This document shows, piece by piece, positions 1 to 64,000 of a stretch of 64,000 nucleotides of DNA. Numbering within the stretch: the first letter of the stretch is position 1; each line of letters starts with the position of its first letter. The position numbers were made by a program, and so were the translations under genes. The stretch lies in contig NZ_CP030034.1 in the NCBI RefSeq assembly GCF_006874625.1, positions 3,162,001 to 3,226,000 on the forward strand, read 5' to 3'. The notes under the pieces were generated by a model that ran no database searches, was not told the origin of the DNA, and saw nothing but the letters and a program-made list of their open reading frames with translations. The DNA comes from Bdellovibrio sp. NC01 (GTDB lineage Bacteria > Bdellovibrionota > Bdellovibrionia > Bdellovibrionales > Bdellovibrionaceae).

Positions 1-1146
1 CGCATGCTGATCTAGTTCTTCGAGCGTGCTTTCAAGATTCACGGTCATTTGATTAAAGCTTGAAATCAAATCGTTGATCTCTTCAGAGCCAGATTTGATA
101 TTCAAAGTGGTATAGTCACCACCGGCCACCCTGCGGGTCGCTCGTCCCAACTGCACAATTGGAATCGATAACTGCCGCGCCAGATAGAAACCAAACCATG
201 TTGCCGCCAACAAGATCACAAAGGTCATTAACACCAAGATGATCAAGTAAATCGACTTCAACGGATATTCGAGAGGATTGATATCCCGGAATTCATCATA
301 CGCGGTCGAAATGTCATCCATCTTCGAAACCAGTGACAACGGCAAGAAGCTAGAGACAACAATGGCACCCCGATCGGCACCTTCTTTCACCGGAACGATC
401 ACGCGCACTAAGTTACCATCGCCAAATTGATGGATGATACTGGCTTCGGCTTGAACCTTAATACCTTTTTGCAAGAATTCCAGCGACACGGCGGGAACCG
501 TTGGAACGGTGTCGTCTTCCGCAGAAACGACGATGCGTTTACCGAATAGCGACGGATAGTATTCCACTGCATCCAACGCGAATTCTTTACGTAAGGTTTC
601 GATCTTATTTTTGATTTGCTCTGGATTGTAGATGGGACGAACCGAATCTGCGATCTGATGCGCGAAGTGATAGTTCTTTTTCTTCGCATTGAAATAATAA
701 GCGTTCGTGACTTCGATTGAGCTTTTTAATACGCCCGCCATCTTGGCACTGAACCACTTATCGAAGCTTGAGTTGATATAGAACACCGAAATGATGAACA
801 TCAAAACTGTCGGAATGAACGAAAATGCCACGAAGGCCGCGATCAGTTTTGCTTTAAGACTGCTTCCGAAGATTTTCCCTTGCCGTTCAACGAAGACCTT
901 CACGACGTTGCGGAAGATCATGAACAACAGCAACAACAACAGCACGATGTTGAAGTTCACCAGACCGAAAAAGAAAATACTATGAACGAACGGAAGCTGC
1001 TGACTGGTTGCGAAGAGACGGATCTCAAACCACGTCAGTAAAACGAACAAAAACGACACCAAGAGAACAATAAATATTTCTCGGCGTCGTTTTTTGAACT
1101 CCTGGGGACCAGGAGGAAGAAAGTCATCTTTGTGTTGTGTACTCAT
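1..1146 (-). CDS. NtrY-like membrane sensor histidine kinase, N-terminal part (runs off left edge)
   Basis: The ATG at 1144-1146 opens a reading frame that stays open to base 1, giving 382 residues without a stop. I read hydrophobic segments at about residues 24-40, 57-79 and 101-124, then an extracytoplasmic stretch. A fourth membrane segment at about 290-315 leads into a HAMP-like region with an RRVAGGDY motif and a coiled coil that ends at the window edge. This order (three membrane spans, sensor loop, span, HAMP) matches NtrY-type nitrogen-regulation kinases; the PAS, HisKA and ATPase domains would lie outside the window. It starts only 17 bases after ribH on the same strand, so it may be read from the riboflavin operon. 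The kinase assignment is an inference, because the catalytic part is not visible. Confidence 0.75.
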   Translation of the reverse strand, partial: MSTQHKDDFLPPGPQEFKKRRREIFIVLLVSFLFVLLTWFEIRLFATSQQLPFVHSIFFFGLVNFNIVLLLLLLFMIFRNVVKVFVERQGKIFGSSLKAKLIAAFVAFSFIPTVLMFIISVFYINSSFDKWFSAKMAGVLKSSIEVTNAYYFNAKKKNYHFAHQIADSVRPIYNPEQIKNKIETLRKEFALDAVEYYPSLFGKRIVVSAEDDTVPTVPAVSLEFLQKGIKVQAEASIIHQFGDGNLVRVIVPVKEGADRGAIVVSSFLPLSLVSKMDDISTAYDEFRDINPLEYPLKSIYLIILVLMTFVILLAATWFGFYLARQLSIPIVQLGRATRRVAGGDYTTLNIKSGSEEINDLISSFNQMTVNLESTLEELDQHA

Positions 1147-1163
1147 TCCCCCACAATCCTAAA

Positions 1164-1733
1164 TTACTTCTTAGATTTTTTCGCGGATTTTTTTGCAGCC
1201 TTCGCTTTTGACGCTGCATCTTTAACTGGCTTCTTTGGAGCTGCTTTAGCAGTTGCTTTTGCTTTGGGAGCTGAAGCCGCCATCATTTTAGCAGTTTTCA
1301 AAGTCGCAGGGATCTCTTGAGTCAAACCGATCATTTCCATAACAACTTGAGCTGCTTCCGCACCTTTATTGCCATGAGAGCCGCCAGCGCGAGCTAATGC
1401 TTGCTCTTCGTTTTCAGTTGTCAAAACACCAAAACCAACTGGCTTTTTATAATCCAACATCAAACGAGTGATACCGTCCGTAACTGAATTGCAGACATAA
1501 TCGTAGTGAGTAGTATCCCCACGGATCACAGCACCCAAGGCAACAACGCCATCACAACCCGCGTCCAAGAAAGCTTGGCACGCCAAAGGGATTTCAACCG
1601 CACCTGGAACAAGTGCTGCGAAGATTTCAACACCTTCACAAGACTCAAGATAGCTAATGGCGCCTTCTTCCAACTTTTCAGTGATTTCGTTATTCCAACG
1701 AGCAGTAACTACTCCGACTTTGATATTTGCCAT
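1164..1733 (-). CDS. ribH: 6,7-dimethyl-8-ribityllumazine synthase with lysine-rich C-terminal tail
   Basis: Lumazine synthase condenses 5-amino-6-ribitylamino-uracil with dihydroxybutanone phosphate, the next-to-last step of riboflavin synthesis. Residues 1-140 carry the family motifs GAVEIP (44-49), the GAVIRGDTTHYDYV loop with His76, and GFGVLTTEN (100-108). The usual length is about 155 residues; this protein has 189, and the extra C-terminal part (about 147-189) is an Ala/Lys/Pro tail with 16 lysines, like a histone H1 tail. Its ATG overlaps the ribBA stop by one base (TAATG), which suggests translational coupling. The enzyme call is firm; the role of the tail is unknown. Confidence 0.95.
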   Translation of the reverse strand: MANIKVGVVTARWNNEITEKLEEGAISYLESCEGVEIFAALVPGAVEIPLACQAFLDAGCDGVVALGAVIRGDTTHYDYVCNSVTDGITRLMLDYKKPVGFGVLTTENEEQALARAGGSHGNKGAEAAQVVMEMIGLTQEIPATLKTAKMMAASAPKAKATAKAAPKKPVKDAASKAKAAKKSAKKSKK

Positions 1734-2863
1734 TAGTGGGCCCCTTTACAATTTTCGATCGCTACAATTTCAACAATTTCTAAATCAAATGCTTTCAAGC
1801 CCACTTTTTTCTCGGGCTTGTTTGTGATCAGGCGAATTTTATTCGCGCCAATTTCGCGCAAGATCTGCGCACCGATACCGTAATCTCTTTCATCCATAAG
1901 CGGAGTGGAAGGACGAACGTCTTCCATACCAACAAGGACTTGCAATTCTTGTGAAAGATTGGCTGTGCGATTGTTACCGCGCAAAAGAACAAAAGCACCA
2001 GAACCTGCTTCTTCAATCATTTTGAAGCTTTCAGCAACTGATGAAGCACCCGTTTGCAACGCCGACATGAAATCACGAGTGAAGTTGTCAACGTGAACAC
2101 GCACCAATGTCGGATGATCTTTTTTGATCTCGCCTTTTTGCACGACAAGATGTTCAAGACCGTCCACCGTGCTTTTGAATACACGCGCTTTATAGTTTTC
2201 ACCGAAAGACGCTGGCAACGAAATGCTTGTTAGCTCTTCCACCAAAGTTTCATTCGCCAAACGGTAGGCAATCAAATCAACGATCGTACCGATTTTGATG
2301 TTGTGCTTTTTAGCGAATTCGCGAAGATCCGGAACGCGAGCCATCGAGCCATCGGCATTCATCACTTCACAAATAACCGCTGCTGCATTTAAGCCCGCCA
2401 TGCGCGCAAGATCCACACTGGCTTCTGTGTGACCCGCACGTTTCAACACGCCACCTTGTTGCGCGCGAATAGGAAAGATGTGACCAGGCATGTGAACGTC
2501 AGTAGGTTTAGCATGAGGATTCGCAGCCACTTTACAAGTGTGCGCACGATCCGCAGCAGAAATACCCGTCGAGATACCTTCTGCGGCTTCAATCGAAACT
2601 GTGAACGCTGTTTTGTTCGGAGCATAGTTGTATTCATCACGAACCATCAACGGCAATTGCAAACGATCCATTTGTTGTGCAGTCATACACAAACAAACCA
2701 AACCGCGAGCTTCCGTGATCATGAAGTTGATCGCTTGAGCATTTACGTGATCTGTCGCCAGGATCAAGTCGCCTTCGTTTTCACGATCTTCATCGTCAAC
2801 AAGGATCACGATTTTACCGGCGCGGACGTCATCGATAATTTCTGGGATTGTATTGAATTCCAC
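1733..2863 (-). CDS. ribBA: 3,4-dihydroxy-2-butanone 4-phosphate synthase fused to a degenerate GTP cyclohydrolase II-like domain (RibBX type)
   Basis: The N-terminal half (about residues 1-205) is a RibB domain: it carries the acidic loop DDEDRENEGDL (23-33) and makes dihydroxybutanone phosphate from ribulose 5-phosphate. The C-terminal half aligns in outline with GTP cyclohydrolase II, but the zinc-binding cysteine cluster that normally follows VRVH is absent (here VRVHVDNFTRDFMSAL) and the catalytic arginine-glycine segment is missing. It retains RDYGIGAQIL and the IRLITNKPEKK region. This is the arrangement described as ribBX in Proteobacteria, where the second domain lacks cyclohydrolase activity. 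The start is GTG at 2861-2863, with AAAGGA upstream inside the ribE end. A separate ribA would be expected elsewhere in the genome. Confidence 0.9.
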   Translation of the reverse strand: MEFNTIPEIIDDVRAGKIVILVDDEDRENEGDLILATDHVNAQAINFMITEARGLVCLCMTAQQMDRLQLPLMVRDEYNYAPNKTAFTVSIEAAEGISTGISAADRAHTCKVAANPHAKPTDVHMPGHIFPIRAQQGGVLKRAGHTEASVDLARMAGLNAAAVICEVMNADGSMARVPDLREFAKKHNIKIGTIVDLIAYRLANETLVEELTSISLPASFGENYKARVFKSTVDGLEHLVVQKGEIKKDHPTLVRVHVDNFTRDFMSALQTGASSVAESFKMIEEAGSGAFVLLRGNNRTANLSQELQVLVGMEDVRPSTPLMDERDYGIGAQILREIGANKIRLITNKPEKKVGLKAFDLEIVEIVAIENCKGAH

Positions 2864-2865
2864 GT

Positions 2866-3465
2866 TTAGTCCTTTTTCACTTCAAGAGATCTTTGAATTG
2901 CACGAGCCATGTAGTCAGGCTCAACATTGATGCGACTGCCTGGTTTGAACTCGCCCAAGTTTGTGCGTTTGATCGTTTCAGGAATCAAGCATACAGAAAC
3001 TGTTGAGCCATTCAATTCATTCACTGTCAGGCTGACACCATTCAAAGTGATTGAACCTTTTTTCCAAACAAATGGCAGGATGGTATTGGCAACTTGCACG
3101 TCCAAGAAGAACGATTCGCCCTGAAGCTCAGCGCGAGTCACAGTTCCAAGGCTGTCGACGTGACCAGTCACAAGATGACCGTGAATACGGTCGCCAAAAC
3201 GCAAACTTCTTTCGAGATTTACGTTTTTACCTAGCCAGCTTGTAGGGTTCCACTCAAGAACCTTGATTGTTTCCGCCGCCAAAGCAAACGTCATCGTCTG
3301 CTCGTCAAAGGCTTCCACAGTCAAGCAAACGCCATCACAAGCGATGCTATCACCAAGCTTTATATCATTGAATTCACTAGGTTTTTTGATTTTAATACGA
3401 TAGGCATTAACAAGCTCTTCAGAGCTCGTAATGGGCATCACGGATTCTACAATTCCAGAAAACAT
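2866..3465 (-). CDS. ribE: Riboflavin synthase alpha chain
   Basis: Riboflavin synthase dismutates two lumazine molecules to riboflavin. The 199-residue protein begins with the hallmark MFSGIVE and has two tandem lumazine-binding repeats. Repeat one runs to about residue 95 and includes GDSIACDGVCLTV; repeat two contains GHLVTGHVD and the parallel GSITLNGVSLTVN. Length matches the family (about 200-220). It is the first visible gene of ribE-ribBA-ribH, ending two bases before the ribBA GTG. No ribD is present in the cluster. I did not recognise an FMN riboswitch in the 85 bases upstream, although the next gene leaves little room for one. Confidence 0.95.
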   Translation of the reverse strand: MFSGIVESVMPITSSEELVNAYRIKIKKPSEFNDIKLGDSIACDGVCLTVEAFDEQTMTFALAAETIKVLEWNPTSWLGKNVNLERSLRFGDRIHGHLVTGHVDSLGTVTRAELQGESFFLDVQVANTILPFVWKKGSITLNGVSLTVNELNGSTVSVCLIPETIKRTNLGEFKPGSRINVEPDYMARAIQRSLEVKKD

Positions 3466-3550
3466 AAGGGCCTCTAGCTTAATGGCCGAGACCCTACACT
3501 TTAGCGCCTAAATTGGCAAGGAAAGTGGACGATTTTTCAGAGGGAAAACC

Positions 3551-4720
3551 CTATCTGCCACCAGTCGCTTTTGAAGCCACCGTTTGGCTGCCGGATGATG
3601 TCGAAGCCACAGAGCTTGATGTCGGCTGAACACCCGCTGCTGGCGGAACATAGTCGGCCGCGTGGAATTTGAAGAGCTTCACTTTCGCGCCAATAACTGC
3701 ATTGTAGTCGTTCTGTTCAATCACGCGACCACGAGAGATCTCGTCACCGACGGAATCGATTTCAATTTTTGCAACCGCGGCACCCGCAGAAGCGACACCA
3801 CCTAGATATTTTGAATTACAAGGCTCGCCTTCCCAGTAGTATTCTTCGTTGTACACCAACAATTGGTCGCCCGGTTCAAGGCCCACGTCAGTACCACCCA
3901 CGATAATCAAATGCGTGTCGTGATTTGCCATCACACGTGTGTACCATTCTTCTGATTTCAATTGATCACTCAAACCAGAAACGGCTTTCGTCAAAGCGGT
4001 CTTAGACACTGTCGCAAGCGGCGTTTGATAGTAAGCACTTGGGCCCACACTGAAGGCACCAAAATTCAAAGAGAAGTTCACTGCTGTTTTCGTTTGCTTA
4101 GATGTGACATTCGAAGCCGCAACAACTGTCGAGCTGAGAGGACGAGTTGCAATCATCGACAAATCAAGTTGCGCGAATTGCAAATTCAAACCCGCTGACG
4201 CCAAACCATTCGTTGGATATGCACCTGCAGGCGTAAAACCAAGAGTAATACCGCCACCACCGATCAACTCAAACGAGTTCACTGAACCAGCGATCTTAAC
4301 TTGCGGCACGTTCACCATACACCAAGCTGTCTGTGCGTATTGCACATCATAGCTATCTGTTTTACCTGCTTCAACAGCAGACGCTTTCATCATCGCGCTA
4401 TCAGCTTTAGATAGATTGAAAAGATTTGTATCGCCATTTGCATTCGTCGTTGACGTCAATGGAGCTGTTGCAATTGGTGGAGCATATTTGAAAACAAAAT
4501 CTTTGCTTTCTTGTAGCACGCCGTACACTTGTTGATTCGCAACAAATTGGAAGTCAAAACTTCCACCAGGAAAATTAACTGCGCTCGATTTGATCGAACC
4601 CATGTCGACAATTTTTTTCAGAGCGCGCTCTGGTACTGCTGCTTGTTGCTGACATTTCTGGTTACCCATTGTCATTGCAGCCCCAGCGACGAGCACTGCG
4701 ATTTTTCCAATCGTCTTCAT
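3551..4720 (-). CDS. Secreted or membrane-anchored protein of unknown function with a C-terminal FlgT/SH3-like region
   Basis: I chose the ATG at 4718-4720 because it is preceded by GGGAAGGGAACAGGAAG and begins a hydrophobic signal-like segment (MKTIGKIAVLVAGAAMTMG). An upstream extension in the same frame is charged and lacks a signal. A cysteine follows at residue 23, but NQKC is a poor lipobox. The 389-residue protein has a middle portion rich in Ser, Thr and Ala. A segment at about 260-350 contains THLIIVGGTDVGLEPGDQLLVY and a later GRVIEQN, which resembles the small beta-barrel found at the C-terminus of FlgT-type proteins (inference). The last 30 residues are Ser/Thr-rich. Nothing in the neighbourhood gives a function. 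Confidence 0.7.
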   Translation of the reverse strand: MKTIGKIAVLVAGAAMTMGNQKCQQQAAVPERALKKIVDMGSIKSSAVNFPGGSFDFQFVANQQVYGVLQESKDFVFKYAPPIATAPLTSTTNANGDTNLFNLSKADSAMMKASAVEAGKTDSYDVQYAQTAWCMVNVPQVKIAGSVNSFELIGGGGITLGFTPAGAYPTNGLASAGLNLQFAQLDLSMIATRPLSSTVVAASNVTSKQTKTAVNFSLNFGAFSVGPSAYYQTPLATVSKTALTKAVSGLSDQLKSEEWYTRVMANHDTHLIIVGGTDVGLEPGDQLLVYNEEYYWEGEPCNSKYLGGVASAGAAVAKIEIDSVGDEISRGRVIEQNDYNAVIGAKVKLFKFHAADYVPPAAGVQPTSSSVASTSSGSQTVASKATGGR

Positions 4721-5069
4721 CTTCCTGTTCCCTTCCCCATGGGTCATCGGTGACCGCAGGGTTCGAAAATTGTTTCGGTGTTCACGCACAGTATACGGAT
4801 TTTGGTCTGGGAACTTAAAGCGCGGCTAAGTACACAAAAAAATTGGGAAATGAAAAACTAGTTTCACTATGGGACACGATAAGTGTTGGAAATAATTCGA
4901 GAGTCAAAAAATTCGCAGCATTCAAAAAATTTTCGCTTGTCGAATTCTTAGACTGTTTTACTGAAAAGTTATGTGACACTGTCTAGAGCGCAAATTCTAA
5001 ATGTCTAAAACTTGATCGAAAGCTTTAGACATCGTTATGTATCTTTGGACGCAGAATGTTCTAAGAAAA
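4721..5069. other. Non-coding interval between two minus-strand genes
   Basis: About 350 bases contain no plausible gene. On the minus strand a TATACT lies near 4788-4793 with a weak TTAAGT 17 bases upstream, a possible promoter for the gene ending at 3551. The remainder is AT-rich, with an imperfect palindrome at 5001-5032 listed separately. Confidence 0.4.
5001..5032. repeat. Inverted repeat downstream of the outer-membrane protein gene
   Basis: ATGTCTAAA at 5001-5009 is matched by TTTAGACAT at 5024-5032. The arms extend to 13 bases with one mismatch around a short loop. There is no T-run on either side, so it is not a typical intrinsic terminator. It may still stabilise the 3' end of the minus-strand transcript from 5070-5594, or bind a protein. 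Confidence 0.5.
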
Positions 5070-5594
5070 TTAGAACGAGCCGCCACCCGACAAGATGATG
5101 AAATACTGAACTTCATCATCAGGAAGTTTCACGTCGTTCTTATCTGTACGAGTTGTATAGTAGTGAGTAACTTGCGCACCACCACCGATTCGCAATCCAC
5201 CAAGATTAAAAACCAAACCTGCTTTTGCAAATGCACCGTTTGAATCTTCATTGGCAAAACGCAAACCCGGGCCCGCGAAGACGTCAACACCAAAGCCACG
5301 ACCTTCTGTGTACAGCGAACCTTCCACAAGCAGGGCTGTATCCAAACCGTAGACAGTGTTAATTGTCGAACCAAATTGCGTGAAGATCGAGTTGCGCCAG
5401 TTCAACCAGTCTTGAACCCACCAGTTCAAACCCAAATCAAGCTCTGTGTAAGAGTTGCCATTGTATGAACCCACACCACCGCTTAAATCATAAGTCAGCG
5501 GACGTCTGCTGCTGCTAGCTGGAGAACGCTCTGCTGCGAAAGAGTATGAAGATAAAGACAAAACACAAAGAGTGATTGCAATAATATTTTTCAT
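5070..5594 (-). CDS. Small outer-membrane beta-barrel-like protein
   Basis: The 174-residue product starts with a clear signal peptide (MKNIIAITLCVLSLSSYSFA, cleavage after AFA or AA). The rest is alternating aromatic/glycine-rich strands such as GSYNGNSYTELDLGLNWW, GVDVFAGPGLRF and GLRIGGGAQVTHYY, and it ends in Phe (ILSGGGSF), as outer-membrane barrels usually do. The size fits an eight-stranded barrel. No family could be named from sequence alone. It is a single gene with no close same-strand partner. Confidence 0.75.
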   Translation of the reverse strand: MKNIIAITLCVLSLSSYSFAAERSPASSSRRPLTYDLSGGVGSYNGNSYTELDLGLNWWVQDWLNWRNSIFTQFGSTINTVYGLDTALLVEGSLYTEGRGFGVDVFAGPGLRFANEDSNGAFAKAGLVFNLGGLRIGGGAQVTHYYTTRTDKNDVKLPDDEVQYFIILSGGGSF

Positions 5595-5760
5595 AACTCC
5601 ATTTCAAAATTTCGACGACACCTAGTCAATCGTTTTAAGTTTGCTAAAGCTTCAATGGGGCTAATAGTCCCGTCCTCGTGGCGTGGTTGAACATGAACAG
5701 GAGTAAGCTCGCATTAGTTCGCGGACCACGTAGGCATCAATTCTGCTTCAAGAAATTCAT

Positions 5761-6270
5761 ATGATGAACGAACTAAAAATCGCTTTATTGACGACACTGT
5801 TTTTGGCGACCACGACAGCTTACGGCTTGGTCCCGTCAGAAATAGAAGCCGGCGCCAAACTGCTGGGCGCAAATATGGTCGATGAAGTGAAGTTTGAAGA
5901 AGGCAAAAGCACTTTGACAGCACAATCCAAAGCCGATCTGGCAGCTTTAATGAATGATGCCAAAAAGAAAGGTCAGATCGAAGAAGTTAAAATTGCAGCG
6001 TGGGCTGACAAAGACTATCCCGACGACAGCACAAAAAGTTCATCGCAGGATTTAAAACTCAGTGCCGCCCGCGCAAAAGAATTAAAAGAATATCTGAATA
6101 ATGATTTAGGTGTACGTACCGTTAACACTTACAACATGAGTGAACGCCCCAATCCATTGCAAAAGGCCGTCGGCTTTGCTCCTAAAGACGACGGCAACAG
6201 CATGGATGGCGGTTATATCTTCACGCGCGTGCAAAGATCAAAAGCAGTTCTTATGATCTATCTTCAATAG
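5761..6270 (+). CDS. Secreted OmpA-like domain protein
   Basis: The 169-residue protein begins with a signal peptide that ends near AYG. The body resembles the peptidoglycan-associating OmpA C-terminal fold: VKFEEGKSTLTAQSKADLAAL (residues 43-63), then a KLSAARAKELKEYL helix that corresponds to the S..RA..V..YL segment. The usual Asp/Arg pair that binds diaminopimelate is not fully clear, so wall binding is an inference. Two ATGs stand in tandem at 5761 and 5764 and either may be used. Its last 20 bases overlap the end of the convergent sigma-54 activator gene. Confidence 0.7.
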   Translation: MMNELKIALLTTLFLATTTAYGLVPSEIEAGAKLLGANMVDEVKFEEGKSTLTAQSKADLAALMNDAKKKGQIEEVKIAAWADKDYPDDSTKSSSQDLKLSAARAKELKEYLNNDLGVRTVNTYNMSERPNPLQKAVGFAPKDDGNSMDGGYIFTRVQRSKAVLMIYLQ

Positions 6271-7234
6271 AGCGTAAACGTCGATACAAAGTTTTGCGAT
6301 CTATTCCCAAATCACGGGCCGTCTTATCTTTCGCTCCCCGATTCACTTCAAGAGCATACTGAATATAAAGCCGCGTGATTTCTTCAATCGGCATGATTTT
6401 TTTCTGTGGCAGCTTTTCAATAAGAAATTGCTGCAAGTTTGATGACGGAACTTTTAAATCAGAAATACTTGGCGAAGAACGCATCAAACGCAAATGTTCG
6501 ACTTCCACCTGTGGAGTCGTACACAACACCGCAGCCCGCTCAATTAAGTTTTCAAGCTCACGCACGTTACCCGGCCAGTTGTAGTTTAACAAGATTTCGA
6601 CAGCACCTGTGGAAAAACCTGTGATCTCTTTTCCATTTAAAGTGGCAAAGCGACGAAGGAAATATTGGGCGAGCGGCAAAATGTCTTCCTGACGCTGGCG
6701 CAGTGGCGGCACTTCGATAGAGATAACATTTAATCTAAAAAATAAATCTTCGCGGAATGTTTTCCGTTTGATCGATTCGTGAAGATTTTCATGGGTCGCA
6801 CAGATGATGCGAATATTAATAGGTCGATAATTATTTTCTCCGACGCGTTTAATTTTGCGCTCTTGAATCACGCGCAATAATTTTGCCTGCAAGTTGATAT
6901 CAAGATCGGCAATTTCGTCTAAAAAAACAGTTCCCCCTTCGGCTTCTTCAAAAAGACCCACGCGCGCAAGTCCCGCCCCGGTGAATGCGCCTTTGGCGTA
7001 ACCGAAAAGTTCTGATTCAAGAAGATTGTCTGGAATAGCTGAACAGTTCAGCGGTACGAAAGCTTTTGCTTTTCGTTTGCTATGTTCATGAATCATTTGT
7101 GCAATGACTTCTTTGCCGGAACCACTTTCGCCAACGATTAAAACATTGGCTGAACTTTCTGCGACCTGCTTCGCAAGTTCGACGGCTTCGATAAAGGCGG
7201 GGCTTCTGGCGATAACTTCTTTGTGACTCTGCAT
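6251..7234 (-). CDS. Sigma-54-dependent transcriptional activator without receiver domain
   Basis: I chose the ATG at 7232-7234 because AAAGGAG stands seven bases upstream; an in-frame upstream extension of 33 codons has no such site. The 327-residue protein has an AAA+ sigma-54 interaction domain from the start. It contains Walker A GESGSGKE, the GAFTGA loop that contacts sigma-54, Walker B GGTVFLDEIADL, and the arginine-rich REDLFFRLNV. It ends in a Fis-type helix-turn-helix (TARDLGIDRKTLYRRL). Only about 15 residues precede the ATPase, so its activity must be set by a partner protein or by its own abundance. Its targets are not visible. Confidence 0.9.
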   Translation of the reverse strand: MQSHKEVIARSPAFIEAVELAKQVAESSANVLIVGESGSGKEVIAQMIHEHSKRKAKAFVPLNCSAIPDNLLESELFGYAKGAFTGAGLARVGLFEEAEGGTVFLDEIADLDINLQAKLLRVIQERKIKRVGENNYRPINIRIICATHENLHESIKRKTFREDLFFRLNVISIEVPPLRQRQEDILPLAQYFLRRFATLNGKEITGFSTGAVEILLNYNWPGNVRELENLIERAAVLCTTPQVEVEHLRLMRSSPSISDLKVPSSNLQQFLIEKLPQKKIMPIEEITRLYIQYALEVNRGAKDKTARDLGIDRKTLYRRLRSIEDRS

Positions 7235-7424
7235 TGCCCAACTCCTTTCACAGTATGAAGTGACTTCTCTTAGAGAAATACTCCACGTTCCAGTTTTCCC
7301 CAATGCAAAAGCGACGTTCTTGCTCGAAGACATTTACACTTTCAATTAACAAACGAAAGGCTGGTGGGCATCACTATTGCTTCAGAAGTTAATAAGAGCA
7401 TTTCCGCAATCAAGGAGGTTTAAC

Positions 7425-7598
7425 ATGTTACGTGCTGCCATTGCATTTTTCATCTTGGCCATCGTCGCATTTGTGTTAGGTGCGAACGGTGTCGCTGGTC
7501 TTTCAGTGGAAATTGGTCGAATGCTATTGATCGTATTCTTGGTTTTAGCTGTGATCAGTTTCTTCATCGACTTGATTGGCCGAAGAGGACATCGTTAG
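7425..7598 (+). CDS. DUF1328 (YtjA-like) small membrane protein
   Basis: This 57-residue protein starts at the ATG with AAGGAGG seven bases upstream; an in-frame upstream ATG lacks a site. It has two membrane segments (about residues 2-24 and 31-50) separated by GANGVAGLSVEIGRM, and a basic tail RRGHR. This matches the DUF1328 family of small inner-membrane proteins, often seen with stress genes. Function is unknown in the family. It is followed by an intrinsic terminator, so it is probably transcribed alone. Confidence 0.85.
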   Translation: MLRAAIAFFILAIVAFVLGANGVAGLSVEIGRMLLIVFLVLAVISFFIDLIGRRGHR

Positions 7599-7623
7599 TT
7601 AACAGTCCTGATCTGCCACGAGC

Positions 7624-7657
7624 AGGGAGATTTTCCACTCGGGCTTTCTCCCTTTTT
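7624..7657 (+). terminator. Intrinsic terminator after the DUF1328 gene
   Basis: AGGGAGA (7624-7630) pairs with TCTCCCT (7647-7653) and is followed by a short T-run. The loop is long (16 bases). Confidence 0.6.
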
Positions 7658-7709
7658 GCGACTTTCAATTAACAGAAGCCGCGGCTTTGTCGTATCGAAA
7701 AGGCCGCTA

Positions 7710-7737
7710 GGGCTTTCGTTTTTTCCAACGAAAACCC
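7710..7737 (-). terminator. Hairpin downstream of the Ser/Asn-rich small gene
   Basis: GGGCTTTCGTT (7710-7720) and AACGAAAACCC (7727-7737) form an 11-base stem with one mismatch, 13 bases beyond the stop codon of the minus-strand gene at 7750. No T-tract follows, so termination is uncertain. Confidence 0.4.
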
Positions 7738-7749
7738 CAGCCGTTTGGA

Positions 7750-7950
7750 CTATCTATCAGTGCGAGAGTTAGAAGAGCCTCTGTTGCTCCCAACGTCTCT
7801 TGATGAGTCTGATGATCTTTGATTTGAACTGTTGCTAGAGTTTTGATTGCGATTCAAATCTCTTGAATTGCTTGAAGAGCTACCGCTTGTTCTTGAAGAA
7901 GAAGAGTTCGATGAATCGTTCATGTTTCTGTTTGATCTTTCGTTACCCAT
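7750..7950 (-). CDS. Ser/Asn/Arg-rich low-complexity small protein
   Basis: A 66-residue frame starts at an ATG preceded by an ideal AAGGAGG with a six-base gap, which is the main reason to accept it. The product (MGNERSNRNMNDSSNSSSS and similar to the end) is almost entirely Ser, Asn, Arg, Asp and Gly, with no hydrophobic core and no signal peptide. It is therefore probably disordered. The composition is hydrophilin-like, but no family is recognised. It stands alone between convergent and divergent neighbours, with a hairpin after the stop. Confidence 0.65.
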   Translation of the reverse strand: MGNERSNRNMNDSSNSSSSRTSGSSSSNSRDLNRNQNSSNSSNQRSSDSSRDVGSNRGSSNSRTDR

Positions 7951-8039
7951 AGGGCCTCCTTGTTAGTTGTATAAGCGTCACTGCTTACATAAGCCCTACT
8001 TAAGCAATATCTCTGCCAATGTCTGATTGAGTATCGGCA

Positions 8040-8072
8040 AAAAAAATCCCGCTGAGCATTCACACAGCGGGA
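8040..8072 (-). terminator. Intrinsic terminator of clpB
   Basis: On the minus strand an eight-base stem (8065-8072 with 8047-8054) is followed by ATTTTTTT, just beyond the clpB stop. This is a classical rho-independent signal. Confidence 0.85.
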
Positions 8073-8098
8073 GCAAAAATATTTTTTTCCAACAACTT

Positions 8099-10681
8099 TT
8101 AGAATGTCAGTTTGTTGTCCTTCGCACTGACTTTCACAGAATCACCGGCTTTGACTTTACCAGAAATGATTTCTTTCGAAAGTGGATTCAACAATTCTGT
8201 TTGAATCACACGCTTCAAAGGACGGGCACCATAAATTGGGTCGTAACCTTTCTTCGCTAAGAAATCGACAGCTTTGTCGTCAAAGTCGATGTTGATGCGT
8301 TTCGATTTCAAACGTTGCGCAACCAAATCCAGTTGAACTTTCACGATGCCAGCGATTTGATTTTCACCCAAAGAATTGAAGATGATCGTTTCATCGATAC
8401 GATTCAAAAACTCTGGACGGAAATGTCCACGCAAGGCTTCAGTCACTGCTTCACGTTTTTGTTCATCACTCATTGCCGGATCTAAGATCGCTTGTGAACC
8501 GACGTTTGATGTCATGATCAACACTGTGTTTTTAAAATCCACTGTGCGACCTTGACCGTCAGTCAATCGACCATCATCCAAAACCTGCAATAAGATGTTA
8601 AACACATCCGTGTGCGCTTTTTCGATTTCATCCAACAACACCACGCTATAAGGTCTGCGACGAACGGCTTCAGTCAATTGACCGCCTTCTTCATAACCCA
8701 CATAGCCCGGAGGCGCGCCGACCAAACGAGATACAGAGTGTTTCTCCATATACTCACTCATGTCGATACGGACGACCGCTTGTTCATCGTCGAACAAGAA
8801 TTCGGCTAACGCTTTCACAGTTTCTGTTTTACCTACGCCCGTTGGGCCTAAGAAAATGAAACTGCCGATCGGTCTGTTCGGATCTGAAATTTCAGCGCGA
8901 GCTCTGCGAATAGCATCAGCAACGATTTGCAGCGCATGGTTTTGACCCACCACACGTTTTTGCAAAGTCTCTTCCATGTGCAAAAGCTTTTGCATATCGC
9001 TTTCAAGCATTTTGCTAACTGGAATGCCAGTCCATTTCGCAACAACTTCAGCGATGTCTTCAGGAGTCACTTCTTCCTTCAACATGCGGCTTTCCGTTGT
9101 TTTTTGCTCTTTGCTGCGTTCTTCCATGGCTTTGAGCTTTTTCTCAGTCTCTGGAAGTTTGCCGTATTTCAATTCCGCAGCTTTACCTAAATCACCTTCG
9201 CGTTCCGCTTTAGCGATTAAGTTTTTCAAATCTTCAATATCGGACTTAAGCTTTTTAATCTGCGTGATGCCGCCCTTTTCGAATTCCCATTGTTCGCGCA
9301 GCAATTGATTTTTTGCCGTCAACTCTGAGATTTCTTTATCAAGAACAGTGATACGCTCTTTCGCAGCATCGTCCTTTTCTTTTTTCATCGCTTCTTTTTC
9401 GATACGAAGCTGCATCAATTCACGTTCGATCTTATCGATCTCTTCCGGAACGGAGCGAGTTTCAATACCTAATTTACTTGCCGCTTCGTCGACCAAGTCG
9501 ATCGCTTTATCCGGCAAGAAACGATTCGTGATGTAACGACGTGAAAGCTTCACGGCTGCAACCAGCGCGGAGTCTGTAATACGAATACCATGATGGACTT
9601 CGTATTTTTCTTTCAGACCACGCAAGATTGTAATCGCATCTTCTTCACTTGGTTCTTCAACCATTACTGTTTGGAAGCGTCTTTCTAAAGCCGCATCCTT
9701 TTCGATGTATTTGCGATATTCATCCAATGTCGTCGCACCAATACAACGAAGTTCACCGCGTGCAAGGGCTGGCTTCAACAATTGCCCCGCATCCATTGCA
9801 CCTTCCGTTTTACCAGCGCCCACCAAAGTGTGAATTTCGTCGATGAACAAAATGATTTGTCCTTCGCTTGTCGTCACTTCTTTGATCACGGCTTTCAAAC
9901 GGTCTTCGAATTCACCACGGTATTTGGCACCGGCAATCAACGCCCCCATATCCAGGGCCATCAATTTTTTACCAACCAAATTATCAGGCACGTCGTGCTT
10001 GATAATTCTTAACGCCAAACCTTCAGCAATCGCCGTCTTACCAACACCCGGTTCACCAATAAGCACCGGATTGTTTTTTGTACGACGAGACAATACTTGG
10101 ACTACGCGACGAATTTCTTCATCACGGCCCACAACAGGATCCAATTTTCCTTCAGCGGCAAGCGCTGTTAAATCCTTCGCATATTTTTTTAAAATCTCGT
10201 ACTTATTCTCTGGATCGTCGTCCGTCACTTTTTGGCTGCCACGCATTTCTGTTAGCGCCGTTTTTACGTTTTCAGGACGGATGTTATATTTCTTCCACAA
10301 CGTTGAAAGTTCAGAGTCTCCTGATTTCAACATCGCCAAGAAGAAATGCTCAGTAGAAATATAAGCGTCGCCCCACTCTTCAGCCTCTTTTTCAGCTGCA
10401 CTGAAGACTTTTTCAAGACGTGGACTTGCGAATTGTTTTTGGCCTCCACCCGTCATTTGCGGGAAACGGTCGACCTTTTTGCGAAGCTCAGCCAAGAAAT
10501 CAGCCTGAGGTACGCTTAATTTATCTAATAGACGAGGAACGATCCCCTCTGATTGTTGTACGAGTTCTAAAAGCAAATGCTCAGGTTCAACCGATGGGTT
10601 GCCCTTACGCTCAGCCAATTTGGCAGCCGCTTGCATGGCTTCCTGACTTTTTCGCGTCATTTTTTCAATATCATTTGCCAT
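8099..10681 (-). CDS. clpB: ClpB disaggregase (AAA+ chaperone)
   Basis: ClpB works with DnaK to pull apart heat-damaged protein aggregates in the cytoplasm. The 860-residue length is standard. In order it shows the N-terminal Clp repeat domain (1-150) and ATPase domain one with Walker A GEPGVGKT and Walker [15 protein letters not shown]. The long coiled-coil M-domain follows (about 410-530; its Glu/Lys-rich heptads include [20 protein letters not shown]). ATPase domain two has GPTGVGKT and [11 protein letters not shown], and the C-terminal arm comes last. The middle domain rules out ClpA and ClpX. It is monocistronic, with its own terminator. A heat-shock promoter is likely but I could not identify one in the 68 bases upstream. 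Confidence 0.98.
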
Positions 10682-10749
10682 TTTTCCTCCAGCAATCTAC
10701 CTAAAGGATGAGTCTTAATTTCCCAATGTCAATATGAGGACCTAAACAA

Positions 10750-11022
10750 ATGCCGAAGATCCCCGCTGGAATCGTGAATCCAAAATCCAAGGGCAAATCT
10801 CAACCGCGTTTGCGTCCCTCAATTCACAAAGATCGTATCAACCCCCAGGATTACATGAAGTATGACACTCGCTTTTCTTGCGAGGACTGCTCTCACTTTG
10901 ATTCTGATAAAGTCGTGTGCACGATTGGTTTAGTTCCCGAACATCATACAAAAGCCGCGCAGACACACCAGTATGAACTTGCTGGCAACATGGCCTTTTG
11001 TCGCTTCATAGAAATTGACTGA
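10750..11022 (+). CDS. Small conserved-looking protein with four cysteines
   Basis: The 90-residue product is basic in its first third (IVNPKSKGKSQPRLRPSIHK). It then has a compact Cys-containing domain: CEDC at about 47-50, a third Cys in KVVCTIG, and a fourth in MAFCRF near the end. The CxxC...C...C spacing suggests binding of zinc or an iron-sulfur cluster (inference). GAGGA precedes the ATG. It is divergent from clpB, with 68 bases between the two start codons. I do not recognise the family. Confidence 0.75.
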   Translation: MPKIPAGIVNPKSKGKSQPRLRPSIHKDRINPQDYMKYDTRFSCEDCSHFDSDKVVCTIGLVPEHHTKAAQTHQYELAGNMAFCRFIEID

Positions 11023-11059
11023 TCTTCAGTCGAGAATCGCGTAATTTTTCTCACTAAAA

Positions 11060-11504
11060 GTATTGTATAATTTCGATTCAGGACAATCTTACGTCCTGAA
11101 ATCTCGATCTATCGTTGGACTAGTATTGTTTTTTTCCGACGAAACCAGCCTCATGTCCTGTCAAGGCTACGCCCTAAATCCCGATCAATCTCACATCAAG
11201 AATCAACTCAGAAGGAGTCAAAGAGAGAAGGTCACTCTCTTTGCTATAACCGAAAGGAGGGCCTTCAAGGATGACATAACAAGAACAACAGATTGTTCAC
11301 TACTTGGTAAAGCGGAGTGAGGTAAGGTCCTCAAAAACAGAATACCAAGATGATGTCGAAAGACGTTAAGGCCTAAAACAAAAAAACTAAAGCGCAGACT
11401 CGGATGTCAGTGCTCGGCTGGTGGAAGTAGGTTTCACAAAGCCAAACAACAAATCAGGGAAGGATATTGAAAATGAAAAATAAATATTAACGGAGGAATT
11501 TAAA
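11060..11504 (+). promoter_or_regulatory. Long structured leader region upstream of flagellin
   Basis: The 482 bases between the upstream stop and the flagellin ATG hold no convincing gene. A TATAAT stands at 11066-11071. Right after it TTCAGGAC (11077-11084) pairs with GTCCTGAA (11093-11100), an 8-base perfect stem at the expected transcript start. Further on, AAAGAGAG (11220-11227) pairs with CTCTCTTT (11235-11242). GAGGGCCTT (11257-11265) can pair with AAGGTCCTC (11324-11332), burying an AAAGGAGG motif. GTGGAA (11421-11426) pairs with TTTCAC (11432-11437). The flagellin SD CGGAGG is at the far end. I see no sigma-28 or sigma-54 consensus. It may be a regulatory 5' UTR or a separate small RNA. 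Confidence 0.5.
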
Positions 11505-12338
11505 ATGGGAATGAGAGTAACAACAAATATTAGCGCACTTAATGCACAAAGAAACTTGGTTGGTTCACAAAGAGCAATCAACGATTCAATGGCAAAACTA
11601 GCTTCTGGTAGCCGTATCAATAAAGCTGCTGACGATGCTGCTGGTCTAGCAATCTCTGAAAGCTTCAAAGCACAGATCCGTTCTGCTGCTCAAGCTCAAC
11701 GAAATGCTAACGACGGTATCTCAATGGTTCAAACTGCTGAGGGTGGTTTGAATGAAATCGGTAACATCGTAGTTCGTCTAAGAGAATTGGGTATCCAAGC
11801 TGCTTCTGACACTGTTGGTGAAACTGAGCGTGGCATGTTGAATAAAGAGGTTACTCAGTTGAAGTCTGAGGTTCAACGTATCGCTAACGTTACGACATGG
11901 GGTACTACTAAACTATTGGATGGTTCTTCTCCGAAGTTCGATTTCCAAGTTGGTATCCGTAACAACGCTGAAGAAGATCGTATCTCTTTCAACGCGTCTG
12001 AAAACGTAGCTACATTGGATTCTTTGGGTATCGCTGGTATTGACTTCTCTTCTAAAGAAGGTGCTCAAGACGCTTTGGCGAAATTGGATGCTGCACAAAC
12101 TTCAGTATCTGGTACTCGCGCTAACCTTGGTGCTCTTCAAAATCGTTTGACGTCAACAGTAGACAACTTGGGTGTTGCTCAAGAAAATATGTCAGCTGCT
12201 AACAGCCGTATCCGTGACACTGACGTTGCTTCAGCATCTTCTGAGATGACTCGTAACAACATCTTGTTGCAAGCAGGTACTGCGACTTTGGCTCAAGCAA
12301 ATCAATCTAACCAATTGGCTTTGAAACTAATCGGTTAA
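11505..12338 (+). CDS. fliC: Flagellin
   Basis: This is the filament subunit exported by the flagellar type III apparatus. It has the conserved N-terminal D0/D1 helices (NISALNAQRNL, then LASGSRINKAADDAAGLAISE) and the C-terminal D1/D0 helices (LGALQNRLTSTVDNL, then ending NQLALKLIG). At 277 residues it has almost no variable D2/D3 region, the short form usual in predatory Bdellovibrio, which carries several flagellin copies under a sheath. GGAGGAATTTAAA precedes the ATG. Codon choice is visibly biased towards highly expressed codons (GCT, GGT, CGT). It is followed by a strong terminator, so it is transcribed alone. Confidence 0.97.
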   Translation: MGMRVTTNISALNAQRNLVGSQRAINDSMAKLASGSRINKAADDAAGLAISESFKAQIRSAAQAQRNANDGISMVQTAEGGLNEIGNIVVRLRELGIQAASDTVGETERGMLNKEVTQLKSEVQRIANVTTWGTTKLLDGSSPKFDFQVGIRNNAEEDRISFNASENVATLDSLGIAGIDFSSKEGAQDALAKLDAAQTSVSGTRANLGALQNRLTSTVDNLGVAQENMSAANSRIRDTDVASASSEMTRNNILLQAGTATLAQANQSNQLALKLIG

Positions 12339-12362
12339 TCGATAGAGCGATAGCTTAAACCT

Positions 12363-12396
12363 AAAACCCGGTGAGGAAACTCTCCGGGTTTTTTAT
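12363..12396 (+). terminator. Intrinsic terminator of the flagellin gene
   Basis: AAAACCCGG (12363-12371) pairs with CCGGGTTTT (12384-12392), with a GAG-GAAA-CTC inner stem and tetraloop and a following T-run. Confidence 0.95.
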
Positions 12397-12537
12397 TTTT
12401 TGTCCAAAGAGTTTCCACTTCCCTGCCTATTTTTTGAACTCTGGAAAAAGTGTCTAACTAATTTACTAGTAATTCCGAATATTTACATAAAGTAAACTCT
12501 GATTCCTTCCGAAATGTTTAGCCATGATGGAGGAGTT

Positions 12538-13305
12538 ATGAAACTTTTGATCGCAAGCCAGCTTGTAGTGCTCGTAGGCTTTGCTTTCTCGTTGTCAGCG
12601 TGTACAGGTGGCGGCTTTGAAGCTTTGTCGTCAGTTGCTAGCAATACCAATCAGTCTGTCGACAATGGCAGCAACAACGGCCAATCGACAACGCCAACAA
12701 CTCCGACTGCTCCAAGTGCTTATGACAAACTTGATATCGATGGTTATGTCGCGGGCGGTGCCTACGATGGAAACTTCGCAATGAGTTTGGACAAGACCAA
12801 CAACGCCCTGCTCGTGAATCTACCAATTCCTGCGGGACCGTTCTCAAACATCTCTGTGGATATTCCGGATCTTAAAGGTGCGAAGATCAAAACTTATTAT
12901 GACGTTAATAATAGAGCCCAAGTAGCTATCAGCATTCCGTTGCAGTACGTGCTGCATGGAGTTACTACGCTGCCCGCTTCCAAACTCCCAAATGGCAACC
13001 CGCTTCCTGCAATGCCTTCCGGAGAGGCTCCATCACTAGCCTTCAGTCTTAATAACAACTCGGAAAATAAGATTCGCATCTATATAGGTGTCAATGCGGT
13101 CGGTATGTTTATCGAAAGCTCCTACATCCCCGAGTATATTGGCCTAACATTACCCATTAAAAACAAAGCTCAGACAAAAATTTTGGGTTACTTCTCAATT
13201 GTTCCAAAATCGGGTTCATACAATGGCGGACTTTTTGTCGCTTCTTTGATCCCTAACGATATCGCAAAAATCATTGATGACCATTTGAGCGGCATCATCC
13301 ACTAA
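12538..13305 (+). CDS. Lipoprotein of unknown function
   Basis: I chose the ATG at 12538 because GGAGG lies six bases upstream. The protein has 255 residues, with a lipoprotein signal of about 22 residues ending in the lipobox LSAC. A Ser/Asn/Thr/Pro-rich linker follows (about 35-65), then a folded domain that is beta-rich by eye (LLVNLPIPAGPFSNISVDIP, IRIYIGVNAVG). No family was recognised. It is likely anchored in the outer membrane, since no Asp follows the lipid-bearing Cys. It is separated from the histone-like gene by a terminator hairpin. Confidence 0.75.
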   Translation: MKLLIASQLVVLVGFAFSLSACTGGGFEALSSVASNTNQSVDNGSNNGQSTTPTTPTAPSAYDKLDIDGYVAGGAYDGNFAMSLDKTNNALLVNLPIPAGPFSNISVDIPDLKGAKIKTYYDVNNRAQVAISIPLQYVLHGVTTLPASKLPNGNPLPAMPSGEAPSLAFSLNNNSENKIRIYIGVNAVGMFIESSYIPEYIGLTLPIKNKAQTKILGYFSIVPKSGSYNGGLFVASLIPNDIAKIIDDHLSGIIH

Positions 13306-13350
13306 GTTTCAAAACTAGCCTCTGAAAATCCTAATGAATTTTGCTTTGCC

Positions 13351-13390
13351 TGCCCCCTTAAATCTCGCTAGTCTAAGGGGGCATTTCATT
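13351..13390 (+). terminator. Intrinsic terminator after the lipoprotein gene
   Basis: TGCCCCCTTA (13351-13360) and TAAGGGGGCA (13374-13383) form a perfect 10-base stem with a 13-base loop, followed by TTTCATTT. It ends about 30 bases before the next ATG. Confidence 0.7.
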
Positions 13391-13418
13391 TGTAACGCAC
13401 TTATTTCAGGAGCACATC

Positions 13419-14048
13419 ATGGCAAAGAAAAAAGCAAAACCAGCTAAGAAAGCAGCACCAAAAAAGGCAGCTAAACCTGCTAAAAAAGCTGCAAAAAAAG
13501 TAGCAAAAAAATCTGTTAAAAAAGCAGCGAAGCCTGCTAAAAAAGCAGCACCAAAAAAAGCTGCTAAACCTGCTAAGAAAGCTGCTCCTAAAAAAGCTGC
13601 TAAAAAGGCAGCCCCTAAGAAGGCCGCTGCAAAAAAAGCAGCTCCGAAAAAAGCCGCAGCTAAAAAACCTGCAGCAAAAAAACCAGCTGCTCCTAAAAAA
13701 GAAAAAGCATCAACTGCAGCTAAAGTTGCAGGTGGCGCAGTAGCAGGTGCAATTGCAACTGAAGCAATCAAACCAGCTATCGAAGACATCAACTCTGATT
13801 TCGATGACGAAGCTGAACTAGACAGCATGGTTGATATCGAAGAAGAAGACGTTGAAGAAGGTGACGACTGGGAAGCTTCTGAAGAAGAAGGCGAAGAGTC
13901 TGACGACGAATCTTTCGACGACATCGAAGAAGACGATGAAGAAGAAGAAAACGAAATTGGTAGCGTAAAAACTAGCAATGACGATGATGAAGACGAAGAT
14001 GACGAAGACGACGACGATGATTTCGGCGACGACGAAGGTTACTTCTAG
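13419..14048 (+). CDS. Bipolar histone H1-like protein: Lys/Ala/Pro-rich N-terminus, Asp/Glu-rich C-terminus
   Basis: The 209-residue protein has two opposite halves. Residues 1 to about 97 repeat KKAAPKKAAKPAKK-type units, as in bacterial H1-like DNA-binding proteins. A short neutral segment follows (about 98-125, AAKVAGGAVAGAIATEAIKP). The last 80 residues are almost all Asp, Glu and Ser. The basic part should bind DNA without sequence preference (family knowledge); the acidic tail could mask it or bind basic proteins (inference). CAGGAG precedes the ATG. It has its own terminator and lies between two terminators, so it is a single-gene unit. The long frame on the opposite strand is a composition artefact. 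Confidence 0.85.
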   Translation: MAKKKAKPAKKAAPKKAAKPAKKAAKKVAKKSVKKAAKPAKKAAPKKAAKPAKKAAPKKAAKKAAPKKAAAKKAAPKKAAAKKPAAKKPAAPKKEKASTAAKVAGGAVAGAIATEAIKPAIEDINSDFDDEAELDSMVDIEEEDVEEGDDWEASEEEGEESDDESFDDIEEDDEEEENEIGSVKTSNDDDEDEDDEDDDDDFGDDEGYF

Positions 14049-14080
14049 TCTGCACTTCTGCTAGCACAGAGCGCATAAAA

Positions 14081-14107
14081 AAAGGGAGTCTTTGACTCCC
14101 TTTTTTA
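14081..14107 (+). terminator. Intrinsic terminator after the histone-like gene
   Basis: GGGAGTC (14084-14090) and GACTCCC (14094-14100) with a TTT loop are followed by TTTTTTATT. Confidence 0.92.
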
Positions 14108-14120
14108 TTATCATCGCCTT

Positions 14121-15272
14121 ATGTACAAACATCTTTATAAAAGATTTTTAGAGGCGAATCCTAACCACCTTCATTTCGCAAGCCACAGCCATCACTACTG
14201 GCCCGATGTGACTCGCGATGCCCAACTCCAATACTGGGATGATTCTGCCGCCCACGTTGACGATAAATGGGGTTACCTTTTCAGTGCAAAAGTTACTGCC
14301 GCACAAAAATTGATCGCGGAAAATTTGAACTTATCCAAACCAGAACAAATTGTGTTCGCACCGAACACACACGAGTTTGTCTTTCGCTTGATGAGTTCAT
14401 TAGATTGGAATGCTGGTAAAGTTTCGATCCTGACGACAGATTCTGAATTCTATAGCTTTGATCGCCAAGTGAATCGCTTATCAGAATTTTCCCAATTCGA
14501 AGTTGTGAAAGTTCCGGTCGCTCCGTTTGAAACATTCAACGACCGTTTTGAGAAAGAATTAAAATCACGCGAATGGAACATGGTTTTCTTAAGTCATGTG
14601 TTCTTCAATTCGTCATTGGTGGCTGACATTCATCGCCTGGCCCGTGCGGCTTCCAAGAATTCGATTTTTGTGATCGACGGTTATCATGGCTTCATGGCCG
14701 TACCGACGGATTTATCTGCAATTGAAGCGCATGCGTTTTATCTAGCGGGTTCTTACAAGTATGCTCAAGGCGGCGAAGGTGCTTGTTTCCTTCACGTCCC
14801 GACGTCCGTGCGCCATCGTCCATTTTACACGGGCTGGTTCACGGAACTTGGTCATCTGTCAGCAGTCGGCAATCAAGTCCCCTATGCCACAGACGGTTTG
14901 ATGTATGCGGGAAGCACGATGGACTTCACAGCACTGTATCGTTTGATCGCAACTTTAGAACTCTTCAAAAAAGAAGGTCTTACGGTTGCGAAGATTCACG
15001 CATTCGTTCAAGACAATCAAAAGTTTTTCTTAGAAGAGCTAGAGAAGAAAAATCATCCGCTGCTTAGTCGCAAAACTTTAATCGCCGGAGATTTAAAAAA
15101 TCACGGTCACTTCTTAACGTTCAATTTGCCAAGTGTAGAACAAACTCAACAGTTTGTAGCCGCTTTGAAAAAGAAGAATGTGAAAGTCGATTCCCGCGGA
15201 ACTCGTTTACGTTTCGGTTTCGGTCTTTACCAAAATCACAACGACATTCAAAAACTCATCGCGCTTCTTTAA
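14121..15272 (+). CDS. PLP-dependent enzyme, kynureninase/class V aminotransferase-like
   Basis: The 383-residue protein has the layout of fold-type I PLP enzymes of class V. NTHEFVFRL around residues 82-90 is the phosphate-binding region, VIDGYHGF around 184-191 holds the Asp that pairs with the pyridine nitrogen, and LAGSYKYAQGGEG around 208-220 holds the probable Schiff-base Lys213. HSHHYWPD near the start resembles kynureninase (HSLG in the family, here varied), so the substrate is not certain. No partner genes of tryptophan or NAD metabolism are next to it. The ATG is 14 bases after a T-run and lacks a strong SD. Confidence 0.75.
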   Translation: MYKHLYKRFLEANPNHLHFASHSHHYWPDVTRDAQLQYWDDSAAHVDDKWGYLFSAKVTAAQKLIAENLNLSKPEQIVFAPNTHEFVFRLMSSLDWNAGKVSILTTDSEFYSFDRQVNRLSEFSQFEVVKVPVAPFETFNDRFEKELKSREWNMVFLSHVFFNSSLVADIHRLARAASKNSIFVIDGYHGFMAVPTDLSAIEAHAFYLAGSYKYAQGGEGACFLHVPTSVRHRPFYTGWFTELGHLSAVGNQVPYATDGLMYAGSTMDFTALYRLIATLELFKKEGLTVAKIHAFVQDNQKFFLEELEKKNHPLLSRKTLIAGDLKNHGHFLTFNLPSVEQTQQFVAALKKKNVKVDSRGTRLRFGFGLYQNHNDIQKLIALL

Positions 15273-15273
15273 G

Positions 15274-15299
15274 GGTGTCTGTCATTTTTTTGGGTCTAC
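15274..15299 (+). repeat. Dispersed repeat element, copy A
   Basis: Two bases after the preceding stop codon stands GGTGTCTGTCA, then TTTTTTGGGTCTAC (15286-15299). The second copy is at 35651-35700 in reverse orientation: it has GTAGACCCAAAAAA and GGCAGACACC, so 14 bases match exactly and the flanking GGTGTCTGYC also matches. Confidence 0.55.
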
Positions 15300-15314
15300 A
15301 CCGCAGCAAAAGAA

Positions 15315-15340
15315 AAGGGCCAGTGGTTAAACCGGCCCTT
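15315..15340 (-). terminator. Intrinsic terminator for the secreted Cys-rich gene
   Basis: AAGGGCC (15315-15321) pairs with GGCCCTT (15334-15340). On the minus strand it is followed by TTTCTTTT. It may serve both converging genes. Confidence 0.75.
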
Positions 15341-15371
15341 CCCGTTTAATAATTTTTTAGAAGCGATCTTC

Positions 15372-16433
15372 TTAGAAGCTAGGAAGATCGACAATCACTC
15401 CACCACCGCTGTCCGCTGGATCTTGCGGCGCTGGTTGTGGTGCAGGCGCTGGAGCCGGCGTTGTACCAACACCATTTGGTTCTGGTGCAGGATTTTGTGG
15501 TTGCGGCGTTGTGCCTACACCACCTGTTGAAGGCGTTGCTGGTTTAGAAGGAGTTGACGGCGCAGCAGGCTTCGTCGGAGTCGTTTGCGTTTGACCGCCA
15601 CCATTGCCACCATTTTTCTTCGCTTCATCAGCTTTACGTTTTGCTTCAGCATCTGCTTTTGCTTTTGCATCGGCAGCTGCTCTTGCTGCTGCCGCCGCTT
15701 CAGCTTTCGCTTTTTCAGCCGCCGCACGAGCACGAGCTTCCGCTTGTCTGCGGGCAATCACTGCTGGATCGAAATCATTTTTACATTGATCGATAATTGC
15801 AGCGGAACCACGAACACCTTTAGTTCTGAAACCAGAAGTTACACAGTCAATCACTTCAGGAGCCAAACCTTGATTACAATATTTGTGAGCAACTTCTGGT
15901 GCAACTTGAGCATTCTTATAAAGAGTACCCATGCAACGACCATAGCTTGGATTGTTCGAGCTTGCGCACCAACGTGAAGTTGCCGGCAAGAACTCTCCAT
16001 CACCGTTTTTTACGAAAGAATCAAATTGCACTGCGCACGAGTTAATTGATACCGCACGGTCTTGGCAATATTCCGAAGCAGTAATCACTGATTGATCTGG
16101 GCCTTTCAGTGAAGTGCTCATTTGTTGTTGTGATCTTTGATCCAATGCATTTGCGATATTGATTACGCACGTTTGGAATTCAACGTCTGTATTTCCAGAA
16201 CAAGCTCTGTCAGCTGTTGAAGGAAAAATTCCGAAGTTAGTCGACAACGCATCAGTACAAGCATCGCGTGAGTTTGCGTAGCGATCTTGCTGAGTTGAAG
16301 AACGGAAGTCTCTGTCGTTACTTTGCACGGATGGGCGTGTGTCGCGATTATCGCTTTTGATAATCCAAGCATTTGCTTGCAAAGCAAACGTGCTTACTAA
16401 AACTATCGACATTGAAGTTAGTAGTGTTCTCAT
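15372..16433 (-). CDS. Secreted Cys-rich protein with Ala/Lys coiled region and Pro-rich C-terminus
   Basis: I chose the ATG at 16431-16433 because of GAAGGGAA upstream and the signal peptide it opens (MRTLLTSMSIVLVSTFALQANA). The 353-residue protein has three parts. Residues about 45-200 hold regularly spaced cysteines in repeats of the type ...AC....F......C.....F..C, about 50 residues apart. Residues about 205-260 are an Arg/Ala/Lys/Glu coiled-coil stretch. The rest is a Pro/Thr/Gly-rich tail with the repeated GVGTTP motif. The layout suggests a periplasmic or surface protein with disulfides. No family was recognised. Confidence 0.75.
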   Translation of the reverse strand: MRTLLTSMSIVLVSTFALQANAWIIKSDNRDTRPSVQSNDRDFRSSTQQDRYANSRDACTDALSTNFGIFPSTADRACSGNTDVEFQTCVINIANALDQRSQQQMSTSLKGPDQSVITASEYCQDRAVSINSCAVQFDSFVKNGDGEFLPATSRWCASSNNPSYGRCMGTLYKNAQVAPEVAHKYCNQGLAPEVIDCVTSGFRTKGVRGSAAIIDQCKNDFDPAVIARRQAEARARAAAEKAKAEAAAAARAAADAKAKADAEAKRKADEAKKNGGNGGGQTQTTPTKPAAPSTPSKPATPSTGGVGTTPQPQNPAPEPNGVGTTPAPAPAPQPAPQDPADSGGGVIVDLPSF

Positions 16434-16614
16434 GTCAGTTCCCTTCAGGAAAAGAATCCACTCTGGGAAATGCACACTTCGGACCGGGCCATTACTGCAT
16501 ATATTTCAATAGAGATGTTTAAAGATGAGACAGTGGCCCTTTTTGTGCCTCTGTTTTCGCGAACTTAGATCGTGGAATTTAAATGCAAAATTTGGGCAGG
16601 GGCTAAAACGAAGA

Positions 16615-16655
16615 AAGGCCCAGCAGGGGGAAGAGAGAAAACCCTGCTGAGCCTA
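16615..16655 (-). terminator. Intrinsic terminator of the second sigma-54 activator gene
   Basis: CAGCAGGG (16621-16628) and CCCTGCTG (16642-16649) form the core of a longer stem. On the minus strand it is followed by CCTTTCTT. Confidence 0.75.
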
Positions 16656-16676
16656 TTTGCTAGTTGAAATGAATGA

Positions 16677-17732
16677 TTACTTCATTGGCTTCGAGTGAAC
16701 TGCGAATTTTTCGAACTCGCCGTACTCGTGCAATTTGTTATAAAGCGTCTTGATCGTGATACCCAAGTTGTTAGCCGCTTGAGTTTTGTTGCCACCGAAG
16801 TGTTGCAACGCTTTCAAGATATAACGCTTCTCTAGATCGTGAAGAGTCATGTTTGGATCGTAGTCGATAGCGTCCTTTTGAGTCTCAGGATTTCTGATAT
16901 TCTCTGGAACGTCATTCAACATGATCATGTGGCCGTCAGACAAGATTTGTAGACGTTCACATACGTTTTGAAGCTCACGGATATTACCTGGCCAGTCGTA
17001 TTTCATAAGAGCTTTCATAGCATCTTCAGAAACAGAACGACCACGGTTCAAATAAGCATGTTGAGAGTTATTCAAGAAGTGGTTCACCAACGACGGGATG
17101 TCTTCTTTACGACGACGAAGAGGTGGAGCACTTACTACGATCGTGTTGATACGATAGAAAAGGTCTTCACGGAAATTACCGCGAGTCACTTCTTGATCCA
17201 ATTCTCTGTTTGTTGCACAGATCAAACGGATGTCAACTTTGATTGGATCTTTGCCACCAACGCGGAAGATTTCACCTTCTTGGATGAAGCGAAGAAGTTT
17301 AGCTTGGATAGCTGGATCAAGTTCACCGATTTCGTCCAAGAACAATGTTCCGCCAGTTGCCGCTTCAGCCAAACCGATTTTGCGGTTGTAAGCGCCAGTG
17401 AACGAACCTTTTTCATGACCGAAAAGTTCTGACTCAAGCAATGTCTCGCGAAGAGCACCGCAGTTGATTGCAACGAATGGTTTGTTTTTGCGACCTGAAC
17501 GTTCATGGATAGAACGAGCGATCAACTCTTTACCTGTGCCCGACTCACCAAGCACCAAGATGTTTGCTTGAGAAGGAGCCACACGGTCGATCATCTTCAT
17601 CATGCTGCCCATAACTTCAGAAGTGTAGACGATGGTCTTGTTTTCCATCACTTTCGAAGTTGTGTTTGTATTCCACATCACTTGGTTAGCATTCTGAGAA
17701 GCAGGAAGGATAGTTGAGTTGTTATCGTTCAT
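16677..17732 (-). CDS. Sigma-54-dependent transcriptional activator (short N-terminus)
   Basis: I chose the ATG at 17730-17732 because AAAGGTGG stands seven bases upstream; a GTG three codons earlier is the alternative. The 351-residue protein has a short variable N-terminus (about 35 residues, Asn/Thr-rich). The AAA+ domain has GESGTGKE, the sigma-54 contact loop GSFTGA, GGTLFLDEIGEL and FREDLFYRINT. A linker leads to a Fis-type HTH (KTQAANNLGITIKTLYNKL). There is no receiver or sensory domain. The GSFTGA form of the loop is a known functional variant of GAFTGA. The gene has its own terminator and about 200 bases of free upstream sequence. Confidence 0.9.
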   Translation of the reverse strand: MNDNNSTILPASQNANQVMWNTNTTSKVMENKTIVYTSEVMGSMMKMIDRVAPSQANILVLGESGTGKELIARSIHERSGRKNKPFVAINCGALRETLLESELFGHEKGSFTGAYNRKIGLAEAATGGTLFLDEIGELDPAIQAKLLRFIQEGEIFRVGGKDPIKVDIRLICATNRELDQEVTRGNFREDLFYRINTIVVSAPPLRRRKEDIPSLVNHFLNNSQHAYLNRGRSVSEDAMKALMKYDWPGNIRELQNVCERLQILSDGHMIMLNDVPENIRNPETQKDAIDYDPNMTLHDLEKRYILKALQHFGGNKTQAANNLGITIKTLYNKLHEYGEFEKFAVHSKPMK

Positions 17733-17929
17733 TGGGTCCACCTTTCGGTAACGTACTTCATTAAAAGACTTAATCCTTTTAGCGACGTCTCAGATTGATT
17801 ATCTCGTTCTGATACGCTGCAGCAACGCATTGAGTTATAACCAAGGTCGTGTAGGTTTTGCAATAAAAATTTTGCATAGCGTTGGATTTTTTTTATGAAA
17901 CCTGGGGCCCTTAAAGCGGTTTTGAGGCT

Positions 17930-18820
17930 ATGAGTAAGGCTTTTTATCTCAACGAAAATATAGATAAATACCTGAAATTTATGACCTTTGTTAGGTCATC
18001 CTCTCCCCTTACCATCAAGCACTATACCCTGGATCTGCAACAAGCCTTTGAATTGGATAAATACTCACGTTCACCCAAAAACTCGTGGACCGAGGCTGAA
18101 CTGCTGGGTTCGGTCCGCCAAGCCTTCAACCACTGGGCGACACTTTCATTGGCTTCCAGAAACCGCAAAGCAGCCACTTTGAAGAGCTTCTTTTCGTGGG
18201 CCTTCGACGAAGGTCTGACAGAGAGAGATCTGTCGATGCAAATCATTGCTCCGAAGGTGCCGAAGAAACTTCCGCACTTCTTAAGCGTCGATGAAGCCCT
18301 TGCTGTCTTAAAAAGTTTCGACGACGAAAAACTCGAAGTGCCTCTGCGTGAAAAGGTTTTGTTCTTACTCCTTTACGGTGGTGGGCTGCGTATCAGTGAA
18401 GCCTGCAACTTGAAATGGAGCGAAGTGCATCTATCGCAAAAAGTTTTGCGCGTGATGGGTAAGGGTTCAAAAGAGCGCGTGGTCGCTTTACCTTCGACGA
18501 CGATTCAAGTTTTAAATAAGTGGAAAAAAGACAGCGGCTTTAACGAATTTGTTTTCGGCGAAGAAGTTTTAAATCAACGAACAGCGTACGAGATGGTTCG
18601 TAAGAGCGGGCAACGCGCGGGATTGCTGAAGCCTCTTCATCCGCATGCTCTTCGTCACTCGTTTGCGACTCACCTTCTTTCGAGTGGCGCGAATCTTCGT
18701 ACCTTGCAAGAGTTGCTGGGCCACGAAAGCCTGCAAGCCACCGAGAAATACACGCACTTGGGCATCGATCAGTTAGCGCGCACGATGGAAAACGTGCATC
18801 CGCTGGGCAAGGGCAAATAG
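17930..18820 (+). CDS. Tyrosine recombinase of the XerC/XerD type
   Basis: The 296-residue length and domain order fit Xer recombinases, which resolve chromosome dimers at dif. An N-terminal SAM-like DNA-binding domain (1-110) is followed by a catalytic domain with Arg in GGGLRISEACNL, Lys in GKGSKERVV, HALRHSFATHL, and the C-terminal LGHESLQATEKYTH with the nucleophilic Tyr. There is no att site, integrase neighbour or mobile element nearby, so a housekeeping role is more likely than phage integration. XerC versus XerD cannot be decided by eye. A GAGG site precedes the ATG. Confidence 0.9.
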   Translation: MSKAFYLNENIDKYLKFMTFVRSSSPLTIKHYTLDLQQAFELDKYSRSPKNSWTEAELLGSVRQAFNHWATLSLASRNRKAATLKSFFSWAFDEGLTERDLSMQIIAPKVPKKLPHFLSVDEALAVLKSFDDEKLEVPLREKVLFLLLYGGGLRISEACNLKWSEVHLSQKVLRVMGKGSKERVVALPSTTIQVLNKWKKDSGFNEFVFGEEVLNQRTAYEMVRKSGQRAGLLKPLHPHALRHSFATHLLSSGANLRTLQELLGHESLQATEKYTHLGIDQLARTMENVHPLGKGK

Positions 18821-18968
18821 CTTTAGCCTTGTCCAAGACTCTCTTATCCAATCTAGGATTTCGTTCTTAAAAGAGGGACCAAACTCCCTCAAGTCTAATA
18901 CGTTTCAGATGGTATTCGAAAACCGTTGGTCCCGAACTCGCTTTATGGATTCTATAAAAGGAAAATCC

Positions 18969-19220
18969 ATGAAAACAAAATCACTTCAATTTATCGTAGC
19001 CGCTTTTATCATCTTCACTTCTGCGATTGCTGGTGCCGCCACCAATGAAAGCGCCGAACGTTTACCTGCACAAGTCGATGCAAGTATCCCTGCCCAGAAC
19101 AATGTTGAATTTAAAGAAAGAATTCGCATGGATCATCCGATCGAAAACGAAAGAGCCCATTTACGATCAGAAAGCGAAAGAAGTCGTGGGTTGATTTCGA
19201 CTTCTAAAAGAAATCCGTAA
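18969..19220 (+). CDS. Small secreted protein
   Basis: I chose the ATG at 18969 because AAAGGAAAA lies just upstream and it opens a signal peptide (MKTKSLQFIVAAFIIFTSAIAGAA, cleavage after GAA). The mature part is only about 60 residues, hydrophilic and rich in Glu, Arg and Ser, without cysteines. No family was recognised. It converges on recO, whose stop lies nine bases away. Confidence 0.65.
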   Translation: MKTKSLQFIVAAFIIFTSAIAGAATNESAERLPAQVDASIPAQNNVEFKERIRMDHPIENERAHLRSESERSRGLISTSKRNP

Positions 19221-19229
19221 ATAGAGAAA

Positions 19230-19829
19230 TTAAATCATCGCATGCTGAAGATAGTGCTTCACCATCAGCTCCACATTGTGAAGCTCTTCATCGACGAGTT
19301 GGCGGTGATTTACTAAAGAGTTGCTATCGGCAAGATTGGTTTTTAGAAACGGCGCCATCCATGGCTCCGCATTTACGACACCTTGTTGAAGAAGGAACTT
19401 TAAGTAGAAATGCATCTTTAGCACAAGAATGTCTGTCGATGTTTCTGCTGCCTTCAACGTGTGACCTAAAAGATTGAAAAGGAATTCAGAGTTTTGGTCA
19501 CCCTCTTGGCTGACTTTGCTCACACATTCTAAAACATGCAAGGCAAATTCGAGTTTGTCATAATCGTGGCGGAGTCCGGCAAAGTCATTTACTAAAGTGG
19601 CTTCTTGCAGAACGTTGAGTTGTCCTTCATCAGTGGCAGCTTTGTACGTAAAGGTTACGAAGTGTGAGGGTTCAAGGACTCCCCCACCGAAACGTTTTTT
19701 ACTACGAAGCGCACCACGCGCAATAAACGATAATTTTTCTCCGCGTGGAGACAGCGCGTGCAAAATCAAATCGGCTTCGCCGTATTTCATTTTTCGTAGA
19801 ATGATGAATCTGTCTTTACCTTGGGTCAC
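19230..19829 (-). CDS. recO: DNA repair protein RecO
   Basis: RecO loads RecA onto SSB-coated DNA together with RecR. The roughly 200-residue protein has an N-terminal OB-fold (DRFIILRKMKYGEADLILHALSPRGEKLSFIARGAL) followed by the helical domain (EFALHVLECVSKVSQEG). It lacks the four-cysteine zinc motif that some RecO proteins carry. Start choice: a GTG at 19827-19829 overlaps the upstream TGA in a GTGA arrangement, typical of translational coupling; a TTG three codons earlier (19838) is the alternative. It is read with the preceding gene of unknown function. Confidence 0.88.
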   Translation of the reverse strand: MTQGKDRFIILRKMKYGEADLILHALSPRGEKLSFIARGALRSKKRFGGGVLEPSHFVTFTYKAATDEGQLNVLQEATLVNDFAGLRHDYDKLEFALHVLECVSKVSQEGDQNSEFLFNLLGHTLKAAETSTDILVLKMHFYLKFLLQQGVVNAEPWMAPFLKTNLADSNSLVNHRQLVDEELHNVELMVKHYLQHAMI

Positions 19830-20812
19830 ACCGTCCAACTTTGCTGCTGCTTTATTTCTTCATACGAAGATATAAGCGTCTTTGCAAAGTCTTTTGTCTT
19901 AAGTAGATCAACGCTGATGATTAAAAGGCCTCGCAGCATTTCGTGAGAAGGTTCTGGCTCCCACCAATGCTTAAACATTTTGATACCTGACCAGTAGCAC
20001 ATGTTCGTGCTGCTCATTTTTTCCCAGCCCTGTTCGGTGCTGATTCCAAGTTTTTTAAATAACAACTCGGCCACAGCTTCGGCACTCGCGTCTTGGAAGT
20101 AACATGCAGCGCGATCGTAAATGCGGACTGCATCTTTTTTGAAAACCAATTGGGCAGCGGAAGAAATTTCTGTTTCAAAAGCTTCAACAAGATCGCGATC
20201 CACCGATTTGGATTTAATTGAATTTTCCAGATCACGCAAAATTGCAGCTTTATCCCACGCCATACTTTCCACCATCATTGTCGGTGAACGGAAACGCTCT
20301 CCGGTCACCGCGACAGCCAAATCGGCAGAGTATGAACACAAACGAACTGTGTAAGGACGAACTTCTACTTTTTCAGAGAAATGACGTGCATGTGATACAC
20401 GCACCGAGTGAATACGTTTTTCATTCAGCAAACGATCAAGTTCCTCCACAAAAGGATAAACTTCGCCTGTAACAGGATGATCTTCGGCAAACATCACGAA
20501 GCACGTTTCTTTTTTCAGCGATTCCACCCACTCTTTCACATCAGTGATTTGCGAGTGCGAGCGAACTGCGACTTCGTATGTTTCTTTGTAGTAGTATGGA
20601 AGAAGATGTTCGAAAACAGGCGTCTGCCCTTTGATCACACCGATCGCACGTTTGTGTGCAAGAAAATGCGCGGTGCCTTGAGTGATTTCATAAACGCCTT
20701 GTGCGATACCACGATACACGCGCACCTTATTCTTAGGTTCAATGCCTAAGTAATTTTTCACGGCGTCATTTACTTCGTCCCAAGCCTCAGGTCGCAACAC
20801 ATCGATGAGCAT
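19826..20812 (-). CDS. Conserved-looking protein of unknown function coupled to recO
   Basis: The 328-residue protein has no signal peptide or membrane segment. By eye it shows alpha/beta segments such as KVRVYRGIAQGVYEITQGTAHFLAHKRAIGVIKGQ and CFVMFAEDHPVTGEVYPFVEELDRLL. That pattern is suggestive of a fold-type I PLP-enzyme-like core, though I see no clear Schiff-base motif, so I do not assign a function. It ends overlapping recO by four bases if recO starts at GTG. The ATG has no strong SD. Confidence 0.75.
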   Translation of the reverse strand: MLIDVLRPEAWDEVNDAVKNYLGIEPKNKVRVYRGIAQGVYEITQGTAHFLAHKRAIGVIKGQTPVFEHLLPYYYKETYEVAVRSHSQITDVKEWVESLKKETCFVMFAEDHPVTGEVYPFVEELDRLLNEKRIHSVRVSHARHFSEKVEVRPYTVRLCSYSADLAVAVTGERFRSPTMMVESMAWDKAAILRDLENSIKSKSVDRDLVEAFETEISSAAQLVFKKDAVRIYDRAACYFQDASAEAVAELLFKKLGISTEQGWEKMSSTNMCYWSGIKMFKHWWEPEPSHEMLRGLLIISVDLLKTKDFAKTLISSYEEIKQQQSWTV

Positions 20813-20928
20813 TCATTTAAAGTAGCGGAATTTGTCGAAATTGGCTTCAGACGAAGGTCTGATTTTGAGACCTGAATTGTGACTTTGCAGTGCTTATTCT
20901 AGAATAAAGCATTCGCAGGAGAGCGTTG

Positions 20929-21558
20929 ATGAAGTCAGGAAAATGTTTAGCTCTGTTTATTCTTTTGTTCGCAGTCGTATTAGCCATCCCGAAAGAAGCA
21001 AACGCGGTCGTTGATTTGCGTTTGAATTACGGTCTGCTTGTAAGCAATACGAATTTAGATGCATTGTGTACAGCATGTGGCGGAAGTGTCCCTAGCATCG
21101 TCCCAACCTACGGTTTAGGTGCTGACGTTGTGGTGAACTTGCCGATTCCGCTCATGCCGGGAATTGGTTTGCGTTATGAAGATATGGGTCTGACAACGAG
21201 CGGTAATGGAATAGATATCAAGGAATCTTATACTCGCACGTCACTTCTTCTCAATTACCACATCATTGACACGCTTATTTACTTGGGACCGATTGTTACA
21301 TGGGGACTTTCTCACTCCACAAGTCTTAAGGCGACAGAAAATGGAACAGTAAAAGCAGACTATACTGGAGGCTCACAAACGAGTTTCAGTCTCGGTCTAG
21401 AGGGTGGAGCTCATCTCGCAGGATTTATCGTTGGTGGTGAGATCGGTTATATGGATTTTCGCTGGAAAGATGCTCGTGACTCGACTGGTAACAATTCGAC
21501 TCAAGACATCAATATGAGTGGAACTTATCTAAAACTCGCAGTGGGTTATTCGTTTTAA
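20929..21558 (+). CDS. Outer-membrane beta-barrel-like protein
   Basis: An ATG at 20929 follows AGGAGAGCGTTG; a TTG directly before it is the alternative. The 209-residue protein has a signal peptide ending at ANA. Alternating strands follow, such as VVDLRLNYGLLVSN, GIGLRYEDMGL and FSLGLEGGAHLAGFIVGGEIGYMDF, and it ends in YLKLAVGYSF with a C-terminal Phe. This fits an eight-stranded outer-membrane barrel. Cysteines at about residues 43 and 46 (LCTACGG) are near one loop. Family not identified. Confidence 0.8.
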   Translation: MKSGKCLALFILLFAVVLAIPKEANAVVDLRLNYGLLVSNTNLDALCTACGGSVPSIVPTYGLGADVVVNLPIPLMPGIGLRYEDMGLTTSGNGIDIKESYTRTSLLLNYHIIDTLIYLGPIVTWGLSHSTSLKATENGTVKADYTGGSQTSFSLGLEGGAHLAGFIVGGEIGYMDFRWKDARDSTGNNSTQDINMSGTYLKLAVGYSF

Positions 21559-21573
21559 GTATCGAAAAAACAA

Positions 21574-21602
21574 CACCTCTGATACGCTTTATATCAGAGG
21601 TG
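21574..21602 (+). promoter_or_regulatory. Hairpin that covers the Shine-Dalgarno of the desaturase gene
   Basis: CACCTCTGATA (21574-21584) and TATCAGAGGTG (21592-21602) form a perfect 11-base stem with a seven-base loop. The right arm contains the AGAGG ribosome site for the ATG at 21606. No T-run follows, so it is not an ordinary terminator of the gene before it. It could act as a translational switch. Confidence 0.6.
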
Positions 21603-21605
21603 CAA

Positions 21606-22712
21606 ATGACCAAAAAAAGAATTGAATGGCCGGTGGCCTTGTTCCTTACGATCAATCCACTCGTGACTTTTATTCTGATGCCTATTTATTTCTACTACTT
21701 CGGATTTGAGTGGGACATCGCTATCTTCTCTCTAATTTTCGCTGCTGCTACAAATCTTAGTATCACTGCTGGTTACCATCGCTTGTTCTCTCATAAGAGC
21801 TACGATGCCCATCCAGTTGCGAAAGCTTTGTTCTTGTTGATCGGTGCTTCAGGCTTTCAAGGTTCTGCTTTGAAATGGTCTTCAGATCACCGTCGTCACC
21901 ACATGCACATCGATGGCGAAAAAGATCCTTACAACATCAATGAAGGCTTCTGGTACGCCCACATGGGTTGGTTGTTCTTCAAAGATTCAGTAGATCAAAA
22001 GATCTCTGCTCCCGATCTTGAAAAAGATTGGATGGTACAATTCCAACACAAATATTACGTGCCGCTTGCGATCCTTACTGGTTTCGGTCTTCCGACTTTG
22101 ATTGGTTGGATGATGGGCTCACCTCTTGGTGGCTTGGTTATCGGTGGTGGTTTGCGTATTGCTTTGACTCAACAAAGTACATTCTTCGTAAACTCGCTTT
22201 GCCATACTTTGGGCAAACAAACTTACTCTAAAGAGATCTCTGCACGTGACTCTTGGTTTGTAGCGGTTTTAACTCACGGTGAAGGTTACCATAACTTCCA
22301 TCACAAGTTCCAAATCGACTACCGCAACGGTATCAAGTGGTATCACTGGGATCCGACTAAATGGGTTATTAAGTCTTTGAACTTGGTAGGTCTTGCAACG
22401 AAACTTCGTCAGATCTCTCACGTTGAAATCTTGAAAGCACGTCTTCAAGCTGAAGCGACAGAGTTGAAAAAACACGGTTTCGCAGAAGATCAATTGGCAG
22501 CGATGAAAGAAAAAATCATCGAAGCACAAAACAAAATGAAGAAGCTTCGCGAAGACTACGAGCAATTTAAAGTGAATGCGGCTGCAAAACGTGAAGAGTT
22601 GAAAGAAGCTTACGATGCGAAACTGGCTGAGCTAAAACGTGATCTTGAAGTGGCCCACCTTGAATTCCAAATGGGCATGAAAATGTGGCAGCTTCATTTG
22701 AAATCGGTTTAA
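21606..22712 (+). CDS. Membrane fatty-acid desaturase (acyl-CoA delta-9 type) with a C-terminal coiled coil
   Basis: This membrane di-iron enzyme introduces a double bond into fatty acyl chains and thereby adjusts membrane fluidity. All three histidine boxes are present: HRLFSH, HRRHH, and HNFHH near residue 225. Hydrophobic segments surround the first box. The catalytic part ends near residue 265. The remaining roughly 100 residues are a Lys/Glu/Ala coiled coil (for example ELKKHGFAEDQLAAMKEKI), which is not part of the usual enzyme. The ATG at 21606 is preceded by AGAGGTG inside a hairpin. It is convergent with the lipoprotein gene at 22790 across a shared terminator. Confidence 0.93.
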   Translation: MTKKRIEWPVALFLTINPLVTFILMPIYFYYFGFEWDIAIFSLIFAAATNLSITAGYHRLFSHKSYDAHPVAKALFLLIGASGFQGSALKWSSDHRRHHMHIDGEKDPYNINEGFWYAHMGWLFFKDSVDQKISAPDLEKDWMVQFQHKYYVPLAILTGFGLPTLIGWMMGSPLGGLVIGGGLRIALTQQSTFFVNSLCHTLGKQTYSKEISARDSWFVAVLTHGEGYHNFHHKFQIDYRNGIKWYHWDPTKWVIKSLNLVGLATKLRQISHVEILKARLQAEATELKKHGFAEDQLAAMKEKIIEAQNKMKKLREDYEQFKVNAAAKREELKEAYDAKLAELKRDLEVAHLEFQMGMKMWQLHLKSV

Positions 22713-22732
22713 TGAAATAGATTTTGAAAATT

Positions 22733-22769
22733 AAAAAACCCGCCTCTTCATCAGAGAGCGGGTTTTTTT
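22733..22769. terminator. Bidirectional intrinsic terminator
   Basis: AAAAAACCCGC-type left arm and GCGGGTTTTTTT right arm with a single-base bulge lie between two converging genes. A- and T-runs flank both sides. Confidence 0.9.
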
Positions 22770-22789
22770 ATGTCTTTTTTAAGATCAAA

Positions 22790-24337
22790 TTACTCGCAAG
22801 ATTTAGATTTCGAATAGAAGAACCAGTGGAACTTCGATTGGTCAGAAGGACGGCTTGAGCCTTCACCGTGACCGAATGGAGAGTTCTGCGATTCGATATA
22901 TTCTTTATGAAGCTTACAGTCTTGTTTTCTGTAGTCGTCATTCATCGCTGTCAGATCACGGAACGTTGGCAAGTAGCCGTGTTCCTTATAATAAGCATCT
23001 TCTTTAGCGTAGATGTTCTTTTCCAACGTCGTCGCTACGGCCTCAAATTGTGCCGTCGTTCTTAACGTTTGAATTGGCATATACTTCGGCAAGATATCTT
23101 TCACCAAACCGAATTGGCGCAAGAATTTACCAAGGTAGGCTTTACCTGAAGAACTCAAAGACCAATGGAATTCATAGTTCTTATCGATCATCCAACCGTA
23201 AACACTTTGCATAACCGCATCTTGCATACGGACTTGGCGCAGAAGTGGATAGTATTTGTATTCAGCAACGAAATCAAAACGTGGGTCCGCTTCGATATCG
23301 AATGGTGCAAACAACGTTTTAGAAGTTACACCCAATGATGCTGGATATTCTGTGTTTTTAAATTTTCTTACCGAACTTCTGAACTTCGGAACGATGAATT
23401 GACCGTTTGAAGCTTTGTCGTAAGCGTATTTACCAACTTCAGAGCAGAAGAAACCATCACTGTAGTTGCTATCGTTCATCGCGAAGTCATAACGGATTTC
23501 ACCGTTCTTTTTAATGCCATTGTAAGCGTAGTCGTACATTGCTTTACCGGCACGCTTCGCAAGATCAGCATCTTTAGCACGATACAAGGCAACACGAGCG
23601 TCTTGTGCCGCAACCCACTTTTCAAGTGGCGTGATGATGATACCTGTTTGAATCAAAGATTCGACAACGTATTTTTTGCCGGCTTTATCCTCACCCACGA
23701 TTGCCAAGTGCGAGAAGTTTCCTTCTTCGTCTGCAATACGCGCGATCATCGCTGACACGTAGCTCTTACCACGAACGACCATCAAGTCACCCGTCTGTAA
23801 CGAGAAGCCTTCAAACTTTGGATTTGTCATTGTATAGATAGGATCTGCTTCCAAGATTTTTGGTGTGCGCACGTCCACCACTTTATTGTGAACAAGCCAT
23901 TCCAAAAGATACTCTTCTGTAATACGCGAATACTGAATGCCTTCACGCACTTTCAACATACATGCTTCAGTCAATTCATTGCGCTCGTCGAAACCTTGGT
24001 ATTTTTCACGCAAAGTCACACGCACTTGGAAAAGACTTTTCAAAAGCTCTACACCATTTGCTTTTAGGTAGGCTTTCTCAGCTTCAGTCTTTGGTACAAA
24101 ATAATCAGAGCTTGCACCATACAAATAATCAGTCACACCGTTAATGTATGAAGCGCACGTTTGGGCGTTAAATACACTTGTATCATTCAAATCAGCCAAT
24201 ACCTTTGAAGCACCTGTGAATAACTCTTGAGTACTTGCTGGGTTTCTTGAACGCTCGAAAAATTTGGGCGGAGTCTGGCAGCTTGTCGCCGTCAAAGTCA
24301 TCGCCATCATCACCGCTGTGAATACGATTTTATTCAT
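22790..24337 (-). CDS. Lipoprotein with permuted NlpC/P60 (YiiX-like) papain-type domain
   Basis: I chose the ATG at 24335-24337, which has GAGGA six bases upstream. The lipoprotein signal ends in ATSC (Cys20). The middle of the 515-residue protein shows the permuted papain pattern seen in YiiX/YaeF-type proteins. GDLMVVRG is followed by NFSHLAIVGED with the probable catalytic His, YVVESLIQTGI, and DGFFCSEVGKYAYD with the probable nucleophilic Cys. These families hydrolyse amide or thioester links in the envelope or in lipids (family knowledge); the substrate here is unknown. The flanking 140 N-terminal and 200 C-terminal residues have no recognised domain. Confidence 0.8.
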   Translation of the reverse strand: MNKIVFTAVMMAMTLTATSCQTPPKFFERSRNPASTQELFTGASKVLADLNDTSVFNAQTCASYINGVTDYLYGASSDYFVPKTEAEKAYLKANGVELLKSLFQVRVTLREKYQGFDERNELTEACMLKVREGIQYSRITEEYLLEWLVHNKVVDVRTPKILEADPIYTMTNPKFEGFSLQTGDLMVVRGKSYVSAMIARIADEEGNFSHLAIVGEDKAGKKYVVESLIQTGIIITPLEKWVAAQDARVALYRAKDADLAKRAGKAMYDYAYNGIKKNGEIRYDFAMNDSNYSDGFFCSEVGKYAYDKASNGQFIVPKFRSSVRKFKNTEYPASLGVTSKTLFAPFDIEADPRFDFVAEYKYYPLLRQVRMQDAVMQSVYGWMIDKNYEFHWSLSSSGKAYLGKFLRQFGLVKDILPKYMPIQTLRTTAQFEAVATTLEKNIYAKEDAYYKEHGYLPTFRDLTAMNDDYRKQDCKLHKEYIESQNSPFGHGEGSSRPSDQSKFHWFFYSKSKSCE

Positions 24338-24532
24338 GAAAGTCCTCATATTGTATTTAGTTAACCTGAACTTTTTCGGCAGCTTTTCTTGTTTACTGAA
24401 CAGGACCTGACCTAAGGCGAGCCCCTTTACGTCAAGTTTTTTTGAGATCCCAAATCTAGACTAAACGGCTATTAGGTTAAGACGATAAGAGGGAGGCTTA
24501 TATTTTACTTTTAAAACCAATAGAGGACATAA

Positions 24533-25996
24533 ATGAGTTCAAACGCTTTGAAACAAGAGTTCTTTCACATTGATGAATCAACACGTAAAAAAGTAGTTCG
24601 TCAGGATCGTACTCCTGTTGAGCCAGGCATGTGCTTCCTGGATTTCGGTGGCAAGAACTTCGAAGTAATGAACATCAGCCACTTCGGTTGCGCTGTGATC
24701 GTATCAGCTTTCGATTTCCCGAATTTGAAAAGTCACTTCGAAAAAGTTCAGCACATGGAAGCGAACGTAATTTTCAAAAACATCCAAACGCAAAACATCA
24801 ACTTGCGCTGGGTACGTTCTGAAAACTACCAAAAATCAGTAACAAACGAAATGATCGTTGGTTTTGAAGTGGTTGGTGAGCCATTCAAAATGGATCGCAT
24901 CAAAGCTTTGGAACTGTCTGCCGAAGTTATCAAAGAGCAAACTGAATACGCGACACACTTGGCACAATTGCCAGCTGAATTCAAAACATTCGTTTATGAA
25001 ATGAAAGACTGGTTGGAAAAGCTTAAAACAAAACTTGATAAGCTTGAAGCAGAAGCTCCAGTTGATAACTGGAAAGAGCAACAAGACTACAAAATGACTA
25101 TCGCTGAAACGGTGTCAGAGTATCTTGGTCAAGTTATTCCAATGAGCTACGCGAAAGTTCCACAGTTCGTTAAGAACTTCTCTCCGGAACAGTTGAAATG
25201 GGCTACGCAATTTGCGCGTGAGCAAGTGGGCTACTTGGTTTACGGTGCGCCATTCGCAAATCGTGCTTACTTTAAACCACGTGGTTACGCTGGTGACTAT
25301 GAAATGATGAATCACCTTTACCGTGATGAATTGGTTGGCAAAACGTTATTCGATCAATGTATGCATAAATACTTTATCGATGAACCAGCTGGTGCCGCAG
25401 TTAAAAATCGCGGTCAGTATTTATTTGAAAAGATCACTCAGTTGTTCTCTGCAACTCCAGATAAGACGCCATTGAAAATCCTTTCCGTAGCAAGTGGTCC
25501 TGCGATGGAACAACAATTGTTCTTACAAAACAGCAGCCAATTCTATGGCCGCCCTGTTGAATTCACATGCTTGGATCAAGACGAAGAGTCTTTGAAACAC
25601 GCACAACGCCAATTGCAATCAGCGGAACGTTTTGTTAAGTCTGGTTACAACTTCAAATTCAACAACATGGCCATTCGTAACGTGATCGCGGCAGGTTGCC
25701 CAGATACAGGTTACGACATGATTTACTCTGCAGGTCTGTTCGATTATTTCACAGAGCCTGTCGCACAAATGGCAGCACAAAAAATGCTCGCAGCAGTAAA
25801 ACCAGGTGGTCGTGTGATCATCGGTAATTTCAGCAAGGACAATCCATGTGTACCATTCATGGAATTGATCTTGGACTGGGTTCTTATCTATCGTTCTGAA
25901 GAAGATTTGCTAAGAATCTTCAAAGGCATGGGCTCAAAAATCTGGGTTGAAAAAGAACCATTGGGCGTAAATCTTTTCGTGGTAATCGAAAAGTAA
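24533..25996 (+). CDS. PilZ-like N-terminal domain joined to a SAM-dependent methyltransferase
   Basis: The 487-residue cytoplasmic protein begins with a domain of about 120 residues that resembles PilZ (MNISHFGCAVIV corresponds to the xNIS..G strand), although the RxxxR motif is weak (RKKVVR). A helical linker follows (about 125-215). The methyltransferase-like domain has LKILSVASGPAMEQQLF as the SAM-binding glycine loop, FTCLDQDEESLKHAQ as motif II, and YDMIYSAGLFDYF and VKPGGRVIIGNFS further on. The target is unknown. AGAGGA precedes the ATG. The cyclase gene begins 11 bases after the stop, so the two form an operon, pointing to a signalling role. Confidence 0.8.
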   Translation: MSSNALKQEFFHIDESTRKKVVRQDRTPVEPGMCFLDFGGKNFEVMNISHFGCAVIVSAFDFPNLKSHFEKVQHMEANVIFKNIQTQNINLRWVRSENYQKSVTNEMIVGFEVVGEPFKMDRIKALELSAEVIKEQTEYATHLAQLPAEFKTFVYEMKDWLEKLKTKLDKLEAEAPVDNWKEQQDYKMTIAETVSEYLGQVIPMSYAKVPQFVKNFSPEQLKWATQFAREQVGYLVYGAPFANRAYFKPRGYAGDYEMMNHLYRDELVGKTLFDQCMHKYFIDEPAGAAVKNRGQYLFEKITQLFSATPDKTPLKILSVASGPAMEQQLFLQNSSQFYGRPVEFTCLDQDEESLKHAQRQLQSAERFVKSGYNFKFNNMAIRNVIAAGCPDTGYDMIYSAGLFDYFTEPVAQMAAQKMLAAVKPGGRVIIGNFSKDNPCVPFMELILDWVLIYRSEEDLLRIFKGMGSKIWVEKEPLGVNLFVVIEK

Positions 25997-26007
25997 AAGG
26001 ACAATGA

Positions 26008-27456
26008 TTGTTTAACGGTCAAGAGATCACCTCAAAGCAGCTTCGCGAATTTGAGGTGAACGAAGAAATTAAGTCTGTATTGAAAGTCATCGCAAATTGG
26101 ATGGCTGTACCCCTCTTTTTGGCTTTCTGGGCGGCAGACTTAATCTATGTGCCACAACTGAAGTGGCCGTTCTTGTTTTTACGTTTAACAATCGTCCCCG
26201 TCTGTTTCACAGCAAAATACCTCATTGAAAAAGAGCAGACTCCGCTGAAGTCTCAGTGGATTGCTGCTTACTATGCAGCCTCTGTCGCTTTGCCGATCAA
26301 TATCATGGTGGCGTTTATTCCCGATGTGACGACTGGTTATTATGCGGGATTAAATCTGGTGGCTTTGGGTGCATTGTCATTCATTCCGTTCTCTTTGAAC
26401 TTTTTTGCGATTACGACGGCGTTTATTTATGCGCCTTACTTTGCAATCGCTTTGACTCGTGCGCATAGCGCTGCTGATTATTACGGCGTTCTTTTGAATT
26501 CGTTCTTTATCACGGGTTCGATTGTCATTTGCTTCCTGATTCGCTTCTTCAATGAAAAACTGCGCATCCGTGAAATCAACAGTAGACTGGCTTTGCAGTC
26601 AGAGATTGCTAATCGCGATCACGTGATTCGCTCGAAAACCGAAGAAGCCGTTCGTTTAAATACTTTAAGCACGCAATTTAGCCCGCAAGTTGTACAAGCA
26701 ATTCGTGAAGGCAAAGTCGATCTTGAAAAAGGTGTGCGTCGTGCACAGATCTGCGCGATCTTCGTGGATATCGTTGGCTCCACAGAACGCGTTGTGCGTT
26801 TGGATCAAGCGAAAGTCGACATTGTTCTTGCGCGCTTCATGGATACAGTCGTATCTATCTTTTTAAAATACGACTTAACGATCGATAAATTCCAAGGCGA
26901 TGGTATTCTTGCTTTCGCTAACGACCCGATTCGTTATGGCGATTTTATGCAAAGAACTTGTTTGGCCGCTGTTGAAGTGCGTGAAGCCCTTCGCCAGGAC
27001 CGCGAATTTTATCTTCTTAATTGGAAGAAAGAAATGCAGATCCGCATTGGTATCTCTACGGGTTATGCGAACGTGGGTTTTTACGGAAATAAAAAATTCT
27101 TCCGTTCATACACGGCGATCGGTGCTCCATTGCCATTTGCCTCGCGCTTAACGAACTTAGCACAACCCGATCAAATCTTAATTGATTCCGACATCGCAAT
27201 TGCTTTAGAGGCTGAAGGCTTCAAAGTTCAAAGCATCGGTGAACGCGTGATTAAAGGCTTTGAAGACGATCAACACATTGTCTTTGAACTTCACGGTCCG
27301 CCATCGACACGCGTGGAAGCGACTCCGGGACAATCTACGAACTGCCCTCATTGTGCAGACTCGGTCTTGTATCTCGATACGAATGCGCATGGTTTATTTG
27401 TGATGAAATGTCGTCAGTGCGGCTTCGAGCTGACGGACCTTTCCCCTGCGGCATAG
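26008..27456 (+). CDS. Membrane-bound class III adenylate/guanylate cyclase with C-terminal zinc ribbon
   Basis: The 482-residue protein has about six membrane segments (about 30-190). A short coiled coil leads to a class III cyclase domain (about 235-430) with the metal-binding Asp in FVDIVGST, KFQGDGILAFAN, and MQIRIGISTGYANVGFYG. A C-terminal zinc ribbon, CPHC...CRQC, ends the protein. Such enzymes make cAMP or cGMP; which one is not evident. The start is TTG at 26008 with AAAAGGA six bases upstream; an ATG at 26004 in another frame gives only a three-codon peptide across the same site. It is co-transcribed with the preceding methyltransferase. Confidence 0.85.
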   Translation: MFNGQEITSKQLREFEVNEEIKSVLKVIANWMAVPLFLAFWAADLIYVPQLKWPFLFLRLTIVPVCFTAKYLIEKEQTPLKSQWIAAYYAASVALPINIMVAFIPDVTTGYYAGLNLVALGALSFIPFSLNFFAITTAFIYAPYFAIALTRAHSAADYYGVLLNSFFITGSIVICFLIRFFNEKLRIREINSRLALQSEIANRDHVIRSKTEEAVRLNTLSTQFSPQVVQAIREGKVDLEKGVRRAQICAIFVDIVGSTERVVRLDQAKVDIVLARFMDTVVSIFLKYDLTIDKFQGDGILAFANDPIRYGDFMQRTCLAAVEVREALRQDREFYLLNWKKEMQIRIGISTGYANVGFYGNKKFFRSYTAIGAPLPFASRLTNLAQPDQILIDSDIAIALEAEGFKVQSIGERVIKGFEDDQHIVFELHGPPSTRVEATPGQSTNCPHCADSVLYLDTNAHGLFVMKCRQCGFELTDLSPAA

Positions 27457-27610
27457 ATGTCTACCTTTCTAACAGCATCAGGACACTTTTAGGCAAAGCT
27501 TCTATTCGTCTCAAACTGAGACATGTATTTGTCTATCTAACTATCTGAAATAACAGATGAGTTTGTTGGCCAGGTCCTTGCTCCTCAATCTCGAAGGAGG
27601 AGCCCTACTC

Positions 27611-28891
27611 ATGAAACCTTCGACATCTTCTTATATTGCGAAGCTTACGCTGATGAATATCTGCACGGCATTTTTGCTGGGTATGGGATATGGTCTGCCT
27701 CACTCAACAATGGATCTGTCTTCTGAAACTGACATGCAAAGCCCTGAAATCGTGGCTCCTGTTATTGAGCATGCGTTAGATCAAGTTGATAAAGCTAAAA
27801 ATCTATCTAACTTATTTGGTTGGTTCGATAATTCCGCATCTAAGAACTGTGAAGACTGCGTAAAACAAATCTCAAGCATGCGTTATGCTCAATGTAGCGC
27901 CACCGACAAAAACGGATACATGGAAAAATCTTTAAGTGATGCTTCCCTATCTAATTCAATGATCGGTCGTTTGATCCGTCGTCCTGTTCGCCCTGACTCT
28001 ATTATTAAGCCAATTTGCATGCAGATGAGCATGGAATTGGGTCGCTCTGCATTGCCTCGCAGCTCTTTCAAGGGTTGCAGCAAAGAAGGTTATGGCGCAG
28101 CAACTGGTGCGGCATGTGTTAGCGAAAACTACTTTAAACTTATGAACAACAGCTTCGACCTTGTTTCGACATGTATGAAAGACTTCATCGGTGCCGGTGA
28201 AAGCGAAGACATGAAAAAACTTGATGTGCGTGCTGTGTACGCCCTGGTAAACGTTGAATCTGGCTTTCACATGAACGCTGTCAGCGGCACAGGTGCTGGC
28301 GGTATCGGTCAATTTACAAGTGCAGCGATTAAAGATGTGAATGTGAATGAACTTCCAGCCGTACGTAATTCTTTGGAATCGAATGCGAATCCAGTATGCG
28401 GTCGCATGTCGATGGAATTCTTGGATTCTATGCAACCGATTAAAGACGCCGCTTCAAAATCATGCGAACGCATTTCTTTGAAAAATGGCAACCCAGTTAA
28501 AAACATGATCTACACATTCGCTTACCTTCGCGGTGTGAAGAAAGATATGGATCGTTCGATTTTTAAAAACAAAGAATATTCTAAAAAGTTTAAACTTTCT
28601 GAATACGATTTGGCGAAAGTGAAACGCGCAATGATGGTGTGGTCTCATAACACGGGATCGAATGGAACACTCACTCCAACTAAAGCATTATTGCGTACGC
28701 TTTACAGAAATAAGCCCGTCACAAACGCCGACGCATTTATCGCCCAACTTCAACAGTACATGCAGAAGTATCCAGCTGGTGCGAACGCAACAACTGCGCG
28801 CCGTCGAGAAACTTCAAGTTATTTTCCTAAAATCACTAATCTATTAAATCAAATTGAAAACAATGCTGGAGGTGGCTCGTGCGTAAACTAA
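27611..28891 (+). CDS. Secreted lytic-transglycosylase-like (SLT) protein with a novel C-terminal module
   Basis: I chose the ATG at 27611, which follows AAGGAGG with a ten-base gap; an earlier in-frame ATG at 27557 has no such site. An N-terminal hydrophobic segment (about residues 10-28) may export the 426-residue protein. A Cys-rich stretch (SKNCEDCVKQ) is followed at about 205-250 by an SLT-like core: YALVNVESGFHMNAVSGTGA with the probable catalytic Glu, then GGIGQFTSAA. Goose-type and Slt-type transglycosylases share this. The last 75 residues form a module with LTPTxAxLxxxYRNxxVT and RRRET that recurs in the lipoprotein at 30347. It is the first gene of an overlapping four-gene unit. 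Confidence 0.8.
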   Translation: MKPSTSSYIAKLTLMNICTAFLLGMGYGLPHSTMDLSSETDMQSPEIVAPVIEHALDQVDKAKNLSNLFGWFDNSASKNCEDCVKQISSMRYAQCSATDKNGYMEKSLSDASLSNSMIGRLIRRPVRPDSIIKPICMQMSMELGRSALPRSSFKGCSKEGYGAATGAACVSENYFKLMNNSFDLVSTCMKDFIGAGESEDMKKLDVRAVYALVNVESGFHMNAVSGTGAGGIGQFTSAAIKDVNVNELPAVRNSLESNANPVCGRMSMEFLDSMQPIKDAASKSCERISLKNGNPVKNMIYTFAYLRGVKKDMDRSIFKNKEYSKKFKLSEYDLAKVKRAMMVWSHNTGSNGTLTPTKALLRTLYRNKPVTNADAFIAQLQQYMQKYPAGANATTARRRETSSYFPKITNLLNQIENNAGGGSCVN

Positions 28892-29307
28892 TTATTATCG
28901 CAATGCTATTTGCAAGCTCGCATTCTTTTGCATTCAGCAATCCTGCCGTATTAAAGGCAACACAGGATCTAACTGTATATCTTCAAAAAACGCAGTCTTC
29001 AGCATTAAAAGCTCGCACCCTGGCTGCATTTAAAAATTTCGTGTCTTCTCAAATTGATCAAATGGATATGCCCGAAGATGGACTTACTGCATCCAACCAG
29101 CAAGCTAAAGAATTTGCTAGTTTGTTAGAGTTTGAGACGTATTTAGAAAATCTGAATGTTCGCAACTTAAATGAAGAGCGTTGCAAACAAATCAATGCGC
29201 ACCTAGAAGCTACGTCACATGGTGCAAGTGGGCAACCAATTCTGAATGAAATGACGGCTTACCAAGCTTCAGAACAAATTGTTTCGGCACTTTGCCCTAA
29301 GTCGTAA
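28879..29307 (+). CDS. Small secreted protein of the transglycosylase/ankyrin cassette
   Basis: It starts at a GTG at 28879 inside the end of the previous gene (13-base overlap), with GGAGGTGG just before it. The 142-residue product has a signal peptide (MRKLIIIAMLFASSHSFA). The rest is helical by eye with two cysteines (ERCKQ and ALCPK). No family was recognised. Its stop overlaps the next ATG (TAATG), so it is translated with both neighbours. Its conserved position suggests a role with the transglycosylase or the ankyrin lipoproteins. Confidence 0.75.
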   Translation: MRKLIIIAMLFASSHSFAFSNPAVLKATQDLTVYLQKTQSSALKARTLAAFKNFVSSQIDQMDMPEDGLTASNQQAKEFASLLEFETYLENLNVRNLNEERCKQINAHLEATSHGASGQPILNEMTAYQASEQIVSALCPKS

Positions 29308-30350
29308 TGGTTAAAGCCGGGCTCTCAACCCTCATTTTAATCTGTACTCTTTCGGGATGCTCCTTCAAAAAGCATCCTGGGGCCGCTAATGAGCCTGAGT
29401 TGAAATCATATTCAACTTCAGCATCCAAAGATTTATTTTCGATAGTTAAAAATGACCCTGTAGATAATATAATCGCCGCATTAAACAATGCATCGCCGTC
29501 TCAACTTCAACATTTAAATGAGGATGGCGATTCTCTCATGCATGTGGCTGTTAAGCGCGGAAATGCAGAGATTATCTCCATCTTATTTTCGCGTGGAATT
29601 TCTATATATCTAAAAAACTCTAAGTCAGGCTTAAGAGCTTCCGACTTACCCCAAACTGAAGATGTTCATAATCAGATTCGACGCATACATTTGGCAAATG
29701 TCGAAAAAATAAAATATTTTATCAACGATCATAACGACACAACACTACTAACTTATATTTCCCAATCTCAGATGCCTTGCGCACCCGTTCTCAATTATAT
29801 TTTAGAACTAGTCATTCGGAATCGCCAAATTGAAGTCGAAAAATTCGGAGCTGATGATTTTTCAAGAATAAGTGCATCTGAAGAATGCCAGGTCGATAAT
29901 TCTGATTTAATACAGGCTTGGTACCAGAGAGAGTTCGTATTTCAATTGAAGACTGGATTCAAAGATCTATCCGTTATTGAGTCCATTTCAAAAATCGGTC
30001 TAAAATCATTTTACCTAGTGGGAAAAAGCGGAAATTTAATTTCACCTTATCTATTGATTGATCAGAAATTCGCAATATTCGATAAAAACGATTTGTTTCA
30101 CACAGGGACTTTATCATTTTCAAAAGAACGTGACGACGTCGTTACTCTTTTTTCAAAAATTGCGAATATCTCTAACGAGATTGCATTCTATTCAAGCGAT
30201 TTGAAAAATTCCGTATCTTATAATCCTGAAGTTCAACTAAAAGGCCGAAATATTCCAGAACCATACTTCACTGACATACGCACTTTGAATTCGACCGACT
30301 CAGAACCAACTATCATAACCTCTTTAAAAAAAGAGGGATTTGAACTATGA
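29307..30350 (+). CDS. Ankyrin-repeat lipoprotein
   Basis: The 347-residue product has a lipoprotein signal with lipobox LSGC at residues 15-18. Residues about 45-125 resemble two ankyrin repeats: LNEDGDSLMHVAVKRGNAEI with ISILFSRGISIYLKN, then a partial repeat. The following 220 residues have no recognised fold. Base composition is more AT-rich than the rest of the window, with many AAA, TTA and ATA codons. It starts by TAATG overlap and ends by ATGA overlap, so it lies tightly inside the operon. Its outer-membrane location is inferred from the absence of an Asp after the lipid Cys. Confidence 0.75.
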   Translation: MVKAGLSTLILICTLSGCSFKKHPGAANEPELKSYSTSASKDLFSIVKNDPVDNIIAALNNASPSQLQHLNEDGDSLMHVAVKRGNAEIISILFSRGISIYLKNSKSGLRASDLPQTEDVHNQIRRIHLANVEKIKYFINDHNDTTLLTYISQSQMPCAPVLNYILELVIRNRQIEVEKFGADDFSRISASEECQVDNSDLIQAWYQREFVFQLKTGFKDLSVIESISKIGLKSFYLVGKSGNLISPYLLIDQKFAIFDKNDLFHTGTLSFSKERDDVVTLFSKIANISNEIAFYSSDLKNSVSYNPEVQLKGRNIPEPYFTDIRTLNSTDSEPTIITSLKKEGFEL

Positions 30351-31813
30351 TACATTTTAAAAAAATTATAATTATCCTCATCCTATTTTCGCTAGCGGCT
30401 TGCTCATTTTCAAAAAACAATAACGCAAGCCCCAGTGCGCCATTGTCGAATAAGAGCAAAGCGGAAATTGATCTTCTTAACAGTAAGATCGCATCCGACG
30501 ATGCCGACAAAGTTCACGAAGCCATTAGTTCGAATAAAAACTTACTAAATATGATCGACTCGAAGGGAATGCTTCCGCTTGATGTCGCTATTTCTAGAGG
30601 TCAGATAAACATTATTAACGACTTATTGGCACAAAATGCGTCTATATTTGTAAAGTCAATATCAAATCTCAGTCCGTATGAGAGACGCAGTTCTTTTTCA
30701 AAACAAGTAAAATCAATAATTGAAAACAGTGCTAAAAATTTATTTCATTCGAACATGAAAGCCATATTAAGTGGAGATACATTTAATCGCGACTTGCCAT
30801 GCTCCGTGTTTTTCGAAAACTATATTGGTTTAAGCTCTAATAAGCGCGAAGAATACCCGCTTAAAAGTATTATTAGCATTCAAGACAGCCATTCTTGCAT
30901 TAATGATCTTAACCTATCAACGACACAAGACCTTTTCTTCAAGGAATTGTATTTCCAAAGGCAAAATTTAGTTAGATCAACAGAGCTACTTCGTTTTTTA
31001 AAAACAGTCGCTGCAAACTCAAAACTATTGTTTAAGATCGAAATCCCACAAGGAACGATTGCTCTAACTCCTAGAGCTTTTATTTTGCAAATAGTTACAT
31101 TTTCGAAAAACAATCTTTTAAAGATTCCTGGGGACCTGTCCTCTATCATTGGCGAAGATGACCTCGTTGCGGAAATCTATTCAAAAGACGGATTGCTACA
31201 GCGTAGTATTAAATCCAATGAGATTTTCAATTCGAGCGATTCTTTATTGATTTACGAATTACCTACTTCATCAATCTCAAATTTGCTTAAGTCTTCTTTT
31301 GACTCGGAACAACCGTTCTGGCCGATGTTTGCTTTAGAGAATCCAAATTGTTCTAAACTTTCAAAATTTATACTTTTCGACGGTCAACTTCATAATCCAG
31401 TTTCTGTCTCTGAAATCTGCCTAAATGACAATGCCTTGGAAAACTTCACGTGTTCAGATGATCGTCTATCCGAGATCCAATCACACATTGAAGAACAACT
31501 CTTTAGCGGAGCATTTGCTTCTAAATTCAATTTAAACAGTAATCAGAAATTATTAATCACCAATTACCTGTCATTTACTGCAATGAGAATTTCATTAGCA
31601 GGAGTCTTAACTCCAACATCTGCCGTACTTCACTCCGTTTATCGCAATCAATCTGTAACCGACGAGAAAAAGTTTTTGCGTGACGTTTTCGCGGGAATGA
31701 TGCTCTTTCCCTCACAAGCAAACAAGGAGCGAAGATCCGAAACAGCAAACTACATAAACGATTTCGTGAAGATTACAAACGAAAATTTAGCGAGCTGCAT
31801 GGGCAACCGCTGA
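30347..31813 (+). CDS. Ankyrin-repeat lipoprotein with the transglycosylase-type C-terminal module
   Basis: The 488-residue protein starts by ATGA overlap. Its lipoprotein signal ends in LAAC. Residues about 45-115 carry ankyrin-like repeats (NMIDSKGMLPLDVAISRGQI, NIINDLLAQNASIFVK), so it is related in design to the gene before it. The middle part is unassigned. The last 70 residues hold LTPTSAVLHSVYRNQSVT, then ANKERRSETANYI, which matches the C-terminus of the transglycosylase-like protein at 27611. The gene is clearly AT-rich. No terminator was found after it; the nuclease gene follows after 39 bases. Confidence 0.75.
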   Translation: MIHFKKIIIILILFSLAACSFSKNNNASPSAPLSNKSKAEIDLLNSKIASDDADKVHEAISSNKNLLNMIDSKGMLPLDVAISRGQINIINDLLAQNASIFVKSISNLSPYERRSSFSKQVKSIIENSAKNLFHSNMKAILSGDTFNRDLPCSVFFENYIGLSSNKREEYPLKSIISIQDSHSCINDLNLSTTQDLFFKELYFQRQNLVRSTELLRFLKTVAANSKLLFKIEIPQGTIALTPRAFILQIVTFSKNNLLKIPGDLSSIIGEDDLVAEIYSKDGLLQRSIKSNEIFNSSDSLLIYELPTSSISNLLKSSFDSEQPFWPMFALENPNCSKLSKFILFDGQLHNPVSVSEICLNDNALENFTCSDDRLSEIQSHIEEQLFSGAFASKFNLNSNQKLLITNYLSFTAMRISLAGVLTPTSAVLHSVYRNQSVTDEKKFLRDVFAGMMLFPSQANKERRSETANYINDFVKITNENLASCMGNR

Positions 31814-31852
31814 GATATAATTTTTTATTAATATTTTCAAAAGAGATTATCA

Positions 31853-32518
31853 ATGCGATTTGCCAGTAAACTTCTTATCGGTCTTTCTATCAGCCTGACT
31901 CCGGTGTTGGGTCTGGCTGATTCTATTATGGGTCGTATCGTTGACGTTCATGACGGCGACACCCTCACCGTACAAGTTCCCGGCGAAGCAAAGAAATATA
32001 AAATCCGCATGCTTGGGGTTGATACTCCTGAAGTTGAATTCTTTCAGAAGTCGCAAGGTGAAGCCGCGTTTATGGCGCGCGACTTCTTACGCTCGCTGGC
32101 TCCGGTTGGCAGTACGGCCACAGTTACCTATGACACCAATGGTTTTGATAAACACGATCGCATCCTAGGTCGTATTGTTGTGAACAACGTCGAAGTGAAT
32201 CGCGCCATGCTTTCTGAGGGCTGGGGCTATTTTTACGTGATATTTCCATTCGATAAAAAAGTCATTGCCGAATACAGCGATCTTGCTGAACAAGCGTTCG
32301 AAAACAGAAAAGGACTTTTTTCTGCTAAATATTCTAACGTTGAGGCCCCTTACGAATTCCGTTTGCATGTACGCAATCAACAAGGTTTGAATCTTGTCGG
32401 CGACATTGAAACGAAAGCGCTGTACTCCCCGTCGGAAAGCGATCAAGTACCGGTATATCGCAGAGTCTTCTTTTCTGATCAGACACTTGCTGAACGCGCT
32501 GGCTACAAACGTAAATAA
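31853..32518 (+). CDS. Secreted thermonuclease-like (SNase) protein
   Basis: The 221-residue protein has a signal peptide ending near LGLAD and one SNase fold (about 25-155), a calcium-dependent nuclease family. Visible are VHDGDTLTV (metal Asp), IRMLGVDTPE (Arg and Asp of the active site), QGEAA (the general-base Glu position) and KHDRILGRIV (second Arg). The C-terminal 65 residues are extra. Nucleases of this type are plausible tools for digesting prey nucleic acid (inference). It is convergent with the LysR gene, one base away. Confidence 0.9.
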   Translation: MRFASKLLIGLSISLTPVLGLADSIMGRIVDVHDGDTLTVQVPGEAKKYKIRMLGVDTPEVEFFQKSQGEAAFMARDFLRSLAPVGSTATVTYDTNGFDKHDRILGRIVVNNVEVNRAMLSEGWGYFYVIFPFDKKVIAEYSDLAEQAFENRKGLFSAKYSNVEAPYEFRLHVRNQQGLNLVGDIETKALYSPSESDQVPVYRRVFFSDQTLAERAGYKRK

Positions 32519-33400
32519 TTATTTCAGAGAAAATTCTTTCATCAGTTGCGCCGCAATCGGATTTTCAATCTTGCGGCTTGCAGCCATTAACCAAATCTCT
32601 TCGTAAACGCCTTTCATTTTTCCCAGGGTAATCAATTTCTTTTCTTTCACTAATTCTTCGGCCACAACTTCATTAACGGGAATAAGACCGACACCTTCAG
32701 TTCCCAACAAACTTTGCAAACTTGTGTCTTGAGTTTCAGCGACGCAGTCCACTTTAATGCCATTCACATTAAAGAAGTGATCGATGTCAGGACGAAGTTT
32801 ACTGTGCACCGTTGGAAAAACAAACGGCTGCCCTTCTAGCGAGTGCGGAAAATTCTTTTTTAGATTTTTATATTTCGCCGACGCACAAACCACCACATCA
32901 AGTTTTGCAACCGTCTTTGCATGTACCGTTTTGAAATCCACAGGCGGCGCGTAGTTCGACAATAACAAATCAACTTTATGCGCCTCAAGATCGCGCAGTA
33001 ATTTGTCGCCCGATCCTTCAAGGACCGACACCATGCAATTGCCGACACCATAAGCCTGCACTAAGACTTCTTTTGTGATGTGTTTCGGAACACTGTCCAG
33101 CGCGCCAATCTGCACATGAATGCGATTGTTCACCAGACGATCTTCTAAGGCTTCCACCATCTCGGAACCTAAACGAAATACTTGGTCGGCATAGTCGTAA
33201 GCTATTCGTCCTGCCTCAGTCAGATGCAGTCTTTGCTTACTTCTCTCGAAAAGGGGACGCCCCAACGAGTCTTCCAATTGCTTTAATTGCGTGCTTAACG
33301 AAGGCTGCCCCACGTTCAGCTTTGCTGCGGCTTTGGCAATGCTGCCCTCTTTAGCGATCGTATAGAAGTATTGAAGATGATGATAATTAAGCCATTGCAT
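32519..33400 (-). CDS. LysR-family regulator, NhaR-like
   Basis: I chose the ATG at 33398-33400, which has AGGA seven bases upstream and starts at the family-typical MQWLNYHHLQYF; an ATG five codons earlier is the alternative. The 293-residue length is standard. A winged HTH (AKAAAKLNVGQPSLSTQLKQLE) is followed by a substrate-binding domain. The YHHL opening and IAKEGSIAKAAAKL are characteristic of NhaR, the sodium-responsive activator of the NhaA antiporter gene. It is divergent from the TerC gene with about 97 bases between, so it may control that gene (inference). Confidence 0.9.
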   Translation of the reverse strand: MQWLNYHHLQYFYTIAKEGSIAKAAAKLNVGQPSLSTQLKQLEDSLGRPLFERSKQRLHLTEAGRIAYDYADQVFRLGSEMVEALEDRLVNNRIHVQIGALDSVPKHITKEVLVQAYGVGNCMVSVLEGSGDKLLRDLEAHKVDLLLSNYAPPVDFKTVHAKTVAKLDVVVCASAKYKNLKKNFPHSLEGQPFVFPTVHSKLRPDIDHFFNVNGIKVDCVAETQDTSLQSLLGTEGVGLIPVNEVVAEELVKEKKLITLGKMKGVYEEIWLMAASRKIENPIAAQLMKEFSLK

Positions 33401-33497
33401 GGGACATCCTATCATTGATTTAAGCGAAGAACTTATTACAGATTATCTATTTTTTAAATGTTTCGAAAGGAATTAAGATCAGATCTAGGAGGTTTTC

Positions 33498-34469
33498 TTG
33501 GTTCCTGAACTTTTATTCCCCTTTGCCGAATACTGGTGGTTCTACCTGGCTTTCATAGGCTTCGTGATGGGTATGCTTGCGCTCGATTTGGGTGTCTTTC
33601 ATAAACACTCGCATACTGTCAGCTTTAAAGAGGCCACATTATGGTCCGCTGTTTGGGTGAGCTTAGCACTCGTCTTTAATGCTTTACTGTATTACTACAC
33701 GCTCAACAAATTCGGCGATCCGAATACGGCGAAACAAGTCGGTCTTGAGTTCCTGACCGGCTATGTAATCGAGAAGTCTTTATCGATTGATAATATCTTC
33801 GTGTTCGTTGTGGTGTTTGGCTTCTTCGGTGTGCCTGCAAAATATCAGCACAGAGTTTTATTCTACGGAATTATCGGTGCTTTGATCTTCCGTGCGATCT
33901 TTATCGCTCTTGGCTCGGTATTGATGCAGTACCATGCTGTCGTGATGCTGTTTGGTATCTTCCTGATTATCACGGGTATTAAGATGGTGTTCTCACACGA
34001 AGGTAGCGTCGATCCGTCGAAGAACTGGTTGATTAAGCTCTTGAAAAAGCGTCTGCCCGTCGCTGATCGTATGCATGAAGATCACTTCTTCATTAAAGAA
34101 AACGGCGTGCGCATGGTGACTCCGCTGTTCATTGCTTTGATCTTCTTGGAATTTACTGACGTGATTTTCGCGGTCGATTCAGTGCCGGCGATCTTTGCGA
34201 TTACGAAAGAACCCTTGATCGTATTTACGTCTAATATCTTTGCGATCTTAGGTTTGCGTTCGTTGTATTTCTTGTTGGCTGGAGTCGTAGATAAGTTCCA
34301 TCTTTTGAAATACGGCTTAGCTGCGGTTCTTGTGTTCGTGGGTTTAAAAATGGTGTGGTTGAATAACCTTTTTGATGGCAAATTCCCGATTGGCATTTCT
34401 TTGGGTGTGATTGCCCTGTTAATTGGTGGTTCAATCGCGGCCTCGTTGTTGTTCCCTCCCAAAAAATAA
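33498..34469 (+). CDS. TerC-family integral membrane protein
   Basis: The 323-residue protein has about nine hydrophobic segments. It carries the TerC hallmarks: DNIFVFVVVFGFF with its intramembrane Asp-Asn, and FTDVIFAVDSVPAIFAIT, which holds paired acidic residues. TerC/Alx proteins export manganese or other metals and protect against metal and pH stress (family knowledge). The start is TTG at 33498, with AGGAGG six bases upstream. It is divergent from the NhaR-like regulator. I saw no Alx/PRE-type riboswitch in the short space. Confidence 0.93.
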   Translation: MVPELLFPFAEYWWFYLAFIGFVMGMLALDLGVFHKHSHTVSFKEATLWSAVWVSLALVFNALLYYYTLNKFGDPNTAKQVGLEFLTGYVIEKSLSIDNIFVFVVVFGFFGVPAKYQHRVLFYGIIGALIFRAIFIALGSVLMQYHAVVMLFGIFLIITGIKMVFSHEGSVDPSKNWLIKLLKKRLPVADRMHEDHFFIKENGVRMVTPLFIALIFLEFTDVIFAVDSVPAIFAITKEPLIVFTSNIFAILGLRSLYFLLAGVVDKFHLLKYGLAAVLVFVGLKMVWLNNLFDGKFPIGISLGVIALLIGGSIAASLLFPPKK

Positions 34470-34473
34470 TGAT

Positions 34474-34500
34474 GGGCGGAGATTCTCCGCCCCGTTATTT
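34474..34500 (+). terminator. Terminator-like hairpin after the TerC gene
   Basis: GGGCGGAG (34474-34481) pairs with CTCCGCCC (34485-34492) across an ATT loop, followed by CGTTATTT, a weak T-tract. Confidence 0.65.
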
Positions 34501-34567
34501 CGAGCTGAAACCTAGACCTTCGATTTAATCGTTAGGTAAAGGGCCAGGCAGTAGGTACAATAGGGGT

Positions 34568-35179
34568 ATGAAGAAACGTCTGTTCTTTGCTCTCAATGCG
34601 ACGGATCCCTTAAAGACAACCTTCTTGCCGACTTATAAAAAATTGAAAATCAATGCGGATCAACGTGAACTCGCTATGAAGTGGGTTCCGCTTGATAACT
34701 TGCATGCGACGATCACTTTTATCGGCCCTACCGAGGAAGAAAACATTCCTTTACTTGCCGCCGCTTTAGAAAAAGTGTGCGCAAACTTCGCACCCTTTGA
34801 CTTAAAAATCGAAGACGTTAGCGCCTTTTCTAACGAACACGATGCGCGCGTTTTGTGGTTGGGTGTGCAAAACAAACGCTGCCTCAATACTTTCAAAAAT
34901 ATTCTTGAACAAGAGCTGATCGAGCAAAAATTGATCGCTCATGCGGAAGAGCGCGACTATGTTCCGCACATCACTTTCGCCCGTCTTCGCAATCCGAAGA
35001 GCGTGAAAGACATGCTTTCTCCATTTAAGAGAAAAAGCTTCGGCAAAATTCATGTCTCTGAGATTGTGTTGTATGAATCGCAGGTTCAGGGCAACTACAC
35101 GGTTTACAAACCACTGATCCGTTGCAAACTGACTGGCGAAGTAGAAAAAACGAGCGAGGAAGTTTTCCTCGCTCCGTAA
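34568..35179 (+). CDS. thpR: RNA 2',3'-cyclic phosphodiesterase (LigT family)
   Basis: The 203-residue protein is a two-histidine (2H) phosphodiesterase. It has the two HxTx motifs, LHATITFIG around residues 46-54 and VPHITFARL around 137-145, at the expected spacing. The family opens 2',3'-cyclic phosphate ends on RNA. It begins with the typical KKRLFFAL segment and has a C-terminal extension of about 20 residues (KTSEEVFLAP). It stands alone between TerC and a convergent secreted-protein gene. Confidence 0.9.
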   Translation: MKKRLFFALNATDPLKTTFLPTYKKLKINADQRELAMKWVPLDNLHATITFIGPTEEENIPLLAAALEKVCANFAPFDLKIEDVSAFSNEHDARVLWLGVQNKRCLNTFKNILEQELIEQKLIAHAEERDYVPHITFARLRNPKSVKDMLSPFKRKSFGKIHVSEIVLYESQVQGNYTVYKPLIRCKLTGEVEKTSEEVFLAP

Positions 35180-35188
35180 AAATTGAAA

Positions 35189-35578
35189 CTATCTTCTCCA
35201 GCCGTAGCCGAAAAGATCGATGATGATTCTGTGGTCTTGAAGATTGAAGACCAACGAACCCCATGCACCACCTTCAAGACGTGGCCAGAAGAACACGCGT
35301 GTTGTGCACGTCAAACCTGGATTCAAAACCACTGGGCAGTTTGATTGCGCATCGTACATCGCGCCAGAGATTGTGATGCCTTTCACTTGCACAGCTTCAT
35401 TCGCTGGTGCCGTCAAAGTAAAGTCTGCGAACATGCGCATACCCACAGTCACATTGCCAAAATTGTAGCGGTAATATTGATCAACAGGTTTCGCTTCAAC
35501 CGCGAAAGTTCCCATGCTTTGTGCGAAAGAGAAAACCGGAGCGCACGCCAAAACCAAAGCCAACAATAACTTTTTCAT
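35189..35578 (-). CDS. Secreted Ig-like (ASH-type) single-domain protein
   Basis: I chose the ATG at 35576-35578 because it has AGGGGGA upstream; a TTG six codons earlier is the alternative. The 129-residue product has a signal peptide ending at SFA. A beta-rich domain of about 100 residues follows. YNFGNVTVG opens it, and CPVVLNPGLTCTTRVFFWP follows, with two cysteines, then GAWGSLVF. This pattern resembles the HYDIN/ASH-type Ig-like domains found in bacterial surface proteins. Binding partner unknown. Confidence 0.75.
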   Translation of the reverse strand: MKKLLLALVLACAPVFSFAQSMGTFAVEAKPVDQYYRYNFGNVTVGMRMFADFTLTAPANEAVQVKGITISGAMYDAQSNCPVVLNPGLTCTTRVFFWPRLEGGAWGSLVFNLQDHRIIIDLFGYGWRR

Positions 35579-35650
35579 AAATCCCCCTGTCTTCAAGTCT
35601 GAGAGAGGATTTCAAGAGTTGCAACTTTTACGGGCATTGAATAACGCGCC

Positions 35651-35700
35651 GTAGACCCAAAAAAGTGCCAGGCACTTTTGCGGAAAAAGTGGCAGACACC
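35651..35700 (-). repeat. Dispersed repeat element, copy B, with a 19-base palindrome
   Basis: AAAAGTGCC (35661-35669), one A, then GGCACTTTT (35671-35679) is a near-perfect palindrome. It is bordered by GTAGACCCAAAAAA (35651-35664) and GGCAGACACC (35691-35700), which match the copy at 15274-15299 in reverse orientation. Confidence 0.6.
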
Positions 35701-35718
35701 TTTTTGCCTTTTCGGAAT

Positions 35719-35752
35719 AAAAAAAGGGAGCTTTTGGAGCTCCCTTTTTTTG
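35719..35752 (-). terminator. Intrinsic terminator of the nuo operon
   Basis: GGGAGCT (35726-35732) and AGCTCCC (35738-35744) are flanked by A- and T-runs on both sides, so it can work in both directions. It lies just after the nuoI stop. Confidence 0.93.
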
Positions 35753-35773
35753 TATTTCAACTTTTGTGAAATG

Positions 35774-36298
35774 TTAGATGCCTTGTTTGTGGCGTTCTTC
35801 GTCGTCGACGTGAGTTTGGATGCCGCCTTTTAGATTTGGACGGTATGCCAAGTGATTGATGTCGTAGATGAACTTGCCACCGTTCACTGCTGGCGTTTGC
35901 CATTCAGGTCCCAAGCGAACAGCGTCCACTGGGCACGCTTCTTCACAGTAACCGCAGAATACGCAGCGAAGGATATCGATTTCGTATTGGATTGGGAACT
36001 TTTCAACCGATGGGTCGTTATGTTCAGCCGCTACGATTTTGATACATTCAGCAGGACAGTTCGTCGCGCACAACATACAAGCTGTGCAACGAAGAGATCC
36101 GTCTTTTTTCACAGTCAAAATGTGGTTCCCTTTGAATCGTGGAGAGTATTCATACTTCTCTTCCGGATAGTTCAGGGTCATCATTTTTTTCTGATTGAAG
36201 AGGTTCTTGATCAAATGCTTTCCAGTGATCGCAAGACCACCAAGAACACCCGGCAAGTACCATTTGGCCTTTTCAGAGTTGTTTTGCATTACGCTCAT
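35774..36298 (-). CDS. nuoI: NADH-quinone oxidoreductase subunit I
   Basis: NuoI carries the last two [4Fe-4S] clusters (N6a and N6b) of complex I before the quinone. The two ferredoxin motifs CTACMLCATNCP and CVFCGYCEEACP are intact in this 174-residue protein. Its N-terminal part is amphipathic (GVLGGLAITGKHLIKNLF), as usual. The ATG overlaps the nuoG stop (ATGA), and GAGAGGT lies upstream. It is the last gene of the operon, which has no nuoH between G and I. Confidence 0.95.
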   Translation of the reverse strand: MSVMQNNSEKAKWYLPGVLGGLAITGKHLIKNLFNQKKMMTLNYPEEKYEYSPRFKGNHILTVKKDGSLRCTACMLCATNCPAECIKIVAAEHNDPSVEKFPIQYEIDILRCVFCGYCEEACPVDAVRLGPEWQTPAVNGGKFIYDINHLAYRPNLKGGIQTHVDDEERHKQGI

Positions 36299-37878
36299 AG
36301 GCTACCTCTCTTAAATACAAACTCATTCTTTTTACGCGCTTCCAACTCAACTTGGTCAGGACGTTGATTCAACGGCAAGAACTCGTTCGCAGGAGTTGCT
36401 TGAATTGTCAGGTTTTTACCAGACAACAACAACGCTGCTTCAGTCAAAGTCAGAGCTTCAGAAACAACAACAGTCGCTTTTTTGAATTTTTGTTCAAGAC
36501 CAGCGTGGTTGATGAATGTTCCATCTTTCTCTACGAAAGTTTTCATTGGAATGATCCATGCGTTGTTGTTCATTTGCGCCAAAGCATCGTGCTTAGCTGC
36601 TTGCAACCAGATCACGTTTTGCGCTTTAGAAATTTCTTTCGCGCGCTCTGCGAAGTCTGGGAACACTGCCAAGTTTTCAGGACCCGCGACAACAACCGTT
36701 TTGATTGCACCGCTAGAAAGACCTGCAGACAAATCAGCCCATGTAGCAGAGATGCCGTGCTTTTCTAGAACCTTCAACAAACCTTTTGTATTCGGGTTTT
36801 TGTCACCGCGGATAAGAAGGTTATCGAAAGAATCGAAAGTCTCCTTATTGTTGATCCAGAAATATACTTTCTTAGATTTGAATTCATTTACGAACGTATT
36901 CACGATCGCTTCGAATTCTTCAACTGTGTACTGAGCTGTCAATACAAGAGCCGCTGAATCGCCAGCAGAAGCTTTCAATACTTCTGAAGCCGCTTTCGCT
37001 GCAGCACCTGCGTGCATTTCAGTCCAACCACCGTTCGTGCGAACTTGTGCTTTCACGTAACGAACGTCTTTGTTTACGAATTTATAGATGTCACGACCTT
37101 CATCGCACATCCAGTAACCGTTCACTTGTTCGTTGTATACTGGTTTAACACGGAAGAAACCTTCGCGGTTGTAGTATACTTTTACGTTACAGCCAGTTGA
37201 GCAACCGTTACATACAGTCTCTGCGTCTTTTAGATACCAAACGCGCTGACGGAAACGGAAGTCTTTTGAAGTCAATGCACCTACTGGGCAGATATCCACT
37301 GTGTTCAGTGAGTATTTGTTATCCAAAGGCATACCATCGTGAGTACCGATTTCAGTACGGTCACCACGGTTGAAAAGACCCAATTCATTTGTTTTAGAAA
37401 CTTCTTCTGTGAAACGAACACAGCGAGAGCACAAGATACAACGTTCAGAATCCAAAACCACAGTTGGGCCCAAGTCCACAACCTTGTGTTTCTTTTGTTT
37501 TGGCTCTGCCATTTCTGGATCGTACTTACCGTACTCCATGTATTGATCTTGTAGACCGCACTCACCGGCTTGGTCACAGATAGGGCAATCCAAAGGATGG
37601 TTGATCAAGTGGAAGTCTAGACCCCACTTCACAGCGTCTTTCACTTTGTCAGACGTGTTGTTGATCTTCATACCTTCAGTAACCATTGTGTTACATGCGA
37701 TTTGAACGCGTGGATTTCCTTCGATCTCCACCATACAAAGACGGCATACACCAGCAACAGACAATCCCGGGTGCCAGCAATAGTGAGCGATACGATCGCC
37801 AGACTGTTGCATCGCCTCGATGATCGACGTGCCTTCTTTTACTTCGACTTCTTTGCCATTAATGGTGCATTTCGGCAT
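36295..37878 (-). CDS. nuoG: NADH-quinone oxidoreductase subunit G, short form
   Basis: NuoG carries several Fe-S clusters in the peripheral arm. Visible are an N-terminal [2Fe-2S] domain (residues about 1-80, CHYCWHPGLSVAGVC-like region), the His-containing HPLDCPICDQAGEC cluster, CILCSRCVRF, and CPVGALTSKDF. The molybdopterin-type domain then opens with CNGCSTGCNV. The length of 527 residues is well short of the about 690-910 found in many NuoG proteins, so the C-terminal molybdopterin domain is reduced. The start overlaps the nuoF end by 20 bases. Confidence 0.93.
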   Translation of the reverse strand: MPKCTINGKEVEVKEGTSIIEAMQQSGDRIAHYCWHPGLSVAGVCRLCMVEIEGNPRVQIACNTMVTEGMKINNTSDKVKDAVKWGLDFHLINHPLDCPICDQAGECGLQDQYMEYGKYDPEMAEPKQKKHKVVDLGPTVVLDSERCILCSRCVRFTEEVSKTNELGLFNRGDRTEIGTHDGMPLDNKYSLNTVDICPVGALTSKDFRFRQRVWYLKDAETVCNGCSTGCNVKVYYNREGFFRVKPVYNEQVNGYWMCDEGRDIYKFVNKDVRYVKAQVRTNGGWTEMHAGAAAKAASEVLKASAGDSAALVLTAQYTVEEFEAIVNTFVNEFKSKKVYFWINNKETFDSFDNLLIRGDKNPNTKGLLKVLEKHGISATWADLSAGLSSGAIKTVVVAGPENLAVFPDFAERAKEISKAQNVIWLQAAKHDALAQMNNNAWIIPMKTFVEKDGTFINHAGLEQKFKKATVVVSEALTLTEAALLLSGKNLTIQATPANEFLPLNQRPDQVELEARKKNEFVFKRGSL

Positions 37879-39151
37879 ATGTCGTTCCTTTTACTTTCGA
37901 GCGTCCTTCACGAACGTAGAATTCAAATTCATCTCTGAACTTATTAACAAAACTCAAAACAGGCAAAGCAGCAGCGTCTGAAAGAGCGCAGATTGTTTTA
38001 CCTTTCATGTTGTCAGCAACTTTGATCAACAAATCGATATCTTGAAGACGACCGCGGCCTTCCAAGATCGAATGAAGAATCTTATCCAACCAACCTGTAC
38101 CTTCACGGCATGGAGTACATTGACCGCATGATTCGTGAGCGTAGAAGTGAGTCAAAACACCCAACATATCAACCATACATTGAGAGTCATCCATCACGAT
38201 CACCGCACCAGAACCCAACATTGAGCCCAAGCCAGCAAGTGATTCGTAATCTAGATTTGCTTTTCCAACTTCTTCAGCCGTCAAGATCGGAGCAGAAGAA
38301 CCACCAGGGATAACCGCCTTCAATTTGCGACCTGGTTTCATACCGCCACACTCTTTGTTGATAAGATCAATCAAAGGGTAACCCAATGGAACTTCATAGT
38401 TACCTGGCTTCATCACGTTACCAGATACAGAGAACAATTTCGTTCCCGCAGATTTTTCAGTTCCAAATTTACGGTAAGCTTGTGCGCCATCTTTTACGAT
38501 GTAAGTCACTGCTGCCAAAGTTTCTACGTTGTTCACGATAGTTGGTTTGCGCAAGTAACCTTGAACCGCAGGGAATGGAGGTTTCAATTTTGGTTGGCCT
38601 TTCAAGCCTTCCAAAGAAGAAATCATACCTGTCTCTTCACCGCAGATGTAAGCGCCGGCGCCACGGTACACATCAAGGTCAAAGTCGAAACCTGAACCCA
38701 AAATGTTTTTACCTAGCAAGCCCGCTGCATAAGCTTCTTTGATCGCTTTGTTCAAAACTTCGATCGGGTAAACGTATTCACCACGAACGTAGATATAACC
38801 TTTATTAGAACCCACCGCGAAACCAGAGATAATCATACCTTCGATCAATTGGTGAGGAGCACGCTCCATCATCATACGATCTTTGAAAGTACCAGGTTCA
38901 CCTTCATCGGCGTTGCATAGCAAGTAACGAGGTTCTCCGTTTTTAGGAAGGAAGCCCCATTTCATACCTGTTGGGAAACCCGCACCACCACGACCACGAA
39001 GACCAGAAGCCTTCACTTCGTCGATGATTTGTTGCGGTTGCATTTTCAAAGCTTTAGGCAAAGTTTCGTAACCGCCCTTAGATTTGTAACCAGCCAAAGT
39101 TTGATATTCTGGCAAGTGATAAAATTCTGTAAGAATCTTTGCTTCAGCCAT
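37859..39151 (-). CDS. nuoF: NADH-quinone oxidoreductase subunit F
   Basis: NuoF binds NADH and FMN and holds the N3 [4Fe-4S] cluster. The 430-residue protein shows GLRGRGGAGFPTGMKW (NADH/FMN binding), GAGAYICGEETGMISSLEG and the cluster motif SCGQCTPCREGTGW, followed by a conserved C-terminus (CALSDAAALPVLSFVNKF). The ATG overlaps the nuoE stop (TAATG). All visible active-site residues are in place. Confidence 0.96.
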   Translation of the reverse strand: MAEAKILTEFYHLPEYQTLAGYKSKGGYETLPKALKMQPQQIIDEVKASGLRGRGGAGFPTGMKWGFLPKNGEPRYLLCNADEGEPGTFKDRMMMERAPHQLIEGMIISGFAVGSNKGYIYVRGEYVYPIEVLNKAIKEAYAAGLLGKNILGSGFDFDLDVYRGAGAYICGEETGMISSLEGLKGQPKLKPPFPAVQGYLRKPTIVNNVETLAAVTYIVKDGAQAYRKFGTEKSAGTKLFSVSGNVMKPGNYEVPLGYPLIDLINKECGGMKPGRKLKAVIPGGSSAPILTAEEVGKANLDYESLAGLGSMLGSGAVIVMDDSQCMVDMLGVLTHFYAHESCGQCTPCREGTGWLDKILHSILEGRGRLQDIDLLIKVADNMKGKTICALSDAAALPVLSFVNKFRDEFEFYVREGRSKVKGTTYAEMHH

Positions 39152-39624
39152 TATTTCATACCTCTCAAAAGATTCATTGCAGTCTCTGGAGTTAGTTTCT
39201 CGTGATAAGTGTCATTCACTTGCATCATAGGAGCTGTGCCGCAAGAGCCAAGGCACTCTACTTTGCTAACTGTGAAACGACCATCAGAAGTGATTTCGTT
39301 GTATTTCACACCTAGCTCGTGGCAGATGTGCGAAGCCAGTTCACGACCGCCTTCCAAAGCGCAAGAAATATTCGTGCACACTTGCACGTGGTATTTACCT
39401 ACAGGCTCTTGGTTGAACATCGTGTAGAACTTAAATACTTCATTGATACGTGCTTCAGGAATATCCATCACTTGTGACAAGTGACGGATAATATCTGGAG
39501 TGATGAAGCCGCTATTTTCTTTTTGAGCAATATAAAGACTTGGAATGATCGCAGACTCTTTCGCTTCATAGCGAGCAAGTTCTGCTTTTACGTTAGCCAA
39601 GCCTTGTTCAGAAAGTTTAAACAT
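39151..39624 (-). CDS. nuoE: NADH-quinone oxidoreductase subunit E
   Basis: NuoE carries the N1a [2Fe-2S] cluster of complex I. The 157-residue protein has the thioredoxin-like ferredoxin domain with the cysteines in VCTNISCALEGG and VECLGSCGTAPMM, the canonical C(x4)C...C(x3)C arrangement. Length fits the family. It begins 15 bases after nuoCD and overlaps nuoF, so it is part of the same transcript. Confidence 0.96.
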   Translation of the reverse strand: MFKLSEQGLANVKAELARYEAKESAIIPSLYIAQKENSGFITPDIIRHLSQVMDIPEARINEVFKFYTMFNQEPVGKYHVQVCTNISCALEGGRELASHICHELGVKYNEITSDGRFTVSKVECLGSCGTAPMMQVNDTYHEKLTPETAMNLLRGMK

Positions 39625-39639
39625 CTTTTTCCCTCGGAA

Positions 39640-41322
39640 TTAGCGATCTAATTCGCCGGCAATAAGGTTCATAGAAGCGATTGTCGCAATCGCATCCGCC
39701 AACATCGCGCCTTTAACTACAGTCGGATAAGACTGATAGATAGCGAAGCAAGGTGGACGAACTTTCAAACGGTATGGATTTGCAGAGCCATCGCTCACTA
39801 GATAGAAACCTAGCTCACCGTTTGCAGCTTCAGTTGCATCGTAAACTTCGCCAACTGGTGGACGAAGACCTTTAATGATCAACATGAAGTGGTTCATCAA
39901 ACCTTCGATATTACCGTAAACATCTTTTTTCTCTGGAAGAACGATGCCTTTGTCGCGGATTGTGTAATCGCCACCAGGAACGTTTTTGCAGACTTGTTCA
40001 ATGATACGAACTGATTGGCGCATTTCTTCGAAACGAACCAAGTAACGATCATAGATGTCACCAGAAGTTCCAACTGGAACGTCGAAATCCAATGAATCGT
40101 AACCATAATAAGGTTGCGCTTTACGCAAATCCAAATTCACGCCAGAAGCACGAAGAAGAGGACCCGTGTAACCCCATTGAATTGCATCTTGTGCATTCAC
40201 TGGGCAGATACCGCGAGTACGTTGGATAAAGATTTTGTTATCCAAAACCATCGCAGCCATTTCATCAGTACCACGACGGATCTCTTTACAAAGAGCTAGA
40301 ACTTCATCGTACCAACCTTCAGGTGCATCTTGAGCCATACCACCAACGCGAGTCATTGATACAGTCAAACGAGCGCCGCAAAGTTTTTCGAACAAAGAGT
40401 AAACTTGTTCACGCAAACCGAACATGAAGAAGAATGAAGTCAAAGCACCCAAGTCCATCGCGCCAGTACCGATTGCAATCGTGTGGTCGATGATACGAGA
40501 AAGCTCTGCCAAGATCACACGCATCGCTTGTGCTTTTGCTGGGATTTCAACACCCAACAAACGCTCAACCGCTTTACAGTAACCAATGTTGTTCATTGGA
40601 GCCGAGCAGTAGTTCAAACGGTCTGTGTATGGAATAACTTGGTTGTACGGATGAGTTTCCGCCATTTTTTCGAAGCAACGGTGAAGATAACCGATTTCGT
40701 TGTTACAACGAACGATTGTCTCGCCATCCATTTCAGCCATCACACGAAGAGTTCCGTGCATTGCTGTATGGGCTGGACCGATGTTCAAAGGAACATATTT
40801 ATCATTCAATACGTTACCTGGAGAACCCGGTTCGTTATTGAAGTGAATTGGCAATGAAGTTGTACAAGCTTGTTGGTGATTCGCATCGTAATCTTTGCGA
40901 AGTGGATGACCCACAAACTGGTGATGCGTCAAAATACGACGCAAGTTTGGATGACCGTCGAAAACGATACCGAACATGTCGTAAGCTTCGCGTTCAAACC
41001 AGTCAGCACCACGGTAAGCAGGAATCGCTGTACCGATAGACTCCCCTTCACCTACTTGCGCTTTCACGCGTAGACGAGAGTTATCTTTTGAAGAGAACAA
41101 GTGATAAACAACGTCGAAACGTTTTTCACGAGTTGGATAATCGGCACCACAAACGTCCATCAAGAAATCAAACTCGCCAGAGTCTTTGAAGTGTTGAAGA
41201 ACTTTTGGCGCGTCTTCTTTTGGAACTTCCAAAACATTATCACCCACAGCGTGAGTGAATTTGAAGTTCTCAATCTTGAACTTGCCAGCAAGGCTTTGTT
41301 TTAAATTCTCAAGCTTGTTCAT
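39640..41322 (-). CDS. nuoCD: NADH-quinone oxidoreductase subunits C and D, fused
   Basis: The ATG at 41320-41322 with GGAAGAG upstream gives 560 residues. Residues about 1-175 are NuoC (the 30 kDa subunit, ending in a GHPLRKDY-type motif). The rest is NuoD (49 kDa subunit) with [28 protein letters not shown] and the C-terminal [12 protein letters not shown]. The two are one polypeptide, as in some proteobacteria. NuoD forms the quinone site with NuoB. The start lies 13 bases inside the end of nuoB. Confidence 0.96.
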
Positions 41323-41872
41323 ATGGGCTCTTCCAGTTGTCTTTCCAAGGGCGTGGAGTATTTGTAGCAATCATACGTTGCAAAGCCATGATACCGTCCA
41401 TCACCGCTTCTGGTGTTGGAGGGCAACCTGGGATGTACACGTCGACAGGAATCACTTTATCAACTCCTTGAAGAACGTGATAAGCGCGGTAGAAACCACC
41501 AGAGCTTGCACATGCACCCATTGCGATCACGTATTTTGGTTCCAGCATTTGCTGATAAATACGAGTGATAACAGGAGCCATTTTTTCTGTGATTGTACCT
41601 GCAACAACAAGCAAGTCCGCTTGACGTGGAGAGAAGCGCGCAACTTCAGCTCCGAAACGAGCCAAGTCGTACTTCGGTCCCATCACCGACATGAATTCGA
41701 TACCGCAACAAGCAGTACCGTAAGGCATTGGCCACAACGAGTTTTTACGACCCCATGCTACGATGTGATCTAACTTCGATGTGAACGCGAAATCTCGCGA
41801 CATATCGTCGACTGCTTGAGTCCCTGTAGCGCCTCCGTGAGACGCAGAACCCTGCACTTCATTCTTGTGCAT
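41309..41872 (-). CDS. nuoB: NADH-quinone oxidoreductase subunit B
   Basis: NuoB holds the N2 [4Fe-4S] cluster that reduces quinone. The 187-residue protein shows tandem Cys in [11 protein letters not shown], the third in GACASSGG and the fourth in [11 protein letters not shown]. The N-terminal 25 residues ([19 protein letters not shown]) are an unusual hydrophilic extension. It is the first gene of the cluster: no nuoA is found upstream, and 213 bases of the upstream sequence contain no gene in this direction. Confidence 0.95.
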
Positions 41873-42142
41873 AAATACACCTCTGCAATTTCAATTAGCT
41901 ATCATTAAGTAGTTACTGAAAATCCGTAATCCTGACAACTAGATATGTGATTATAGATAGTGCGTCTGATTTCTTCAACGCGCAGTTGCAAAGGCTTGTT
42001 AATGAAATTGATTATCCCCTCGATTCCGAAGAAACTTAAATTTCAACTCAACATCAGTCGAGCAACCTCGCTATAACTTTCCACTTTGTCTCTTCACATG
42101 AAGGGAAGTGATAGTGAATTTCATCTCAAGGAAGGAAAAAAC

Positions 42143-43564
42143 ATGAATAAAGTCGCAGTCAGTTTGGTTTCTGCACTCTTCGCCTTCGGATTATCGGCCC
42201 ACGCTCAGCATAAAACCCAAGATTTGCTCATTAAGTTAGCACCTGGGTTCACTGAGATCGAACTTCAGGGCGCTAAAGTTGAAAAATTAACGGATTCCTG
42301 GGTTCGAGTTCTTGCTCCAAAAAACTTCAGCGTAAACAACTTGGTTAAAAATCCAGCGGTCGAGTTCGTACAACCGAACTACAAAATCTCTTTAATGGAA
42401 GATCACATGATTCAGGACCCGCTTCGTCGTGCGGCTCTTGCCAAAATGTTGCGCAGAAATCCGCAAGAACAAATCATGGCTCCTAAAGACAATCCGGCTA
42501 TTCCTGACGCTCCGCAAGCTACAACCGGTGCAGATCCTTTGTTTAACAAACAATGGGGCATGCTGAACATCGGCGTTGAAGAAGCTTGGAAAGTGACAAA
42601 AGGAAATCCTGATTTCATCGTGGCTGTGATCGACACAGGCGTTGATTATACTCACGAAGATCTTTTGCCAAATATCTGGAGAAACACAAAAGAGATTCCT
42701 AACAACGGTATCGATGACGACAACAACGGTTACATCGACGACGTAATCGGTTGGGATTTCGCTGCGAATGACAACAAACCTTACGATCTATCAGTGGATC
42801 CTTTAGACATCTTGTTCAAAGGTGGCAACCCAGGTCACGGCACTCACTGTGCTGGCAACGTGGCAGCTCGTGGTGACAATGGCAAAGGTATCGCTGGCGT
42901 TGCTCCGAATGTAAAAATCATGGCTTTGCGTTTCATCACTGAAAAAGGTCAAGGCACAACAGCTGACGCGATCAAAGCAATTAAATATGCGGTTGATAAT
43001 GGCGCGAAAGTTCTAAGCAACTCTTGGGGTTCTGAAGGTGAAGATCCATCTGAAGGCCAAGAAAACCAAGCATTGCGCGATGCTGTTCAGTACGCTCAAG
43101 ATCACGACGTCTTATTTGTAGCGGCGGCTGGTAACGGTCACCAAGGTAAAGGCTACAGCAACGACACAGATCCAAAACCTTCTTATCCTGCGACGTACCC
43201 ACACGCGAATATCGTGTCGGTTGCGGCAATTGATTCTAAAGATAACTTGGGTTCATTCTCGAACTGGGGTCAAAAAACTGTGCACGTGGCTGCTCCGGGT
43301 GTTGCTGTGTTCTCAACAATGGTTGGCAATCAGTACTCTGATATCGTGATTGATAAATTCGGTTTCAAAGCAACTTGGGATGGTACTTCAATGGCGTGTC
43401 CTCACGTTGCAGGTGCGGCGGCTCTTTACTGGTCTGCTCACCCAGAGAAAACTTATGCTGATGTGAAAGCTGCGATCATCGGCTCGGCGAAGAAACTTCC
43501 AAACCTTTCAGATAAAACAGTTTCTGGTGGTAAATTGGATGTTGAAGCCCTTTTGAAATTCTAG
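42143..43564 (+). CDS. Secreted subtilisin-like serine protease (peptidase S8)
   Basis: The ATG at 42143 is preceded by AAGGAAGGAAAAAAC and opens a signal peptide (MNKVAVSLVSALFAFGLSAHAQ). An inhibitor I9-type propeptide (about 25-90) precedes the catalytic domain. The triad is complete: Asp in VAVIDTGVDYTHEDL, His in GHGTHCAGNVAA, and Ser in GTSMACPHVAGAAALY. The 473-residue length is normal for a secreted subtilase. It is monocistronic with its own terminator. In a predator it would be a candidate hydrolase for prey protein (inference). Confidence 0.96.
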   Translation: MNKVAVSLVSALFAFGLSAHAQHKTQDLLIKLAPGFTEIELQGAKVEKLTDSWVRVLAPKNFSVNNLVKNPAVEFVQPNYKISLMEDHMIQDPLRRAALAKMLRRNPQEQIMAPKDNPAIPDAPQATTGADPLFNKQWGMLNIGVEEAWKVTKGNPDFIVAVIDTGVDYTHEDLLPNIWRNTKEIPNNGIDDDNNGYIDDVIGWDFAANDNKPYDLSVDPLDILFKGGNPGHGTHCAGNVAARGDNGKGIAGVAPNVKIMALRFITEKGQGTTADAIKAIKYAVDNGAKVLSNSWGSEGEDPSEGQENQALRDAVQYAQDHDVLFVAAAGNGHQGKGYSNDTDPKPSYPATYPHANIVSVAAIDSKDNLGSFSNWGQKTVHVAAPGVAVFSTMVGNQYSDIVIDKFGFKATWDGTSMACPHVAGAAALYWSAHPEKTYADVKAAIIGSAKKLPNLSDKTVSGGKLDVEALLKF

Positions 43565-43591
43565 TTCATCGTTTTGAAATTTTAGTTTTCT

Positions 43592-43625
43592 AAAAAAGGA
43601 GTTCATCACGAACTCCTTTTTTTTG
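43592..43625 (+). terminator. Intrinsic terminator of the subtilase gene
   Basis: GGAGTTC (43598-43604) and GAACTCC (43610-43616) with A-run before and eight Ts after. Confidence 0.95.
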
Positions 43626-43769
43626 CCCGAAATGTTCTTTAGCAAAAAGCGAAATCGGCGACAGTTCTTAAAGCGTCTTACTTAATCTTAATTTGTAAAT
43701 CATGGGTTCATCAAAAAAAGTTAAGAACAGCTCTTGTTCCTTTTCTTTTAACACCACAAAGGATGAATC

Positions 43770-44360
43770 ATGCGCGCTTTGTTTCCAGCTTTGATCGTAG
43801 CACTTTCGGCATCTTCAGCTTTAGCAGAAGAGTATATGGTCGACCCGGCTCACACTGTGATTCAGTTTACAGTTCCGCATTTGGTTGTTTCAAAGGTCAA
43901 AGGTCGCTTCGATAAATTCGACGGCACTTTTCAGTTCGATGAGAAGTCTCAGAAACTAGATAAAGTGATGATCAACATTCAAGCGGACTCAATCAATACC
44001 AACGAAAAGGATCGCGATAAACATTTGCGCAGTCCTGATTTCTTAGACGTCGCTAAATTTCCAAAGATCACATTCAAAGGCAAAAAAACGGTTTATGACA
44101 ATGCGAAACCGAAAAAAATCGAAGGTGACTTAACAATCCACGGAATCACGAAACCTGTGACTTTGGATATCGAATACAAAGGTGCAGTGACGGATCCATG
44201 GGGCAATCGTCATTTGGCATTCGACGCCGAAACCAAAATCAATCGCAAGGACTATGGGCTGAACTGGAATAAAGCACTTGAAGCTGGCGGTTTTGTCGTC
44301 GGTGACGAAGTCAAAATCGAAATCGAAGGCGAAGCGGTTATTGCGAATCAAAAAAAATAA
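43770..44360 (+). CDS. YceI-family periplasmic protein
   Basis: The 196-residue protein has a signal peptide (cleaved after LAEE or ALA) and a lipocalin-like YceI domain. Visible are YMVDPAHTVIQFTVPHL, VSKVKGRFDKFDG, KHLRSPDFLDVAKFPKITF and GDLTIHGITKPVTLDIEY, all standard motifs. YceI proteins bind isoprenoid or fatty-amide ligands in the periplasm and are often induced by stress. AAAGGATGAATC precedes the ATG. The bufferin-like gene starts 11 bases after the stop, so it probably leads that operon. Confidence 0.93.
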   Translation: MRALFPALIVALSASSALAEEYMVDPAHTVIQFTVPHLVVSKVKGRFDKFDGTFQFDEKSQKLDKVMINIQADSINTNEKDRDKHLRSPDFLDVAKFPKITFKGKKTVYDNAKPKKIEGDLTIHGITKPVTLDIEYKGAVTDPWGNRHLAFDAETKINRKDYGLNWNKALEAGGFVVGDEVKIEIEGEAVIANQKK

Positions 44361-44371
44361 GGGAGCAACAA

Positions 44372-44665
44372 ATGACGAAATCAGTACTTACAAGATCAGC
44401 ACTATCAGGCCTGCTTGCAGCTGGAGCCTTGGGACTGTCACTGACAGCACATGGAGCCGACACTCATAAAACGGATGTCGCGACAGTCGAAGGCGAATGC
44501 CACGGCGTCAATTCATGCAAAGGCAAAGGCGACTGTGGCGGCAAAGGTCACTCTTGCGCGGGAAAAAATTCTTGCAAAGGCCAAGGCTGGGTCAAGATGA
44601 CGAAAGAAAAGTGCGCCGAAGCTCACGGCAAATTTAAAGAAGATAAATCAGGCAAGGCCGGATAA
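44372..44665 (+). CDS. Bufferin-like RiPP precursor (BufA type)
   Basis: The 97-residue protein has a long signal peptide (to about residue 29) and a Cys/Gly/Lys-rich mature part. It holds six cysteines in EGECHG, SCKGKGDCGGKGHSC, NSCKGQGW and KCAEA. Together with the following MNIO enzyme and BufC-type gene this matches copper-protective bufferins, whose cysteines are modified by BufB (family knowledge). GGGAGC precedes the ATG. Assignment to the BufA2-like subtype rests on the CKGKG and CKGQGW motifs and is an inference. Confidence 0.8.
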   Translation: MTKSVLTRSALSGLLAAGALGLSLTAHGADTHKTDVATVEGECHGVNSCKGKGDCGGKGHSCAGKNSCKGQGWVKMTKEKCAEAHGKFKEDKSGKAG

Positions 44666-44667
44666 AA

Positions 44668-45519
44668 ATGACACAACATTTTAATAATAAAGTGGGGATG
44701 GGTTTGCGCCCTCCCCACTATCCGTATTTAGAGGCGCATCCATCAACTGCGGTTTCATGGTTTGAAGCGATCAGCGAAAACTACATGGATTCTCGCGGCC
44801 GTCCCTTGGAAGTTTTGACGAGCATTCGCAAAAACTATCCGGTGGCTTTGCATGGAGTCAGCTTGAACGTCGGCAGCGCTGAAGGCGTTCGTTTAGATTA
44901 TCTCAACAAACTGCGCGACCTGATCGATCAAGTCGAACCGTTTATCGTTTCTGATCATTTATGTTGGACGGGTTTTCAATCTCACAACATGCATGACCTT
45001 CTGCCCCTCCCCTATACAGAAGAAGCGATTCAAACGGTCGTGAACAATATCGATTTTGTGCAGAACTATTTGCATCGTCCGATGGTGTTCGAAAATATTT
45101 CGACCTACGTCGGTTACCGCAATAATGAAATGTCCGAATGGGAATTTGTCACAGAGATTTCCAAACGCTCAGGTTGCGCTTTATTGTTGGATTTAACCAA
45201 CGCCTATATCAACGCCAATAATCATGGCTATGATGTTTACGATTTCGTTGATTCAATTCCGCTAGACCGTGTTGCGCAGATTCATCTGGCAGGACCGCGT
45301 GATTATGAAACTTATATGTTTGATACTCACTCGGAGGACATTCCAGAGCCCATTTGGGATTTATTCAGCGATCTTGCGCCACGTATTCGTCACATTCCAA
45401 TTTCAATCGAGCGTGATGATAACATTCCCGATTTTCAGGATTTGGAATGTGAAGTGATCAAAGCAGCCCTTATTTTGGAGAAGTCACATGACACTCAACG
45501 AACTTCAGTCTTTGTTTAA
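44668..45519 (+). CDS. MNIO-family RiPP-modifying enzyme (DUF692, BufB-like)
   Basis: The 283-residue protein is a multinuclear non-heme iron-dependent oxidative enzyme of the DUF692 family. Metal-binding and family motifs are visible in order: ALHGVSLNVG, VSDHLCW, FENISTY, LLDLTNAYINANNHG, IHLAGPRD, THSEDIPEPIWDLF and ISIERDDN. In bufferin clusters this enzyme oxidises precursor cysteines. It begins two bases after bufA and its end overlaps the bufC-type gene by 32 bases, so all three are translated together. Confidence 0.92.
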   Translation: MTQHFNNKVGMGLRPPHYPYLEAHPSTAVSWFEAISENYMDSRGRPLEVLTSIRKNYPVALHGVSLNVGSAEGVRLDYLNKLRDLIDQVEPFIVSDHLCWTGFQSHNMHDLLPLPYTEEAIQTVVNNIDFVQNYLHRPMVFENISTYVGYRNNEMSEWEFVTEISKRSGCALLLDLTNAYINANNHGYDVYDFVDSIPLDRVAQIHLAGPRDYETYMFDTHSEDIPEPIWDLFSDLAPRIRHIPISIERDDNIPDFQDLECEVIKAALILEKSHDTQRTSVFV

Positions 45520-46255
45520 AAGACAAATTATCGAAGGCGAAGCAGATTCGGCCGTACTGAAAATCTTTAAACCCGGAGGGCAGTTGTCTTTATCGCAAGC
45601 CTTCGGAGTTTATCACGACAGCTATCTGGCGCGTTTAACCGAAGCGTTGCGCGAAACCTTCGAGGGAGTCCACTGGGTTTTAGGCGATAAATTATTTGAT
45701 GAAGTTGCACACACGTATATCGCGACCGAACCTTCGGTGTCTTATAATTTATCGGATTACGGCAGTAACTTTCCAGACTTCTTGCAGCTTCAGCACGCGA
45801 TGATGGGCATTCCATTCATTGGGGATCTGGCGCGTTTCGAGTGGAAATTTAAAAACATCTTCCATGCACAAACTCCGAATCCCCTTCCGGTTGAACGAGT
45901 TCAAGAGCTGATTAGCGCGGAAGATTTCAAAGTGAACTTCATTGATGCGATGACGTTATTTAAAAGTCCTTACGCCATCTACGAATTGTGGAGTCATCGC
46001 AAAGAACCCCAATACGAATTCGAAGACATCAATTGGAATCAGCCAGAAAATCTTTTGGTGTATAAGAAAGATAAAAAAATCTATGTCCGTCGCATCGACG
46101 CCACGGAATTCAAAGTGTTGGAGAGCCTGCAAGACGGTCACTCTGTAACCGAAGCTCTCGCAGACTCAGCCAATACGCTGACACCGGATAAAATCAGCCT
46201 GCTCTTCCAAATGATGATGCAAGCTGGAATCATCGACGACATCAGCGAGCTCTAG
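45488..46255 (+). CDS. DUF2063 (BufC/HvfC-like) RiPP-recognition protein
   Basis: The 255-residue protein starts with MTLNELQSLFKRQI, followed by the DUF2063 features LSLSQAFGVYHDSYLARLTEAL and a helical domain. Its C-terminal region has the winged-helix-like RRIDATEFKVLESLQDG. It has no signal peptide. BufC partners with BufB to bind the precursor peptide. GGAG precedes the ATG within the end of bufB. It ends three bases before the convergent copper-binding protein gene. Confidence 0.9.
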   Translation: MTLNELQSLFKRQIIEGEADSAVLKIFKPGGQLSLSQAFGVYHDSYLARLTEALRETFEGVHWVLGDKLFDEVAHTYIATEPSVSYNLSDYGSNFPDFLQLQHAMMGIPFIGDLARFEWKFKNIFHAQTPNPLPVERVQELISAEDFKVNFIDAMTLFKSPYAIYELWSHRKEPQYEFEDINWNQPENLLVYKKDKKIYVRRIDATEFKVLESLQDGHSVTEALADSANTLTPDKISLLFQMMMQAGIIDDISEL

Positions 46256-46258
46256 AAT

Positions 46259-46663
46259 TTATGGTCGTGCGGGCTTAGTCGCCTCACGACCGCCATTTCC
46301 AGAAATTTGCACGGTCATTCCTGCCATCGCTCTGCAAATGTCGGCGCAACGACGGCATTCATCTGCACAACGAGACATCACGGTATCATCTTGATAGCGC
46401 TCACACTCTTCAGCGCAACGAGTGCACAATTCAAAAGTGAGTTCGCAACTTTGATGGTGAATACTAATATCCGCCATCATCATTCCCGCCGATGTTTGGC
46501 AAGAGTCCGCGCAAAATTGTAGAATCGCTAATTGTTTACCAGTAAATTTAGAAACTTTTTGATGAAGACAGTACTGCAAAGTTTCCAAACAAGTTCTTGA
46601 GCAGGAGAAGCATGCCTTAATGGCTTTGGCTGTATCGCTGTCCTGTGATGGATTCGGAATCAT
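46259..46663 (-). CDS. Csp-type four-helix-bundle copper-storage protein (DUF326)
   Basis: The 134-residue protein has 14 cysteines, spaced on helices as CxxC, CxxxC and single Cys (KACFSCSRTC, CADSCQTS, LCTRCAEEC, RCADECRRCADIC). This is the pattern of Csp3-type proteins, which hold many Cu(I) ions inside a four-helix bundle. There is no signal peptide, so it acts in the cytoplasm. CGAGGAGGACCC precedes the ATG. Its convergent position to the bufferin operon, together with shared metal logic, points to a copper-handling locus. Confidence 0.88.
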   Translation of the reverse strand: MIPNPSQDSDTAKAIKACFSCSRTCLETLQYCLHQKVSKFTGKQLAILQFCADSCQTSAGMMMADISIHHQSCELTFELCTRCAEECERYQDDTVMSRCADECRRCADICRAMAGMTVQISGNGGREATKPARP

Positions 46664-46739
46664 GGGTCCTCCTCGGTCAAAAGGTTTACACTTTTAGTGT
46701 AATGCATATCGACCGCAGAAGGACCTAGAGTGCTAAAAA

Positions 46740-47255
46740 TCAGGCTTTAAAAGCTGGGTTCTGCAACATCTTTTCAAGCAGACCATTTAAAGCATTTTTT
46801 TCGTCGTCTGCAAATTGGCTCCAGAAATTATGCACATATGGATACCAGCGTGGATAAATCTCTTTCACCATCGCATCGCCCTTGTCAGTTATTTTAACGA
46901 CAAACGAACGACCGTCTTTTTGATGAGTTTCACGCACGATCAACTCGGCCTTTTCAAGACTGTTCAATAGACCTGAAATTGTCGCTTGAGTGACTCCCAC
47001 TTTTTGCGCCAACACAGAAGGCATGATTCCTTCCGGTGTATTCTTCAATACGTATAACAACGTGAAACGACCACTTGAAAGATGGTATTCAGATAACAAG
47101 CTATCAAGTTTGATTTCAAGTTCTGTCGCCACTTTCATAAACAGCAGATTTGAATAAATCGCATCTGCATCAATTTCAGTCGCTGTATTCAAATCAACAG
47201 CTGATTTGTACAGTTCTTCACGAGTCGGAAGTTCTTGAATAAATAATTTTGCCAT
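46740..47255 (-). CDS. MarR-family transcriptional regulator
   Basis: The ATG at 47253-47255 has GGAGAACGCT upstream; a TTG four codons earlier is the alternative. The 171-residue protein has a MarR winged helix with SEYHLSSGRFTLLYVLKNTPEG, then SVLAQKVGVTQATISGLLNSLEKAELI and a wing (DGRSFVVKITDKG). About 35 extra residues precede it. It follows the NDH-2 gene by 26 bases on the same strand, so it may be an autoregulator of the efflux-NDH-2 operon (inference). Confidence 0.9.
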   Translation of the reverse strand: MAKLFIQELPTREELYKSAVDLNTATEIDADAIYSNLLFMKVATELEIKLDSLLSEYHLSSGRFTLLYVLKNTPEGIMPSVLAQKVGVTQATISGLLNSLEKAELIVRETHQKDGRSFVVKITDKGDAMVKEIYPRWYPYVHNFWSQFADDEKNALNGLLEKMLQNPAFKA

Positions 47256-47281
47256 AGCGTTCTCCAATTCCTGCTTGCTTA

Positions 47282-48568
47282 TTAAGGCTTAAGTTTCCAG
47301 TCACGTTCAGTGATCAATCGAGCTCCGCGTTTAGAAAATAAATAGCTCCACGTCCACTGCGCCATGACCGAGATTCTGTTTTTAAAACCGATCAAATAAA
47401 AAACATGCACAAACAACCACGCCATCCACGCAAAGAACCCCACCATACGAATTCTTCCGTATTGAGTGATCGCTTTACGTTTGCCGATCGTCGCCATCTG
47501 GCCTTTATCTAAATACTTAAAGTCGTCGTGCTTTTTGCCTGCGATCTCTTTCAAGATCACATCCGCAACATAGCGACCTGCTTGCATTGCCGCAGGAGCT
47601 AAACCTGGTAACGATTTACCACTTGTCAATTCGAAGGCTGCCATATCTCCGACAACAAAAACTTCTTTGTGCCCAGGAACGCTGAAATCTTTATTCACTT
47701 TAATGCGTCCCGCGCGATCCATTTCGACAGTTGGACTTAAATTCAAGCGCGAGGCTTGAACACCAGCCGCCCAGAACACTGACTTCGTTTGAACAAATTC
47801 GTTTCCAATTTGCACGCCTGTGGCCGTGATATTTTCAACACGACCATTTAAACGCACATCCACACCTAAATCTTTTAAATCGCGCAAAGCATGAGCCGAC
47901 AATTTCTCGTCAAACGACGCCAAAATCTTGGGTCCCGCTTCGACTAACATCACGTGGGCACTGGCTGGATTAATATGTTTAAAATCTTCCACCAAAACCG
48001 TACGCGCGATATCTGCGATCGCCCCGGCAAGTTCAACACCTGTCGGTCCACCACCAACCACCACAAAATTTAAAAGAGCTTCCTGACGTTTTGGATCTTG
48101 TTCGTTTTCTGCCTCTTCAAATGCCGACAGAATACGACGACGAATTTCAGTCGCTTGCTCCACAGTTTTTAAACCTGGAGCGAACTCTTCCCATTCGTTT
48201 TTTCCGAAATAACTATGTTGTGCACCACATGCGAGAATCAAATAGTCGAAATCAACACGGATATCGCCTTCTTGAATGAACTTATCTTTTAAGTTCACTT
48301 GAGAAACCCGACCTAAATGCACTTCCACGTTTTCGGCGTTTGTAAATTGCGCACGAATAGGAACTGCAATATCCGCAGGATTTAGACCTGCTGTTGCTAC
48401 TTGATATAATAAAGGCTGAAACAGGTGGTGATTTCGTTGATCGATAAGCACCACATGCAGACCTGATTTATTCGCTAAGGCTTTGCCAGCAGCTAAGCCG
48501 GCAAAACCTCCGCCAATAATCATGACTGTTTTCTGTCCTACCTCAGCTCTCGGACGTTGTAAGCGCAT
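47282..48568 (-). CDS. Type II NADH dehydrogenase (NDH-2)
   Basis: NDH-2 passes electrons from NADH to quinone without pumping protons. The 428-residue protein has two dinucleotide-binding motifs, IIGGGFAGLAAG (FAD) and FVVVGGGPTGVELAGAI (NADH), the GLAPAAMQAG helix near the quinone site, and a C-terminal hydrophobic membrane-binding segment (FFAWMAWLFVHVFYLIGF). It starts 26 bases inside the end of the RND gene. The pairing of an efflux pump with a respiratory dehydrogenase in one transcript is unusual. Confidence 0.93.
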   Translation of the reverse strand: MRLQRPRAEVGQKTVMIIGGGFAGLAAGKALANKSGLHVVLIDQRNHHLFQPLLYQVATAGLNPADIAVPIRAQFTNAENVEVHLGRVSQVNLKDKFIQEGDIRVDFDYLILACGAQHSYFGKNEWEEFAPGLKTVEQATEIRRRILSAFEEAENEQDPKRQEALLNFVVVGGGPTGVELAGAIADIARTVLVEDFKHINPASAHVMLVEAGPKILASFDEKLSAHALRDLKDLGVDVRLNGRVENITATGVQIGNEFVQTKSVFWAAGVQASRLNLSPTVEMDRAGRIKVNKDFSVPGHKEVFVVGDMAAFELTSGKSLPGLAPAAMQAGRYVADVILKEIAGKKHDDFKYLDKGQMATIGKRKAITQYGRIRMVGFFAWMAWLFVHVFYLIGFKNRISVMAQWTWSYLFSKRGARLITERDWKLKP

Positions 48569-51500
48569 ACTCCCCAGCCCCTGATGTATTTGATGCTGGT
48601 TGTGCGTTTACTTCTGGCAATTCCAAGGAAACTTCTTCGTCACCTTTTTTGCTCGTTGTGAATTTTGCGCCAAGTTTATTGGCCCAAATTCTGAAACGAT
48701 CGACATAAGTAAATACCGCAGGAACCACAATCAAAGTCAAAATTGTTGAGGAAATCATACCACCGATGATCGCCACACCCATAGCTGTACGGGATTTCGA
48801 AGCCGCATTCATGCCGATTGCCACTGGCAAAGTACCAGCGATCAAAGCAAACGATGTCATCAAGATTGGGCGCAAACGAGTTTTGCCCGCCATCACTAGT
48901 GCATCTGCACGAGATTTGCCCTCTGCCATCATTTGGTTCGTAAAGTCGACAAGCAAGATACCGTTCTTACCCGCAACACCAATCAACATAAAGAATCCGA
49001 ACACTGCGAACAATGAAAGGATCTCGTTCATCAAAAACAGACCGAAGAAAGCTCCGCACAATGCAAGTGGTAATGCCACCATGATCGTGATCGGTGTGAT
49101 GAATGATTCGTAAAGCGATGCAAGGATCAAGTAAATGAACATCACCGCGAAGCCCAAAGCCAAGATCGTTGAACCTGCAAGCTCTTGCATGTTCTCGGCG
49201 TCACCACCGAAGTTGTAACGAACTGACGAAGGGAATTTTGTATCGCCTTCAGACATTTTTTTCACGGCATCGTTCACGACGTCACTCAAACCTGCACCTG
49301 GGGCAAGACCCGCTGTGATTTGGATGTAACGACCACGGTCCATACGCTCGATCGATGCAGGACCTGATGTTAAGTCACCGTTAGCCACGTCAGCCAAGCG
49401 AACCAATTTACGGTTGATATTTGGAACCCAAACTGAACCGTAAGTTTTATTCAAGTCACGTTGATCTTCGACCAAACGAACACGGACGTCGTACTCACGA
49501 CCTTTTTCGCGGAACTTAGCTGGCGTCGCACCCTCAACTTGAGCACGCAATTCTGCGCCCAATGTTTTTGTGTTGATACCGTAAGTTTTCGCAGCTCCTG
49601 GTTTCACATGAACTTGCAGTTCAGGTTTACCCGGACGGTAATTCGAGTTCACGTCTTTCAAACGAGGATCTTTTTTCAAAGCATCGAACATTTTCATCGC
49701 GCTTGATTCAAGTTCCTTCGGATCGGCAGAGATAATGTTCAAGATGAATGGTTGTTGCGCCATACCACCTGTCGAGTCGTACTTCTTAACAACTGGATTC
49801 GCGAAAGCATAATCTTTCAACTGACCACGAAGCACATCTCTGAATTTCTCTGTCGTCATGCCACGTTCTTTGCCGTCTTTCATACGAACATAGAACTCAG
49901 CTTTATTCGATTCACCGTAAACAGTACCGATGATCATTGTTGTATAAACAACCTGTTCATTTTGGTGGATGATCTTATCCACTTCCACGCCCACTTTGTT
50001 CATACCATCCAAGCTTGTGCCTGGTTCCATTTCCAAAGTCACAGTGATCTCTCCCGAGTCGTCATCGGCGATGAACGCACCAGGAACTTTTGTCACTGTA
50101 TAGATAGACAAGATGAACACAAGCAACGTTGCACCGATCGTCATCAATGGATGGCGAAGTGTTACGCGCAAGAATTTCTCGTAAATATTTTCAAGCATCG
50201 TTTGGAAACGGTCGAAACCTTTAACCAAGCGACCCAAAGTTTTGTCATAGAACGATGCTGGTTTATGAGCGTGACCACCATGGGCGCCACCACCGTGACC
50301 AGAACCACCGAAGTATGCAGTCAACATCGGAATGATTGTCATCGCGACGAACCACGAAATGATCATCGAGAACACAACCGTGAAACCGAACTGTTTCAAG
50401 AACTGACCGATCGTACCTGACATCGTACCTACTGGCACGAATACCGCGATAACTACCAGCGAGATCGCCATAACGGCCATTTGGATCTCTGTCGTACCTT
50501 TTTCAGCCGCCGTGATCGAGTCTTCACCCAATTCCATACGACGATAGATATTTTCCACGACCACGATCGCGTCGTCGATCAGAAGACCGACCGCCAACGT
50601 CAATGCCAACATCGATACGATATTGATCGAGAAGCCCGCAATCTTCATCAACATGAAGGCACCGATCAAAGAAACCGGCAATGCGAATGCTGTGATCAAT
50701 GTTGTACGTGCACTTCCCAAGAAGAAGAACACTGTGATAACTGTCAGAATGATACCGATGATGATCGTTTCATTTACGTCTTCAACGTTATCTTTAATTT
50801 TTTGCGAAGCATTCGTCACAAGCTTGATTGAAGGCGCGCCTTCCATTTTTGCAAGTTCAGGTTTTAGCTTCTCCATTTGTTTAATAACGTCGTCTGCCAC
50901 TTTCACAGTGTTCGAACCTGACTGACGGTACACTTGCAAGAAGATTGATTTTTCACCGTTTACAAAACCGCGTGAAGTTTCATCTTCAAGAGTATCTTTC
51001 ACCACACCCAGATCGGCCACACGTGTTGGCACTTCATTACCGTACAAGTTCACAAGAGTATCAGAGATCTCTTGCACGTTACGGAACTCACCCAAGCCAC
51101 GGAAAGTCAGCTCTTTACCACCTTGATTCACTTTACCAGATGGAATGTTTTCACCCATCGCACCCACTTGTGATGCAACTTGAGTCACTGACATTTCACG
51201 ATTGCGAAGTTTGTTGCGATCTAGAAGAACGTGGATTTCTCTTTTACGACCACCCAGGATTTCAATCGCACCAACGTTATTTACTTGTTCTAAACGTGGT
51301 TTGATAATTTGGTCCGCGATATCGTAAAGAACCGCGTCGCCAATGTCTTTACCAGTCAAAGAAACCATCAAGATAGGAGTATCTGACGGGTCAAACTTTT
51401 TGATAACTGGATCGTCAACTTCATCTGGAAGTTTTGGTTTCGCGATATTTACTTTATCGCGCACTTGTTGTTCTGCGTATTTCGAATCAACTGAAGATAC

Positions 51501-51785
51501 GAACTCTACGATAACTTGCGATACGCCTTCCATGTTTTTAGAAGTCATACGTTTGATACCAGAGATAGTAGACACTTCGTCTTCGATTGGACGAGAAACT
51601 AGTGTTTCGATCTCTGCAGGGCCTGCACCTTTATAAGTTGTTTGAACTGTAACAACTGGTACGGATACGTCTGGGAATAAGTCGACGCTCATCGCTTTGA
51701 AGCACGCCCAACCAACAACCATGATAGCCAAAGTTACGCAGGTAATGAAAATCGGTCTGTTAATGGAAATCTTAGGTAAACTCAT
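48543..51785 (-). CDS. RND-family efflux transporter, inner-membrane subunit (HAE1-like)
   Basis: The 1080-residue protein has the usual RND layout: TM1, a periplasmic loop, TM2-6, TM7, a second loop, TM8-12. The proton-relay Asp pair is visible in LAVGLLIDDAIVVVENI (TM4) and the Lys in AGKNGILLVDFTN (TM10). The sequence is closest in style to HAE1-type exporters of hydrophobic or amphiphilic compounds. A His/Gly-rich cytoplasmic stretch (GSGHGGGAHGGHAH) near residue 500 could bind metal. It lies two bases after the TolC gene, yet no membrane-fusion gene is present. Confidence 0.95.
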   Translation of the reverse strand: MSLPKISINRPIFITCVTLAIMVVGWACFKAMSVDLFPDVSVPVVTVQTTYKGAGPAEIETLVSRPIEDEVSTISGIKRMTSKNMEGVSQVIVEFVSSVDSKYAEQQVRDKVNIAKPKLPDEVDDPVIKKFDPSDTPILMVSLTGKDIGDAVLYDIADQIIKPRLEQVNNVGAIEILGGRKREIHVLLDRNKLRNREMSVTQVASQVGAMGENIPSGKVNQGGKELTFRGLGEFRNVQEISDTLVNLYGNEVPTRVADLGVVKDTLEDETSRGFVNGEKSIFLQVYRQSGSNTVKVADDVIKQMEKLKPELAKMEGAPSIKLVTNASQKIKDNVEDVNETIIIGIILTVITVFFFLGSARTTLITAFALPVSLIGAFMLMKIAGFSINIVSMLALTLAVGLLIDDAIVVVENIYRRMELGEDSITAAEKGTTEIQMAVMAISLVVIAVFVPVGTMSGTIGQFLKQFGFTVVFSMIISWFVAMTIIPMLTAYFGGSGHGGGAHGGHAHKPASFYDKTLGRLVKGFDRFQTMLENIYEKFLRVTLRHPLMTIGATLLVFILSIYTVTKVPGAFIADDDSGEITVTLEMEPGTSLDGMNKVGVEVDKIIHQNEQVVYTTMIIGTVYGESNKAEFYVRMKDGKERGMTTEKFRDVLRGQLKDYAFANPVVKKYDSTGGMAQQPFILNIISADPKELESSAMKMFDALKKDPRLKDVNSNYRPGKPELQVHVKPGAAKTYGINTKTLGAELRAQVEGATPAKFREKGREYDVRVRLVEDQRDLNKTYGSVWVPNINRKLVRLADVANGDLTSGPASIERMDRGRYIQITAGLAPGAGLSDVVNDAVKKMSEGDTKFPSSVRYNFGGDAENMQELAGSTILALGFAVMFIYLILASLYESFITPITIMVALPLALCGAFFGLFLMNEILSLFAVFGFFMLIGVAGKNGILLVDFTNQMMAEGKSRADALVMAGKTRLRPILMTSFALIAGTLPVAIGMNAASKSRTAMGVAIIGGMISSTILTLIVVPAVFTYVDRFRIWANKLGAKFTTSKKGDEEVSLELPEVNAQPASNTSGAGEYALTTSES

Positions 51786-51787
51786 GA

Positions 51788-53227
51788 CTATTTCCCTCCT
51801 TCTGGAGAGGCTTGGTAAAGTTTAAGCTGTGTTTGTAAGCCCAAAATATTTGCCGCTGATTTAACTTTAGAAAGAGCAGCTTGTGAGTAATCTTGTTCAA
51901 ACAATAATACTTGGTAAGTCGTTGTGCGACCTTGACGAAGACGAGATCTTTCAACATCAAGTTTCGTTTTTTGTGCTTGTTCAATTTTGCCAAGCAATTT
52001 CAAATTGTCGCGAGCATCACTCAAGTTGCGAGTTAAATTGATCCAGTCTTGCTCTTGTGAATACAAAGCGTATTGACGGTTGTATTCAGCAGCTCTTTCA
52101 GCTCTCAAAGCACCGGCTTTCGCGTCTGAAGTTGCAGAAAAATTCAAAGGCACATTGAAACGAACACCCACATAGCTTGTGTCAGTATCTGTGTAGCCTG
52201 CATTTTTCATAGCTTCTGTTTGATCTTTATCGCGACCATTCAATGCGTATGTACCGTAAACATCCAAAGTTGGTTTGTTACGTTCATTCACAAGTTGCGA
52301 AGAAGCTTTCGCTGTTGCCAACTGCGCTTCTGTCGCTTTCACGTCAAATCTGTCGCCAGGACGTTTTGTCGGAATTGCGATGTTTTCAAGAGCCGCATAG
52401 TTCACAGGATCCAAAGACTCAACCGGAGCATACGCCTCTTTATTTAGATATGTATTGAATGCACGCAAAGCTTCTTGTTGTTCGTTACGAGCCACTTGCA
52501 ATTCAAGAGTTCGAGATTCAACAAGTGCACGCGCTTGAACAACGTCAGCGTCTTCGCCCAAATTCATTTTCTTTTTACGAGACACGTAATCCAAAATGTT
52601 GTTTGCCGCTTTCAAAGCCGTCTCTTGAATAGAGACAACGTCTTTCCAAGCAGACAATTTCCAGTAAGCTGCTTCAGCGTTAGCCAAATAGCCTACTGAA
52701 TTTGCGGAGCTGCCATAAGCATCAGCCAAGTTTTGTTGGCGAGTGATGTCTTGATTGGCGCGAGCCGTACGACCGAAGCCGCCGCCCCACAATGGCATCG
52801 ACAATTCCAATTTCGGAGTTGCATCCCAATATTCGGGCAAGCTGATCATTGTCGTGTTCGCGTTCACGAATTCAGTTTTCGACAAGTTATAGTATAACTT
52901 CGTTTGCAAACCGAAATTGAACTGCTCACTCAAACCTAAAGAGTAATTCTCAGATTTGATGCGATCTGAAGTTTTTGGTTGCGAAGGTTTTCCGTCGTGA
53001 CCTACTTGAGCCTCTGCAAACAACTGCGGAGTAAAAAACAAATCGGCTTCACGCGACTTCAACGTCGCCCCTTCGGCCTGCTCAGAAGTCCCTTTGTATG
53101 ACGAACTGTCTTTTTGTACTTGGTCCAAATATTCGTTCAAGGAAAGTGCGGACACATTGGCACTTACCACGCTAATCCCGAGCGCGAGAATGAGCTTCGA
53201 GGTCTTGAGTACGCTCTGCGGTTTCAT
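51788..53227 (-). CDS. TolC-family outer-membrane efflux protein
   Basis: The 479-residue protein has a signal peptide ending near VSAL and two long helical OEP repeats, with strand-forming stretches such as QTKLYYNLSKTEFVN and GVRFNVPLNFSA. It should form the trimeric outer-membrane channel for the adjacent RND pump. AGGAGATCAAAGCA precedes the ATG. It is the first gene of the operon tolC-RND-NDH-2-marR, divergent from the TetR regulator across 180 bases. Confidence 0.92.
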   Translation of the reverse strand: MKPQSVLKTSKLILALGISVVSANVSALSLNEYLDQVQKDSSSYKGTSEQAEGATLKSREADLFFTPQLFAEAQVGHDGKPSQPKTSDRIKSENYSLGLSEQFNFGLQTKLYYNLSKTEFVNANTTMISLPEYWDATPKLELSMPLWGGGFGRTARANQDITRQQNLADAYGSSANSVGYLANAEAAYWKLSAWKDVVSIQETALKAANNILDYVSRKKKMNLGEDADVVQARALVESRTLELQVARNEQQEALRAFNTYLNKEAYAPVESLDPVNYAALENIAIPTKRPGDRFDVKATEAQLATAKASSQLVNERNKPTLDVYGTYALNGRDKDQTEAMKNAGYTDTDTSYVGVRFNVPLNFSATSDAKAGALRAERAAEYNRQYALYSQEQDWINLTRNLSDARDNLKLLGKIEQAQKTKLDVERSRLRQGRTTTYQVLLFEQDYSQAALSKVKSAANILGLQTQLKLYQASPEGGK

Positions 53228-53265
53228 TGCTTTGATCTCCTGATCTGCTAGATAATCGTGATCTT

Positions 53266-53325
53266 AAGTAATCGCTTACATACATATAATTACGGCATTT
53301 CAATGAAGTACTCAAGCAATTACTT
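53266..53325. promoter_or_regulatory. Candidate TetR operator in the divergent promoter region
   Basis: AAGTAATCGCTT (53266-53277) and AAGCAATTACTT (53314-53325) are inverted copies that differ at one base, 36 bases apart, between the divergent efflux and TetR genes. TACTTAC and similar sequences recur in the AT-rich interval. The region is right for a TetR operator, but the binding itself is not shown. Confidence 0.45.
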
Positions 53326-53407
53326 ACTTGCTGCGATATAAAATTTATGATACATTTAGTAATTATCAGGCTAATCAGGTACTTAGCCTCATTTTGAGGA
53401 GTTTTTT

Positions 53408-54067
53408 ATGGATGAGACATCTCAGAAAAAATTGGAACAGGTCGAGCAATCGGTTCGTTCCCATACAAAAAAGCGAGATAGATCCGCATCTGAAGAGAGA
53501 CTATTAGAAGCCGCCGAGGAAGTGTTTGCTAAGCTCGGTTTTAAAGGCGCTACAACTCGTATGATCGCTGACAAAGCGAAAGTTAATGAATCGCTTATTG
53601 GTCGTTACTTCGACGGCAAGATGGGCTTGCTTATTTCATTGATCGAAAAACACGTGGAAACAGAAAAGTATCCAATGTGTGAATTGGGCTACCCTCCCCA
53701 AGCGACCGTGCGCGCGGAACTGACGAAGTTCATCGAAGCGATGTATTCAAAACACTGCCAGAAAGATAAAGAGTTTTTCAAAATCGTTTTGTCTCAATCA
53801 CTGACAGATCCGAAGTTCTTAAAACGTCTGCGCAATATCATCCCTAAAAAAATGAATCCACTTTTGCACGAGCGTCTGCTTGAGCTGCAAAAGAAAGGTA
53901 AGTTTGCGCACGATGTCGATGTCGACACTTACATGCAGACATTGGATACGTATTTCCACGGCGCGATGTTATTCGATAAAATTTTGATGGGCGCTGAAGA
54001 AGGCGAAGTAGATAAGATGCTTCACTTCGTGATCGATATCTACGTTCGCGCTGTTGAAAGACCTTAG
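53408..54067 (+). CDS. TetR-family transcriptional regulator
   Basis: The 219-residue protein has a basic N-terminal tail (about 28 residues), then a TetR HTH: RLLEAAEEVFAKLGFKGATTRMIADKAKVNESLIGRYF (residues about 31-68). The helical ligand-binding domain follows. GAGGAG precedes the ATG at seven bases. Being divergent from the tolC-RND operon, it is the likely repressor of that pump. Its stop overlaps the end of the convergent L,D-transpeptidase-like gene by four bases. Confidence 0.93.
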   Translation: MDETSQKKLEQVEQSVRSHTKKRDRSASEERLLEAAEEVFAKLGFKGATTRMIADKAKVNESLIGRYFDGKMGLLISLIEKHVETEKYPMCELGYPPQATVRAELTKFIEAMYSKHCQKDKEFFKIVLSQSLTDPKFLKRLRNIIPKKMNPLLHERLLELQKKGKFAHDVDVDTYMQTLDTYFHGAMLFDKILMGAEEGEVDKMLHFVIDIYVRAVERP

Positions 54068-54873
54068 TAATCTAAAGGAGAAATCAATTGCGGCGTGCTG
54101 TAAGGATCTAAGAACTGCGGCACCTGCGCTCCTCCACCCTCGCCAGGAGTTCTGTTTAAATTCACTCCTGGAGGAATCTGCTCTTGTCCCATCAAACTTT
54201 GCTCGATGGGATATTGTCTAGAGTACTGCAACAAATCCTTGTGATAAGAAAAGATGATACTGCCGTTCTGAAGATTATTGATTAGATACTGCAGAACATT
54301 TAAATCCACGGCAAAACAACCTTCACTCCATCCCAGACGTCCGTTCTGCGCGATGAATTCGTCGCTAACGTATTTTGCGCCATGAAGAACGATATTGCGG
54401 GCCCGCGCTTGATTGTTTGATCTGTCGATACCGTCTAAGTAAAGCGACAAACCGTTCTTCTGACTTTTATAAGTGCCTTTGGCATAATAAAAACCGATTG
54501 AACTTTTCCATGAATCAAGAAGGTTTGAAAAATTTCTGGTTTCAATCACTCCAGATTTAATTCCATGAGACACATAGAATTTTTCCACGACTCCTGTATT
54601 AAAGTTCATGAAATACAGGCGCTTCGTTGTGGACGGCAACGTGTAATCAACGATCACAGCAAAAGATGTGTTCGGAATTCTTCCTTGGTTGTAGTCAAAA
54701 AGTCGGAATACTAAATCCAGCGGTTCACGCGGAACGCCCGCATCTAAGAGCGTTTCAAACAGATAACGGCCGTTCGGAACTTTACGATCATACATTCCTG
54801 CTTGCGCAGAAATGCTTGCTGTAAAGATTGAAAAAATCAGGGAAAGAAAAATGGTCAGGCGAAGTTCTTTCAT
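54064..54873 (-). CDS. Secreted L,D-transpeptidase-like protein
   Basis: The ATG at 54871-54873 follows AAAGGA; a GTG two codons earlier is equally close to it. The 269-residue protein has a signal peptide (ending near SAQAG) and a YkuD_2-type catalytic region: IVLHGAKYVS (His) and GRLGWSEGCFAVD (Ser-x-Gly-Cys with the nucleophilic Cys). Such enzymes make or break 3-3 links in peptidoglycan or trim tetrapeptides. The C-terminal Pro-rich tail is extra. For a predator, remodelling of prey or own wall is a plausible role (inference). Confidence 0.85.
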   Translation of the reverse strand: MKELRLTIFLSLIFSIFTASISAQAGMYDRKVPNGRYLFETLLDAGVPREPLDLVFRLFDYNQGRIPNTSFAVIVDYTLPSTTKRLYFMNFNTGVVEKFYVSHGIKSGVIETRNFSNLLDSWKSSIGFYYAKGTYKSQKNGLSLYLDGIDRSNNQARARNIVLHGAKYVSDEFIAQNGRLGWSEGCFAVDLNVLQYLINNLQNGSIIFSYHKDLLQYSRQYPIEQSLMGQEQIPPGVNLNRTPGEGGGAQVPQFLDPYSTPQLISPLDY

Positions 54874-54927
54874 GGACACAGAGTCCTTTGGAATTCGCCC
54901 GAGAGCAAATTAAGAGTTAGAAAGAGA

Positions 54928-55665
54928 TCAGGACTCTTTCTTCTTAATCGCATCCATATAAGAATACTGCCACGGACGGTAGGACAAAAGGACACCAGTA
55001 TCGACGACAGGAACATTGTGCTCTGCCTCGAAACGCGCTTCCTCTTGGAGATCCAACATAAGCCTATCTAACTTTGACTTGTATTTCGCCAACGTAGGAG
55101 GGCTGACCCTCAGCAACGAAAAGCGAATGTAATCTTCGGGTTTAAACTCGTAAGACAAATAGCTAGATTTGGTCTGCTCAAACATCGCCTTACCAACGGG
55201 GCCATCACGGCGGAAACGCAAGAAGCCCTGCTTCTTCATTTTCACTTTATCGCGTGGATGCAATTCAATCAAATTAAGGCGATCCAACTGAAATAAAAAT
55301 TTCTGCGATTCAGCGCGCGTGATTTGATATTCCTTTTCAATTTTTTGCGGCGTCTTTCCATCATGAAGCATCATGTAGTAATGAAGCAGTCGTGCATTTT
55401 CCGCCAATGCTTTTTCCTGCTCATCCGTCAACGTCATCACTTGATTGCCGTCTTCAAGATTTGCACTCTTCACCACTTCAGAAAAACTGATATCAGCAAG
55501 TCTGCAAATTTCTTCAAGACGTTCCAGACTTAAACTTTTAGAGGAAAGAATTCGTTTTACACTCGACTCACTGAGGTCGAGGGATTTTGCGAGATCTCTG
55601 TACAGAATATTCTTAGCTTTCAGAGTCCGTTTCAGAGCACCTAAAAATTGGTCTATTTGCGACAT
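54928..55665 (-). CDS. XRE-family transcriptional regulator
   Basis: The 245-residue protein has an XRE HTH at the N-terminus (LYRDLAKSLDLSESSVKRILSSKSLSLERLEEICRLAD, about residues 21-58). It is followed by a helical domain that ends with LSYRPWQYSYMDAIKKK. The C-terminal domain resembles that found in Bdellovibrio-type XRE proteins of the TIGR02147 kind, an inference only. AGGAGGCCC precedes the ATG... on the minus strand as GGAGGCCCC. Target genes unknown; the nearest divergent genes are the 46-codon gene and the ABC exporter. Confidence 0.85.
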   Translation of the reverse strand: MSQIDQFLGALKRTLKAKNILYRDLAKSLDLSESSVKRILSSKSLSLERLEEICRLADISFSEVVKSANLEDGNQVMTLTDEQEKALAENARLLHYYMMLHDGKTPQKIEKEYQITRAESQKFLFQLDRLNLIELHPRDKVKMKKQGFLRFRRDGPVGKAMFEQTKSSYLSYEFKPEDYIRFSLLRVSPPTLAKYKSKLDRLMLDLQEEARFEAEHNVPVVDTGVLLSYRPWQYSYMDAIKKKES

Positions 55666-55779
55666 GGGGCCTCCGCCTGCCTACTAATATCAGAGTATTA
55701 CAATGTGATACTCTTTGCAAGGGTATTGAATAACAGTGCCCATCAGCCGATCCTATCTATGTCACTGTAGGAGGTTGTT

Positions 55780-55920
55780 ATGTCCATTCTAAAGTACTTA
55801 TATGAAAGGCTCAGCTCCCGCCGCTCTTTCTTTTATGGCTGGGAACAACGCAGTTATGAACGACGCCAAGAGCAAATCTCGCGCGACATCCATTTATCTT
55901 GTCGAGTCGGACGAGATTAA
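55780..55920 (+). CDS. 46-residue basic small protein
   Basis: An ATG at 55780-55782 follows TAGGAGG with a five-base gap, about the best ribosome site in the region. The frame of 46 codons ends at TAA 55918-55920. The product is Arg- and Tyr-rich (LSSRRSFFYGWEQRSYERRQ) with no signal peptide. It ends 17 bases before the first ABC-exporter ATG, which itself has no clear site, so the small gene may serve as a leader peptide coupled to the exporter. Confidence 0.65.
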   Translation: MSILKYLYERLSSRRSFFYGWEQRSYERRQEQISRDIHLSCRVGRD

Positions 55921-55937
55921 CTAATCTCCAGACATCT

Positions 55938-57695
55938 ATGCAGACTGAGTCAGAAAATTCGACCCTCTTCAAAAGTCCCCTTTGGTTTTACATCAAGAAT
56001 AATCCCCGAGCTTTCAGCTTGGGGATGCTTTTTTTATTTCTGACAAATGCACTTGATGGCGTTTATCCGTTGATCATGAAAAAAGCGCTCGATCAAATTG
56101 AAGCGCGCGTGACGATGGATGATCTGACAAAGACCTGCATTCTGTTTTTTGTCGTCATGACCGGCCTTGCGGTGACTCGCTACGGATGGCGCACGAACTT
56201 TGGTAAATTTCATACTTTCGCTGCCGAACACATTCGCCAAAAACTTTTTAAGCACGTAACATCATTGGGCCCCAACTTCTTTCACAAACATCAAGTTGGC
56301 GAGCTGATGAGTCTTGTCACGAATGACGTCCAATCCTTCCGTCAAGCCATCGGTCCTGGCATGTTGATTTTAGCTGACGGAATTATGATCATCGCGATCG
56401 TGCTGCCGATTATGGCCACGATGAACTGGTCGTGGACGTGGCGCACGTTGATCTTCTTACCGCTTGTTCCTTTCCTTATTTGGAAAGTGATGAAGCTGAT
56501 TCATTCAAATTATAAAACCCAACAAGATCGTTTTTCTGAATTAACTGGTGTCGCCCAAGAAACTGTTGGCGGCATTCGCGTTATCAAAAGCTTCGCGCAA
56601 GAAGACAACCGCACGAAATTATTTAACGGCGTTAGTTCCGCGTTTGAAAAAGCGTGCAATAAAGTGGCTCGTGTCGATGCCTTCTATGTGCCCGTGATGG
56701 AATTTGGCGTCACTTCGGGTTCGGTGATTCTATTATTTGTCGCTAAAGATGATCTGTATTCGGGTGCGGTGACTGTCGGCACCTTCGTTGCTTTCCATCG
56801 TTATATTCAAAAGATGGTCTGGCCGATGAGTGCTCTGGGCATGGGCTTTTCTTTCTTCCAAAAAGGTTATGCTTCGTTTGATCGCATTAAAGACGTTCTT
56901 AAAACGGAAACTGATATTCCGGATCTTGGAAAAACTGAAATCACTGAATTCAAAACTTTGGAGTTCAGAAATGTTTCATTCAAACACAAGAACAGTGCTG
57001 TTTACGTTCTGAAAAATATTTCTTTCAAAATGAACGCGGGTGAAAGCCTTGGCATCATGGGTCCAGTCGGTGCTGGCAAGACCACATTATTGCATTTGCT
57101 GACTCGTCTGTATCCGTTAGAAGAAGGTCAGATCTTAGTGAATGGCATTCGCCTAGAAGACATCACACAAGAATCTTTGCGTCGCACGTTCTTGCTAGTG
57201 CCCCAAGAAGCTTTCTTATTTAGCGAAAGCATTTCTGAAAACTTAAGCTTCGGTTTGGCTGAGCGCGCCGCTGACGCCGAAATTCAGCGCATGACTGAAA
57301 CCGTGGATCTAACAAACGAGATCTCGGCCCTGCCAATGCAATTTGAATCACAATTGGGTGAACGTGGCGTGAATTTGTCTGGCGGTCAGAAACAACGTCT
57401 GACGATTGCGCGCGGCTTGATTATGAAAAGTCCGGTTTTGATTTTGGATGACTCATTAAGCGCGGTCGACACTAAAACTGAAAAAGCGATCGAACAAGAG
57501 CTTGCGAAAGACAGCTCTTCATTAAGTCGCATAATTGTCGCGCACCGTTTGTCTTCACTAAAAGCTGTCGATCATCTTTTGATTCTAAAAGATGGCGAAG
57601 TGGAAGCCTTCGGAACATATAACGACGTGTATAGCACAAGCCCGACGTTCCAGAAAATCGTGCAAATTCAAGGAAAGGAGCATCACCATGAATGA
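55938..57695 (+). CDS. ABC exporter half-transporter with degenerate ATP site
   Basis: The ATG at 55938 gives 585 residues; the frame is open upstream to a TTG at 55899 but overlaps the preceding small gene. The protein has six membrane segments (about 20-300) and an ATPase domain. Walker A is GPVGAGKTT, the signature is LSGGQKQR, and Walker B is VLILDDSLSAVD. The residue after the Walker B Asp is Asp instead of the usual catalytic Glu, which is the mark of the degenerate half in heterodimeric exporters. It overlaps the next ABC gene by eight bases. Confidence 0.92.
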   Translation: MQTESENSTLFKSPLWFYIKNNPRAFSLGMLFLFLTNALDGVYPLIMKKALDQIEARVTMDDLTKTCILFFVVMTGLAVTRYGWRTNFGKFHTFAAEHIRQKLFKHVTSLGPNFFHKHQVGELMSLVTNDVQSFRQAIGPGMLILADGIMIIAIVLPIMATMNWSWTWRTLIFLPLVPFLIWKVMKLIHSNYKTQQDRFSELTGVAQETVGGIRVIKSFAQEDNRTKLFNGVSSAFEKACNKVARVDAFYVPVMEFGVTSGSVILLFVAKDDLYSGAVTVGTFVAFHRYIQKMVWPMSALGMGFSFFQKGYASFDRIKDVLKTETDIPDLGKTEITEFKTLEFRNVSFKHKNSAVYVLKNISFKMNAGESLGIMGPVGAGKTTLLHLLTRLYPLEEGQILVNGIRLEDITQESLRRTFLLVPQEAFLFSESISENLSFGLAERAADAEIQRMTETVDLTNEISALPMQFESQLGERGVNLSGGQKQRLTIARGLIMKSPVLILDDSLSAVDTKTEKAIEQELAKDSSSLSRIIVAHRLSSLKAVDHLLILKDGEVEAFGTYNDVYSTSPTFQKIVQIQGKEHHHE

Positions 57696-59499
57696 TAATT
57701 TCATGAATGAGGACGTGGTTAAAACCAAAGTCACCTATCCTGTTTTGTTCAAACGTCTATGGCCCTATGCTCGCAAAGAAAAATTCTTACTGTTCTGCGC
57801 GGTCTTCGCCGTTGCTGGTGGCGCAACTGTAGCGCGTATCATTCCGTCTTTGATTGGTTATGCGATTGATCACGGCGTTAAAGGTCGTGATTACGGCGTC
57901 TTTACCAAAGTGGCGTTTGCTTATTTGGCTTTAGAAATCATGCGCTCAACGTTTTCATTTGGAAACGTGTTCTTGTTTCAGCTCTTTGGCAATCGCATGC
58001 TTTTCCATTTGCGCGAAGATTTAATGAACCATGTACAAAGACTGCCACTGCAATTTTTCAATAAGACACCGACAGGTCGTATCGTGACTCGTTTAACGAA
58101 TGACGTGGCGGCCTTGGGCGAGCTTTTCACTGAAGGCGTGATTTCGGTGTTTACTCACTTCATCGTTATTTGTTCGGTTGTTGTCGCGTTGGCTTTGATT
58201 TCTTGGAAATTGACGTTGGTGTGTTTGATCTTAGCACCGTTTTTTATTTGGGCATCATTTTACCTTAGCAATCGCATTCGTGATATTTTGCGTGAACAGA
58301 AAAAGAAACTTTCGACGATCAATGCCTTCTTAGCCGAAAATTTGAACGGCATTAAGGTTGTACAGCTTTATAACCGTGTAAAACGCAATCGCGATAAGTT
58401 TGTGGCCTTGTCAGTGGACTACCGCGACACCAACATGCAATCGATCCGCGCTTATGCATTGATGCAACCGATTATGAATCTGTTCAATGCAGTGACAATC
58501 ACGTCTGCGTTGTATTTCGGTGGTTTACTGAGCTCGCAAAACTCAATTGCCATTGGTGCCTTGGTGGCGTTCTTGATGAATATTCAAGACTTCATCCCAC
58601 CTTTGCGTGAAATCTTGGAAAAATATCAGCAATTCCAAAATTCCCTTACCAGTGCGGAACGTATTTTCACATTGATGGATGAGCCAAAAGAATTTGAAAT
58701 CAAAACTCTGCAAAGCCACGAAATCGTTCGCGGTGATATCGAGATTCGTAATTTGAATTTCCGCTATGAAGAACATCTGCCATTAGTACTGAAGAATGTG
58801 AACTTGCGCTTTAAAGCGGGTGAATCCATCGCTTTAGTCGGTCGTACCGGCAGTGGTAAGTCGACATTTATTTCGTTGTTACAGCGTTTTTACGATGCAC
58901 CTGAAAAAACGATTTTTGTCGACGGTATTGCGATTGAAAAAACTCCGCGTGAAGAAATTCGCCATCACGTAGGCGTCGTGCAACAGGATAACTTTATTTT
59001 CCGTGGCAACATTCGCGATAATATCGGTTTGGGCGATCCAAAGATCAGCGACGAACAGATCCGTAGCGCTTGTGAAAAAACGGGCTACATGGCGCTATTA
59101 CTGCGCACCGGTCGCGATTTGTTAAGTCCTGTGGACGAGCGTGGCGCAAATCTTTCTGTCGGCGAAAGACAGTTGATCGCGTTTGCACGTATCTTGGCAT
59201 TTAACCCTGACATTTTGATTTTGGATGAAGCAACTGCGAATATCGATTCTGAAAGTGAACACATCATTCAAGAGGCGACAAAAGAAATCACCAAAGGTCG
59301 CACAAGCATCATCATTGCTCACCGTCTTTCAACGATTCAGCAGTGCGATCGCATTGTCGTTTTAAATCAAGGGGAAGTGGTAGAAGTGGGCTCTCACGAA
59401 GAATTGATGAAAGCCCAAGGTCTTTATTATCAGTTTGCTTCAGCAGGCGTGAAATCAACTTTGATCGAAGCATCGGCTGCAGGAACTGCAGATCCATAG
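57688..59499 (+). CDS. ABC exporter half-transporter with consensus catalytic Glu
   Basis: The ATG at 57688 follows AAAGGAG with a seven-base gap. The 603-residue half-transporter has six membrane segments and an ATPase with Walker A GRTGSGKST and Walker B ILILDEATANID (canonical Glu). Its signature is LSVGE instead of LSGGQ. Together with the upstream half it forms a TM287/288-, MdlAB- or LmrCD-type heterodimer, with one full ATP site (Glu here with the LSGGQ of the partner). Substrate unknown. Confidence 0.93.
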   Translation: MNDNFMNEDVVKTKVTYPVLFKRLWPYARKEKFLLFCAVFAVAGGATVARIIPSLIGYAIDHGVKGRDYGVFTKVAFAYLALEIMRSTFSFGNVFLFQLFGNRMLFHLREDLMNHVQRLPLQFFNKTPTGRIVTRLTNDVAALGELFTEGVISVFTHFIVICSVVVALALISWKLTLVCLILAPFFIWASFYLSNRIRDILREQKKKLSTINAFLAENLNGIKVVQLYNRVKRNRDKFVALSVDYRDTNMQSIRAYALMQPIMNLFNAVTITSALYFGGLLSSQNSIAIGALVAFLMNIQDFIPPLREILEKYQQFQNSLTSAERIFTLMDEPKEFEIKTLQSHEIVRGDIEIRNLNFRYEEHLPLVLKNVNLRFKAGESIALVGRTGSGKSTFISLLQRFYDAPEKTIFVDGIAIEKTPREEIRHHVGVVQQDNFIFRGNIRDNIGLGDPKISDEQIRSACEKTGYMALLLRTGRDLLSPVDERGANLSVGERQLIAFARILAFNPDILILDEATANIDSESEHIIQEATKEITKGRTSIIIAHRLSTIQQCDRIVVLNQGEVVEVGSHEELMKAQGLYYQFASAGVKSTLIEASAAGTADP

Positions 59500-60431
59500 A
59501 AGCGTACGATTCTTGAAGCCGCGATGTAGTCCCAACCATTGGTAGTACTTCGCGGAATCACCACACCGTTTACTTTCACAACGATTGTCGACTCAACTGG
59601 TTTACTTGAAAGTTTAAAGTCCGTCAGGATTTGCAATACACGAGCGCGGATGTTTGTGACTGCGCTTGTTAAGTCGGAATTACACAAAGTATCTTTCGTT
59701 CCGCCTGACGCATCGACGAGACCCAAGAACGATTCACCGACTTCTTTATAATCCGTAGAAGTCGTCGAACAACTGCCATTCAGACTTAAGATACCAATGA
59801 AATTGAAAACCCATGAACGACTGCCATCAGAATATGGCGTCTTGATGCTATCAAGGAAGCTTGTGTAATGCGCGATACTTGTCGTCGCATTACTTTGGCT
59901 TTTATCGTCTTCATCAGACAAGGCAATCACCACAAGCAAGGCATCAGGGCGCAAGAAACCTTTGCCCGCATTTGCTTGATAGCTTGAAGACAAAACCGTT
60001 TCCATGGATTGCAGACCACGCTCATTATCAGAACCATCTTGTCCTACGACTAAACGTGAAGCCAAGACACTCGAAACATTTGGTGTGGATGCTTTGATAA
60101 TTCCAGGCGAACCAATGAACTGCCCACCATTAGGAACGGTCCCGCCCATGCTGCTTGTAACCACAGCCATTTGGTAGTCCATCTTCAACGAATTTAATTT
60201 GCTGATCATGCCGGGAATAGCATTACTCAAATTCTGTTGGTGCTTTGCCATGGACGAGGAGTTATCCATGATCCACAAAATATCGACCTTATTATTGTAA
60301 GTGATGTTCTGTGCAAAGTCCTGAGACGTGTCTGGTAAACCAAATTTCACGTCTTGGGCACAAGCCATCAACATCATCGTTGAGGCCAGTGCAACAACGT
60401 AGCCGCCCAGTCCGTAGTAGCTTTTCGCCAT
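59430..60431 (-). CDS. VWA-domain lipoprotein
   Basis: The 333-residue protein has a lipoprotein signal with lipobox LMAC (about residue 24). A von Willebrand A domain follows: ILWIMDNSSSMAKH contains the MIDAS DxSxS, then QMAVVTSS and later LVVIALSDEDD. Pro-rich and small C-terminal beta-domain parts follow. Such proteins mediate metal-dependent adhesion or complex assembly on the cell surface. Its C-terminal 70 bases overlap the 3' end of the ABC gene on the opposite strand. GAGGA precedes the ATG. Confidence 0.88.
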   Translation of the reverse strand: MAKSYYGLGGYVVALASTMMLMACAQDVKFGLPDTSQDFAQNITYNNKVDILWIMDNSSSMAKHQQNLSNAIPGMISKLNSLKMDYQMAVVTSSMGGTVPNGGQFIGSPGIIKASTPNVSSVLASRLVVGQDGSDNERGLQSMETVLSSSYQANAGKGFLRPDALLVVIALSDEDDKSQSNATTSIAHYTSFLDSIKTPYSDGSRSWVFNFIGILSLNGSCSTTSTDYKEVGESFLGLVDASGGTKDTLCNSDLTSAVTNIRARVLQILTDFKLSSKPVESTIVVKVNGVVIPRSTTNGWDYIAASRIVRFYGSAVPAADASIKVDFTPAEAN

Positions 60432-60460
60432 GAAGATCCTCGCTCCTCGTACTAAAAAGT

Positions 60461-61255
60461 TTATGCAACCTTTGCTGTCGTGTAGTTTCTGATGCTCTCT
60501 CTAACGGACTGACTGAGCGTCGTGAACTTCACACCATACTTCACAGGATCGGCAGCGGAAACACCGTCTTTAATATACTGCTTGCTTACGATTTGGCAGA
60601 CAGCATTGAAAGGAGGAACTCCGTCACCTGGTTGGAAATGCAAGAAGAGTGACTGACCTGGTTGAAGATTTGGATTGTCGATAAGAACTCCCGCACCACC
60701 GGCACTGATTTCAAGCGCTTGGCCACGGAAGACTGTTTTATTGTTATGAACGATCAAAGATGCACCATAAGATGCACGCAAGTGACGACGACGGAAGAAG
60801 ATCTCTGCAAGTTCTTGCTCGTGCGACTCTTTCAATTTACGAATCGCTTCTGGAGAGAAGTCTTCAACTTCAGCCACACGTTTCCATGCAGGAAGTTTTG
60901 CGTGCCATACGTAATCGTATTCAAAAAGAGTTTTCTCTTGCAGCATTTGTACAAGATCCAACTGACAGAAAGGACCGTAGTTGTTTCCTTCTTTTAGGAT
61001 GAACCACTCTTTATCTTTAAGATTAGTTTTGAATGAAGCTGCCGTGGGAACCGATGAAGGTCTAGTCGCAGGTTTGCTAGAAAGCTTGGCAGAAAACTCA
61101 GGGTGCTCCAACAACATAACCCATTCGCCCATAGCTTCATCATAGACATAGTCAGTCCACTGATGTTCTTGAGATTCAATCTTTTTCATCACGGTCTCAA
61201 GAGTATACGGCCCGATGTGAGTCCCATTATTAGAAAGATAGTACTGCTTATTCAT
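60461..61255 (-). CDS. Two GYF_2 domains fused to a PilZ domain
   Basis: The 264-residue cytoplasmic protein has two GYF_2 (DUF4339) modules. The first (1-50) is YYLSNNGTHIGPYTLETVM and a WTDYVYDEAMGEWV part. The second (about 82-135) is WFILKEGNNYGPFCQLDLVQML and VWHAKLPAWKRV. The C-terminal PilZ domain (about 150-262) has RRRHLRASYG for the RxxxR motif, but the usual DxSxxG is EISAGG (Glu instead of Asp). PilZ domains bind cyclic di-GMP; GYF_2 domains are protein-interaction modules. AAGGAGATCTTCGA precedes the ATG. Confidence 0.88.
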   Translation of the reverse strand: MNKQYYLSNNGTHIGPYTLETVMKKIESQEHQWTDYVYDEAMGEWVMLLEHPEFSAKLSSKPATRPSSVPTAASFKTNLKDKEWFILKEGNNYGPFCQLDLVQMLQEKTLFEYDYVWHAKLPAWKRVAEVEDFSPEAIRKLKESHEQELAEIFFRRRHLRASYGASLIVHNNKTVFRGQALEISAGGAGVLIDNPNLQPGQSLFLHFQPGDGVPPFNAVCQIVSKQYIKDGVSAADPVKYGVKFTTLSQSVRESIRNYTTAKVA

Positions 61256-61486
61256 TCGAAGATCTCCTTATTGAGACTATCGGCGTATTCATAACCGCAC
61301 TTAACTGTAGGATTTTAGACATTTTCTTGAACTTTTAATGTGCAGTTTTCGTCGAACTTTTTGACAAAATTTATCGTTAAGTCTCTCTTAAGAAAGCCGA
61401 TAGAATTACTACGCAATAATGGTTGCTTCAGGGACAGTCGGAAAAAACCGATAATGGTTTATATGGTATTTGAACAACGGAAAGAC

Positions 61487-62410
61487 ATGAAGCTCAGAAA
61501 AAATATCCTCATCGTAGATAATAATTGCGAGCTGGAACAGCTTGTACGTGAGCCTATTTTGAAGCAATTCAAAGACAGTGGTGTCTCTCCTGTCTTGATC
61601 CGCGCAAAAGACGGCGCTGAAGCTGCCATCAAGTCTGAAAATCAAAAGTTTGATATGGTTCTTATTGATACTGAAGTTCCCCGTCTGATGGATGGTGGCT
61701 TCGTGTACGGCCTGCATACTTATAAGAATACGCAAGATGCAGAATTACTTGTGGTCAGCACAAAAGATCCAAGCGAACTTCCCGATTCACTTCAGCACTG
61801 CAAATTCTTTAAAAAACCGGTCAGCCCGGCAGAATTAATTAATGCCATGGTTGCGGTTTTGAATGCTGAACATCACGGCGACGTGAAACCACAAGCAGCC
61901 GCCGCAACTGCTGCCGCTGCGACAAAATATGCAGTTGATGTGCGTGTGATCAACGCCGTTATCAAAGCGACAACTAACGTGCTTGCACAGTTCGGCGTGA
62001 CGGATGTGAAGATGGATAAAGCGGGACCGAAATCTCCGCACGATCCGTTGATGGGTGAAGTTTCATCTGTGGTTGATATTCAAAGTCAGGCGTTCCAAGG
62101 TTATTTGTCAGTGTCTTTTGATAAAGGCAGTTACCTTGAAGTTGTTTCCGTCATGTTGATGGAAGAGCAAACTGAATTAAACGCTGACAACCAAGACGCT
62201 GTCGGAGAAATCAATAATATCATCTTCGGTAACGCGAAGGCCGAAATCTCGAACTTTGGCGTGAAGATGACAGTGCCTAGAGTGATCTTAGGTGCCAATC
62301 AATCAGTTCCATGCGCCCAGGGTTCTGCGGGAATGCTTATTCCATTCTCAACAGCCAAGGGTAAATTCTATATCAACGTGGTAGCTCTACCCGTTGCTAA
62401 AGCGGCTTAG
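61487..62410 (+). CDS. Receiver domain fused to a CheX-type phosphatase domain
   Basis: I chose the ATG at 61487, with GGAAAG close upstream and a REC start (MKLRKNILIVDNN); in-frame ATGs at 61454 and 61460 are alternatives. The 307-residue protein has an N-terminal response-regulator receiver (about 5-122, FDMVLIDTEVP with the phospho-accepting Asp and FFKKPVSP with the Lys). An Ala/Thr linker leads to a CheX domain with the GEINNIIFGNAKAEI signature. CheX removes phosphate from CheY-P. A single protein that joins receiver and phosphatase suggests a chemotaxis or motility control protein. Confidence 0.85.
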   Translation: MKLRKNILIVDNNCELEQLVREPILKQFKDSGVSPVLIRAKDGAEAAIKSENQKFDMVLIDTEVPRLMDGGFVYGLHTYKNTQDAELLVVSTKDPSELPDSLQHCKFFKKPVSPAELINAMVAVLNAEHHGDVKPQAAAATAAAATKYAVDVRVINAVIKATTNVLAQFGVTDVKMDKAGPKSPHDPLMGEVSSVVDIQSQAFQGYLSVSFDKGSYLEVVSVMLMEEQTELNADNQDAVGEINNIIFGNAKAEISNFGVKMTVPRVILGANQSVPCAQGSAGMLIPFSTAKGKFYINVVALPVAKAA

Positions 62411-62433
62411 TTTTTAAATTAAAATAAGAAGGT

Positions 62434-62467
62434 AAAAAAAGAGCGAGTATCAAACTCGCTCTTTTTA
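62434..62467. terminator. Bidirectional intrinsic terminator
   Basis: GAGCGAGT (62441-62448) and ACTCGCTC (62454-62461), with A-run before and T-run after, lie between two converging genes. Confidence 0.95.
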
Positions 62468-62468
62468 T

Positions 62469-62873
62469 TTATTCCATGCCGATAGCTTTGCGCCACTCTG
62501 GTGTTGGTTCGATCAACTTTCTTGCTTCCATGTCGAATAGACCGAAAGTAAAGACCGCTTCGCTGGCGATTGTGCCATCGTCTTTGATCATACGTTGCAC
62601 CATGTGCCCGATCTTGCCTTTATAATCCAACATCTCAACCGTGATCGTGATGTTTTCGCGCAGCTTGATTTCGCGCAAGAACTTCAAATTCACTTCTAAG
62701 ATCACAGGGCCCTTTTTCATTTTATGAATAGCTTGAAAACCGTAACCACGCGGTGTGATCAATTCCCAACGAGCTTCTTCATAGAGGGACAAGTACGTCG
62801 CGTTGTTTACGTGACCATATGAATCGATATGTGTTTCTTTGATTTGAACTTTGTATTGAAAAACTTCTGCCAT
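62469..62873 (-). CDS. Hotdog-fold acyl-CoA thioesterase
   Basis: The 134-residue protein belongs to the 4-hydroxybenzoyl-CoA thioesterase/YbgC-type hotdog group. It shows DSYGHVNNATYLSLYEEAR, where the catalytic Asp is replaced by DSYGHVNN as in FcbC/YbaW-like members. Length is standard. It begins ten bases after the PhnE-type permease gene on the same strand, so it could share the transcript. AGAAGGTCAAC precedes the ATG. Substrate unknown. Confidence 0.88.
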   Translation of the reverse strand: MAEVFQYKVQIKETHIDSYGHVNNATYLSLYEEARWELITPRGYGFQAIHKMKKGPVILEVNLKFLREIKLRENITITVEMLDYKGKIGHMVQRMIKDDGTIASEAVFTFGLFDMEARKLIEPTPEWRKAIGME

Positions 62874-62883
62874 GTTGACCTTC

Positions 62884-63891
62884 TTACTTCAGTGCTTCGC
62901 GGATGTAAGCGGAGGCTTGATCAAGCGCCCACACCACAACTGCGATCACGACGATGATACATCCCACTTCGCGCCACATTGCTTGTCCCTGATACTGCAC
63001 CAGCATTGTGCCGATACCGCCACCACCGACAAGCCCGATCACTGTCGCCATTCGCACATTGATATCCCAGCGATAGACCGTAAATGAAATATACGGCAAT
63101 AGCACTTGAGGAACAATCGCATACCAAATTGTTTGCAGTTTATTTGCACCCGTGGACTCGATTGCTTCAAGCGGACCCTCTTCAACGGATTCGACCATTT
63201 CAGAATACTGTTTTGCTAAGGAGGCCACAGAATGAATCATCAATGCCAGCATTCCTGCGAACGGTCCGATGCCGACCCACACGGAAAAAATAATCGCCCA
63301 GATCAATGCTTCAATCGAACGCGTCACATTCAACAATGTTCTTAAAGCTAAGTACACCGAATAAGCCGCAGGTCCACGCATGATATTTTTTGCGCTAAAA
63401 AAACTCAATACAAACGCCACCGGAATTGCGAAAGCGGTTGCTAAGAACGCCATGAAGATTGTTTCAATGATGTTAATCACTGCACGAGGTAGCACGTCCC
63501 AATTTGGATTGAGCAAACCTTTAAAAAGTCTGACAGCTCCTGCAAACCCGTTTTGATCAAACAATTCGATAAACGAAAACTGCGTTTTCATTAAGGCCAC
63601 GACGAAGGCCAGCAGCAAGCTGATCACCAGTTGCCACCCCCAGAAGCTGCGATACCACGAATGGATTTCATTCACCGGAACTGTTTTAAATAAAACATCA
63701 CCCAAAGTTGCAACTTTGCGCGAGCGCAGTACAAGACTGACAGCGGCACTTATTCCTAAAAATAAAATCACGTAAAGCAAGTCGCGTGTCAGATTCAACA
63801 ACTGCTCATCCGTGATCGCGAATGCAGCGATTGTGATAATTCCCAATACAAAAGCGCCAAGAACGCTATCAAAGACCGTCCGTCGAAACAT
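62884..63891 (-). CDS. phnE: Phosphonate-type ABC transporter permease (PhnE family)
   Basis: I chose the ATG at 63889-63891, with GGGGAGG upstream inside the end of the ATPase gene; a longer in-frame extension would overlap that gene more. The 335-residue protein has several hydrophobic segments and the binding-protein-dependent transport motif in its C-terminal half (GPLEAIESTGANKLQTIWYAIVPQ, the EAA loop). The last segment, GLVGGGGIGTML, is typical of PhnE. The operon is phnC-phnE and may include the thioesterase. The solute (phosphonate, phosphite or another) cannot be told from the permease alone. Confidence 0.88.
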   Translation of the reverse strand: MFRRTVFDSVLGAFVLGIITIAAFAITDEQLLNLTRDLLYVILFLGISAAVSLVLRSRKVATLGDVLFKTVPVNEIHSWYRSFWGWQLVISLLLAFVVALMKTQFSFIELFDQNGFAGAVRLFKGLLNPNWDVLPRAVINIIETIFMAFLATAFAIPVAFVLSFFSAKNIMRGPAAYSVYLALRTLLNVTRSIEALIWAIIFSVWVGIGPFAGMLALMIHSVASLAKQYSEMVESVEEGPLEAIESTGANKLQTIWYAIVPQVLLPYISFTVYRWDINVRMATVIGLVGGGGIGTMLVQYQGQAMWREVGCIIVVIAVVVWALDQASAYIREALK

Positions 63892-64000
63892 CTTGTGCGC
63901 CCTCCCCGTAAATTTTTTGGAACCATTCATTCGTGATTTCTTCAGGTTTACCTGTGAAGACAATTTCGCCGTCTTTCAAAGCAATCACGCGAGTTGCATA
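63869..64000 (-). CDS. phnC: Phosphonate-type ABC transporter ATP-binding protein, C-terminal end (runs off right edge)
   Basis: The last 43 codons are in the window: YATRVIALKDGEIVFTGKP and a short helical end, with a TGA stop at 63869-63871. ALKDGEIVFTG is the post-H-loop segment of an ABC ATPase. It overlaps phnE by 23 bases. The assignment rests on the next gene and on this C-terminal motif, since the Walker motifs lie outside. Confidence 0.75.
   Translation of the reverse strand, partial: YATRVIALKDGEIVFTGKPEEITNEWFQKIYGEGAQDVSTDGL

Follow-up and report, generated by a model that had tools for sequence, protein, structure and literature searches.

Gene organization of the locus

We analyzed a 64,000-nt stretch of the genome of Bdellovibrio sp. 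NC01 (hereafter, the window), which contains at positions 27611-31813 four consecutive genes, g1 to g4 (Table 1). The whole of g4 spans 30347-31813. Neighboring genes overlap by 13 (g1/g2), 1 (g2/g3) and 4 bases (g3/g4), and the coordinates thus bear out the four overlapping open reading frames reported in the initial annotation. An upstream ATG at 27557 offers a possible alternative start for g1. Scans of the locus for promoters and terminators yielded hits at chance level only. The G+C content of g3-g4 is 35-37%, compared with 40-47% in the surroundings. Elsewhere in the window, a lipoprotein-like gene on the minus strand (22790-24349) encodes a permuted papain-like amidase domain (Peptidase_C92, 6.4e-10), and most relatives also have this gene close to g1.

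Table 1 Genes and gene parts at the g1-g4 locus (window coordinates).
Feature	Position	Strand	Description	Evidence
g1	27611..28891	+	predicted secreted SLT/GH23-type lytic transglycosylase, 426 aa	
g2	28879..29307	+	small secreted protein, 142 aa, GTG start, conserved Cys C102 and C139	
g3	29307..30350	+	ankyrin lipoprotein of the C-S-F-x-K family; C18; C158/C194 conserved	alignment A1, profile search
g4, N-terminal part	30347..31330	+	ankyrin lipoprotein of the same family as g3; C19; C152/C184	alignment A1, profile search
g4, C-terminal part (about residues 332-488)	31340..31813	+	degenerate copy of the C-terminal half of the g1 SLT domain	BLASTP, HMM, alignment A7, residue test
SNase-like nuclease gene	31853..32518	+	secreted SNase-like nuclease	Pfam SNase 1.1e-11

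g1 encodes a predicted lytic transglycosylase

The family match, the conserved catalytic Glu and the modeled fold of g1 all agree with a GH23/SLT lytic transglycosylase, whose activity is predicted. Pfam SLT (PF01464) matched residues 197-245 at 1.8e-8, above the cut-off, and the protein carries the catalytic Glu E216 (ESGF) together with the motifs GGIGQF, WSHNTG (W344-G349) and ET..Y (E400-Y404). Across 23 relatives of g1, E216-S217-G218, G231-x-G233-Q234, W344, H346, N347, G349, E400 and several cysteines are invariant. The AF2 model of g1 had a mean pLDDT of 77.5, with low confidence for residues 1-80, and its best fold match was MltC (Z 12.6, rmsd 3.0 Å over 167 residues), with MltE (Z 12), then MltF and Slt, as further matches. 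Searches of PDB sequences with g1 and with the g1-family profile gave zero matches to solved structures, so the fold assignment rests on Pfam and the model. These results confirm the SLT-type core with a catalytic Glu that had been noticed initially.

The g1-g2 pair is old and g3-g4 was inserted behind it

Pfam and NCBIfam searches with g2 returned nothing above cut-off. Orthologues of g1 occur in most Bdellovibrio genomes and in some genomes of the family, and in most relatives examined g2 adjoins g1, the two genes sharing about 13 bases; g2 is a constant partner of g1. What follows the two genes differs between genomes. In the nearest relative (G019), whose g1 is 81% identical, the SNase gene comes directly after g1-g2 (L061) and therefore delimits the g3-g4 insertion on its far side, while a LysR gene or other genes follow g1-g2 in other relatives. 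Among the relatives compared, the SNase-like gene occupies this place only in NC01 and G019.

The g3-g4 pair lies behind g2 only in NC01 and is absent from this site in all relatives checked. We therefore rejected the idea that the four genes form one conserved, ancient cassette: g1 and g2 constitute an ancient, vertically kept unit of the genus, behind which g3 and g4 were inserted as a pair in the NC01 lineage. The separate history initially suspected for the AT-rich ankyrin part is supported by both its G+C content and its absence from relatives.

g4 carries the C-terminal half of an SLT domain

The initial annotation described a module of two short motifs common to g1 and g4, which could dock both proteins to one site. 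The likeness is far above chance (BLASTP 6e-12; g1-family HMM against g4 9e-17), but its real extent is much larger, spanning about 150 residues (g1 260-410, g4 332-478). Because it begins just past the catalytic half of the SLT domain, the module corresponds to the remaining, C-terminal half, and its RRxET stretch presumably resembles the family 1 lytic transglycosylase motif ET-x-x-Y. A profile search of 143 genomes of the class found the module almost exclusively as the tail of g1-type proteins; most carriers have one copy per genome, in open frames of g1 size that proved to be g1 orthologues where read. The one additional strong copy is that of g4, the fusion being found in NC01 only; G060 has a second, weaker match. 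This search led us to reject a widespread, free-standing docking domain.

We also rejected the possibility that g4 is an active SLT enzyme. Similarity starts only at g1 residue 260, leaving g4 without the catalytic Glu half, and W344, H346, N347 and G349 of the WSHNTG motif are replaced by T, M, R and S. The g4 module retains C335, C484 and E465-T466-Y469. It keeps 18 of the 35 residues that are invariant in 13 g1 proteins, compared with 25 of 132 other aligned residues (Fisher P 2e-4), a difference to which the alignment may add, as it favors conserved columns. Such a pattern agrees with selection that maintained the fold but not the activity. In a tree of the module, g4 joins the g1 branch of NC01 and G019 (80/91), although on a saturated, very long branch; the sequences make derivation of the g4 module from g1 likely. 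The g4 model was folded with the ankyrin family alignment only, and the module region, with pLDDT mostly <60, gives no fold claim.

The C-terminal part of g4 might alternatively be a decaying, functionless remnant of a g1 duplicate that is read in frame, which would be compatible with any role of the ankyrin part. Its occurrence in one genome, the very long branch, the lost catalytic motif and the low model confidence agree with such decay. About 150 codons free of stops and frameshifts, and the more frequent retention of g1-invariant residues than of others, to which alignment bias could add, speak against a remnant, and we consider this explanation improbable.

g3 and g4 belong to a family of tandem ankyrin lipoproteins

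Both g3 and g4 carry lipoboxes, while single-protein Pfam ankyrin matches were weak and below curated cut-offs. The g4 model contains an ankyrin domain at about residues 34-137 (Z about 12), and the lipoboxes and this fold uphold the initial description of the third and fourth genes as ankyrin lipoproteins. Although only 25% alike, the two proteins share the features of the family seen in alignment A1: S-F-x-K after the lipobox, a single ankyrin unit and a pair of conserved Cys. These features, together with their arrangement as an overlapping tandem pair, place them in the family of Bd1180. In a search of the class that scored at most 14 candidates per genome, strong full-length matches were confined to the genus Bdellovibrio.

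Family members mostly occur as tandem pairs with short overlaps, often of 1 or 4 bases. In the family tree, the first genes of the pairs and the second genes fall into two mostly distinct lineages whose branching orders mirror each other, indicating that the pair is copied as a unit. The exception is g4, which groups with the first-position proteins of a locus with a 460-aa gene (97/94). g4 is also the only ankyrin lipoprotein in the set with an extension that clearly resembles a neighboring enzyme. L130:6238-8673, L142:50-2491 and L143:4012-6504 each encode a single ankyrin lipoprotein (811-830 residues) whose long extension matches no Pfam family; elsewhere in the order, genomes of other families (G041, G039) have frames of 981-985 aa with a similar N-terminus.

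Ankyrin pairs lie beside unrelated wall enzymes

A predator that sets free many wall-degrading enzymes in its prey must somehow spare its own wall, and one protector, Bd3460, is proven. Bd3460, an ankyrin protein with six repeats, inhibits Bd3459 and Bd0816, and Bd1180 was predicted to act with the L,D-transpeptidase Bd1181 as a Bd3460-like guard pair (Lambert et al. 2015, PMC4686830). We looked at the neighbors of the ankyrin genes. In HD100, one pair adjoins an AmiA-like gene (PF07313, 2.3e-60); in HD100 and two other genomes a pair adjoins a weakly CHAP-like gene and an L,D-transpeptidase, and G008 has a single ankyrin gene beside an L,D-transpeptidase (1.2e-18). The second pair of NC01 adjoins a polysaccharide deacetylase (2.7e-25), and a SleB-type hydrolase lies beside a pair in G015, apparently at the same place as the NC01 deacetylase pair. 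Pairs in G020 and G017 lie beside DacB-type genes and a Bd3460-like gene, those of G020 being identified by matches to the solved Bd3459 and Bd3460. Divergent SLT paralogues that keep the ESG motif and have no Pfam match converge on an ankyrin pair (L135:2824-4455, L137:3835-5517). Past the pair of G017 (L132:4758-11474), DacB-type genes and small Bd3460-like ankyrin genes alternate, two of each, and this locus is an enlarged version of the Bd3459/Bd3460 locus.

Empty sites were found in relatives at the g1-g2 locus, at AmiA (L156) and at DacB/Bd3460 (L155, L158, L159), and NC01 itself has DacB and Bd3460-like genes without an ankyrin pair. Judged from sequence, the Bdellovibrio tandem ankyrin lipoproteins are a family that moves as a two-gene unit and settles beside several unrelated wall enzymes. 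Other pairs have no recognizable wall enzyme nearby and count against a guard function: they lie beside AcrB, MscL (both assigned by eye), a DEAD helicase and a 460-aa protein. The last is secreted, about 440-500 aa long (MKFTYPQKKWVLT type) and without a Pfam match, and its gene always precedes the pair in six genomes (L081:4943-6316, with relatives in L082-L084, L089 and L127).

A wall-enzyme family was present within 3.5 kb of 8 of the 18 ankyrin loci (P 4e-5) and in 6 of 14 independent contexts (P 4e-4), against an expected 7-9% that was derived from six families with 26-33 genes per genome, picked after the loci were seen. For the independent contexts, P was 0.016 at a doubled background (16%) and 0.09 at a tripled one (24%). 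The post hoc choice of families, and the pairs beside AcrB, the DEAD helicase, MscL and unassigned proteins, leave room for a mobile pair that merely hitch-hikes to permissive places, its nearness to wall enzymes reflecting chance and observer choice and its role lying elsewhere, for example on the prey side or in envelope stress. We regard this as quite unlikely, given that the enrichment persists at twice the background, that several placements are operon-like (overlaps of 4 bases with AmiA, 1 base with g2 and 4 bases with YkuD), and that the only AmiA-like gene of HD100 and the only Hydrolase_2 gene of G015 both sit at ankyrin pairs.

A candidate envelope-tethered guard

The presence of sister pairs beside other wall enzymes suggests that these lipoproteins protect the predator from its own enzymes. 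Because pairs adjoin wall enzymes, sites are empty in relatives, wall enzymes are enriched and Bd3460 and Bd1180 provide precedents, we tentatively propose, with a confidence somewhat short of even, that the inserted pair is an envelope-tethered guard of the nearby wall enzyme and that the SLT half of g4 serves as its decoy or address tag. The old unit of the secreted transglycosylase g1 and its small partner g2, kept vertically, would have received the two-gene lipoprotein unit behind it in the NC01 lineage. Tethered in the predator's own envelope, g3 and g4 would use their ankyrin and two-Cys part to bind and restrain the secreted wall enzyme encoded nearby, as Bd3460 does with DD-endopeptidases. 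In addition, g4 would have acquired its C-terminal SLT half, with g1 as the probable donor. This dead half may recognize the same ligand as its counterpart in g1, be it g2, g1 itself or a glycan strand, and would in this way direct the guard to g1. Since it lost the catalytic parts and kept fold-type residues, a decoy or address tag would be its most likely role. Against the guard reading, relatives keep g1 without g3-g4, implying that g1 needs no such guard there, and the ankyrin part consists of one short unit where Bd3460 has six repeats.

The same lipoproteins could instead hold wall enzymes at the envelope or pass them to an exporter, activating or placing them without inhibition. Lipoprotein anchors and variable enzyme partners fit a tether equally well as a guard, and L,D-transpeptidases and deacetylases are less obviously dangerous to the cell that makes them. 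Moreover, rounding of bdelloplasts was undiminished in prey expressing Bd1180, which argues that at least Bd1180 does not block DD-endopeptidases. However, Bd3460, the sole ankyrin protein of the genus with solved complexes, is an inhibitor, and two pairs directly adjoin Bd3460-type loci; we consider tethering or delivery unlikely.

A broader form of the guard proposal would treat the genus-specific, repeatedly relocated pairs as dedicated partners of many unrelated enzymes of the wall, from SLT and AmiA-like amidase to L,D-transpeptidase, deacetylase and DacB, forming a modular self-protection kit in which the NC01 guard incorporates a dead half of its target as a recognition or decoy part. 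We view this generalization as rather doubtful. If true, the family would supply candidate enzyme-protector pairs at the AmiA-like locus of HD100 and in its Bd1179-Bd1181 region, and borrowing half of the target, as in the NC01 fusion, would be an evolutionary route to specificity.

Comparison with known systems

g1 has the fold and the catalytic ESG of the GH23/family 1 lytic transglycosylases (MltC, MltE, MltF and Slt), to which it adds a Cys-rich N-terminal part, and differs from them in having no sequence-level match to solved entries. What g4 has in common with these enzymes is the shared module, the C-terminal half of their domain. Tse3-Tsi3 toxin-immunity pairs likewise combine a wall-cutting enzyme with an adjacent candidate protector. 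The fold likeness of g1 to Tse3 is weak (Z 6), and the ankyrin proteins are not known to be related to Tsi3.

With Bd3460 and its targets Bd3459 and Bd0816, g3 and g4 share the plan of an exported ankyrin protein beside a peptidoglycan enzyme with a proposed role in self-protection, the overlaps from g1 through g4 placing them beside such an enzyme. Bd3460 is a soluble periplasmic protein, encoded beside a DacB-type DD-endopeptidase, whose six repeats make up the whole mature protein. In contrast, g3 and g4 are tandem lipoproteins beside an SLT enzyme, with a single ankyrin unit and a two-Cys region; in g4, the one unit is followed by a different part that includes the enzyme half. The complexes of Bd3460 have been solved, whereas g3 and g4 are likened to it from genes and models.

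Another close parallel is Bd1180 of HD100, a second-position member of the g3/g4 family immediately upstream of an L,D-transpeptidase (L086, whose genes are equated with Bd1180/Bd1181 by adjacency, not accession). Our literature searches, which covered few subscription papers, found no mention of Bd1179-Bd1181 besides PMC4686830 and no description of the ankyrin-lipoprotein family or of the SLT-half fusion. The second enzyme-guard system put forward in the initial annotation therefore gains from its context, namely sister pairs beside unrelated wall enzymes, two of them at Bd3459/Bd3460-type loci, but the guard idea is not new for this family, as the prediction for Bd1180/Bd1181 precedes it. 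Bd1180 differs from g4 in pairing with another class of enzyme and in having no fused SLT half, and it is the breadth of enzyme neighbors and the fusion of an enzyme half that appear to be new.
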